A stretch of 27,965 bases of DNA from a virus. The notes under the pieces were generated by a model, which did no database searches, was not told the origin of the DNA, and was given only the letters and a program-made list of their open reading frames with translations. The stretch covers positions 1-27,965 of the IMG/VR virus record IMGVR_UViG_3300032116_001056, one strand, 5' to 3'. Shown here piece after piece: positions 1-27,965 of this stretch (positions are counted from its first letter, which is position 1; the number at the start of each line of letters is the position of its first letter). A program made the position numbers and the translations under genes.

Positions 1-180
1 CTTTCGATCGAAGTCCGCATTGTCCTGCTCGTAGGCCGATTTCAGTGCCACCTTGCGGATGCGTTCTACGATCTCTTCTACTTTAGGCACATGGTGATAA
101 TAGGCCAACTGGTTAAGATCATACAGACTGTTGTGTAATATCTTGAACTCGTCTGCGGTGAGAGTGACATCGCAATTCAT
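1..180 (-). CDS. Partial small phage protein, C-terminus beyond window
   Basis: An open frame starts at the ATG at 180 and is still open at base 1, giving 60 visible residues beginning MNCDVTLTADEFKILHNSLY. It is rich in charged residues and probably helical, with no cysteine pair, membrane segment or motif that I recognise beyond one early Cys. The start overlaps the stop of the upstream gene by ATGA, so it belongs to the same translationally coupled series of tiny genes. Function unknown. The open frame, the coupled start and the phage-like composition are seen; membership of an early accessory cluster is inferred. Confidence 0.7.
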   Translation of the reverse strand, partial: MNCDVTLTADEFKILHNSLYDLNQLAYYHHVPKVEEIVERIRKVALKSAYEQDNADFDRK

Positions 181-404
181 TTCATCTGCTCCTTCATCTT
201 GTTCATCATTTCTGTCATCATCCTCATGCTCTGCTCCATCTGTGCCTTGGCATGTCGGGCATCGTTGGCCGGCAAGCAGGTGGCTGAAAACTGTTCGGTT
301 TTCTGGATGTATGCTTGCTCGCGGATACAGTCCATGCGATTGTCAAACTGTGCCAAGGGCGTGATCACGCCCAGATTGGTTATCAATACCAGTTGATATA
401 TCAT
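177..404 (-). CDS. Small membrane-anchored or exported phage protein with a Cys pair
   Basis: This is a 75-residue protein. Residues 1-18 are hydrophobic and could be a signal anchor. A short central part carries Cys26 and Cys43 about 17 residues apart, and the tail is a Met/Lys/Glu-rich helix. Small myovirus proteins with a hydrophobic N-terminus followed by two spaced cysteines are common and have no assigned role. The cysteines could form a disulfide if the domain is periplasmic, which is inference. The start overlaps the stop of the upstream gene by ATGA, and the stop overlaps the next start the same way. The Met-rich C-terminus (several Met in the last 18 residues) is unusual. Confidence 0.7.
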   Translation of the reverse strand: MIYQLVLITNLGVITPLAQFDNRMDCIREQAYIQKTEQFSATCLPANDARHAKAQMEQSMRMMTEMMNKMKEQMK

Positions 405-556
405 TGCTGTGGCTCCAAGGCCTGCAGGCGCAGATACTCTTGATTGAGTTCAGCGATACGTCGTTCATTCTTTGCGTTAGCCTCCAGATCCAGTTCACTG
501 CGGATCTCGCAGAGATGGATCAGTTCTTCTATGACATCATTCATGGTCTTATCCAT
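401..556 (-). CDS. 51-residue helical phage protein
   Basis: A short gene from the ATG at 556 to the TGA at 401, 51 residues (MDKTMNDVIEELIHLCEIRS and onward). Nearly the whole product is a charged amphipathic helix with heptad-like Leu/Ile spacing, suggesting a small coiled coil. It overlaps the end of the upstream gene by 8 bases, and its stop forms an ATGA overlap with the downstream start. These tight junctions are the main support that it is real. A GGAG-like ribosome site lies upstream within the end of the preceding gene. Function unknown. Confidence 0.65.
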   Translation of the reverse strand: MDKTMNDVIEELIHLCEIRSELDLEANAKNERRIAELNQEYLRLQALEPQQ

Positions 557-767
557 TGACTGCTTCTCCTTTGACAAACATTGTGACTTCGTCTTCTACT
601 GAGTCCAGGTGATAGTTGTCTTCTGCCCAGTCTACCCACTCTCCCTGTTCGACTTCAACCTTGGGATGGCCGTCAGATACCATGTCCAGTGCATCGTGCT
701 CGTTGGGAGCAGTCACGGTGAAAATCTCTTCTACGATGCTCCGACGGACGAAAGTGTAGCGTGGCAT
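549..767 (-). CDS. Small acidic phage protein
   Basis: A 72-residue protein starting MPRYTFVRRSIVEEIFTVTA. The opening looks like a short beta strand (YTFVRR, EIFTVTA) followed by an APNEHDALDMV helix and an acidic tail with two Trp residues, an arrangement often seen in small phage proteins of the 'beta strand then helix' type. No catalytic motif is evident. The start lies one base after the TAA of the upstream gene, and the 3' end overlaps the next gene by 8 bases. Function unknown; it is part of the small-gene series running from 1772 down to 1. Confidence 0.7.
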   Translation of the reverse strand: MPRYTFVRRSIVEEIFTVTAPNEHDALDMVSDGHPKVEVEQGEWVDWAEDNYHLDSVEDEVTMFVKGEAVNG

Positions 768-768
768 T

Positions 769-960
769 TTAACTGTTCACTGTGCGATAAGGGCCGAGAT
801 CTTCGAACACACCACGGCGTGCCAGTTCTAATTCCAGAAGGTCTCGCATGACGATGTCTCTCACTCCCAGGCTCTTTAGATCTTGATAAAGATCGTATCT
901 TTGCCGTAAGACCTCGGTCTTGCTTTTAACGATGTCTGCTTTGAGTGCATCTAAGGTCAT
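769..960 (-). CDS. Small helical phage protein
   Basis: A 63-residue protein (MTLDALKADIVKSKTEVLRQ and onward) that is almost entirely helical and charged. A clear AAGGAGC ribosome site lies a few bases before the ATG at 960, which fixes the start. It follows the 114-residue gene by only 9 bases and precedes the 72-residue gene by one base. No recognisable domain. It is probably transcribed from the promoter at 1345-1374. Confidence 0.72.
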   Translation of the reverse strand: MTLDALKADIVKSKTEVLRQRYDLYQDLKSLGVRDIVMRDLLELELARRGVFEDLGPYRTVNS

Positions 961-969
961 GTTTGCTCC

Positions 970-1314
970 TTAGTCTAATCTCGAACCAGCGTAGGCACGG
1001 AAGCCATGTTTTTCAAAAACCTGGGCGGCCGCATAGGCACCGGCTTCTTTGGTGTCAATGTTTTGACAATTATGTTCGGATGGATTCCAGATCGAGAAAC
1101 ACTTTTTGTAGTCGCTACGTTTGACACCAGCGGCAGTGAGCATCTTGCCAAGTTTGGTATTACCCTTGACTCCGTAGATGTCGACCCAGGCGAAGCCACA
1201 GGCATATCGATCTTGTCCACCAAGTTTGTCTTTGAAAAACGCTTCAGCCGCGATATAAGCCGCTGTCTTGGCTTCAGATACGATGTCATTGATCTGTTGT
1301 TGGGTATATTCCAT
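970..1314 (-). CDS. Conserved small phage protein with YACGFAWV motif
   Basis: A 114-residue protein. The start is placed at the ATG at 1314 because an AAAAAGGAGC ribosome site lies just upstream, while a longer frame to 1404 would run back through the promoter. The N-terminus is helical and is followed by RYACGFAWVDIYGVKGNTKL, a segment I recognise from small proteins of many tailed phages, then a WNPSEHNCQN stretch and a KEAGAYAAAQVF helix. The Cys, Trp and Asn residues of these segments look conserved across that family. No activity is known for it. It is the first gene after promoter P1 and so is probably expressed early and strongly. Confidence 0.75.
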   Translation of the reverse strand: MEYTQQQINDIVSEAKTAAYIAAEAFFKDKLGGQDRYACGFAWVDIYGVKGNTKLGKMLTAAGVKRSDYKKCFSIWNPSEHNCQNIDTKEAGAYAAAQVFEKHGFRAYAGSRLD

Positions 1315-1344
1315 ATCAAGCTCCTTTTTATTCACTATACACAC

Positions 1345-1374
1345 ATTATAACCGAAATGACGGTTTCTGGTCAA
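1345..1374 (-). promoter_or_regulatory. Sigma70-type early promoter P1
   Basis: On the minus strand, TTGACC (1369-1374) is followed after 18 bases by a perfect TATAAT (1345-1350). The first gene downstream starts at 1314 with a strong ribosome site. This matches the host housekeeping sigma consensus and fits an early phage promoter. It shares extra bases with the promoter at 1804-1832 beyond the two hexamers, so the two are related copies. Confidence 0.85.
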
Positions 1375-1410
1375 CCGGGGTAGAATAGCGTGGTTAGTGG
1401 GCACTTACCA
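1345..1410 (-). repeat. Promoter-and-gene-tail repeat, copy A
   Basis: This block holds promoter P1 plus the last codons of the upstream 67-residue gene (Val-Ser-Ala-His-stop). Copy B at 1804-1857 has the same order on the minus strand: a GTAAGTG..CACTAACC tail, TTGACC, a CATTTC in the spacer, TATAAT, then TATAGT and an A-rich stretch. The copies are diverged and differ by an indel of roughly 10 bases between the gene tail and the -35. Confidence 0.6.
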
Positions 1411-1597
1411 TGTTAAAAATGCTCTGTTGTAAAAGAGCCACATCTTCGCTTGGCACATAGAAATCAGTGCGTGGATCCCAATACTCCCCGGCGCGAGGGT
1501 CATAGTACAAGACCTGACCATTGGGATAGTGGAACGGACCTTCCAGTCCGGATCTTGGACCATAGTCCTGGTTGTGCTTGAAAACGTGATAGGCCAT
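1394..1597 (-). CDS. Small Tyr/Pro-rich phage protein
   Basis: A 67-residue protein starting MAYHVFKHNQDYGPRSGLEG. The start is chosen at the ATG at 1597 because a GGAGGT ribosome site sits upstream at normal spacing; a longer frame to 1636 would overlap the preceding gene. The sequence is rich in Tyr, Pro and Gly (HYPNGQVLYYDPRAGEYWDP), suggesting short beta hairpins, with a short terminal helix. No known domain. Its last four codons are duplicated, in degraded form, upstream of promoter P2. Confidence 0.7.
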   Translation of the reverse strand: MAYHVFKHNQDYGPRSGLEGPFHYPNGQVLYYDPRAGEYWDPRTDFYVPSEDVALLQQSIFNMVSAH

Positions 1598-1598
1598 G

Positions 1599-1772
1599 TT
1601 ATTGTACCTCCTCGGCACCGATGCGGCAAGCGGCAAAGAATCTCTGCTGGTCGAATCTGCTGTTGGCTTCTTGGCAGGCTGATGCTACTGCTACGGCCGC
1701 TTGTAAACGGCAATGCGGGTCCATTATGGACTCGATGTATTTGGCGAGCAGTTCAAAGTGTTTCTTAGACAT
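1599..1772 (-). CDS. 57-residue MSKKHFE-type small phage protein
   Basis: A 57-residue protein starting MSKKHFELLAKYIESIMDPH and ending around NSRFDQQRFFAACRIG. Small proteins with this layout (MSKKHFE opening, helical middle, then F-x-R-F-D-x-x-R-F-x-A-A-C) recur in many tailed phages as orphan accessory genes, and their function is not established. The start is the ATG at 1772; a longer frame back to 1832 would run through promoter P2. A GGAG-type ribosome site lies upstream. The next gene begins two bases after its stop. Confidence 0.75.
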   Translation of the reverse strand: MSKKHFELLAKYIESIMDPHCRLQAAVAVASACQEANSRFDQQRFFAACRIGAEEVQ

Positions 1773-1803
1773 GCTGTGGCTCCAGTTGTTTACTATAACC
1801 CTT

Positions 1804-1832
1804 ATTATACAGAAATGGTATTTTCCGGTCAA
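1804..1832 (-). promoter_or_regulatory. Sigma70-type early promoter P2
   Basis: On the minus strand, TTGACC (1827-1832) is followed after exactly 17 bases by a perfect TATAAT (1804-1809). It lies 32 bases before the ATG of the 57-residue gene. Spacing and hexamers are near consensus for the host housekeeping sigma factor. It should drive the leftward small-gene cluster. Confidence 0.87.
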
Positions 1833-1857
1833 CCTGGAGGTTAGTGCTCACTTACCA
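1804..1857 (-). repeat. Promoter-and-gene-tail repeat, copy B with gene remnant
   Basis: Copy B of the block described at 1345-1410. Upstream of the -35 it retains what would read Val-Ser-Glu-His-stop, matching the Val-Ser-Ala-His-stop end of the 67-residue gene. No gene body is attached: the terminator at 1861-1887 lies immediately beyond. It therefore looks like the 3' scar of a duplicated gene. Confidence 0.55.
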
Positions 1858-1860
1858 AAG

Positions 1861-1887
1861 AAAAACCCTGCGCAGGGCAGGGTTTTT
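1861..1887 (-). terminator. Rho-independent terminator after the porin gene
   Basis: An 11-bp perfect inverted repeat (AAAAACCCTGC with GCAGGGTTTTT) surrounds a 5-base loop. On the minus strand it ends in a run of T and lies 23 bases after the porin stop. Because the arms end in A and T runs, it could work in both directions. It separates porin transcription from promoter P2. Confidence 0.88.
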
Positions 1888-1910
1888 CAAGGTACTACCT
1901 GTGAAACTTT

Positions 1911-3059
1911 TTAGAACGTGTGACGGATACCAGCAGTGATGCCCACGTTGGTTGACTTGGTTGTTGCTACCAGGTCATTTGAGGCTTTGGCATGATCGAT
2001 GATACCATAGAGATTGGTACGCTTGCTGAGGTTGTACTCATTGAACAGTACCGTGGTCTTGAGATCACCTTTGGAACCCAACCCGTTTTTGTACTCGCCG
2101 TCATAGTAAGCCAATGTAGTGGCGAACTTGGAAGATAGTTCATAGCGCACACCCACGCTGGCGATCTTGGCTTCGGTAGAAGGGCCGGCTGTGGTAGCCA
2201 GACCCAAGATCGGCGTGGTAGCAGTGGCCGTGGTGGTCAAGTGTGAAGCCACGTATCCAGCATCGCTATCAACTGTGTGATAACCAGCGGTCAGCGTGGC
2301 AGCACCAAACTTGACATTGCCACCGTAGGTGGCGCTGGTAGCTTTTTTACCTGTGGCATCTTTGGCTACAAACTGCGCGGCACCCAACACAGCCGGACCT
2401 GCGTCAACTGTAGCACCAAAGGTAGTGGCTGTGCTGGCCGACTCACTACCGGCCACACCACCTGGGCTGTAACCTGCGATCACGCCTACTGGACCAAATT
2501 TGTTAACATATTTCAACATGCCGTCGGCACGGCTGTTTTTGAGACCGTTGGTGTTGCCATACGCATAGATCGACTGATTGATGCGAGCCGAACTCACACC
2601 ATAGGTCGCATTGGATACGACCACTGGAGCTGCAACGCCGTCCATGGCCGCACGCAAAGGATCTGTGATACCACGTGCCGCGATGTCAAGAGTGGCACCG
2701 GTGTTGCGGCCCAACTGCAATTCACCAGCGGTTTTGCTTCCCAGAGCTACATAGGCGAAACGATCAAACAAGATCGAACCCGTGCTACCGTTTTGGCTTG
2801 ATGCACCAGTGGCTGTGTTGATTCCGCCTTCTAACACAAATCGAGTTGATAGTCCATTGCCCAGATCCTCAGTGCCGCGGAAGCCCAAACGGCTGGTAGA
2901 CTGGACACCGCTGTACATATCAGTGCGGTTGCCACCGGCAGCATTGGCTGACGAATCCTGTCGTACTGCATTGTCAAACACACCATAGATGCTAATTGAT
3001 TGTGCGTTAACGGTTGAGACCATCGCGGCCAAGGCCGCAGCTATTGCTAATTTTTTCAT
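1911..3059 (-). CDS. Outer-membrane porin (Gram-negative porin family)
   Basis: A 382-residue protein. Residues 1-19 are a classical signal peptide (MKKLAIAAALAAMVSTVNA) with a cleavage-type V-N-A, followed by QSISIYGVFDNAV, the typical first strand of a betaproteobacterial general porin. Further porin signs are SRLGFRGTEDLGNGLSTRF near residue 75, alternating beta strands throughout, and the C-terminal GITAGIRHTF ending in Phe, the BAM recognition signature. Length is normal for the family (about 350-390). The start is set by the signal peptide and an AAAAGGAAAA ribosome site; a frame running back to 3113 would add an implausible leader. Function: a trimeric outer-membrane channel for small hydrophilic solutes. 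In a phage it may replace or mask a receptor porin, as known for the Lc porin of lambdoid phage PA-2, or alter nutrient uptake (inference). It has its own terminator, and phage genes lie on both sides. Confidence 0.93.
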   Translation of the reverse strand: MKKLAIAAALAAMVSTVNAQSISIYGVFDNAVRQDSSANAAGGNRTDMYSGVQSTSRLGFRGTEDLGNGLSTRFVLEGGINTATGASSQNGSTGSILFDRFAYVALGSKTAGELQLGRNTGATLDIAARGITDPLRAAMDGVAAPVVVSNATYGVSSARINQSIYAYGNTNGLKNSRADGMLKYVNKFGPVGVIAGYSPGGVAGSESASTATTFGATVDAGPAVLGAAQFVAKDATGKKATSATYGGNVKFGAATLTAGYHTVDSDAGYVASHLTTTATATTPILGLATTAGPSTEAKIASVGVRYELSSKFATTLAYYDGEYKNGLGSKGDLKTTVLFNEYNLSKRTNLYGIIDHAKASNDLVATTKSTNVGITAGIRHTF

Positions 3060-3067
3060 TGATTTTC

Positions 3068-3099
3068 CTTTTCGAAAAGAATGTGGCATGAAACGCCAC
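3068..3099 (-). promoter_or_regulatory. Porin leader with two small hairpins at the ribosome site
   Basis: The porin leader contains a 12-base perfect palindrome, CTTTTCGAAAAG (3068-3079), whose 3' half overlaps the AAGGA ribosome site, and just upstream a 5-bp stem GTGGC/GCCAC (3083-3099) with a 7-base loop. In RNA the first could partly hide the ribosome site. Further up, TATAGATA (3134-3141) differs by one base from the T4 late consensus and overlaps the stop of the preceding gene. These are sequence resemblances only. Confidence 0.35.
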
Positions 3100-3136
3100 G
3101 AATTACTTAGCATGTGCAGATGCCATAGAAAAATAT

Positions 3137-4192
3137 CTATATGACTATATTGGCCCGGGCTTCTGAGACCGAATACTGAGCACTGCTGATATTGTTGTCA
3201 ACCGTGGTATTCTCATTGACGTCTACCAGTTGTGTGTCCAGATTGATACCCACGGCATTAAGTACCGCTATATTCCTTCCCTCTCTCATGCTGGCTATCA
3301 CGGCCTGACCAGTGATCGTGGCCATGTTGGCAGTTTGTTCAAAAAACTGTGCTTTGCCACCTGTGGTGATATCGGTGCCAAATTCGTGCAATCTCGATGC
3401 CAGGCCCAGGCTGGCGCTGGTTTGATTTGCTATGATGTTGGCGTTGCTGAAATTGCCTACAACAATGTTGGCTATGTCAATACCAGCCGAGATTAGATTG
3501 TTCTGATTGTATTCTACTTGAAAAGCGATGTTTCCAAAGGACTGATTACTCACAGCAGTTTCTGAAGGATATGCAGTGGCGATGTTGTTGATCCGGGTGT
3601 TGGCGTTGCTGATAAGGCTGATGAAGGCAGAGTTGATTACGTTGCCGTACGATGTATCGGGGCCGTAGGTACCTTGGGCCGGAAGTGGCGCAGGAATGGT
3701 GATGAAATACTCGTCTCCGGCAGGTGGTATACCAGGCGTCACAGTGGTATATGCTCCAGCCAAGGTATAGGACATAACAGTGTACACTCCATTCACTGCC
3801 GATGAAGGTGTGCCCCCGTTTCCGGTCAACGGATTCAAAGCGCCAATTGATGCCAAGCTGATCAGTGCGTTAGATGTTTCGGGCAAATCCACGTTGGTGG
3901 TATTTCCCGATGCCACGCCTAATAGATCATTGACTGTGAGAGAGTTGCCTGGGCCTGTGCCAGTGGCAAAGGTGTTGCCCCAATAGGTTGAAATAGCATC
4001 AGGCAAGGGCTGTGTCAAAGCATTGATCAGCGGTAGGTCTTTGTTGCTTTCTAATGCCTCGACAGCCCGTGACAGTGTTGGTAGATCAGTATCGAAAATC
4101 TTTTTGACCTGGCGAAGGCTGCGACTCAGTGCTTGGTTGGCCAAGGCCTGATCCGGAGGAATGATTTTTTTAAGATTGTTATAAGTGGTCAT
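3137..4192 (-). CDS. Probable virion structural protein
   Basis: A 351-residue protein. Residues 1-70 are helical (LSRSLRQVKKIFDTDLPTL), the middle is rich in Gly, Thr, Ser, Asn and Pro and probably beta-structured or disordered, and residues 240-351 are helical and Ala/Asn-rich. There is no signal peptide or catalytic motif. Its start overlaps the stop of the 370-residue gene by ATGA, and that gene lies directly after the PAAR gene, so the three probably form a tail-tip or baseplate unit. This is argued from context and composition; I do not recognise a named family. Alternative: a tail-associated adhesin. The early predicted helical segment may serve in assembly. Confidence 0.6.
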   Translation of the reverse strand: MTTYNNLKKIIPPDQALANQALSRSLRQVKKIFDTDLPTLSRAVEALESNKDLPLINALTQPLPDAISTYWGNTFATGTGPGNSLTVNDLLGVASGNTTNVDLPETSNALISLASIGALNPLTGNGGTPSSAVNGVYTVMSYTLAGAYTTVTPGIPPAGDEYFITIPAPLPAQGTYGPDTSYGNVINSAFISLISNANTRINNIATAYPSETAVSNQSFGNIAFQVEYNQNNLISAGIDIANIVVGNFSNANIIANQTSASLGLASRLHEFGTDITTGGKAQFFEQTANMATITGQAVIASMREGRNIAVLNAVGINLDTQLVDVNENTTVDNNISSAQYSVSEARANIVI

Positions 4193-5301
4193 ATGAACTT
4201 TTGTGTGCCTTTCCTTACCGTGGTGTTAACCAAGGAGCCTAACTCCGGCAGACCAGATCTCGCCTGTCCTATGAGATCATTGGTGATGGGCAAGGTGTTA
4301 AGAGACCGAGTGAAATATTTTTCTAAGTTAGTGTTGACTGCTCCCCCAGTGGTGGCATAGATTCCTCGTAGTCCGTCGGGTGTGGGCATGGTCAGCGTGG
4401 CAAAGCTATTGGGTAGTATCTTGGTTGGATTCAGCAGATCAGCCATGCTGTTGATGCCAGGGGTGGTCACACCCAACAGGCCTGTGACCTGTTGCAGATC
4501 CCTACCAGTGATCTTGGTCATGCCGTCATAGAGCAGTGCATTTGCGTTGTCGGCCAAGCCTGCAAAATTTCCGCTGATCAAACTTCCGAGGTTGCCAGAA
4601 CTAAGTCCTGATTCTCTCAGCACATTTTCCACCGATGGTATGAGACCGCCTACATCTGTGAGTTGTTTGACCAGGGCCGCTGGATTGCCCAGATTCTCAA
4701 GATTTTTCATGTCAATGAGATTGCCGAGATTCGACAGGTCTCCACCAAAGGCTCCAAAAGCCTGTGAGACCTGGCTGAAACTGCCGGTAATGAGATTGTC
4801 CATCCCCCCGGTCAATGGACCAAAGGTCTTGGCAATGTCTCCGATGTTGGCACCGCTGTTGATAAATTGATTGGCCTGGCTCAGGAAACCGTCGGCACCA
4901 TTGAAAATCTGAGCAAACTTGGTGATGTCTCCGGCGCCCATGAGATTGGTAGCCATGCTACCGACCAGGCCGGTAAATCCGCCATCAAACACTCCGCCTG
5001 GTGCAATACTCCCAAGGGCACTGGCAAAATCTCCAGGGATGGCATTGGTTAAAGCAGGAAAGATATCGGCACCCAGAGTCCTGAGACTGTCTAAGGTACC
5101 ACCCGACAGCACTCCTGTAGCACTGCTAACAATGTCGCTGAACTGTGAAGTAATGCCCAGACCATTGAAGCTGCCCAAGGCGCCGGTCAGGGCTGATGAT
5201 ACACCGAGGCTGCTACCGATACCCGACAATGCGCTGGCACCCGGGATCATGCCCGCACCAGCTATCATCATTACCGAACTGAGTGGACCACCGCAACTCA
5301 T
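4189..5301 (-). CDS. Probable virion/baseplate protein with Gly-Leu-Asn repeats
   Basis: A 370-residue protein beginning MSCGGPLSSVMMIAGAGMIP. It is strongly enriched in Gly, Ser, Leu, Asn and Ala, with many degenerate units of the type L-G-N-L-I or F-G-x-L-x-G (for example FGGDLSNLGNLIDMKNLENLG, residues about 185-205). Such composition is common in phage tail-tip and baseplate proteins. No enzyme motif. It follows the PAAR gene by one base and overlaps the 351-residue gene by ATGA, which suggests joint production with the spike tip. The N-terminal hydrophobic stretch (residues 8-25) could be a membrane-interacting segment or buried core. Specific role not recognised. Confidence 0.6.
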   Translation of the reverse strand: MSCGGPLSSVMMIAGAGMIPGASALSGIGSSLGVSSALTGALGSFNGLGITSQFSDIVSSATGVLSGGTLDSLRTLGADIFPALTNAIPGDFASALGSIAPGGVFDGGFTGLVGSMATNLMGAGDITKFAQIFNGADGFLSQANQFINSGANIGDIAKTFGPLTGGMDNLITGSFSQVSQAFGAFGGDLSNLGNLIDMKNLENLGNPAALVKQLTDVGGLIPSVENVLRESGLSSGNLGSLISGNFAGLADNANALLYDGMTKITGRDLQQVTGLLGVTTPGINSMADLLNPTKILPNSFATLTMPTPDGLRGIYATTGGAVNTNLEKYFTRSLNTLPITNDLIGQARSGLPELGSLVNTTVRKGTQKFI

Positions 5302-5302
5302 G

Positions 5303-5593
5303 CTAACCTATGATCACATTGTTACTGCCAGTGGCTACCCGTGTGCAAGCGGCCAATCCGTCGCCTACCCTGGCTGCCGCACGACCATTGATGTTTACCG
5401 TGGCGCTGCCACCTATGATGGGGGCAGTATGGCCGCCGCATCTTTTACCAGCGGGTCTGAGATGCGGCGAAGAAAAATCACCGCGCCGAGCTGCTCCTCG
5501 ACCGTTGATCACTACATTGTTGCTTGCCGATGCAATGACATAACCACTGCAATGTGGTACTCCGGCATCACCTCTTCTGGCCGCTGCGGGCAT
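5303..5593 (-). CDS. PAAR-motif spike-tip protein
   Basis: A 96-residue protein of the PAAR family. It opens MPAAARRGDAGVPHCSG and shows repeated beta units with NNVVINGRGAARRGD and TVNINGRAAARVGD (around residues 25-38 and 68-82), the typical 'V-x-I-N-G-x-x-A-A-R-x-G-D' pattern, with His and Cys residues (His14, Cys15, His44, Cys52, His54, Cys82) that could bind the tip metal. Length matches free-standing PAAR proteins such as T4 gp5.4. Role: a sharp cone that caps the central tail spike and helps pierce the outer membrane. The start at 5593 has a GGAG ribosome site; it overlaps the previous gene by 26 bases. Two large structural-type genes follow immediately. Confidence 0.9.
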   Translation of the reverse strand: MPAAARRGDAGVPHCSGYVIASASNNVVINGRGAARRGDFSSPHLRPAGKRCGGHTAPIIGGSATVNINGRAAARVGDGLAACTRVATGSNNVIIG

Positions 5594-5783
5594 GTTCTAT
5601 CTCCATCAATCTGTCAAACTTGGGCAACCACGAATCTATTTCGTGATGCTGTTCTTCTGTATGGGGCTCCGGAGGAATTTCGGGGCAGAACTCTATGACA
5701 TGATCGAACACCTCAGGTATGTCTTCATACTTGGTGTACTCATGTATCTGGCCCGAGATCATGATCACGAACCTGTGCGGCAT
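5568..5783 (-). CDS. Small conserved-type phage protein
   Basis: A 71-residue protein starting MPHRFVIMISGQIHEYTKYE. It opens with a beta strand, then a YEDIPEVFDHVIEFCPEIPPEP segment, and ends in a helix with several His/Glu residues. It lies between the LSm-like gene (start one base after that gene's stop) and the PAAR gene, which it overlaps by 26 bases. No catalytic motif is apparent. Its position suggests joint expression with the tail-tip genes; function unknown. Confidence 0.65.
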   Translation of the reverse strand: MPHRFVIMISGQIHEYTKYEDIPEVFDHVIEFCPEIPPEPHTEEQHHEIDSWLPKFDRLMEIEHARSGQKR

Positions 5784-5784
5784 G

Positions 5785-6090
5785 CTAACCAGTGATGATC
5801 TGTTTGCGCACAGGCGCTATGCCCGTGGTGGCTTGGATCCAACTGTCGCGCACGTCATCGCGAGTTTCTGCGATCATGGCCCAACTTGAATTATTTAGCC
5901 TCACAGTTTTGTCCTGATTTGAGCTAAACAGCGCAGGCATCATTTGCAACCCTTGCGGGCTGAGCACTGTGCTTATGGGGTGATCTATGATCATGTGATC
6001 AGGATTGATCTCGATGATTTTGGCCACGAGTTCCTCGCCTGTGATCAGTTTGAAGGTGTATACGGTGTTGGTTTCTATCTTTTGGGTCAT
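5785..6090 (-). CDS. LSm/Sm-like small phage protein
   Basis: A 101-residue protein. Residues 9-30 read TVYTFKLITGEELVAKIIEI, and the following DHMIIDHPISTVLSP matches the first three strands of an Sm-like fold: a 'K-L-x-T-G-E-E-x-x-A-K-V' strand pair, then an 'I-I-x-x-P' strand. Small proteins with this motif are frequent in T4-like marine and freshwater phages and are often described as LSm-like; whether they bind RNA like Hfq is not established. The start overlaps the glutaredoxin stop by ATGA, so it is coupled to the dNTP genes. A GCTAAATA element (5892-5899) inside this gene may serve the structural genes downstream. Fold assignment is from pattern only. Confidence 0.65.
   Translation of the reverse strand: MTQKIETNTVYTFKLITGEELVAKIIEINPDHMIIDHPISTVLSPQGLQMMPALFSSNQDKTVRLNNSSWAMIAETRDDVRDSWIQATTGIAPVRKQIITG
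5892..5899 (-). promoter_or_regulatory. Possible late promoter inside the LSm-like gene
   Basis: GCTAAATA on the minus strand is identical to the elements before the tailspike gene (11873-11880) and the 288-residue gene (15686-15693). It sits about 110 bases before the 71-residue gene and the PAAR/structural block, which would need late expression. It also encodes ordinary codons of the LSm-like protein, so chance is possible. Confidence 0.3.
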
Positions 6091-6362
6091 AGTGTTTGGT
6101 CGCTAAGTGAGTGGCGCAGATCGATTTCATTGAGTATTTCTTCCGCGCTCATCTTACTTAAACCGGTCCAACCACCCTCGACGAATATTTTACCATCCAT
6201 GAAGATCTGCGGCACTGTGCGCAGACCTTTTTGGGTGATGAATTCTCTGGCTTCGGCATCCTGTTCGATGTTGATTTCAACGAACTTGATATTTTTGCTT
6301 TTGAGGAAGTTCTTGGCCTGCACACAGTAAGGGCAAACAGTTTTAGAATATATGGTCAGCAT
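6087..6362 (-). CDS. grx: Glutaredoxin
   Basis: A 91-residue glutaredoxin of the thioredoxin fold: the CPYC redox motif at residues 10-13, the cis-proline TVP at 49-51, and the glutathione-binding GG at 63-64 (VEGGWTGL). Length is normal. It passes electrons from glutathione to the C-terminal cysteines of ribonucleotide reductase; in T4 the nrdC product does the same. The start is the ATG at 6362, which shares a base with the nrdB stop (TAATG); a longer frame to 6479 would overlap nrdB by over 100 bases and lacks homology. The stop overlaps the LSm-like gene by ATGA. Gene order nrdA-nrdB-grx supports a dedicated reductant. Confidence 0.93.
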   Translation of the reverse strand: MLTIYSKTVCPYCVQAKNFLKSKNIKFVEINIEQDAEAREFITQKGLRTVPQIFMDGKIFVEGGWTGLSKMSAEEILNEIDLRHSLSDQTL

Positions 6363-7486
6363 TATAGAGAAAGTCCAGCCAGGGTCGATGAGTCTACATC
6401 TTGTTTGGTTCCACCTACTACATAGGAACTGATTTCTGTTTCCTGTGGCGCTACCTGCACTTCGGCGCCGGCAATCCATTTGGCTGTCCAGGGCAAGGGA
6501 TTACTACCGCCACGATAACGTGTGGGCAGGCCAACCGCGGTCATGCGCTTGTGTGCTATCCATTCTACGTAGTCATTGAGCAACTGTTCATTGAGTCCGA
6601 TCATGCTGCCATTCTTGAACAGATAATGGCTCCAGGTCTTTTCTTGAGCCACAGCATCGTCAAACATGGCTGTCATCTCTGCTTCGGTCTCTTGGCGGAT
6701 GCGCACATAATCAGGATCATCCTGCGGCAACAGTTTCAATAGTTGTTGGGTGCTGGCCAAGTGGACGTTTTCGTCTCGGGCGATAAACTTAATGATCTTA
6801 GCGTTACCCTCCATCTTCTTGAGCTCTGCGAACGCCCAGGAGCACGCGAAAGACACATAGAACCTGATGCCCTCGAGAACATTGACCGAGGCCAAGGCCA
6901 ACCACAGTTTTTTCTTGAGTTCGTACTCGGTGATCTCGAATCGTGTTCCGTTGCACTCATGTTGGCCTGCTCCTAACAGTTGATACCACGAACTATAACG
7001 TATGAGATCGTCGTAGTATTTGCTGATGTCGCGGCCACAGGTCACGATTTCATCGATTTCCAACATGTGATCGAACACTTCGCTGGGATCCGAATACACG
7101 TTGCGGATGATGTGTGTGTAACTGCGGCTGTGTATGGTTTCGCTGAACGCCCAGGTCTCAATCCACGTTTCCAACTCAGGCAGTGTGACCAAGGGCAGAA
7201 AAGCCAGATTGGGGCTGCGGCCTTGTACACTATCCAACAGGATCTGGCGCTTGAGATTGGCTGTAAAAATGTGCTGTTCCCATGTGGTCAGGTCTTTGAA
7301 GTCCTTGGCATCACGTAGCACATCTACTTCTTCAGGGCGCCAGAAAAAACCCAACTGTTTGTCTGTGAGTTTGTCAAACTGGCGATATTTCAATGTATCA
7401 TATCTCTGCATACCCAGCGGGCCGGCAGGATCAATGAAGGCCAAGGCCTGGGTATGATCTTTGTTGCGTAAATTCAGTACAGTCAT
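6362..7486 (-). CDS. nrdB: Ribonucleotide reductase class Ia small subunit
   Basis: A 374-residue class Ia beta subunit. The diiron ligands are all present: Asp85, Glu116, His119, Glu205, Glu239 and His242, with the radical Tyr123 in ETIHSRSYTHI. The sequence closely follows the proteobacterial/T4 type (LDSVQGRSPNLAFLPL, AFSETIHSRSYTHIIRN). The C-terminal tail ends LAGLSL, comparable to the tail that docks on NrdA. Length matches E. coli NrdB (376). Function: forms the tyrosyl radical that starts ribonucleotide reduction for dNTP supply during phage replication. It lies 8 bases after nrdA and shares its last base with the glutaredoxin start, so the three form one operon. No intron or intein is visible. 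Confidence 0.97.
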   Translation of the reverse strand: MTVLNLRNKDHTQALAFIDPAGPLGMQRYDTLKYRQFDKLTDKQLGFFWRPEEVDVLRDAKDFKDLTTWEQHIFTANLKRQILLDSVQGRSPNLAFLPLVTLPELETWIETWAFSETIHSRSYTHIIRNVYSDPSEVFDHMLEIDEIVTCGRDISKYYDDLIRYSSWYQLLGAGQHECNGTRFEITEYELKKKLWLALASVNVLEGIRFYVSFACSWAFAELKKMEGNAKIIKFIARDENVHLASTQQLLKLLPQDDPDYVRIRQETEAEMTAMFDDAVAQEKTWSHYLFKNGSMIGLNEQLLNDYVEWIAHKRMTAVGLPTRYRGGSNPLPWTAKWIAGAEVQVAPQETEISSYVVGGTKQDVDSSTLAGLSL

Positions 7487-7494
7487 CTGGGTCT

Positions 7495-9801
7495 CTATAT
7501 TTTGCAGCTTTCACAGTCATCGTCGGCCAATGATGTATCCACTGATTCTATCAGGATTGATTTGTTCTGCAGCCTATCGATGTCGATCTCTCCTGATCCA
7601 TCGTAGGTGTTGAAATAATACAATTGTTTGCCTCCATACTTGTAAAACATGATCATGTGTTTGAGCATGTCACTCATGGGTATCTTTTCATCTTCATAGT
7701 GCTGAGGATTATAGGAAGTGTTGACACTGATACCTTGGTCTATGTATTTTTGCAGGACTGCCATGATTTTCAAATAGCCTTCGGGCGAACGCTGGTCCCA
7801 CAGTAGCTCATATTTGTTCTTGAGCCTGCGGAATTCGGGTACAACCTGTTTTAGCACACCATCTTTGCTCTGCTTGATTGAAACATAACTGCGTGGTGGT
7901 TCCACACCATTGGTGGCGTTGGAAATCTGGGCCGATGTTTCGGCTGGCATCAGGGCCATAAGTGTGCTATTGCGTATACCGTGCTGGCGCAGTTGCTGAC
8001 GTAGAGACTCCCAATCCATTAGGTCTTGATGTGGTACCAGTTCGTCGACTTCGCGCTTGTAGGTATCCACTGGCAGTTCCCCGGTATGATAACGGGTCTG
8101 GTCGCTCAACGGGCAAGAACCAAATTCTTTGGCAAGATCCGCACTGGCCTTGATCAGATAATAGGACCAATGCTGTGCCCAACGATCGACCAGTGACAAT
8201 GCTTGAGGATCAGAATAGGAAAGATCATTCTTGGCCAACCAATAGGCCAGGTTGATGATGCCCACGCCCAAGGGTCGTCGATTCTCTGTGGCGATCTGTG
8301 CGGCCAAGATGGGGTAGTTTTGGTAACTCAATAGCGCATCCAGACCACGCACAGCCAAGGTACAGGCACGTTCCATGTCCTCAGGGTCACGGAACACTCC
8401 CCAGTTGATGGCGCTCAGAGTACACAGTGCAATCTCTCCATTAGGATCATTGATGTCTGTGAGCGGACGAGTGGGTAGATTTATTTCACAGCAGAGATTG
8501 CTTTGCCGTATGGGTGCCACCTCAGGGCGGAAGGCACCATGATTATTGGCATGATCCACGTTCATGAGATAGATGCGGCCAGTATCTTTGCGCTCCTGCA
8601 TGAAACGACTGAACAGTTCCACTGCCTTGATGGTCTTTTTACGTAGTTTGGTGTTGCGCTCGGCACGCTCATACAATTCACGGAAACGATCCACATCTTG
8701 ATAGAATGCATCGCGCATCTCTGGCACATCGTGCGGAGAGAACAGGGTGATGTCACCGTTGTTGAGCAGACGCTCATACATGACTTTGTTGAACTGTACA
8801 CCATAGTCCATATGGCGCACACGGTTGTCGTCAGTGCCTTTGTTGTTTTTCAGCACCAAGAGATCTTCTACTTCAAGGTGCCAGATAGGATAATAAAGAG
8901 TGGCGGCACCATTGCGTACACCGCCTTGGCTACACGAGCGGGTGGCCGCCTGGAAAAGTTTGTAAAATGGTATGACACCGGTGTGATAAGCATCGCCGTT
9001 GCGGATGGGACTGCCAAGAGCACGTATCCGGCCTGCGCCTATTCCTATGCCTGCCTTTTGGCTCACGTATTTTACTATGCTACTTGCTGTGGCATTGATT
9101 GAGTCAAGACTATCGTCAGTTTCGATCAGCACACATGAACTGAACTGTCTCATGGGTGTACGCACGCCGGCCATGACCGGGGTGGGCAGTGATATTTGGT
9201 GTGTAGATATGGCATCATAATAATCCTTGACCCACATCATGCGGCTTTCTCGGGGATAACGGCTGAATAAAGTGGCAGCGATCAGTGCATAGGCAATCTG
9301 CGGTGTTTCATAGATATCTTTGGTCACGCGATTCTGTACCAGGTACTTGCCACGGAACTGCTCCATGGCCGCATAGGTCAGTTCTTCGTCGCGCTCGTGT
9401 TTGACGAATGAGTTGATCTTGTCCCATTCTTCTATACTATAACTTTCCAGCAATTCCTGATCATAAAAACCAGCCTGAACGTTCTTGGTAACCAATTCGT
9501 GAATATGGCAAGGCTGGAACTGTTCATAGACCTGTTTGCGTATGTGATAGCAGATCAAGCGACCAGCCACGTACTGATAGTTGGGGGTATCTTCGCTGAT
9601 GAGATCTGCCGCGGATTTGATCAAGGTCTCTTGGATGTCCGTGGTCTTGATTCCGTTGTAAAATTGTATATGGCTTTTGATTTCTACTTCGCTGGCCGAA
9701 ACGCCAGTGATACCTTGTGTGGCCCAGAATACTACTTTGTGTAATTTTTCTAAATCTAATGACTCTCGCTGACCGTTTCTTTTTTGTACTTGTATTTGCA
9801 T
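7495..9801 (-). CDS. nrdA: Ribonucleotide reductase class Ia large subunit
   Basis: A 768-residue alpha subunit. Residues 1-90 are an ATP-cone (VQKRNGQRESLDLEKLHKVV), so dATP-type overall regulation may be kept. Active-site residues are visible: Cys223 and Cys460 (the redox pair), Asn435, thiyl Cys437 and Glu439 in SNLCCEINLP, and the radical-transfer pair Tyr728-Tyr729 in KQLYYFNTYDG. The C-terminal shuttle cysteines are Cys763 and Cys766 in DDDCESCKI, two residues apart rather than four as in E. coli. Length is normal (E. coli 761). It reduces ribonucleoside diphosphates with NrdB and probably the neighbouring glutaredoxin. The AATAGG before the ATG is a weak ribosome site. No split or intein is seen. 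Confidence 0.97.
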   Translation of the reverse strand: MQIQVQKRNGQRESLDLEKLHKVVFWATQGITGVSASEVEIKSHIQFYNGIKTTDIQETLIKSAADLISEDTPNYQYVAGRLICYHIRKQVYEQFQPCHIHELVTKNVQAGFYDQELLESYSIEEWDKINSFVKHERDEELTYAAMEQFRGKYLVQNRVTKDIYETPQIAYALIAATLFSRYPRESRMMWVKDYYDAISTHQISLPTPVMAGVRTPMRQFSSCVLIETDDSLDSINATASSIVKYVSQKAGIGIGAGRIRALGSPIRNGDAYHTGVIPFYKLFQAATRSCSQGGVRNGAATLYYPIWHLEVEDLLVLKNNKGTDDNRVRHMDYGVQFNKVMYERLLNNGDITLFSPHDVPEMRDAFYQDVDRFRELYERAERNTKLRKKTIKAVELFSRFMQERKDTGRIYLMNVDHANNHGAFRPEVAPIRQSNLCCEINLPTRPLTDINDPNGEIALCTLSAINWGVFRDPEDMERACTLAVRGLDALLSYQNYPILAAQIATENRRPLGVGIINLAYWLAKNDLSYSDPQALSLVDRWAQHWSYYLIKASADLAKEFGSCPLSDQTRYHTGELPVDTYKREVDELVPHQDLMDWESLRQQLRQHGIRNSTLMALMPAETSAQISNATNGVEPPRSYVSIKQSKDGVLKQVVPEFRRLKNKYELLWDQRSPEGYLKIMAVLQKYIDQGISVNTSYNPQHYEDEKIPMSDMLKHMIMFYKYGGKQLYYFNTYDGSGEIDIDRLQNKSILIESVDTSLADDDCESCKI

Positions 9802-9805
9802 TGTT

Positions 9806-10231
9806 TTAACCTATTAAACTGGATAATTTATCACGATCCAGCGTTCTCGTGATAGTTGGAATATTTGATGAGATATTTAAGACCTGGCCCGTGTTCCAAT
9901 TCAATATATATTTTCCTTTGTTGACCAGGACTAAATTGCCTGCAAAACACTGTGCCAACTCAAGATCCGTTACGTCAGATCTATCCAACAATTCAATAGT
10001 ATACAATATACCCAGGGCTCTTGCAACATCACAGAACACATTGTCAGCCAAAAGGCTCCAGGGGTCTGGCCAGGATTGATGATCATCCCAGTGCAGATAG
10101 TAAGGACGCCATGGGGTTTGGCTCCACCATTGATTGATTTCTAACAATGCGGATTCAAGGTCAAGGCCTTGGCATCGTCGGCGCAGATCCGACCAATCTC
10201 TTAGTCTATTTTGGAAATCGGGTGACCACAT
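9806..10231 (-). CDS. Conserved T4-like phage protein (YYLHWDD/WPDPW)
   Basis: A 141-residue protein with a characteristic run: INQWWSQTPWRPYYLHWDD, then SWPDPWSLLADNVFCDVARA and ALGILYTIELL. I recognise this Trp-rich pattern from conserved, uncharacterised proteins of marine and freshwater T4-like phages. The Cys-x-x-A-R-A-L-G helix after the DPW loop recalls a papain/transglutaminase-like Cys helix, but the matching His is not obvious, so no enzymatic claim is made. The start is the ATG at 10231, overlapping the tailspike stop as TGATG. No ribosome site is visible, so translation is probably by termination-reinitiation. It is followed by nrdA after four bases. Confidence 0.72.
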   Translation of the reverse strand: MWSPDFQNRLRDWSDLRRRCQGLDLESALLEINQWWSQTPWRPYYLHWDDHQSWPDPWSLLADNVFCDVARALGILYTIELLDRSDVTDLELAQCFAGNLVLVNKGKYILNWNTGQVLNISSNIPTITRTLDRDKLSSLIG

Positions 10232-11850
10232 CAAGCGAGATGGCTTATTGAGTAGGTCAGGGTTCCCCCGGTGCTGTCACCGGTGTTGGTAGTGGTATAC
10301 TTGATCAAAATGTTAGCACCACTCTGTTCAGCGTACAAAGTCACACCGGTATCGATGTTTTCGTTATAGTCGTCTGAATAACTCAAGGTACCTACACTGT
10401 CGTCAAAACTGTAGGCTACCACTGTGAACACACCATGCCGTAGCAGGCTGCCACGTTCTATGCTGTAGTTCATGCTGAAACTCTTGCTCTGTGTAAGATT
10501 CCAGGTGAACACAGTGGCCGGACTGGATTGATTGTCATCCATGACAAAGGTACGACCATTGTTACGGGCATATCTGCCTACCTGTAGCTGAGTGCCGGTA
10601 GTGACTTCGCCACCTATGATCTCCACACGTGGGAATGAGTTGCTGTCAGTGTCGTCACGCTCAAACAGATCACTGATGCTGACATTGTCGTCATTGCCAA
10701 ACAGGATTACCGGTGTGGCCGGATTGCCCGCGCCTTGGAATTCGTTGCCCACGTTATAGAACGCATTATAGGCAGATGCGCACAGAGATACGTCATCAAA
10801 AATGATGCCTTCGCCATACACCGTATCAAACATGTTCTGTACTACACGCACGCCGGTTGGCCCACCGTTGACCACAGCACCATCGCCCATGACCACACCC
10901 TGATACAGCGTGGCGAATTTGCCGTTGCTTATGGTCACGCTTTGTATTTGCTCATCAGTGTTGAGACCATAAGTTAGTCCAGCAAAACGACACTTGTCAA
11001 AGGTGATCTGATTGCAGATCTCCGTAGTAGTGCTGTTGAATCTCACACCAGCGACGTTGTCCGTGGCACCATTGGCCGTGATCACGGCAGTAGTCAGGGG
11101 ACCAAGGAAGTTTACGCTGTCAAAATAACACTGGGTAGCGTCCTCAATCAAGAACACATCAGTGACCGGCCCGGTCTGGAAGGTCATGGAAGAAATTTCA
11201 ATGTTGCGTGGGGGCGTGCCACCGTTGTTGCCTATATTGGGTCCAGTCTGTGGCAGGCCGTCGGGTCCAATCACATTGTCGCCAAATCTGGCCACGTATT
11301 CTGTCAGCGTGGAAATGTCCACTGCCTCGTCAAGATAGATGATGGAACAGTCGGCGCCCTCACCTACCAACTTGGCATAGGTAGGAATCACTATGCTCTG
11401 TGTTACACGATAGGTGCCCGCTGGAAAATACAAGGTACGTCTGACCTGGGTGTTGGTATCTCGGCAATAGAGCTGTGTCAACGCACGTTGTACCGCGGAT
11501 GTATCATCTGCTACACCATCGCCCACTGCACCAAAATCTCTCACGTCGGCAAAATCATCCAGTTTTTCCTGCACTGTACGGATCACAGGATCTGATGCAT
11601 CAGGACCGGTCTGGGCCGCATAGCCCACTGCCAAATCTTTATAAGTGTAAGGGCTCAGGGCCAGGAGATCGCTGAATTCTGTCAGGATCTCTGTGTTGCC
11701 GATCACAGGGGCACCTTCTTGCAAGGTTCCGTTGCCAATGAACAGCCTGCGCTGGTCCACGCACCAGCCGAATTCTGCACCGGCTAACTGCGGTAGATTT
11801 TCGTAGAGCCCTTTGCGGTTGGTAATACGCGATACTTGTACAATTGCCAT
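10231..11850 (-). CDS. Tailspike/tail fibre with pectate-lyase-type beta-helix
   Basis: A 539-residue receptor-binding-type protein. Residues 1-58 are an N-terminal attachment module (LAGAEFGWCVDQRRLFIGNG then EGAPVIGNTEILTEF) seen at the start of many phage fibre proteins. Residues 100-125 (VRDFGAVGDGVADDTSAVQRAL) are the start of a Pectate_lyase_3-type parallel beta-helix, with coils continuing to about 420 (FDKCRFAGL, VQNMFDTVYGEGIIFDDV). The C-terminal 120 residues are beta-rich and Thr/Ser/Gly-rich. Such spikes bind and often cleave surface polysaccharide; catalytic residues cannot be assigned by eye. The GCTAAATA element at 11873-11880 is a likely late promoter. It stands beside nrdA rather than with the other tail genes. 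Confidence 0.87.
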   Translation of the reverse strand: MAIVQVSRITNRKGLYENLPQLAGAEFGWCVDQRRLFIGNGTLQEGAPVIGNTEILTEFSDLLALSPYTYKDLAVGYAAQTGPDASDPVIRTVQEKLDDFADVRDFGAVGDGVADDTSAVQRALTQLYCRDTNTQVRRTLYFPAGTYRVTQSIVIPTYAKLVGEGADCSIIYLDEAVDISTLTEYVARFGDNVIGPDGLPQTGPNIGNNGGTPPRNIEISSMTFQTGPVTDVFLIEDATQCYFDSVNFLGPLTTAVITANGATDNVAGVRFNSTTTEICNQITFDKCRFAGLTYGLNTDEQIQSVTISNGKFATLYQGVVMGDGAVVNGGPTGVRVVQNMFDTVYGEGIIFDDVSLCASAYNAFYNVGNEFQGAGNPATPVILFGNDDNVSISDLFERDDTDSNSFPRVEIIGGEVTTGTQLQVGRYARNNGRTFVMDDNQSSPATVFTWNLTQSKSFSMNYSIERGSLLRHGVFTVVAYSFDDSVGTLSYSDDYNENIDTGVTLYAEQSGANILIKYTTTNTGDSTGGTLTYSISHLA

Positions 11851-11861
11851 GGTTGGATCCG

Positions 11862-12401
11862 TTAAGTTCGTGTATTTAGCGGAACCATCTGCACGCTCAG
11901 GGTCACTCTAAGCACATTATCTACCTCAGGACCCAGTCCTTGATGGTACTGTGTGCTGTCATAATCCAGCATCAAGCCCGGTTCGGGCAACACCCTGCAG
12001 ATTTCTTGGTCTCCTTGGAAAAACACAGTGTGACCGCACCAGATCTCTTGCCACACAGGATTAAGATAGGCCAGCAGAGTGCGGGCTCCAGGCCGGATGC
12101 TGTCTCTGTGCCGTGCGCTGTGCATGCCCCGGGTCTGTCCGTTGATTACCACACGGTTCGCTCGCAAGTCGCTATGGTTCTGTATCATGTGCTGAACCAG
12201 GCACTTGATCGGGTCCGGCACGTTCGGCAGCCAGATGGATGCAAGATTTCCAGCGGTGTTGGTCAGCGTGGTAACTGGCCAATTCCAGTGCCAGTGATGA
12301 TCACCGTGCATGGCAATGTAGCGCCAGCCAGGCTTCTGATCTATCACTTGCCAGGCAGCGAGGTGCAACTCGGGGTCAAGACGACAGGTAGTATAACTCA
12401 A
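11862..12401 (-). CDS. 2-oxoglutarate/Fe(II) oxygenase (P4H-like)
   Basis: A 179-residue double-stranded beta-helix oxygenase. The iron-binding facial triad is His98 and Asp100 (SARHRDSIRPG) with His153 (TQYHQGLGP), and Arg165 (LRVTLSV) should bind 2-oxoglutarate. Length suits a minimal prolyl-4-hydroxylase-like domain. Phages of this group often carry such enzymes, and substrates are unknown. The start is uncertain: I use a TTG at 12401 preceded by GGTGGAAA, overlapping the nuclease gene by 26 bases. The first ATG, at 12440, would give a 65-base overlap and add residues that look like noise. It is one of three oxygenases in the window and is cotranscribed with the nuclease, iscA and iscU. 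Confidence 0.82.
   Translation of the reverse strand: MSYTTCRLDPELHLAAWQVIDQKPGWRYIAMHGDHHWHWNWPVTTLTNTAGNLASIWLPNVPDPIKCLVQHMIQNHSDLRANRVVINGQTRGMHSARHRDSIRPGARTLLAYLNPVWQEIWCGHTVFFQGDQEICRVLPEPGLMLDYDSTQYHQGLGPEVDNVLRVTLSVQMVPLNTRT
11873..11880 (-). promoter_or_regulatory. T4-type late promoter before the tailspike
   Basis: GCTAAATA followed by CA on the minus strand, ending 23 bases before the tailspike ATG. With T4 spacing the transcript would start near 11866, leaving a leader of about 16 bases that contains a GGA ribosome site. It lies within the last codons of the upstream oxygenase gene. Confidence 0.55.
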
Positions 12402-13089
12402 GTCGTTTCCACCATTCTTGCTCCCAATGATCAAATTCATCAGGACGGAGCATGAATTCTTGATATTCCGGAGGCTTGACGATGTTGAACTGCGCATCCA
12501 CTTCGGGTTTGACACACATCAAGATCACACCTTTGCGTATTTTTGTTCCATGCACTTCGTTATGCGCCAGGGCATAGGCCACCAGCTGTAGTTTGTAATC
12601 GTCGATCCACTCTTCGCGTTTGGGTTTGTTGGTCTGCTTGTAGTCCAAGATGGATTCTTCACCCAGGTGTATGCCACAGCCATCTGTGGTTCCAGCATAC
12701 AGGCCAGGAAAATACAAAGGCACTTCCACACCCCAGAATTCTTCAACATTTTTAAGTCCTTGATCGATCACGGTCATGGCCATGGCATGGCTGGCCCAGG
12801 CATAGGGATTGGTACCAGCTGGCTTTATCTCGCCGGTCTTGACATAGTGCTCCAGGTAGGTGTGCATCCTGGTGCCGCGATTGGCTGCTTCTGTGGTAAT
12901 GGCCTGGGCACGCTCGGTGCCCACACGTTTTTTCCACTCGTTCAAGGCTCTACGGCTTTCTTCGGGCTTGGTACGATCTAAGATCGTTGTAACACTGGGC
13001 AATCTTTGGCCATCAGGTGTGGCATAGAGTCGGCGACCATCTTCGGTTGCGCGATGCAACGGCTGGTAATCAAATCGGTGATTGATCAA
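12376..13089 (-). CDS. PD-(D/E)XK (RecB-type) nuclease
   Basis: A 237-residue single-domain nuclease of the PD-(D/E)XK superfamily. An early RGTRMHTYLEHYV helix (71-83) is followed by Glu122 in GVEVPLY, Asp136 in YAGTTDGCG, the Asp149-Tyr-Lys151 motif in SILDYKQTNK, and the Gln168/Tyr172 motif in YKLQLVAYALAHN, the order typical of RecB/Cas4-like exonucleases. It lacks the four-cysteine iron-sulfur cluster of Cas4 and AddB. Likely role: DNA end processing in phage recombination or host DNA breakdown. The start (ATG at 13089) overlaps the iscA stop by ATGA. The opening motif RLPSVTTIL with an N-terminal KPEES is normal for this phage family. Confidence 0.87.
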   Translation of the reverse strand: MINHRFDYQPLHRATEDGRRLYATPDGQRLPSVTTILDRTKPEESRRALNEWKKRVGTERAQAITTEAANRGTRMHTYLEHYVKTGEIKPAGTNPYAWASHAMAMTVIDQGLKNVEEFWGVEVPLYFPGLYAGTTDGCGIHLGEESILDYKQTNKPKREEWIDDYKLQLVAYALAHNEVHGTKIRKGVILMCVKPEVDAQFNIVKPPEYQEFMLRPDEFDHWEQEWWKRLELYYLSS

Positions 13090-13415
13090 ATTCTAAAACT
13101 TTCTCCGCAACCACAACGGTCGCGTTCATTGGGGTTGATGAAATCAAATCCTTCGTTGAGTCCTTTCTTGACCCAGGCCATGGTCATGCCTTCGAGGTAA
13201 GGGCGATGTTTAGGATCTATGTACACACGTACACCGTTGACGTCATAGTGTGCCATACAGTGTTCCCTACCTTGCTCGGTATCTACATATTCCAAGGTGT
13301 AAGCCAATCCCGAACACCCTGTGGTGCGCACACCAATCTTTATGCCTATACCGCGACCACGACGTGCGATGTTGTCTTTGACCCGGCAGGCTGCTTCATC
13401 AGTCAGTGACAGCAT
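13086..13415 (-). CDS. iscA: A-type iron-sulfur carrier (IscA/ErpA/SufA family)
   Basis: A 109-residue A-type carrier. The three cluster-binding cysteines are present: Cys34 in VRTTGCSGLAYTLEY, and Cys101 and Cys103 in the terminal CGCGESF. Length and layout match E. coli IscA (107 residues), including GLNEGFDFINPN before the Cys pair. Function: accepts an Fe-S cluster, usually from IscU, and delivers it to target enzymes. It overlaps the end of iscU by 17 bases and the nuclease start by ATGA, so the pair is coupled. No degraded positions are seen, so it looks functional. SufA or ErpA cannot be excluded by sequence alone, but the iscU neighbour favours the Isc type. Confidence 0.95.
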   Translation of the reverse strand: MLSLTDEAACRVKDNIARRGRGIGIKIGVRTTGCSGLAYTLEYVDTEQGREHCMAHYDVNGVRVYIDPKHRPYLEGMTMAWVKKGLNEGFDFINPNERDRCGCGESFRI

Positions 13416-13791
13416 GTTTTTTACGATAATCTTCTATGGCGGCTTTAATAGCATCTTCGGCCAAGATCGAACAGTGTATCTTGACCGGTGGAAGTGCTAA
13501 CTCTTGGGCGATTTGAGTGTTTCGGATTGTTGCGGCTTGGTCGAGGGTTTTTCCTTTGACCCATTCGGTGACAAGGCTTGAGCTTGCGATCGCCGAGCCG
13601 CAGCCATACGTTTTAAAGCGAGCGTCTGTAATAATACCTGTATCATCATCTACCTTTATTTGCAATTTCATCACATCACCGCAGGCAGGAGCACCGACCA
13701 TGCCGGTGCCCACTTGCGTGTCTGCCTTGTCAAATGATCCTACGTTGCGGGGATGCTCGTAGTGATCTAATACTTTTTCACTATAAGCCAT
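13399..13791 (-). CDS. iscU: Iron-sulfur cluster scaffold IscU
   Basis: A 130-residue IscU, extremely close to the proteobacterial protein (MAYSEKVLDHYEHPRNVGSF; E. coli IscU begins almost identically). Cluster residues Cys37 (APACGDVM), Asp39, Cys64 (YGCGSAIASSS), His106 and Cys107 (KIHCSILAED) are intact, and the LPPVK motif (100-104) recognised by the HscA chaperone is kept, so it should work with the host IscS/HscA/HscB machinery, none of which is encoded here. A GGAGGT ribosome site precedes the ATG. It sits 24 bases after the oxygenase gene. It is an auxiliary metabolic gene acquired from bacteria (inference from similarity). Confidence 0.97.
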   Translation of the reverse strand: MAYSEKVLDHYEHPRNVGSFDKADTQVGTGMVGAPACGDVMKLQIKVDDDTGIITDARFKTYGCGSAIASSSLVTEWVKGKTLDQAATIRNTQIAQELALPPVKIHCSILAEDAIKAAIEDYRKKHAVTD

Positions 13792-13815
13792 GTTGGGTAC
13801 CTCCTACTGTTGTAC

Positions 13816-14412
13816 TTATATTAGATTGCCACTGACTGATATCCTGATGCCATCCGTTGTGGTAAAAGGATTTACCTGATGTACCAGTTTGCCAGGAAAC
13901 ATGATCATCTTGCCACGCCAGTCTTGATCTACTGGCAAGGTATAGGTACAGACCTTGCCCAAGATCGTGGTGTATTTGAATTCGAAACAACTGTGCCTCT
14001 GTCCGCGAGCATCTGGATACACCGCCAATTCTTCTTTGAGATCGTAGGGTATCTGCACCCAGATCACGAAACTGAGATCACCATCATGATCATGAGATGG
14101 ATTGTATTCATGCCGCTTTTGGAAGTTGGCCCAAACGCTGTCTAACTCAAAGGGTTTTGGCCGTGTCACGGTGCTGGCCGAAGTATATTGAGCAGCCACT
14201 TGCTGAATGAATTCACGGAACTCGGGTGATGGATCAAAACTGTATTGATCTTGAATATGCCCCACGAGATGATCGTTCCAGGGTTTGTATTGATCAGGGT
14301 TGGCTTGGATGTCTGCGCACACCTTGTCAAGATAGGACAGAGCCACCGGAGGGATGTCGAACATTATGAAGCCAAGATTGGGCAGTTGGTGATGTTTTAT
14401 TTCGATCTGCAT
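13816..14412 (-). CDS. 2-oxoglutarate/Fe(II) oxygenase
   Basis: A 198-residue oxygenase of the type common in T4-like cyanophages. The double-stranded beta-helix core has HDHDGDLSFVIWVQIP (His107/His109 region as the first iron ligands), a central FEFKYTTILG strand, and the distal GKMIMFPGKLVHQV (His178) with GIRISVSGN (Arg190 for 2-oxoglutarate). An N-terminal extension of about 90 helical residues precedes the core. Substrate unknown; peptide hydroxylation is a common guess for the family. The ATG at 14412 lies exactly where transcription from the promoter at 14419-14447 should begin, so the mRNA is probably leaderless. It is the first gene of the oxygenase-iscU-iscA-nuclease-oxygenase unit. 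Confidence 0.85.
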   Translation of the reverse strand: MQIEIKHHQLPNLGFIMFDIPPVALSYLDKVCADIQANPDQYKPWNDHLVGHIQDQYSFDPSPEFREFIQQVAAQYTSASTVTRPKPFELDSVWANFQKRHEYNPSHDHDGDLSFVIWVQIPYDLKEELAVYPDARGQRHSCFEFKYTTILGKVCTYTLPVDQDWRGKMIMFPGKLVHQVNPFTTTDGIRISVSGNLI

Positions 14413-14418
14413 GTGTCA

Positions 14419-14447
14419 AGTATAGACTATGCCAGGATCAAGGTCAA
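14419..14447 (-). promoter_or_regulatory. Sigma70-type promoter P3, leaderless
   Basis: On the minus strand, TTGACC (14442-14447) and TATACT (14419-14424) are separated by 17 bases. The A of the oxygenase ATG (14412) lies 7 bases after the -10, the normal position of transcription start. The -35 is identical to those of P1 and P2. It would drive the oxygenase, iscU, iscA and nuclease genes, probably early. Confidence 0.7.
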
Positions 14448-14448
14448 T

Positions 14449-14799
14449 CTAAATGGCTCGTTTGGTTGCTCGTTTGGCCATGCTGTCCACGGTTTGGCGT
14501 GCTTGGTCAACGGACATTTCGGGAGGGGTCTGTTCTGCGCCCTGGAACACCACAGTGGCAGTGTCAGGATCATCGCCTTCGACATCGTTGATAAAAGCAT
14601 TGAGTGGTGGTCGTTGGCTCATCTGCTTGAGCAAGCCGGGCGTAAGGCTGATCCTCTGGCCCTGTGCCAAATTGGCAAAGGTGCGATAGCTGATTATTTT
14701 TTTCTGACTATCAGTATCTTGAATGCGGCCAAGCAAAAACTGGCTGATGGCAGCCAGTTTCTCTTCATCGGGATTTGCAGCTACTTCTCGGATGATCAT
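14449..14799 (-). CDS. Small conserved-type phage protein
   Basis: A 116-residue protein starting MIIREVAANPDEEKLAAISQ. The first half looks like a helical bundle (LAAISQFLLGRIQDTDSQKK) and a FANLAQGQRISLTPGLLKQM segment; the second half is acidic and probably extended, ending in a basic SMAKRATKRAI helix. No catalytic motif. It overlaps the stop of the 288-residue coiled-coil gene by ATGA, so the two are probably made together and may interact. The short MIIREV opening resembles that of other small proteins of this phage type. Function unknown. Confidence 0.65.
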   Translation of the reverse strand: MIIREVAANPDEEKLAAISQFLLGRIQDTDSQKKIISYRTFANLAQGQRISLTPGLLKQMSQRPPLNAFINDVEGDDPDTATVVFQGAEQTPPEMSVDQARQTVDSMAKRATKRAI

Positions 14800-15662
14800 C
14801 TGCGTTCACGGCCCAGACTGGTCGCTGGTGTTTCTTCTTCGGGCTCTTCAGCGGGCAAGTTAGCATCCAAGGACAGATCAGCATCTACTTCTCCGCCTGC
14901 TGGCTCAGCGGCGGGCTGTGCTGGTGCCATGCTTTGATCTGCGCCGGGTACCTGCGGAGCCTGGCCTGTGAGCACACCTTGTGCTGATTCCAGTTCGGTC
15001 TTGCCTGCTTGCACAGCTGCCAGCAAGTTAGTCAGTGCCGCCGCTGCCTGGCTTTGGAACTGCGATGCTTGTTCCACGCCCATGTCATTTTTTATAGAAT
15101 CTGTCAAAGCAGGGAGATCCTTGAACTGCATCTCAGAAATGTCCTCCATCATGCCCTGCACTCGATCGATCATGTCTTGGCTGGCCAACACTACCTGTGC
15201 TTGTTGTAGTTCGCTGGCTTCACGGAGACGGCGACTACGCTTTTTATTGTTCTCTGCCATCATGGTAGGATTGTTCATGGCACGCTGGAGTTCGGAGATC
15301 TCGCGCTGTTTTTCTTTGATCTGATCCTGGATTTCGCGCTTTTTCTGGGCCACTTGGGCTGTCTGCAAGGCAGCCTGTTTGGCCACATCGCCTATGCCAG
15401 CTGCAGATGCAGGTGCTTGTTCGATAACGTTTTTCAATGCCTGTTCTACCATGATCAAGCGCAGATAATCAGGATTGCGTTCAGCAAAATGACGGCTCAC
15501 GCTGCCACGCCACTCGCGTAACAATCCTGTGGTACGATTCAACAATGCTTGTGCTTGTTCCGTGCTCAAACGATTGAAGTCCATGCGGTCGCCCATGTGG
15601 CTGCGCAGGGTTTTAGCGATATGGTCTGTTGGACGACGTGCGTCCAGATCTTGCAGTTTCAT
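14796..15662 (-). CDS. Coiled-coil phage protein with acidic tail
   Basis: A 288-residue protein. Residues 1-75 contain a helical domain (LSTEQAQALLNRTTGLLREW), residues 95-150 form a strong Lys/Glu/Gln coiled coil (KKREIQDQIKEKQREISELQ), residues 155-225 are a further helix, and the last 60 residues are a Pro/Ala/Glu-rich disordered acidic tail. This fits a scaffold, prohead-core or adaptor-type protein, but I do not recognise the family with certainty. It has a likely late promoter, GCTAAATA (15686-15693), and a GAGGA ribosome site, so late expression is expected. It is coupled to the 116-residue gene by ATGA. Confidence 0.68.
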   Translation of the reverse strand: MKLQDLDARRPTDHIAKTLRSHMGDRMDFNRLSTEQAQALLNRTTGLLREWRGSVSRHFAERNPDYLRLIMVEQALKNVIEQAPASAAGIGDVAKQAALQTAQVAQKKREIQDQIKEKQREISELQRAMNNPTMMAENNKKRSRRLREASELQQAQVVLASQDMIDRVQGMMEDISEMQFKDLPALTDSIKNDMGVEQASQFQSQAAAALTNLLAAVQAGKTELESAQGVLTGQAPQVPGADQSMAPAQPAAEPAGGEVDADLSLDANLPAEEPEEETPATSLGRERR

Positions 15663-16113
15663 TGTTGAATCCTCGTATTTGTAGATATTTAGCCTGATTT
15701 ACGCAAATTTCCAGCCGCTTGGACAGCGACTTCAAGCGGAGTTGGCGGGTATAAATTTTCATGTTCACTGCTTCTTTGTGATCGCGATCTCGTATTTTCT
15801 TTTGCAATGAAGATCTCACGAAAATGTCGCTCTGGGTCAAACGGCATTGTTGATCTAGCGCGATAATGTCAGTGCTCAAACGTGTCTGGTGATATTTGTC
15901 GGCAATGCACCAACTCAAAGCAGATTTCAGCGAAGTCATCACAGATATTTCAATGCCTCGTCGGCTCACATTCCAAAGTCCTTGTGTAGGCTGGATGCTG
16001 TATATTTCAAAAACGTTGTAACCCGGACCATCGGGCAAAATGGCATTTTTAGCCAATTGTTCAATGTCCATGGCCACCATGTCTTTCAGGCGGTCTAAGA
16101 TCTGTTCGTTCAT
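15613..16113 (-). CDS. Conserved T4-like phage protein, overlong 3' end
   Basis: A 166-residue protein. The core (PGYNVFEIYSIQPTQGLWNV, then SALSWCIADKYHQ and ALDQQCRLTQSDIFVRSSLQ) resembles a conserved uncharacterised protein of T4-like cyanophages: a small beta sheet followed by a 'W-C-I-x-x-K' helix and a long charged helix. The start at 16113 overlaps the upstream stop by ATGA. The last 17 or so codons run over the start of the 288-residue gene (50-base overlap) and across its late promoter and ribosome site. Family relatives, as I recall them, end soon after the charged helix, so the C-terminus may be extended by loss of an earlier stop. Confidence 0.68.
   Translation of the reverse strand: MNEQILDRLKDMVAMDIEQLAKNAILPDGPGYNVFEIYSIQPTQGLWNVSRRGIEISVMTSLKSALSWCIADKYHQTRLSTDIIALDQQCRLTQSDIFVRSSLQKKIRDRDHKEAVNMKIYTRQLRLKSLSKRLEICVNQAKYLQIRGFNNETARSGRTSSNRPYR
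15686..15693 (-). promoter_or_regulatory. T4-type late promoter before the 288-residue gene
   Basis: GCTAAATA followed by TC on the minus strand, ending 24 bases before the ATG at 15662. Transcription would start near 15680, leaving a leader that holds the GAGGA ribosome site. It is identical in its eight bases to the element at 11873-11880, and the distance to the gene start is nearly the same. Confidence 0.55.
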
Positions 16114-16373
16114 TTGATTACGTATATAGCCAAAAGGTAACCAAGTGTGCCTACCAGCACAGTGATGAATCCCATGCCCCAGGCTATGATCTGATCGGTG
16201 CGTTTTTCCGCCATGGCCTGTACCATGTCATGGACCTCTCGTATCACGTTGTTTAGATCCTGTATTTTTCCTTCCACAGTCTCCAGTTTGTTTTCCAAGA
16301 AACGATAGCGTTCTGCACACAATTCTACGTGTGCTTCCAGGCTCTTTTTTTCGATTTCGGTAGTTTCGGACAT
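16110..16373 (-). CDS. Small coiled-coil membrane protein
   Basis: An 87-residue protein. Residues 1-60 form a charged coiled coil (RYRFLENKLETVEGKIQDLN) and residues 66-87 a single C-terminal membrane helix (IIAWGMGFITVLVGTLGYLL). Proteins with this layout, a cytoplasmic coiled coil with a tail anchor, occur widely in T4-like phages; roles proposed for such proteins include membrane modulation or lysis timing, none established here. The start is the ATG at 16373; an upstream frame to 16451 would overlap the preceding gene. A CATAAATA element (16378-16385) lies only five bases before the ATG. The stop overlaps the next start by ATGA. Confidence 0.75.
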   Translation of the reverse strand: MSETTEIEKKSLEAHVELCAERYRFLENKLETVEGKIQDLNNVIREVHDMVQAMAEKRTDQIIAWGMGFITVLVGTLGYLLAIYVIK

Positions 16374-16377
16374 GGTA

Positions 16378-16385
16378 TATTTATG
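16378..16385 (-). promoter_or_regulatory. Late-promoter-like element abutting a start codon
   Basis: CATAAATA on the minus strand, identical in core to the T4 late -10, overlaps the stop codon of the preceding gene and ends five bases before the ATG at 16373. With standard spacing, transcription would begin at or just inside the ATG, giving a leaderless mRNA. It may instead act only by chance similarity. Confidence 0.4.
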
Positions 16386-16788
16386 GATCAACCACGGTAA
16401 AAAATACATTGCTCCCTGGGGCAAGGCATGGGGATGATCCAGCAGTTTCATCCAGGCCTACTATCATGGGAACATCCTGGCAATCTTCGGCCAACTGTCC
16501 CAGAGGACCTGCGATGTTGGCCACGCTGCCTGGTGTGGGCACGTCGAACTCAAATGACCAAGAATCCTGATCGCGCTGTGGGGTTGAAATGTTTTCCGGC
16601 AATGTTCGCAGACTGATGATCTGCATCAAGGTCTCCCAGTTCCGTTGTTGATTGCGGCTCCGAGTCCATTGCGCTTCATCGCGGATCATAGCACCGGCTT
16701 GGTCTAAGAAAGGAAACTTGGTGCGGTTCATGTTATGCCGCACACCAGTCTTGGTGATATCAAAAGTGGTACTGCATCTTACTCGCAT
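16381..16788 (-). CDS. Conserved T4-like phage protein (RNQQRNWETL motif)
   Basis: A 135-residue protein beginning MRVRCSTTFDITKTGVRHNM. A central RSRNQQRNWETLMQIISLRT helix is followed by SWSFEFDVPTPG and a VPMIVGLDE strand. I recognise the 'R-N-Q-Q-R-N-W-E-T' segment from conserved hypothetical proteins of marine T4-like phages; their role is not established. It starts one base after the stop of the upstream oxygenase gene and its stop codon overlaps a late-promoter-like element. No metal-binding or catalytic motif is visible. Confidence 0.75.
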   Translation of the reverse strand: MRVRCSTTFDITKTGVRHNMNRTKFPFLDQAGAMIRDEAQWTRSRNQQRNWETLMQIISLRTLPENISTPQRDQDSWSFEFDVPTPGSVANIAGPLGQLAEDCQDVPMIVGLDETAGSSPCLAPGSNVFFTVVDP

Positions 16789-16789
16789 G

Positions 16790-17413
16790 TCAGACCTCTC
16801 TGACTTTGCAGTTCAGTGCAATGACCAAGCGATCTTGTGTGCCACGATAAGTCAGTGCTGAATGTGGTACCCAGCTGGGGAATATCACCATCATGCCGGG
16901 TTCTGCGATGAAATCAGTGCTGGTGCTGTTCTGCATCCAGGCCGTGCCGGGATCTACATACATGCAATGATTAGGGTTGTAGAATCTATTGACCCCATTT
17001 TTATCCCCAGCCTTCATGTCGCCAATGTCAAGATAATAGATAGCAGACCACGAACTGTCTGGATGGGCATGTAAGTCATGGTAACCACCGTCTCGGGTGA
17101 TATGGCACCAGGATTCGTGTATGTCAACATCCAAATTCAAACCCGTGGGCCAAAATGCTTGATTGGCATGCGTGATGGCTTGAGAAAAACACTGCCGAAC
17201 CCAGGTAGCAAAGGCCTGAACCGCGGGCGAGTCATCCTGCACAAAATCAAATCCGCTTTCGTAGAGACCGCGTTTGGCCTGCGTTGCTATGCCGCTGACG
17301 TGTTTTTTGGCCTCTAATTCATAACAGAGTTTGGTGAGATCTTGGACCCAATGGTCATGATCAGACCATTGGAAATCGTAGAACATCACGGGCCACAATG
17401 CTATGGGTTGCAT
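16790..17413 (-). CDS. 2-oxoglutarate/Fe(II) oxygenase (TIGR02466-like)
   Basis: A 207-residue oxygenase resembling the putative 2OG-Fe(II) oxygenase family TIGR02466. The opening ALWPVMFYDFQW corresponds to that family's 'F-P-T-P-V' strand. The iron site is in GGYHDLHAHPDSSWSAIYYL (His115/His117 with the conserved SWSAIYYL strand), the distal ligand is His184 in FPSWVPHSALTY, and Arg195 (DRLVIALN) should bind 2-oxoglutarate. Substrate unknown. The start is the ATG at 17413; a TTG at 17431 is the only longer choice and falls in the terminator tail. The promoter-like CGTAAATA at 17419-17426 leaves no room for a leader. Confidence 0.85.
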   Translation of the reverse strand: MQPIALWPVMFYDFQWSDHDHWVQDLTKLCYELEAKKHVSGIATQAKRGLYESGFDFVQDDSPAVQAFATWVRQCFSQAITHANQAFWPTGLNLDVDIHESWCHITRDGGYHDLHAHPDSSWSAIYYLDIGDMKAGDKNGVNRFYNPNHCMYVDPGTAWMQNSTSTDFIAEPGMMVIFPSWVPHSALTYRGTQDRLVIALNCKVREV

Positions 17414-17418
17414 GGTGA

Positions 17419-17426
17419 TATTTACG
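17419..17426 (-). promoter_or_regulatory. Late-promoter-like element abutting the oxygenase start
   Basis: CGTAAATA followed by TCAC on the minus strand; the same 12 bases occur on the plus strand at 20111-20122. It lies between the terminator at 17436-17460 and the ATG at 17413. Since the terminator should cut off upstream transcription, a promoter is needed here, and this is the only candidate. Transcription would start at the ATG itself. Confidence 0.45.
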
Positions 17427-17435
17427 GCCAAACAA

Positions 17436-17460
17436 AAACCCCGGAGAAGTTCCGGGGTTT
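17436..17460 (-). terminator. Rho-independent terminator after the 129-residue gene
   Basis: A 10-bp perfect inverted repeat (AAACCCCGGA with TCCGGGGTTT) encloses a 5-base loop and is followed on the minus strand by TTGTTT. It lies about 20 bases after the stop at 17480. Together with the promoter at 17910-17917, it makes the 129-residue gene a self-contained transcription unit. Confidence 0.9.
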
Positions 17461-17479
17461 GTGTTCACATGCTAATGGA

Positions 17480-17869
17480 TTAGTTTGTGAATGTTGCTGT
17501 TGCGGCTGTGGTCACTGCGTAACCAAGAGCTGCTGTCAATGCTACGTCAAGATCGCCACCGTTGGTAAAATCCCAAGCGCCAGTGGGGTAGATCGCCAAG
17601 CCCAGCGTGTCTGTGTTGCCACCAACTTCGGTGAACTCATAGATAGCCACTGTGGCTTTTTGCTGGATGGTTTCCATTGCTGTCAGGATGTCAGCGTTGG
17701 CAGGTGTAGCGATACCAGTGAATGTCACTGTACCGAAGTCCAGTTTAGGACCTTGTACGTTGACTGAAGCACCGGATGTAACAGCATTGATCGCTGTAAA
17801 GGTATAGGACGGTGTGTCCTGGTTCATTACTGGCTTAAAATCACCAGATGTGCGTGTTACTGTTGCCAT
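17480..17869 (-). CDS. Small beta-rich, probably abundant virion protein
   Basis: A 129-residue protein starting MATVTRTSGDFKPVMNQDTP. It is made of Thr/Ala/Val-rich beta strands with few charged residues (TVTFTGIATPANADILTAME, ALTAALGYAVTTAATATFTN), typical of phage decoration, tail or head-associated proteins. No enzyme motif. Expression signals are exceptional: an AGGAGA ribosome site at ideal spacing, a late-promoter element GGTAAATA at 17910-17917, and a strong terminator at 17436-17460, so it stands alone as a monocistronic gene. This supports production in large amounts late in infection. Exact role not recognised; a capsid decoration or tail-tube-like part is possible. Confidence 0.72.
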   Translation of the reverse strand: MATVTRTSGDFKPVMNQDTPSYTFTAINAVTSGASVNVQGPKLDFGTVTFTGIATPANADILTAMETIQQKATVAIYEFTEVGGNTDTLGLAIYPTGAWDFTNGGDLDVALTAALGYAVTTAATATFTN

Positions 17870-17909
17870 GATATTTCTCCTAATGTTTGGCCTTTGGCGG
17901 GCCTACTTT

Positions 17910-17917
17910 TATTTACC
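17910..17917 (-). promoter_or_regulatory. T4-type late promoter of the 129-residue gene
   Basis: GGTAAATA on the minus strand, 41 bases before the ATG at 17869, in the 71-base gap after the 624-residue gene. The leader contains the AGGAGA ribosome site. Of the late elements in the window it has the clearest intergenic position. Confidence 0.6.
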
Positions 17918-17940
17918 AGATTGGATAAAAATGGTATCTG

Positions 17941-19815
17941 CTATGCTAATTCTGGATTGTTTTTAGCGAAGTTAGCTGCTGAAAATCGCATGCGATCCAC
18001 GAACTTCATGCCCTGTCCGACATAGCCTTCATGCCCAGGCTCGTCGTTCACCGAGGCCTGCACGTCTTGTCCTTGGGCATCTAACTGACGTACCAGTTCG
18101 TTTTTGAGGCTGCTGATATCCAAGAATGCCTGGAACACAGCAGCCATGGCCTGTTTGTTTTCTGTGGCCCATTGGAATATGCGTGGGGCCTTGGCCGGAG
18201 CCTGGCGTTTGACCCACTCGCCAAACCCCTGGATGAGATTGTCATAGGATCCTGAACGCACGCGGCTGTTGATGTATTGTTTTATCAGCGCAGGCAGGTC
18301 TGTGATCTTGCGAGCCCGTAGTTCGGCCGGATTGAACAGTTGGTCTATGGCAGCACCGTAGCTCGAAATTATGCGTTGCACGTCTTTGATTGTGCGATCA
18401 TTGAGACGTATCTGCCCGGTTTCTTTAAGGCTGGGATCCAGGATCAACAGTCCCGGCACGTCAGCCAACTGTGTGGCCTTGATGGGTGTGGCTGGAGCAC
18501 CAGGAGCAGCCAACTGGGTATGAACCACTATGCCCACTTCACTGTTGCCAATTTTTTGCCCCAGGGCCGAATCTACTGGCACACGATATTTCACGGTGTT
18601 GGGTTGGAACTCATAGGCATCATTCTTTATCTCAGGCTGTGATGCATACAACAAATCACCTTGCACATAGCCACGGAAATCCTGTGGCACTGCACGACGC
18701 AACAAAGGAAACAATCTACGATACAGATCCACCAGTTCGCCGCGCTCACCGCCACGAGCGGCCATGATGCGCTCAATCTGTTCAGGACTGGTGGCCAAGC
18801 CATCATAGCCCTTGGCCAGGAAGCCGGATTTGTCTGTGAGAACGAATTCACCCGTGGGCTTGCGACCAAATATTATGGCTGGGCGACCATCCCACTTGAC
18901 CGTGGTATCACCGGGCTGTTTGGCTGCAGACATGATGCCTTGTAACGCGGCCTTTAATCCCCGGCTGCCGCCGTCCAAGACCATGTCCTCAGGATGTTCT
19001 ATGCGCACACCTTCAAATATGGCAATCATGCCTTGATTCACTATGCGGTCTCTCAAACGAGCCAAGAAATTGACTTCGCTTTCCTCCAAGGTTTCATCAA
19101 AGGGCAGACCTTCTCTTTGCATATGGGCCCGGAAATCTGCTATTTTTTCTTCGCGCTTGGGATCCATCTTGAGAGATTTTAGTATGCTTTCTACCGAATA
19201 TAAATCCTTGGCAGAGGCTGTAGGGTTTAGCAACATCTTGGCCACAACATCAGGATCATCAGTCACTATTTCATTGTCGGATCTCTGTGCGATGCCGTCG
19301 TTTTGATTGAGTTTGTAGCCCAGGCTTTTGGCCATGGAGTTTATCATGATGTTGCGCAGGGCGCCTTTGTACTGGCTTTTGGGATCACTGCGCAGGATGA
19401 ACTGGTTCCAGCGAGGCTTGTTGGCAAACATAAAATCGGTCTGCACGAAACCGTTGCTGGGATTGCCGCTGATAGCCGTGAAAAAATGCACCGCGCTGCC
19501 GGATTTACGGATGTATTTCCGGGGGTCAACTTTGTTTTTTGTGGCCCAGTCAGCCAGCCTACCTTCTAACTCGGCCTTGCTGATTTCATTGGCATCAATC
19601 TGCAGGTCAAGGTCGCCACTGCTTTCTTTGCGTCCTGTGCTACCTAACCAACGCGAGGGCAATTGGTCGATGGGATCTTTTTCCGTGCTGAAATCCAGGC
19701 CCGTGACCTGTTCTAACCAGTCTACTGTGGGACCTATTTCTGGCTGTAGGATCCGGCGTGTAAGCGGCTGCCCTTGATCGTCCTTGAATACGTTGCCGCC
19801 TTCGTTAATCTGCAT
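17941..19815 (-). CDS. Putative nucleotidyltransferase / KxDG ligase-like fusion protein
   Basis: A 624-residue protein with two apparent domains. Residues 50-170 carry WLGSTGRKESSGDLDLQID (Gly58-Ser59 and Asp68-x-Asp70) and a later acidic residue in VQTDFMF (Asp127), the order of a pol-beta-type nucleotidyltransferase. Residues 295-430 contain TTVKWDGRPAIIFGR (Lys307-x-Asp-Gly), the adenylation motif I of ATP-dependent ligases, then GYVQGDLLY (382-390) and NTVKYRVP (407-413), and the C-terminus has HEGYVGQGMKFVD (595-607), which resembles the ligase 'E-G-x-V...K' motif. The ligase-like half matches a family of T4-like marine phage proteins (possibly DUF6267). Role in nucleic-acid repair or protein modification is inference. 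It is coupled to the 85-residue gene upstream (11-base overlap). Confidence 0.72.
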   Translation of the reverse strand: MQINEGGNVFKDDQGQPLTRRILQPEIGPTVDWLEQVTGLDFSTEKDPIDQLPSRWLGSTGRKESSGDLDLQIDANEISKAELEGRLADWATKNKVDPRKYIRKSGSAVHFFTAISGNPSNGFVQTDFMFANKPRWNQFILRSDPKSQYKGALRNIMINSMAKSLGYKLNQNDGIAQRSDNEIVTDDPDVVAKMLLNPTASAKDLYSVESILKSLKMDPKREEKIADFRAHMQREGLPFDETLEESEVNFLARLRDRIVNQGMIAIFEGVRIEHPEDMVLDGGSRGLKAALQGIMSAAKQPGDTTVKWDGRPAIIFGRKPTGEFVLTDKSGFLAKGYDGLATSPEQIERIMAARGGERGELVDLYRRLFPLLRRAVPQDFRGYVQGDLLYASQPEIKNDAYEFQPNTVKYRVPVDSALGQKIGNSEVGIVVHTQLAAPGAPATPIKATQLADVPGLLILDPSLKETGQIRLNDRTIKDVQRIISSYGAAIDQLFNPAELRARKITDLPALIKQYINSRVRSGSYDNLIQGFGEWVKRQAPAKAPRIFQWATENKQAMAAVFQAFLDISSLKNELVRQLDAQGQDVQASVNDEPGHEGYVGQGMKFVDRMRFSAANFAKNNPELA

Positions 19816-20062
19816 CTGTGCGTCTCACTGATCGTGTAAATTTTCCTGCGTCTTTGGAACGTATAGCATTCAACAATTTGCGTACCAGGTTTTCTGCTTG
19901 ATCCGGGGGATAGCTCTCTTCGATCTGCTCCACAAGACGCACAGCAGAAGCGATAACATTGTTGGCCCGGCTCTCGATGATGTAGCGACGATCCTTTTCA
20001 GCATGCCGTTCCTGGTAAATGGAATCCAATTCTTCTAATATGCTACGGGTTTTTTTCTGCAT
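19805..20062 (-). CDS. Small conserved T4-like phage protein
   Basis: An 85-residue helical protein (MQKKTRSILEELDSIYQERH then RYIIESRANNVIASAVRLVE and LVRKLLNAIRSKD). The 'I-E-S-R-A-x-N-V-I-x-S-A' helix and the basic KFTRSVRR tail are familiar from conserved small proteins of cyanophage-type T4 relatives; function is unknown. It overlaps the start of the 624-residue gene by 11 bases, so the two may act together. A late-type AATAAATA element (20082-20089) lies 20 bases upstream, with AAAAAGG as ribosome site. Confidence 0.75.
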   Translation of the reverse strand: MQKKTRSILEELDSIYQERHAEKDRRYIIESRANNVIASAVRLVEQIEESYPPDQAENLVRKLLNAIRSKDAGKFTRSVRRTDAD

Positions 20063-20147
20063 GTTGCCTGGACCTTTTTATTATTTATTGTGGTGACCGA
20101 TTCCAACTACCGTAAATATCACACAGGCATATTTAAAGGCATACATT
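20063..20147. promoter_or_regulatory. Divergent intergenic region with late-type promoters on both strands
   Basis: This is the point where transcription direction changes. On the minus strand AATAAATA (20082-20089) precedes the 85-residue gene. On the plus strand CGTAAATA (20111-20118, followed by TCAC) precedes the polymerase-like gene at 20148. Both resemble the T4 late element and both leave a leader containing a ribosome site (AAAAAGG and AAAGGC). No sigma70-type hexamer pair is apparent. Confidence 0.5.
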
Positions 20148-21848
20148 ATGGCGACAGAATTACAGCAGATCGAGGAATTGTTAGCAGAATTCCGCAGGTC
20201 CTGTCCGGACACACTGGACTACCAAGAAAGATTAGCAGAAGAATTTGGCATAATCATCAACCAGAGATTCACGGATTATTTCCTCAAGATACGCAGGGTC
20301 CTAGATCTCAATAAAGACATACCACACATGACACGCGGATCCGCAGGATCCAGCCTGGTGTGCTATCTCATGGGCATAACAGATGTGGATCCCATAGAAT
20401 GGCGCATACCCCTGGCCCGATTCCTCAATCCCTTCCGAGACGATCTGCCTGATGTGGACATCGATGTGCCACACCACCAACAAGAGTTGGCCATGCAAAG
20501 GATCTTTGATGCCTGGCCCGGCAAGACTGCTCGCATCAGCAACTATGTGATGTACAAAGAAAAATCGGCCCGGCGCGAAGCAGCCAAGCGCCTGGGCGCT
20601 CGAGGACGCTTGCCCAAGGAAATAGACTATGCCAAACTGGGCGTGGATGTGGAAGAAGCACGCCGCATAGAGAAAAAACTCATGGGCAAGAAACGTTGCC
20701 TGAGCAAGCACTGCGGTGGAGTCATAGTGTTTGATCGCAAGTTACCGCAGAGCCTGTTCCGCGATGACAATCTCATCTTGCTGGACAAAAACGAAGTAGA
20801 GGATCTCGAGCACCTCAAAGTAGACATCCTGGCCAATCGTGGGCTCAGCCAACTCATGGAGATTGATGCCGCCCGCCGGATACACGAATATCCCAAGGAA
20901 GATGATCTCACAGCGGATCTGCTACAGCGCGGGGATGTCTTGGGAGTGACACAGGGAGAATCCCCGGCCATGCGCCGACTGTTCCGAGCCATCAAGCCCA
21001 CGTCTGTAGAAGACTGTGTGTTTGCCACGGCCTTGGTACGACCCGTGGCCGTGGAAGGTCGTAAAAAGGCTTCGTTCTTCCATGACTGGACCAAAAAAAC
21101 TGTGCAAGAGTCGGCCATAGTATGCGAAGACGATGCCATAGAAAAGATCATGAAACTGATCTCTGTAAATGCCTACGAAGCCGACATGTATCGCCGGGCC
21201 TTTGCCAAGCGCAACGAAGAAAAGGTCATGGAGTTCATGGCTCGGCTGGGTGACCACCCTGATCGACACGCCATCTATCAAGAGATGCAGAGTTTATCAG
21301 GTTTTGGCCTGTGCCGCGCACATGCTGTGAACCTTGGCCGCTTGATCTGGGCCCTGGCCTGGCAGAAAGCACACAACCCCAGAGAGTTCTGGCGTGCCGC
21401 ACTCAAGCATTGCCAAGGAAGTTATGCTCGTTGGGTCTATCGCAACGAAGCCAAGCGAGCAGGCTGGGACCTGCGCGATCTTGGATTTGACAACTGGATC
21501 ACTGAAGATCCTGTGGAGTCATTTGTGGAGCATGGCTGCTGGAATTCTCCGGGCTTCTTGCCGCGAATGGGAGTAAGGAATCTCTACTTGGATAAGTTTG
21601 AGTTTGCTGGTATCGTGGCCAACAGCCGGGTATTCCGCAGAGATCGACAAAAATATATTCACTTCATCACCCTGGGAGTAGGCGAAGGAGAGTATGTGGA
21701 CCTTATCGTGGATCGGCCCATTAAGTATGATTCAGGCTCTGTGATAGTAGGACAAGGCGAACGTCAAAACAGAGACGGTAGCCAGTTTTTGATGTGTCAA
21801 AAATCCAATGTCAAAAGCATAAAAATTGACGAGTATCTAAATCAATGA
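20148..21848 (+). CDS. Reduced C-family (DnaE-like) DNA polymerase
   Basis: A 566-residue protein related to bacterial DNA polymerase III alpha. Residues 62-110 hold RGSAGSSLVCYLMGITDVDP and LPDVDIDVPHH, the palm with catalytic Asp104 and Asp106. HLKVDILANRGL gives the third, Asp226. SKHCGGVIV (186-194), GVTQGESPAMRRLFRAIKP (266-284) and GFGLCRAHAVNL (385-396) match fingers and helix-hairpin regions, and residues 490-560 look like an OB-fold. Compared with DnaE (about 1,160 residues), the N-terminal PHP domain (about 270 residues) and the tau/clamp-binding end are missing. So it could polymerise but has no proofreading or PHP domain here. It heads the only plus-strand operon and overlaps the SGNH gene by ATGA. 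T4-like phages normally use a B-family enzyme, so a repair or accessory role is possible. Confidence 0.85.
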   Translation: MATELQQIEELLAEFRRSCPDTLDYQERLAEEFGIIINQRFTDYFLKIRRVLDLNKDIPHMTRGSAGSSLVCYLMGITDVDPIEWRIPLARFLNPFRDDLPDVDIDVPHHQQELAMQRIFDAWPGKTARISNYVMYKEKSARREAAKRLGARGRLPKEIDYAKLGVDVEEARRIEKKLMGKKRCLSKHCGGVIVFDRKLPQSLFRDDNLILLDKNEVEDLEHLKVDILANRGLSQLMEIDAARRIHEYPKEDDLTADLLQRGDVLGVTQGESPAMRRLFRAIKPTSVEDCVFATALVRPVAVEGRKKASFFHDWTKKTVQESAIVCEDDAIEKIMKLISVNAYEADMYRRAFAKRNEEKVMEFMARLGDHPDRHAIYQEMQSLSGFGLCRAHAVNLGRLIWALAWQKAHNPREFWRAALKHCQGSYARWVYRNEAKRAGWDLRDLGFDNWITEDPVESFVEHGCWNSPGFLPRMGVRNLYLDKFEFAGIVANSRVFRRDRQKYIHFITLGVGEGEYVDLIVDRPIKYDSGSVIVGQGERQNRDGSQFLMCQKSNVKSIKIDEYLNQ

Positions 21849-22681
21849 GACTATTCACATTTGGTTGCAGCCACACCTCTTATCACTATCCTACCTGGGC
21901 AGATATCATAGGCAGGAGTTTCACTGAATTTTACAATTGGGGTCGTCCCGGAGCCGGCAATAATTATATTCTCAACGCGATAAATCGATGCCATCTGACT
22001 CATAAATTCCGGCCCGATGATACCGTGATCATACTTTGGTCGGGTTTGGCTAGAATTGATTACTATCAGATCAATGAATGGTCTCACTTTGTGAATCAAT
22101 ATTTTGATCTATCTCGCAAAGATATACCGTTGTCATGTCCTGTCGGTTATCAATGGTTGTCATTTGCGTGGATGGCATCTGTACAGTACATGCTAGATTA
22201 CCTCAAGATCAACTATAAAATGTTGCATTGGCAGGAATTTGATGGCGATACTGAGCCATACAAACTCTATGGTCCAATCTTAGACCGTATCAAATATGCA
22301 CCCATGACGCCCAATCAAAAACCATATCGTTTACATCCACAGAGTTTAAAATCTGCGCGGCAACTTTACGATAGGATGGCAGGTGCAAGTTGGCCCCCGT
22401 TGGATCAAATTCTAGATGGACAGTATCGCAACATGCCTCTTGATGCATTTGTGAAACAAGAACTATATGACTTTTGTGACATGATTAAGCAAGACAGAAC
22501 GATATCTTCAAATCTTTGGAACACAGTTGATATGCATCCAAGTCCATTGCAACACCTTGCCTGGGTCAATGAACATTTACCAGAATATCCTGTGTCTCCA
22601 ATCACAATTGATTGGATCACGGACATAGATTCAAAACTATCGGCCGGTAAACACTATGACTTTGACTTCAAACACTTTTGA
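21845..22681 (+). CDS. SGNH/GDSL-hydrolase-like protein (DUF6071-type)
   Basis: A 278-residue protein. Block I is FGCSHTSYHYPTWADII, with Ser9 in the nucleophile place of GDS. Block II is NWGRPGAGNNYIL (Gly/Asn), and DMHPSP near residue 230 supplies the Asp-x-His pair of block V. This pattern is that of phage SGNH-type proteins (DUF6071-like, as I recall the family), which may act on cell-surface or sugar esters; no substrate is known. Start overlaps the polymerase stop by ATGA. It ends inside the last codons of the helicase gene on the other strand (14-base overlap), with no terminator between. Codons are richer in A/T than the polymerase gene before it, suggesting separate acquisition. Confidence 0.78.
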   Translation: MRLFTFGCSHTSYHYPTWADIIGRSFTEFYNWGRPGAGNNYILNAINRCHLTHKFRPDDTVIILWSGLARIDYYQINEWSHFVNQYFDLSRKDIPLSCPVGYQWLSFAWMASVQYMLDYLKINYKMLHWQEFDGDTEPYKLYGPILDRIKYAPMTPNQKPYRLHPQSLKSARQLYDRMAGASWPPLDQILDGQYRNMPLDAFVKQELYDFCDMIKQDRTISSNLWNTVDMHPSPLQHLAWVNEHLPEYPVSPITIDWITDIDSKLSAGKHYDFDFKHF

Positions 22682-24074
22682 TTTGATTCAATAGGCTTTT
22701 AAGTTTTGATGACTGTACTTCTGCCGTGATTTTTCCTGGCTCGTCAGCAACAGTGGCATTGGGTTCGTCGTCTGTCAAGGTACTTTTGGCCTTGATCGAC
22801 TCATAGATCGATGGCGCACGTTTTTTGAACTCTTGATAACCTTCATCCTGCGCAAGATCTCGGATGCGCAGGCTTTCGATATCAAATTCCAGCTCCACTT
22901 TCTGTCCTACACCCGAGGAACTACGAGTCTTCATCAACTGTAATTGATAGCGACCACGCTCACGCATGGCTCTCGATGTAAAGATACCAAATACGTTGTC
23001 CGCAGTATTGATCTTAGAAATACCACCTGAGATATGGCTATGGTCAAACTCAATTTCTTCCACTGCCGCACGATTCAACTGGCTTGCTGTGACAAATAAG
23101 ATGTTGAGTTCTTTGGCCAGGTTGCGCAGTTCTTCCGACACATATTTGTCTTTGACAAACAGGTCATTGGGTGATACCTTGGCACTCACTGGCATGAGTA
23201 GATCCAAATAATCCACACACAGGAAATCTGCCTTCAATCCGGTCTGTATCTGCAGTTCTTTGAGATACGCCCGGATGTCGTTCACTGTGCTCTGTGCAGG
23301 CATGTATTTGATACGCATCTTGCCCGACTTCTTGCCCATCATCTTGATCTTCATCTCTACGGTGTCAAGGTCTCGGAAGATCTCTTTTTGTGCTGTGTTG
23401 GTGAGCATGCCATCGATACGCATGGCACACAGACCTTCGGAAAGTTCCAAAGTGATGTACACTCCAGAAAGTCCGGCCTCTACCCAATTCACTGCCAAGT
23501 TCTGCATGAACAGGCTCTTGCCCGAGCCCGATCCACCCGCAAAGATCTGCAGTTCGCCGCGATTGAATCCGCCATACAACAGCTTGTCCAAGGCAGGCCA
23601 ACCTGTGCTGTTCTGGCCGTTGTTGTTTTTCAAGGCCATCAATCTCGCACGCGGATCATCAAAGTAATCTGTGCCCATGTCCTTGGTCAAGGATATCTGC
23701 ACTGCATCCTTGATCAGTTTTTCCACAGGATCAAAGTTGCCTTTTTCCAGCAAGTCCGCTGATTTCAAGATCGCACGTTCCAGTTCTTGCCTGCGTGTGA
23801 ATCCTTCAAACTCTTCCAAGAACCAGTCAAAGTGTCCTTCAGTGAGATCAGGGATGTGTTCCAGACGAGTGGATGTGGTAGCCGACACCTGCGCACGGTC
23901 CGGCATGGTCTTGTGCTTGTCGCAGTGTTCTTTTATGAACTCGGCTGCTGGACGCAGGCTGCGATCAAAGTTTTCTGGATTGTAGATGTTCTGCACACGG
24001 ATGTAACTCTGTGCATCCTGCAACATCATCTCCAGGAACAGTCGTTGGACATCAATTCCGTAGTCTTTTAACAA
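22668..24074 (-). CDS. Replicative DNA helicase (T4 gp41/DnaB-like)
   Basis: A 468-residue RecA-fold helicase. The N-terminal 130 residues are a helical domain. The motor has Walker A GGSGSGKS (180-187), the GVYITLELS strand, Walker B FLCVDYLDLL (Asp288), and the TASQLNR sensor motif near residue 330, then ISGGISKINTADN and LMKTRSSSGVG with the likely arginine finger. Length matches T4 gp41 (475). Role: hexameric 5'-3' unwinding at the phage fork, working with the primase encoded directly upstream (23-base overlap). The C-terminal 40 residues (DDEPNATVADEPG to SLLNQIKSV) are a disordered linker and short helix that may bind a partner. The 3' end overlaps the convergent SGNH gene. Confidence 0.94.
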   Translation of the reverse strand: MLKDYGIDVQRLFLEMMLQDAQSYIRVQNIYNPENFDRSLRPAAEFIKEHCDKHKTMPDRAQVSATTSTRLEHIPDLTEGHFDWFLEEFEGFTRRQELERAILKSADLLEKGNFDPVEKLIKDAVQISLTKDMGTDYFDDPRARLMALKNNNGQNSTGWPALDKLLYGGFNRGELQIFAGGSGSGKSLFMQNLAVNWVEAGLSGVYITLELSEGLCAMRIDGMLTNTAQKEIFRDLDTVEMKIKMMGKKSGKMRIKYMPAQSTVNDIRAYLKELQIQTGLKADFLCVDYLDLLMPVSAKVSPNDLFVKDKYVSEELRNLAKELNILFVTASQLNRAAVEEIEFDHSHISGGISKINTADNVFGIFTSRAMRERGRYQLQLMKTRSSSGVGQKVELEFDIESLRIRDLAQDEGYQEFKKRAPSIYESIKAKSTLTDDEPNATVADEPGKITAEVQSSKLKSLLNQIKSV

Positions 24075-25041
24075 GTTGCTTCTTCCTTAGTTCTATCTTG
24101 ATTTTACTGGTTTCTCTGGCTTGGAATATATGTATCAAGGTCACCAATTGGCCAAAGCACTTTACTGCATCATTGACATCTTTGATGTTCGATGGCCACT
24201 CAGGCATGCTCACTGCCCAGCCCAGTTCTACGGCACGATCAACCAGTTTCATGCCGGCTTCGTCCTGATCTGGAACCACAGTGACTTCGCGATCCAAGCT
24301 GCGTATCAATCTGGCCTGTGCATCGTTGATTTCAGCATGCAACACAGCCAACCCTGCGATGCTGAGTGCGTCAAACACGCCCTCGACAACGATCGCATGT
24401 TTCCAATTGGGGCCTTGTAGATCTGTACCAAACACATAGCCTGGTTGCATGTCATGGATATATCGTGGATTATGATCATCAAAGAATCTCTGGGTATGTC
24501 CTACTATGCGCCCGTCATAGGTAAATGGTATGATCACACCCTGCCGACGGCTGAACTTGTCATCGGGCTGACCATGTATCATGCCCGTGGGGTAGTTCTC
24601 CGGCACACAGCGATCTCTGAGGTATTGCCAATGCACTGGCATGTGCTGATCTATCAGTGCAAAGGTATCGGGCAGTTCTCGGTCTTCAAATTCAATGCCT
24701 TGTACCGTATTGGCAGTCCTCTGCCGATCGTCCAGGATACCTTGCACACTGCGATGTCGCAGGCTTTCAAGATTGACACGCTCGATCTCTTCCTTGGGTA
24801 CATTCAGCCATTGCAAAAATCTGCGGGCCTTGAAAGACAAGTTGCGGCCCTGGATAAAACTGGCCGTGAATCCACAGTTGAAACAGTGGAAACTCCAGCC
24901 CTGATCATTGACTTTGATCCCACCACGTTGCCGGCGGTCCGAAGATTCGCCGTTGTGAACACAACAAGGTGCATTGAATGATATCCATCCCGACGCGGTA
25001 CTCTTGCGTTTGGTTGGAAGATAAGGGAGTATGTCAATCAC
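24052..25041 (-). CDS. DNA primase (T4 gp61/DnaG-like)
   Basis: A 329-residue primase. A zinc-binding module is formed by Cys26/Cys27 and His29 with Cys53 and Cys56 (NAPCCVHNG...FHCFNCGF). The TOPRIM core has Glu220 in AIVVEGVFDALS and Asp258-x-Asp260 in VVPDQDEAG, and GVIIPFTYDGRIVGHTQRFF (168-187) is the usual preceding strand pair. Length matches T4 gp61 (342). It makes RNA primers on the lagging strand with the helicase whose gene follows by overlap. It begins with GTG at 25041, sharing GTGA with the stop of the SGNH gene upstream. A basic C-terminus (KIKIELRKKQLVKRLRN) may contact DNA or the helicase. Confidence 0.93.
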   Translation of the reverse strand: MIDILPYLPTKRKSTASGWISFNAPCCVHNGESSDRRQRGGIKVNDQGWSFHCFNCGFTASFIQGRNLSFKARRFLQWLNVPKEEIERVNLESLRHRSVQGILDDRQRTANTVQGIEFEDRELPDTFALIDQHMPVHWQYLRDRCVPENYPTGMIHGQPDDKFSRRQGVIIPFTYDGRIVGHTQRFFDDHNPRYIHDMQPGYVFGTDLQGPNWKHAIVVEGVFDALSIAGLAVLHAEINDAQARLIRSLDREVTVVPDQDEAGMKLVDRAVELGWAVSMPEWPSNIKDVNDAVKCFGQLVTLIHIFQARETSKIKIELRKKQLVKRLRN

Positions 25042-25766
25042 TCAATCATTGTAACACGATCTATTTCAGGAATCAACCTTGATGCTATCCATTCATGACC
25101 CTGGATGTTTGGATGGCCCATGGGTGCCAACAGATGTTGTCGATGCGGTAGATATTTGAACTGGGTTTGCAGACATTGGTCTGGCCATAACACAGTGGAT
25201 TTATTGATCACGGTCACGGGTTGCAGAGTATTAAATTGTAACAATCCGCGATGATTTTCTCTTTGTCCATGAAAAAACAACACAGCCTGCCTGTAATTTA
25301 AATCATGAGATTCTGGGCAATCGGTCAGTGCCATGTGTTTTTTAACCATGTCCTCCCATGCTTGCTGAATGGTGGCCTTGCCACTATGTACCCATGCGCT
25401 GTGAACGAAACGGTTCCATGGGGGATCGTTGGCGTAGCACACATGATCTACCTCATAAAAACTGTGGCGGTTGGCATCAGTAAGAGCGACCAAAACCAAA
25501 CACTGATCCAAAGGCACAGATTCGTGTTCGACCCACCACAGATAGGTCCAGATAGTGCTTTGTAAACTACCTCCGGGCAAACCAAAATTCTCTGTGGGCA
25601 CGCCATAATGCCGACCCAACTGCCCCAGAAAACATTGAGATTCTCTGTACACAGTGTTCTCTACTAACACAGGATGTGCGTGGGGGTGATCGATCAAAGC
25701 AGGGTCCAATAACTCGTCGCCCCACATGAAAGAATCTCCAAATCCTACGATTTTATTAAACTTCAT
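25038..25766 (-). CDS. SGNH/GDSL hydrolase family protein
   Basis: A 242-residue protein with a canonical block I, VGFGDSFMWGDELL (Ser12 as nucleophile), a block II Gly in FGLPGGSLQST, and block V in MGHPNIQGHEWIA, where His and Asn/His suit the catalytic pair. This is the second such protein in the window, more canonical (GDS) than the plus-strand one (GCS). Possible esterase or deacetylase acting on host envelope sugars or virion glycans; nothing in the sequence fixes the substrate. Start overlaps the beta-rich gene upstream by ATGA and its stop overlaps primase by GTGA, so translation is coupled to replication genes. Confidence 0.8.
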   Translation of the reverse strand: MKFNKIVGFGDSFMWGDELLDPALIDHPHAHPVLVENTVYRESQCFLGQLGRHYGVPTENFGLPGGSLQSTIWTYLWWVEHESVPLDQCLVLVALTDANRHSFYEVDHVCYANDPPWNRFVHSAWVHSGKATIQQAWEDMVKKHMALTDCPESHDLNYRQAVLFFHGQRENHRGLLQFNTLQPVTVINKSTVLWPDQCLQTQFKYLPHRQHLLAPMGHPNIQGHEWIASRLIPEIDRVTMIE

Positions 25767-26506
25767 CTATAAGTTATGGCTGCTACGTTGCCGTCGCTGA
25801 CCTGTAATGCTAATCTCAAATAAGGATGGAATCCTTGCACATTGATAGCACGACGTGCGGTACTGGTGACAAAATCTAAATGAGATACTGTGTTACTGGT
25901 TTCAAGATCTTGGAAGTTGATATCATACCACATCACGGTCTGTGCCGTGGCATCCACGCTGCCTTGCACACTGATTTCACCAGTATAGTCCACGGTATCA
26001 AACTGGAACGTGGTCAACCTGGTACCATTGGTGGTGATAGTGCTGGTATAGTAAACACTGCTGTCTGGAGCCTGGGAGGGCACAGTCAAGGCCGAACTGG
26101 CCACGAAAGCAGGAAACACAGAGTCCACGATGTCAATGTCTCCGCGTGCTCCAGAGTAATCATCAGTGAACACAGCTTGATTAAGCACGCCTGAGGTGAT
26201 CTCTATGCTCCAGGATGCTGGTTGTGCCTGTAGATTGTCAGTCTCTGCTTGGGTGATCGTGACCTTGGCTCGGCCAGTGGCATTGTTCAGGCTGACCAGT
26301 TCTTTGCTGTACAGCAAGTCTTCACCGTCTTGGCTGATGATGCGAAACGTGAAAGTAGCGCCAGTGATATTCACTGGTTTCTGATCCTGATTAAGGAACT
26401 GGAATAGGATCACGTTGTCTACTCCAAGATTTAATTTTAAACTTTTTGCGTACACAGGATTCCACCTCCGGTCAAACGTCGCACCCACACCCGATATGTC
26501 GATCAA
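25763..26506 (-). CDS. Beta-rich virion protein with BppU-like N-terminus
   Basis: A 247-residue protein. Residues 25-105 read like the N-terminal domain of baseplate or upper-fibre proteins of the BppU type (NVILFQFLNQDQKPVNITGA, TFTFRIISQDGEDLLY, ATGRAKVTITQAETDNLQ, SWSIEITSG), i.e. an immunoglobulin-like sandwich. The second half is another beta-rich region with many Thr/Val/Ser. The start is a TTG at 26506, because an in-frame TAG lies just upstream and there is no ATG nearby. A CATAAATA element at 26571-26578 could be its late promoter. It overlaps the SGNH gene by ATGA. A tail-associated role is inferred. Confidence 0.68.
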   Translation of the reverse strand: MIDISGVGATFDRRWNPVYAKSLKLNLGVDNVILFQFLNQDQKPVNITGATFTFRIISQDGEDLLYSKELVSLNNATGRAKVTITQAETDNLQAQPASWSIEITSGVLNQAVFTDDYSGARGDIDIVDSVFPAFVASSALTVPSQAPDSSVYYTSTITTNGTRLTTFQFDTVDYTGEISVQGSVDATAQTVMWYDINFQDLETSNTVSHLDFVTSTARRAINVQGFHPYLRLALQVSDGNVAAITYR

Positions 26507-26528
26507 TAAAACTTGCTGTATCTGCTAA

Positions 26529-26536
26529 TATAAATA
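26529..26536 (+). promoter_or_regulatory. Perfect T4 late promoter, plus strand
   Basis: TATAAATA, an exact match to the T4 late consensus, 40 bases before the ATG at 26576. Transcription would start near 26543. The leader has AGGAAA as a weak, distant ribosome site. Confidence 0.65.
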
Positions 26537-26570
26537 GGCAGTGGTTGAATACATAGGAAATCTCCGCAGA

Positions 26571-26578
26571 TATTTATG
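26571..26578 (-). promoter_or_regulatory. Late promoter, minus strand, facing the previous one
   Basis: CATAAATA followed by TC on the minus strand. It would start transcription near 26565 toward the TTG at 26506. It overlaps the start codon of the plus-strand gene at 26576, and the two leader RNAs would be complementary over about 20-35 bases. Confidence 0.5.
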
Positions 26579-26953
26579 GGTGAAAACTTGTTCGTGACAC
26601 TAAGCCAGAAGTACCCTTTCATCACCTTGTGCATCCATGCGGGCAACGAATATGTGGGCATCATACAAAATCGCGATGCTGATATCACCAGTCTATATGA
26701 TTTTGGTGACATCCATGATCCTGTGCTAAAACGCCGTTTCTTGGACCTTGGCAGCACCTGGTGGTGGGAAAGCAATCACAGCATTCCTATCAACATATTC
26801 CTGCGTAATGAATGGGACGTTTTCCGCGATTATATACGCACATTCAGCAACAAAGATCTCGAAATCATACATGGCCCTGTGTGCAGTCTCAGCGAGATCA
26901 GCCGGCGCAAAAGTAAACGGAAATCAATCACTTTGGTTCGCAGGGTAGATTAG
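26576..26953 (+). CDS. Conserved T4-like phage protein (STWWWESN motif)
   Basis: A 125-residue protein on the plus strand between two minus-strand operons. It has strands YPFITLCIHAGNEYVGIIQN at the start, then LGSTWWWESNHSIPINIFLR and a FRDYIRTFSNKDLEIIHGPV helix and strand, and a basic end SRRKSKRKSITLVRRVD. I recognise the 'W-W-W-E-S-N-x-x-I-P-I-N-I-F' run from conserved uncharacterised proteins of marine T4-like phages. Its 3' end overlaps the small polymerase-like gene on the other strand by 30 bases. The ATG at 26576 lacks a close ribosome site; a TTG or GTG a few codons on is possible. Confidence 0.75.
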   Translation: MGENLFVTLSQKYPFITLCIHAGNEYVGIIQNRDADITSLYDFGDIHDPVLKRRFLDLGSTWWWESNHSIPINIFLRNEWDVFRDYIRTFSNKDLEIIHGPVCSLSEISRRKSKRKSITLVRRVD

Positions 26954-27490
26954 ATTCATGTGCAAGGCCACCAGTCGGGCATAGCTCACTGCATGGCTTT
27001 TCTTGAATGTATATCCTCGGCTGTCGTCACCGTCCCATACTGACTCAAAAACACGATCCCATGAGTGCCCTTGCAGGTGTGCCTTGCCAGGACGTATTAT
27101 CGATATAAAAGCAGCCATGCGAGGTATGCTGTCTGGGCGCATGGCCGACAGCAGATCAGTATAGTTGCCCACGTGTATCAAGGACTTGGCCCAATCAGAA
27201 TCTTGCCACAGTTTGGCCCAATCTGGCTCCTGGGCCAGCATGCGGTCATAGTGCGCTTGATCTTGGATCAATTGATACACCCCAAGATTCAACAGATCGA
27301 TCTTGAAATATCCGCGTTGCTCTGCGGTTTCATAGTCTATGGCTGCACAATCCAGCACAGGATCTCTGGGTATGTTTTGTATGTACACTCCGGAATTGTG
27401 TCGGCGATCGCCTTGCCTGGCTGGCACATGCTGTATCAATGACAGCACACGGCTTCGGTCTGGCAAGTCTATGTCGATATCTGCGCTCAT
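26924..27490 (-). CDS. Miniature DnaE-like polymerase-core protein
   Basis: A 188-residue protein that keeps the core signatures of C-family polymerases in the right order: SADIDIDLPDR (Asp6 and Asp8 aligning with the DxD of the 566-residue protein), HNSGVYI (31-37, the H-x-x-G-V segment), GYFKIDLLNLGVYQL (Asp65 as third acid), PDSIPRMAAFISIIRPG (119-135) and YTFKKSHAVSYARL (160-173). It lacks PHP, most of the palm/thumb, and the C-terminal domains. Related short proteins exist in T4-like cyanophages with no known function. The start is the ATG at 27490, overlapping the upstream stop as TGATG; a longer frame to 27565 would be mostly overlap. Activity is unknown: it may be a DNA-binding regulator or a minimal enzyme. 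Confidence 0.8.
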   Translation of the reverse strand: MSADIDIDLPDRSRVLSLIQHVPARQGDRRHNSGVYIQNIPRDPVLDCAAIDYETAEQRGYFKIDLLNLGVYQLIQDQAHYDRMLAQEPDWAKLWQDSDWAKSLIHVGNYTDLLSAMRPDSIPRMAAFISIIRPGKAHLQGHSWDRVFESVWDGDDSRGYTFKKSHAVSYARLVALHMNLIYPANQSD

Positions 27491-27965
27491 CACCATCCTG
27501 CCTTGGTCAATATTTCTCTGGCATACTCGGCGTCGGCCCTGTAGTCGCGGAACTTCCGCTGCCAAAAATCACTGTCTATCATGGGCCAGATCATGGCGAT
27601 CTGCTCTTGAGATAGATTCTCCAGCAGAGTCATGCCAGATCCACAGTTGTACAACACCCATGGCGATATCTTACCCGTGGTGATGGCGTAGCACACCCGA
27701 TTGGTGTTACCATAGCGCAGATAATCTCGATCTGGATTGCCAGTTTCTTCAGCCCAGGTCATGGCTTCTTCTATGGCACGAGCCAGGGCGTCAGCAGTAG
27801 ATTCAGATCTAACATAGTCAGTGATGTATTCTCCATAGATAGAGTCTCTGCACCAGTGATCAATTTTTTTGTTGTGCTTGAGCAGCCAGTCAATGAACCG
27901 GGCGACATTTATGGCCTTGATGTCTACACAGTATCGTCCAAATTTTACGAATGCACGATAATAGG
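27490..27965 (-). CDS. Partial conserved phage protein upstream of mini-DnaE
   Basis: An open frame from the right edge to the TGA at 27490, 157 visible residues; the N-terminus lies beyond the window, and the ATG at 27762 is internal. The visible part reads YYRAFVKFGRYCVDIKAINV, then FIDWLLKHNKKIDHWCRDSI and YGEYITDYVRSESTADALAR, and later ISPWVLYNCGSGMTLLENLS. The pattern 'F-G-x-Y-C-x-x-x-K-x-I-N ... W-L-x-K-x-x-K-x-I-D-H-W-x-x-D-S-x-Y-G-E' is familiar from conserved proteins of T4-like marine phages, where it is uncharacterised. It is coupled by TGATG to the small DnaE-like gene, so the two products may work together. Confidence 0.78.
   Translation of the reverse strand, partial: YYRAFVKFGRYCVDIKAINVARFIDWLLKHNKKIDHWCRDSIYGEYITDYVRSESTADALARAIEEAMTWAEETGNPDRDYLRYGNTNRVCYAITTGKISPWVLYNCGSGMTLLENLSQEQIAMIWPMIDSDFWQRKFRDYRADAEYAREILTKAGW

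Follow-up and report, generated by a model that had tools for sequence, protein, structure and literature searches.

The best-known phage porins come from a few lambdoid prophages. Lc, the porin of lambdoid phage PA-2, and NmpC, the porin of prophage DLP12, are both OmpC-type, and Lc replaces the receptor porin of PA-2. For porins of the Lc/NmpC type, a 3'-end small RNA that lowers host porin, IpeX, has been described (PMC12197685). A viral porin of another kind, OmpL, was found in a glnK-amtB-ompL cassette of marine viruses (PMC8115048), and porins of 'uncultured Caudovirales phage' (A0A6J5L4P1 and others) are already listed in BFVD, where they are known by annotation alone. Phage-encoded porins as such are known; in the literature on phage and viral porins, which yielded the one viral OmpL case, no account of a slot with a late promoter or of barrel exchange was found.

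The window, i.e. the whole stretch of viral DNA analysed here, covers an IMG/VR record in full (27,965 bases). It codes for a porin and also for NrdA, NrdB, a DnaB-like helicase, a primase and DUF6267. The features around the porin gene are as follows (window coordinates).

1804..1832 (-), sigma-70-like promoter TTGACC-N17-TATAAT, read from the sequence, serving the downstream small early-type genes
1861..1887 (-), intrinsic terminator AAAACCCTGCCCTGCGCAGGGTTTT in the conserved 3' flank
1911..3059 (-), complete porin open reading frame of 382 amino acids, Porin_4 family (ATG 3057-3059, stop 1911-1913)
1914..3002 (-), part coding for the mature barrel
3003..3059 (-), part coding for the signal peptide (MKKLAIAAALAAMVSTVNA), with inferred cleavage site
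3060..3073 (-), ribosome-binding box GAAAAGGAAAATCA, nearly invariant at the slot
3083..3099 (-), hairpin GTGGCGT-TTC-ATGCCAC in the 5' untranslated region, between the late motif and the ribosome-binding box
3104..3111 (-), T4-type late promoter motif GCTAAGTA, 52 nt before the porin ATG
3137..4192 (-), n2, a conserved protein of 351 amino acids without known family, upstream of the slot
4189..5301 (-), n1, a conserved protein of 370 amino acids without known family
5303..5593 (-), PAAR-motif protein (spike tip), which marks a structural neighbourhood

The product of the open reading frame at 1911-3059 starts with MKKLAIAAALAAMVSTVNA, followed at the inferred cleavage site by QS, and ends in HTF; signal peptide and C-terminal Phe were read from the sequence and by a simple rule. 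The protein matched Pfam Porin_4 with E = 9.9e-33 and 114.7 bits (cut-off 27), its Porin_1 score of 22.3 bits was below the cut-off of 23.7, and the PHROG search with it gave no match. The AlphaFold2 model was a general-porin-type barrel (mean pLDDT 76.5), in line with the 16-strand porins and their L3 loop, which joins strands 5 and 6. Strands and helices were modelled after residue 120, and the loops were partly of low confidence. The best match among solved structures was BpsOmp38 (8jto; Z 32.0, rmsd 2.6 over 307 residues), followed by Omp32 (2fgq; Z 29.1). R57, R100 and R177 of the window porin aligned with R38, R75 and R133 of Omp32, respectively, three arginines that line the Omp32 eyelet. 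A sequence-only reading of this DNA had described a complete porin gene with signal peptide, barrel and terminal Phe, and open reading frame, Porin_4 match and predicted fold all agree with it. The gene, complete and phage-borne, is probably functional.

The closest relatives in fold are the general porins of the Burkholderiales (Porin_4), such as Omp32 of Delftia/Comamonas acidovorans and BpsOmp38 of Burkholderia pseudomallei. They share fold, signal peptide and C-terminal Phe with the window porin, which has arginines at the Omp32 eyelet positions and a profile E of about 1e-64. The window porin differs from them by its longer loop L3 and in being carried by a phage, behind a leader and a T4-type late promoter, and its full-length identity to any porin compared was about 35% at most. 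With Lc and NmpC it has in common that a phage carries its own complete porin and likely alters the porin surface of the host; these are OmpC-type porins of temperate lambdoid phages, whereas the window porin belongs to Porin_4, is carried by a T4-type phage (relative with gp23; NrdA, NrdB, DnaB-like helicase and primase) and lies in an exchangeable slot behind a late promoter. Like the window porin, viral OmpL was found on phage contigs from metagenomics, but it derives from Flavobacteriales and stands beside ammonium genes, none of which occur at the window slot (PMC8115048). The BFVD porins of 'uncultured Caudovirales phage' are likewise phage-encoded and have a similar predicted fold.

Misassembly of host and phage DNA at 1887-3137 was ruled out by synteny in contigs from other samples, in which a barrel gene follows the same two genes (n1, n2) and small early-type genes recur downstream. 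A search with the n1 protein (4189-5301), for instance, led to L002 and L003, in both of which n1 and n2 are directly followed by a porin. The largest relative, L017 (genome G005, 191,865 bases), has the gene order of the window and carries a T4-type gp23 capsid gene, which bears out a T4-type phage, a large phage with Gram-negative hosts, as carrier. The porin gene had been placed between small early-type genes and tail genes. The downstream small genes have their own predicted sigma-70-like promoter; for n1 and n2 a tail identity is plausible only, because they follow the PAAR spike gene, and no family was matched by either protein among Pfam and PHROG profiles. In distant relatives n1 and n2 are fused. 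No family B DNA polymerase was matched in G005 or the window. At 20148-21848 (+) of the window, a DNA polymerase III alpha-like gene was observed in this T4-type phage group.

The sequence beyond n2 was long enough for this comparison in 12 close relatives, counting the window; in 11 of them a barrel with signal peptide directly follows n2, namely ten Porin_4 proteins (window included) and one Gcw_chp protein. The locus is thus kept by relatives, which the sequence-only reading had proposed to check. Most of the Porin_4 barrels are of one type, here called type A; the window and L011 represent two further Porin_4 lineages. The slot of L017 holds the Gcw_chp barrel (TorF-type putative porin, PF09694; E = 1.9e-47), which stands behind the same leader as the window porin and belongs to an unrelated sequence family. 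That the largest relative is without the gene is true for Porin_4, but was rejected as a reading, since the Gcw_chp barrel fills its slot. The slot of L007 is empty, and the barrel gene is therefore dispensable. A Porin_4 gene was found at the slot also in the distant relatives L218 and L221, which have the fused n1-n2. In L020, L023, L025 and L026, a small protein whose start resembles a signal peptide is encoded just after n2.

The control sequences of the slot were compared in the same phages. The late motif NNTAA[AG]TA was located 52-57 nt upstream of the ATG in the window and nine porin-bearing relatives, and it also precedes the Gcw_chp gene. The motif stood before 15 of 22 phage barrel genes versus 1.8 expected, a count in which the rows are partly near-copies and the events not independent. 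In the 192-kb relative G005 it preceded 20 of 159 genes and in G004 20 of 98, with 1.9 expected in each case. This enrichment before the genes of G005 and G004 marks the motif as a real promoter signal of this phage group. The late promoter consensus of T4-like cyanophages is NATAAATA (PMC2984593); a TATAAATA-like promoter upstream, the mark of a T4-type late gene, was found before the porin gene as GCTAAGTA at -52. The search for a gp55-like late sigma factor with Pfam Sigma70_r2, a poor probe for gp55, gave no match.

Downstream of the late motif, relatives hold a hairpin at the same place of the leader, with differing stem letters (combined shuffle p = 0.0008, regions picked by hand). A 20-nt leader is kept at the slot despite saturated synonymous sites. 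The sequence AGAAAAGGAAAATCAATGAA, with up to two changes allowed, was specific to the slot across all DNA examined, the version before Gcw_chp included; L002 has a variant form of the ribosome-binding box. Behind the stop codon, the window shares 81-93% identity with seven locus relatives that have the usual 3' flank, and the strong intrinsic terminator at 1861-1887 agrees with the earlier claim that the gene has its own terminator. The sigma-70-like promoter at 1804..1832 is conserved in relatives as well. Rfam gave no family at a meaningful score over the porin gene, with its conserved 3' flank; the single match was at chance level, and a known RNA element across the gene was rejected. Judged from these signals, the porin sits in an expression cassette of late promoter, 5' hairpin, fixed ribosome-binding box and terminator.

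Conservation of the flanks was contrasted with divergence of the barrel. n1 and n2 of the window are 59-69% and NrdB 78-85% identical to those of the relatives, the porin only 32-39%. The mature barrel of the window shares 30-37% amino acid identity with the type A porins that most related phages carry. At the DNA level, the signal-peptide part is 0.63-0.78 identical to that of the locus phages (68-78% without L002), compared with 0.55 at best for true bacterial porins and a mean of 0.43 for the comparison set; in the mature part, identity to the locus phages drops to 42-49%. In the tree of the mature part, the window porin was placed among bacterial porins, near an Oxalobacteraceae sequence, with Burkholderiales rows nearest. 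The nearest bacterial clade, which the sequence-only reading had expected to point to the host as well, is Burkholderiales; at 32-35% identity, the nearest bacterial porins are too distant to name a host. Joining the window to type A was rejected by the AU test on the mature part (p = 0.0004); a single clade for all slot porins was rejected too (p = 0.014).

The same divergence would arise without exchange if the mature part evolved very fast from one ancestor and the likeness to bacterial porins were a long-branch effect. The window row does have a long end branch (about 1.05) and moderate nearest-neighbour support (89/92). This explanation is nevertheless very improbable given the AU test, the slow evolution of type A porins (dN/dS about 0.1), the different family of the Gcw_chp barrel, and a further pair of phages: L006 and L011 are 90% identical in n1 and 82% in n2, and their porins are 35% identical. 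The L011 porin is another replacement.

Type A porins themselves move between phages. The porins of L006 and L012 are 91% identical (dS 0.41), their neighbours, which are saturated at synonymous sites, only 72% (n1, dS 1.8), 68% (n2, dS 2.5) and 83% (NrdB, dS 1.5). Closely similar type A porins (87-95%) are present in L052-L054; the two of these phages that were tested both have a family B DNA polymerase, which is absent from the 192-kb relative. The porin of L005 matches that of L012 at 96% and was kept out of the lead evidence; the 3' flank of L005 resembles L052-L054, so that the assembly is possibly chimeric. The dN/dS of about 0.1 indicates that the product of type A is under purifying selection and kept functional, and the loops are conserved within type A, so the surface loops bear no trace of an arms race. 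Taken at the level of sequence, the slot keeps its flanking signals while the barrel is exchanged, also for a non-homologous one. Type A-like porins without the late motif were observed at a different locus in other phages (L060-L064, around 9962-10978).

With the window porin as sole query, scans of viral and bacterial collections gave no match, and a DNA-level search of phage records gave no near relative of the window; alignments were therefore used as queries in place of the single sequence. Two restricted, alignment-based scans of IMG/VR yielded porins in dozens of contigs, several of them larger than 100 kb; among the small contigs, some may stem from host DNA or from prophages. With about 50 distinct phage porins from these scans, the earlier statement that phage-coded porins are rare was not upheld. 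The overall interpretation of the sequence-only reading thus holds for the complete phage-borne porin and the kept slot; besides rarity, it had missed the late promoter, the leader and terminator as slot signals, the barrel exchange and the unrelated barrel.

The porin tree contained 52 phage rows and about eight label changes, at least four of which are forced by well-supported branches. Such changes, the patchy presence outside the close group and the empty slot of L007 would be expected if host porin genes were gained and lost repeatedly as neutral passengers without benefit. This reading, the least probable of those considered, is already disfavoured by the conserved slot with its dedicated late promoter and leader and by the dN/dS given above.

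From the gene, slot, signals and exchange established by the sequence, we infer expression, membrane insertion and an exclusion or masking effect. The porin gene would be transcribed from the T4-type late promoter and translated from the fixed ribosome-binding box. Sec would export the product, which would then fold as a porin in the outer membrane of the host; there the phage barrel may replace or dilute native porins to which other phages or, on cell remnants, the phage's own progeny would otherwise bind, much as Lc does with the receptor porin of PA-2. Recombination, at one end within or close to the codons of the signal peptide and at the other close to the stop codon, would swap the mature barrel while the control sequences are kept. 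That the gene occupies a dedicated slot for outer-membrane proteins whose barrel changes the host surface late, replacing or diluting native porins, is the preferred reading, with a probability of about 0.5.

Receptor change, nutrient entry and support of lysis, the roles considered in the sequence-only reading, are not separable by sequence; of the three, a surface change is somewhat favoured by the late timing and the exchange of barrels. What the occupants have in common is an outer-membrane barrel and not one sequence family, which makes the surface a likelier target than any one solute. Counting against a surface change are the poor fit of late expression to blocking early superinfection, the conserved type A loops and the empty slot of L007. 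Late expression does fit masking of receptors from progeny or late rivals. Receptor replacement or masking is accordingly ranked first, permeability second and lysis third.

As an auxiliary uptake gene, the porin would widen or retune outer-membrane permeability for nutrients or precursors (phosphate, anions, deazaguanines) during a long late phase. R57, R100 and R177 are compatible with an open, anion-preferring pore, purifying selection would be expected, and in L052-L054 the type A porin adjoins a YhhQ-like vitamin/queuosine-precursor transporter (PF02592) and queD- and queE-like genes. Viral OmpL beside glnK-amtB provides a precedent (PMC8115048). Around the slot of the window and its close relatives, no gene for uptake or metabolism was recognised; genes for uptake or assimilation next to the porin, as OmpL has them, occurred only in L052-L054, where the locus is a different one. 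The swap to the unrelated Gcw_chp barrel suits a fixed solute badly. Host porins are long-lived, and a new porin made late adds little to them. An uptake role is on balance somewhat unlikely. In L052-L054, around 10001-14858, the type A porin was observed beside cupin-like, queD-like, YhhQ-like (PF02592) and queE-like genes; these neighbours of the porin, except for the transporter, were named by reading the sequence.

The late promoter and the strong leader and terminator would also suit a large late dose of barrels that stresses the envelope and helps release. Such a lysis aid is quite improbable, as purifying selection and kept eyelet arginines are needless for a mere stressor and no holin, endolysin or spanin was recognised beside the porin gene.

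In these T4-type phages a porin is thus a standard genome component, late-type and exchangeable, and many large phages have comparable genes. If the barrel changes receptors, the competition of phages over an already infected host would have a testable mechanism, and porin genes would have a reservoir through which they pass between phages and bacteria. More tentatively, the fixed promoter, leader and terminator could form a landing site for barrels of unrelated families, with which the phage refits the surface of whatever host it has and shifts which phages bind.

Some further genes were observed. A tail-spike-like protein with a pectate-lyase domain is encoded at 10231-11850 (-) of the window, with a late motif 30 nt upstream; the domain suggests that a receptor is a polysaccharide. 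NifU/IscU-like and IscA-like iron-sulphur genes stand side by side at 13086-13791 (-), the first of them preceded by the late motif TATAAGTA. In L003 (8179-8934) and L008 (7121-7858), an extra open reading frame lies between the NrdB and glutaredoxin-like genes, and the L003 product, as read from its sequence, starts like a GIY-YIG homing endonuclease.

Follow-up and report, generated by a model that had tools for sequence, protein, structure and literature searches.

A compact, PHP-less C-family DNA polymerase beside the replicative helicase of RaK2-like jumbo phages, a candidate accessory enzyme

The window analysed here, a viral fragment of 27,965 bases deposited in a public virus collection, has the gene order of positions 204.9–234.0 kb of a 328-kb relative (G001), with identities of 78% for nrdA, 74% for nrdB, 80% for the helicase and 77% for the polymerase described below. 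The order split Pol III C-unit, primase, helicase, exonuclease, nrdA and nrdB is common, whole or in part, to RaK2, Paride, Phosso and Atu_ph07. Because of this shared replication gene order, we assign the window phage to the RaK2-like "group 2.2" jumbo phages (Iyer et al., 2021, PMC7824862); among the traits of that group, the C-unit and the gene order are seen in the window itself, and the B-family polymerase and both split Pol III units are seen in its relatives G001, G019 and G020.

An unsplit open reading frame with an ATG start (positions 20148..21848, plus strand) encodes a protein of 566 residues, hereafter P0001, which is a PHP-less C-family DNA polymerase core (palm, thumb and fingers) with a C-terminal OB fold. 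Its convergent neighbour is a gp41/DnaB-type replicative helicase (22668..24074, minus strand; Pfam DnaB_C, PHROG_19), a neighbour of the polymerase gene in almost every locus, and the helicase gene is itself adjoined by that of a gp61-type (Toprim) primase (24052..25041, minus strand), recognized by domain matches and by the same gene order as in RaK2, Paride, Phosso and Atu_ph07. The polymerase stop is overlapped by 4 nt by a 278-aa ORF (21845..22681, plus strand), SGNH-hydrolase-like by motif (GCSHT) and with no match in Pfam, PHROG or NCBIfam. This lineage-specific second gene adjoins the polymerase gene only in loci L002 and L061; G001 has a distant homolog of it close to the B-family polymerase. 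The original prediction had described P0001 as the head of the only plus-strand operon; a plus-strand gene it is, but positions 26576-26953 (+) hold another conserved gene of that strand. A second SGNH-hydrolase-like ORF, at 25038-25766 (-), forms with the 278-aa ORF a pair marked by GCSHT and GDSF motifs and without family matches, and proteins of similar appearance are encoded in the corresponding slot of locus L149 and, in G001, close to the B-family gene.

On its other side, the polymerase gene is flanked by a conserved 85-aa gene (19805..20062, minus strand), which in Paride, Phosso and Atu_ph07 lies close downstream of the helicase with no polymerase gene between (the gap is ~65 nt in Paride), and which marks the far edge of an insertion slot. 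P0001 and the helicase are tail to tail in the window and in its closer relatives, and in 48 more distant relatives P0001 lies on the helicase strand, downstream of the helicase; orientation is a lineage trait, and the helicase neighbourhood is the constant. Other genes occupy the slot in L149 and L158, and in L151 the interval between the flanking genes yielded no P0001. The slot gene of L158 (16492-17541, minus strand) is radical-SAM-like as judged from its CxxxCxxC-like motif, and the cargo carried between the helicase and the 85-aa gene is thus varied. In the 364-kb record G020, which is syntenic here (helicase 71%, split C-unit 69%), the slot holds another plus-strand ORF, and a search across the whole record found no P0001. 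Since the gene is missing from its slot in G020, L149, L158 and L151, it is dispensable in some close relatives.

Two Pfam domains exceed their cut-offs in P0001, namely DNA_pol3_alpha (3.7e-40, residues 22-229) and the finger domain (3.6e-14, residues 244-363), with the palm starting at about residue 20; the same search returned no PHP, tau-binding or other domain. The closest solved structures by sequence are the Pol III alpha subunits of E. coli, Thermus and mycobacteria, with PolC weaker. In an AlphaFold2 model of moderate confidence (mean pLDDT 69, pTM 0.58), residues 1-453 align with about residues 282-838 of E. coli alpha (palm, thumb and fingers; Z ~20), residues 480-560 form an OB fold (Z ~10, rmsd ~2 Å), and residues 453-480, in the place of the DnaE clamp-binding region, are predicted to be no more than a short link. 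The Pfam matches and the fold comparison agree with the palm, fingers and OB-like part that had been read from the sequence, and with the loss of the PHP domain, of the tau-binding end and, apparently, of the clamp-binding part. A scan for the consensus clamp-binding motif in five members of the family gave a single, non-conserved hit, near the N-terminus of the L072 protein, though a clamp-binding motif of a new type may be present. The phage genomes searched for a PHP gene, among them G001 and G002, gave no match; the clamp family profile PF02916 missed even RaK2 and is uninformative on the presence of a clamp in these phages.

The catalytic acids (Asp104 and Asp106 in the PDVDID motif, and Asp226 in KVD) are invariant in 47 diverse relatives, as is the GRGS-type dNTP-binding motif (RGSAGSS), which disposes of the concern that relatives might carry mutated acids and suggests that P0001 is an active polymerase. 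Pairwise dN/dS values, in pairs with measurable (unsaturated) dS, range from 0.03 to 0.08, and on this ground P0001 is a real, constrained gene; the family is under strong purifying selection. With a mean identity of 0.71, P0001 evolves as slowly as the helicase (0.68) and more slowly than the primase (0.51) or the split C-unit (0.52), and it co-diverges with the helicase (r=0.89).

A first scan for relatives found 179, of which 80, with 77–100% identity, were kept. A second scan, seeded with P0001 and with its homolog from LR756508.1 (36% identical), reached 267 and added about 70 at ~62% identity to P0001; with the LR756508 protein as sole seed, nothing was found. The family numbers hundreds of relatives in environmental viral contigs. 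Among annotated phage records, the only near homolog is that of LR756508.1 (484 kb, from an uncultured phage), the other records sampled reaching ~31% identity or less. A scan of bacterial genome contigs with the family alignment found no relative and did not locate a bacterial origin. In an LG+G4 tree, which is small, has long branches and leaves out PolC, P0001 and the LR756508 protein group together (UFBoot 100) at the end of a long stem, apart from every DnaE1, DnaE2, DnaE3 and further phage DnaE sequence sampled; a second long branch holds the split Pol III units. An origin of P0001 by fusion or duplication of the split pair was considered and is unsupported by this tree, with the caution that its branches are long.

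Upstream of the polymerase gene we identified a TAAATA element (20113..20118, plus strand), which resembles a late promoter and is present at -70..-15 in 89% of 151 relatives of P0001, many of them close and hence not independent, against a background of 1.5%. The element also precedes several genes presumed late or structural, among them the 85-aa gene (94%) and the gene at 14796-15662 (100%), and it is nearly absent from the helicase (2%) and absent from the primase (0%) and the split unit (0%). Late promoters of T4 have the sequence TATAAATA (PMC3014915), and by analogy transcription of P0001 would be late. As a conserved element, the late-type promoter named in the original prediction is thus supported. 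The separate control from helicase and primase that had been proposed for this gene is consistent with such a promoter; the opposite orientation, also cited in its favour, does not hold across the family, polymerase and helicase genes being collinear in 48 relatives.

Between promoter and start codon, the leader contains two copies of the repeat AGGCA (20125..20129 and 20137..20141, plus strand), the second near the Shine-Dalgarno position. AGGCA is found at -25..-3 in 99% of the 151 leaders (background 2.2%). On average -50..-1 contains 2.3 copies, compared with 0.06 in the background, and other genes of the window have almost none; the repeats take the place of a normal Shine-Dalgarno, the canonical GGAG/AGGA occurring in only 2% of these leaders. 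The 44 non-redundant leaders usually carry 2–4 direct repeats, spaced mostly 9–12 nt apart, and the final copy mostly begins 8–11 nt before the ATG. Such a pair occurs once in the window and, in G001, at the P0001 gene and at one other place before an ATG. The LR756508 leader has no AGGCA repeats, and a search of the P0001 leaders for strong hairpins found weak folding only. Since the T4 proteins RegA, gp32 and gp43 bind leader RNA and thereby repress translation (PMC3014915), it is reasonable, by analogy, to read the AGGCA leader as a putative translational operator.

A second C-family polymerase part is encoded in the same window. The gene at 26924..27490 (minus strand) specifies the 188-aa C-terminal unit of a split minimal Pol III alpha (PHROG_11778 'DNA polymerase', 4e-52, and alignment); the ORF list starts it at 27565, and its homologs, that of G001 being the one used, place the start at MSADIDID, at 27490. 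Relatives of this unit were found in 63 phage records, including RaK2, PA5oct, Paride and Atu_ph07. Its partner, an N-unit of ~157–175 aa that ends just before the DxD motif, is present in RaK2, Paride, Phosso and G001, and was not found within the window. The co-existence of this split enzyme with a B-family polymerase has already been described for group 2.2 jumbo phages, where it was suggested to serve one strand or repair (Iyer et al., 2021, PMC7824862); the split enzyme is known, and P0001 is the addition. Two records of the C-unit deserve mention. In Atu_ph07 (NC_042013, FDI40_gp074) the annotated start lies downstream of the DxD region included in the tblastn match, and the protein of that record may miss part of the active site. 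In G019, the match at C1:221186-221743 crosses one in-frame TAA, possibly a frameshift, an error or a true stop near the end.

The polymerase complement of the longer relatives bears on whether P0001 is a main or an accessory enzyme. G001 has, in a 907-aa frame, a gp43-like B-family polymerase that is complete and includes the exonuclease; its C-terminal sequence, TFNTLFEFE, looks like a clamp-binding tail as judged by reading the sequence. Both G001 and G019 (316 kb) carry three polymerases, namely the B-family enzyme, with its exonuclease, both split Pol III units and P0001; LR756508.1 also encodes a B-family polymerase. The two-polymerase picture of the original prediction was right in expecting a B-family enzyme elsewhere in such genomes, and has to be extended to three, the split C-unit in the window having been overlooked. 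Because G020 keeps the B-family enzyme and the split pair without P0001, we consider P0001 to be accessory rather than the main replicase, as the original prediction had foreseen should both polymerases co-occur. The presence of the B-family gene was checked in a few long records only. The window is a fragment, but its phage is likely to have a B-family enzyme as well: the metagenome that yielded contigs 100% identical to window proteins also yielded one with a B-family match, at 79% identity to the G001 enzyme. The 183-kb contig G011 has no B-family polymerase and was rejected as evidence; it matches mainly positions 181–296 kb of G001, whose B-family gene lies at 105 kb.

From these comparisons we consider it probable, though far from certain, that P0001 is an active, stand-alone, non-proofreading accessory polymerase of a RaK2-like phage. 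Bulk replication would be carried out by the gp43-like B-family polymerase, with its own exonuclease and clamp-motif-like tail, and P0001 would work next to the gp41 helicase, most likely at a late stage of infection; it would hold single-stranded stretches through its OB domain and fill gaps or tolerate lesions there, unaided by a sliding clamp and presumably with low processivity. Late gap filling or lesion-tolerant synthesis is favoured because of the late-type promotion, the dispensability of the gene and the presence of a proofreading B-family enzyme. Against a minor accessory role stands the constraint on P0001, which equals that on the helicase and is more than would be expected of such a protein. 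The main rival, which we regard as rather unlikely, makes P0001 a primer-extension partner at the fork, extending the RNA primers of gp61 on the lagging strand before handing over to the B-family polymerase, as Bacillus DnaE3 (DnaE) does with PolC. The position of P0001 next to the helicase in nearly all loci, its collinearity with it in the 48 relatives, their co-divergence and the lack of a proofreading domain would all suit such a partner, and primer extension would fit the helicase linkage as well as gap filling or lesion tolerance does. Against a fork partner stand the late-type promoter, unlike those of helicase and primase, and a sister genome in which helicase, primase and B-family polymerase are retained and P0001 is missing.

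The remaining explanations are further from the data. That P0001 is the main replicase of the lineage, with the B-family polymerase demoted, is very improbable: conservation as good as that of the helicase, near-constant proximity to it and an intact active site speak for this explanation, but the B-family polymerase of G001 is complete with its exonuclease, G020 retains that enzyme and has no P0001, and P0001 itself has no recognizable proofreading, clamp-binding or tau-binding part. We find it very improbable, too, that P0001 is a translesion polymerase of the DnaE2/ImuC type captured from a host mutasome, an assignment that had been raised at the outset and that is not supported. The NCBIfam profile that scores best is indeed PRK05672, error-prone DNA polymerase, at 164.6 bits, with the general DnaE model reaching 157.5, but all NCBIfam scores lie far below the curated cut-offs (those against PolC being weak), the LR756508 relative scores best with a DnaE1 model, and the tree places the clade outside DnaE2 with full support. 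A search for Y-family/ImuB partners (PF00817) gave no match in G001 and six other records, the genome of the window's own phage being incomplete. Least probable of all is a non-catalytic structural or regulatory relic. Second roles are possible in phage replication proteins, T4 gp43 and gp32 being translational repressors (PMC3014915), and the P0001 leader is unusual; nevertheless, an invariant catalytic triad and RGS motif and the low dN/dS are difficult to reconcile with a relic.

Among known enzymes, the split minimal Pol III alpha (PMC7824862) is likewise a phage-specific, PHP-less C-family core that accompanies a B-family polymerase, and its C-unit is encoded together with P0001 in every locus of sufficient length. 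The split enzyme, however, consists of two short proteins (~160–175 and 186–213 aa) encoded by distant genes, has no OB domain and has its core broken before the DxD motif, whereas P0001 is a single chain with an OB domain and full fingers, in a separate clade. With bacterial DnaE1 and DnaE3 it shares homologous palm, thumb, fingers and OB domains in the same order (25–31% identity), but at half their length, without PHP and C-terminal tau-binding domains and with the clamp-binding region reduced to a short link. The PHP domain is universal in the bacterial C-family groups (DnaE1-3, PolC), and even DnaE2, which works with ImuA/ImuB, keeps it, mostly inactivated (PMC12926913); P0001 lacks it and thereby differs from all of these groups. 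It resembles DnaE2/ImuC in being a C-family enzyme from which no proofreading is expected and in its best single profile, but its phages have neither the PHP domain nor a Y-family protein in the records searched. The DnaE-like polymerases of Streptomyces phages, Pbunavirus and mycobacteriophages are also of the C-family and of PHROG_405; those sampled have 1031–1158 residues, with ~300 extra N-terminal residues (in Karate, two adjacent genes), and the tree does not place P0001 within them. The LR756508.1 homolog has the same 566-aa architecture as P0001, but its phage differs from that of the window in its gene neighbourhood, in the AGGCA leader, which it lacks, and in the separate split C-unit, which was not found there.

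In the literature covered, bacterial C-family polymerases are large, PHP-bearing enzymes and the only minimal form in RaK2-like phages is the split pair; no description of an unsplit family of the P0001 type was found in the literature searched, subscription papers being outside its scope. P0001 is a compact, unsplit version in the same phages, which keeps the catalytic core and the OB fold and drops the other domains, and as such it offers a natural minimal C-family enzyme in one purifiable chain. More tentatively, these phages may form a widespread jumbo-phage lineage with three DNA polymerases of two families (gp43-type B-family, split minimal Pol III and compact unsplit PHP-less C-family), the third possibly controlled through its own translational operator of AGGCA repeats, to which the polymerase itself or a RegA-like repressor would bind. 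They provide a system for testing the division of labour among three polymerases, and sister genomes with and without P0001 constitute a natural experiment on the purpose of the gene.

Elsewhere in the window, three minus-strand ORFs (11862-12515, 13816-14412 and 16790-17431) match 2OG-Fe(II) oxygenase families or the related PHROG_274.

Follow-up and report, generated by a model that had tools for sequence, protein, structure and literature searches.

Within the window, i.e. the whole 27,965-nt stretch of viral DNA analysed here, a 188-aa ORF occupies positions 26924-27490 of the minus strand (coordinates with the stop codon), in a replication cluster with the following features.

20148-21848, plus strand: one-piece, PHP-less, compact DnaE-like polymerase of 566 aa, with palm, thumb region and fingers

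22668-24074, minus strand: DnaB-like replicative helicase (phrog_19), a conserved syntenic neighbour

24052-25041, minus strand: primase (Toprim; phrog_47), a conserved syntenic neighbour

26576-26953, plus strand: small protein of phrog_11637, a conserved neighbour, convergent with the C-half gene

26924-27490, minus strand: 188-aa protein of phrog_11778 (the C-half), the likely metal- and template-binding half of a split minimal C-family polymerase

27490-27965, minus strand: protein of phrog_11058, which runs off the window and overlaps the start of the C-half gene as TGATG

In this TGATG the ATG of the C-half gene overlaps the stop codon of the upstream ORF, and an in-frame ATG two codons upstream offers an alternative start. 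Lengths of 184-213 aa were found in the aligned set of the family, and its median dN/dS is 0.08 (620 pairs); the ORF is real, conserved and under purifying selection. The protein matches phrog_11778, which PHROG annotates as ‘DNA polymerase’, over residues 3-182 (E 3.3e-52). A search of Pfam with the C-half gave no match, nor did a single-sequence search of solved structures, and a profile search of solved structures returned mainly weak matches to Pol III alpha. Full-length homologues with 29-41% identity are present in 63 GenBank phage records, nearly all of them from large phages, including RaK2, 121Q, GAP32, CBB, PA5oct, Atu_ph07, Phosso, XacN1, SCTP-2 and Vibrio 2.275, and the IMG/VR matches listed include at least 570 relatives. 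The family also reaches a phage of 141 kb, Alishewanella phage Slicko01 (OQ508956.1).

Primase and DnaB genes adjoin the C-half gene in almost every locus of sufficient length. Typically the C-half gene is followed by the convergent phrog_11637 gene, next in most cases by a virion structural gene, and then by primase and DnaB; in XacN1 and CM1 similarity did not reveal the phrog_11637, primase and DnaB neighbours. The 3′ end of the C-half gene overlaps the convergent phrog_11637 gene by 30 nt (26924-26953), and shorter convergent overlaps (4-20 nt) occur in Atu_ph07, PA5oct, RaK2, SCTP-2, XaC1 and Phosso, an arrangement that perhaps reflects antisense coupling. Two other genes inside the replication cluster, at 21845-22681 (plus strand) and 25038-25766 (minus strand), look by eye like GDSL/SGNH hydrolases (GDSFMW, FGCSHT), and the latter is present or absent between the primase and structural genes among relatives. 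Elsewhere in the window, all on the minus strand, are a Gram-negative porin gene with a signal-like N-terminus (1911-3113; PF13609, E 1e-32; no match in PHROG), which may be an auxiliary gene of host origin; two adjacent Fe-S assembly genes, one IscU/NifU_N-like and one IscA-like (13086-13791); and two 2OG-Fe(II) oxygenase genes of phrog_81 (13816-14412 and 16790-17431).

The C-half carries a series of C-family polymerase motifs, given here with their equivalents in E. coli DnaE numbering.

27467-27481, minus strand: D4-I-D6-I-D8, equivalent to D401/D403/D405; Asp invariant (170/170)

27389-27400, minus strand: H31xxG34 motif, equivalent to H511/G514; invariant

27296-27304, minus strand: K63-I-D65, equivalent to K553/D555; K and D invariant (170/170)

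27083-27097, minus strand: IRPxK fingers motif, with R133 equivalent to R639; R133 and K136 invariant where present

26990-27004, minus strand: KKSHA motif, with H166 equivalent to the steric gate H760; invariant where present

The order D4-I-D6-I-D8, H31-N-S-G34-V, K63-I-D65 and K163-K-S-H166-A agrees with the series DxD, HxxGV, KxD and KKSHA that had been read from the sequence alone, and hhalign placed it collinearly on E. coli DnaE. D4, D6, D8, K63 and D65 are invariant across 170 C-half sequences, and R133, K136, H166 and Y170 are so in each of the 169 sequences long enough to include them; this conservation, together with dN/dS, rules out a chance motif match. D401, D403 and D555 are metal ligands, absolutely conserved throughout the C-family (PMC3919608), and all three metal-binding aspartates are present in the C-half as Asp4, Asp6 and Asp65. 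The sequence-only reading had named Asp6, Asp8 and Asp65 as the catalytic aspartates and proposed their conservation in homologues as a check. All of them, as well as Asp4, are indeed invariant, and Asp65 is correctly placed as D555, but the other catalytic pair is Asp4/Asp6, and Asp8 corresponds to D405. Site 405 distinguishes DnaE, which has Asp there, from PolC, which has Asn (PMC3919608), hence the invariant Asp8 places the C-half on the DnaE side. The steric gate, which selects dNTPs (PMC8485763), is kept as His166. A C-terminal QxNLL helix was considered as a clamp-binding motif and rejected, because inspection by eye places it on the fingers helix that follows KSHA in DnaE. The C-half is a relative of the C-family polymerases.

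As a catalytic core it is incomplete. The 188 aa contain neither the first strand of the palm nor the dNTP-binding motif GRGS (E. coli 361-364), and since the protein starts at D401, past both of these elements, no complete palm is possible. Thus, the earlier description of a stripped-down DnaE catalytic core was apt in that the protein is a palm/fingers relative with its metal-binding acids, and went too far in implying a full core. The GRGS segment that completes the palm is carried by a second protein of ∼170 aa, phrog_11127 (the N-half), in which GRGS is invariant in 76/76 sequences; phrog_7513 gave a weak match at the same place and was set aside as partner family in favour of phrog_11127. 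The N-half ends in EFL(R/K), with its Leu at E. coli 392, and the C-half starts at ∼399. On E. coli DnaE, hhalign placed the N-half at 347-392 and the C-half at 399-418, 528-641 and 753-767, all collinear, so the halves abut without overlap and are complementary. No fused or adjacent N-half and C-half genes were found among the fetched loci, and within the 28-kb window the N-half profile matches nothing but the GS region in the one-piece DnaE.

Several parts of a bacterial enzyme are missing from both halves. The interval between the equivalents of D405 and H511 is only ∼22-27 residues long in the C-half, and the thumb of E. coli DnaE lies in this interval. No PHP, (HhH)2 or thumb segment was aligned in either the N-half or the C-half; PHP and (HhH)2 are nearly universal among bacterial C-family enzymes (PMC3919608). 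Moreover, R390, R709 and R710 are dNTP-contacting residues (PMC4374717); the R390 position is an invariant Glu in the N-half, and the fingers segment 642-752, with R709/R710, is deleted in the C-half. Hence, binding of the triphosphate is either done differently or lost.

Comparison of a predicted structure with the DnaE palm had also been proposed. The AlphaFold2 model of the C-half (72-row alignment) has a pLDDT of 92 and a pTM of 0.74, and in a Foldseek search of the PDB its matches at ranks 1-14 were all Pol III alpha or another C-family polymerase, the best with E 1.1e-3, probability 1.00 and a TM-score of 0.52 over the query; probability was 1.00 for the best seven, and the first match past rank 14 had E ∼1. 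These matches cover the fold in part, with TM ∼0.5 over the query and an rmsd of 6-9 Å. The N-half was modelled separately from the C-half (pLDDT 85, 63 rows), and its ranks 1-12 were all Pol III alpha. Both halves are fragments of a large chain, which explains the modest E-values, and it is the consistency of the Pol III alpha matches to these models, rather than the E-values, that argues for the fold. The C-half is predicted to have a palm/fingers fold in which the palm is partial because the rest of it is on the partner.

The two halves occur together. In a profile search both were found in all 10 isolate genomes tested, namely Atu_ph07, Phosso, PA5oct, RaK2, SCTP-2, Vibrio 2.275 (a partial genome), CM1, XaC1, XacN1 and Slicko01. 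With tblastn from RaK2 against GenBank, the N-half was found in 60 records and the C-half in 63, the extra C-half records (by accession and genus) being a 109-kb Klebsiella fragment and two Alishewanella phages. The apparent absence of the N-half from the Alishewanella phages in BLAST was not upheld, as the profile search finds it in Slicko01, which is not a jumbo phage and which has the halves ∼11 kb apart together with a family-B polymerase. Both halves are also present in two IMG/VR contigs, of 337 and 212 kb, and in 13 of 17 further large contigs; the other four have one half alone (two N, two C), and all four may be incomplete. Because the large contigs were chosen for having one half (one of them for a one-piece DnaE), only the presence of the other half tests the pairing. 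A family-B polymerase is present in 10/10 isolates and in most large contigs. In two relatives of the window phage, contigs G001 (337 kb) and G018 (328 kb), the N-half and a family-B polymerase are present; the window, a fragment, contains no family-B polymerase gene, and the N-half gene should sit elsewhere in the genome of the window phage.

The window has, in addition, the one-piece DnaE, which lies near DnaB on the opposite strand, aligns to E. coli 319-787 (hhalign) and keeps the equivalents of R390, R709, R710 and H760 as well as all metal ligands. The C-half and the one-piece DnaE were found in the same order in 34 loci including the window (some contigs counted twice), and G001 and G018 have the split pair, the one-piece DnaE and the family-B polymerase. 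The window lineage thus probably has three polymerase systems. In LR756508.1 (484 kb) neither half is present, the only matches being located within a one-piece DnaE, and there is a family-B polymerase; as this phage has the one-piece form and lacks the pair, it suggests that the one-piece DnaE may stand in for the split pair.

We consider it likely that the C-half forms the C-terminal part of a minimal DnaE-type polymerase that consists of two proteins, lacks a thumb and carries out short synthesis at the primase-helicase complex. The metal-binding palm strands, with Asp4, Asp6, Asp65 and Lys63, would come from the C-half, as would a fingers domain of reduced size that holds the steric-gate His166; the N-half would contribute the GRGS motif for dNTP binding and the first strand of the palm. 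We infer that the two assemble physically into one palm and add deoxynucleotides; the invariant Lys of IRPxK might, as a speculation, compensate for the lost arginines. Because thumb, PHP, clamp-binding and OB parts are missing, synthesis should be non-processive, and the job of the pair may be to extend primers or fill gaps before or beside the family-B replicase. Since primase and helicase genes are so regularly found beside the C-half gene, our first choice of role is short primer extension, on the model of B. subtilis DnaE. At the level of sequence, the invariant metal ligands, Lys63, GRGS and steric gate speak for activity, while the loss of R390, R709 and R710, the absence of an N-half gene from the 28-kb window, the contigs with a single half (all possibly fragments), the partial fold matches and the lack of a fusion count against the split-polymerase reading. 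On balance, we lean towards a working polymerase with a two-protein palm (∼170 + 190 residues), thumb-less and without the usual dNTP arginines, possibly the smallest C-family enzyme, operating beside a family-B polymerase and, here, a one-piece C-family polymerase.

The main rival for the role is an active split polymerase that differs from this only in serving repair, translesion or recombination-coupled synthesis. UvsX or RecA-like genes lie in the same region of RaK2, XaC1 and PA5oct, a UvsW-type helicase gene in that of RaK2 and SCTP-2, and Iyer et al. 2021 (PMC7824862) name repair among the possibilities; the most constant neighbours, however, are primase and DnaB, which fit work at the fork, and we regard the repair role as possible but doubtful. 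It is unlikely that the pair is instead a catalytically dead scaffold whose retained palm shape serves to bind DNA, dNTP or a different polymerase, and which has the family-B replicase or host Pol III as the target of its regulation. Such a scaffold would be in keeping with the disappearance of R390, R709/R710 and the thumb, and with the fact that each phage carrying the pair has a family-B polymerase or is a fragment, but it would not need all the catalytic residues to be invariant, and the three Asp, Lys63, GRGS and the steric-gate His are all invariant over very divergent phages.

The sequence-only reading had entertained a C-half that acts alone, as a minimal nucleotidyltransferase of 188 residues or a DNA-end binder. 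The model folds confidently by itself and the metal ligands are kept; yet the GS motif and the first palm strand are both on phrog_11127, present alongside the C-half in all isolate genomes tested, and we find a stand-alone function very improbable. Least credible, to the point of being negligible, is that the C-half is the decaying remnant of a DnaE gene such as the one-piece DnaE in the same cluster: its length is kept, it has hundreds of homologues, it is found in phages without the one-piece gene, and the conservation data and dN/dS refute a pseudogene.

If the split polymerase is active, the pair would show how small a part of Pol III alpha suffices for templated synthesis, and also that a palm can be split between a GS half and an acid half. 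A large and common phage group would then have a mixed replisome of family B and family C, a testable model for the use of a second, primer-extending polymerase.

The window protein joins a kind already described by Iyer et al. 2021 (PMC7824862), who predicted a minimal Pol III alpha split in two proteins, one N-terminal that binds NTP and one C-terminal that binds Mg and template, in group 2.2 jumbo phages that also have a family-B polymerase; the earlier statement that relatives have no known function is superseded by this prediction and by the PHROG annotation. From the wording of that paper, phrog_11127 and phrog_11778 are taken to be its two proteins. A literature search found no other paper on a split minimal Pol III and no bench test of the 2021 prediction. 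As far as checked, what is new is where exactly the split falls, the residue-by-residue audit, how strictly the halves pair, the finding of the family in a phage of 141 kb and its coexistence with a one-piece DnaE. The family and the company of DnaB and primase are the same in the window and in the system of the 2021 paper, and the two-protein split and the family-B polymerase would be shared as well; the window lineage adds the one-piece PHP-less DnaE. The one-piece enzymes of LR756508.1 and the window are, like the pair, PHP-less phage C-family polymerases, and unlike it they are single chains with a thumb region and all dNTP-contact arginines; they stand beside family B in LR756508.1, G001 and G018.

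With E. coli DnaE the pair shares the equivalents of D401/D403/D555, D405, K553, H511/G514, R639 and H760, and GRGS in the partner. In contrast to E. coli DnaE, the C-half has one sixth of the length and no PHP, thumb, R709/R710 segment, HhH2, OB or CTD, the palm is split over two proteins, and R390 is replaced by Glu in the partner. B. subtilis DnaE extends RNA primers and then hands over to PolC (PMC5627055). It would be comparable to the phage pair as a C-family enzyme beside a main replicase and linked with primase and helicase (PMC5627055), whereas it is a full-length single chain and its main replicase is PolC rather than the presumed family B of the phage.
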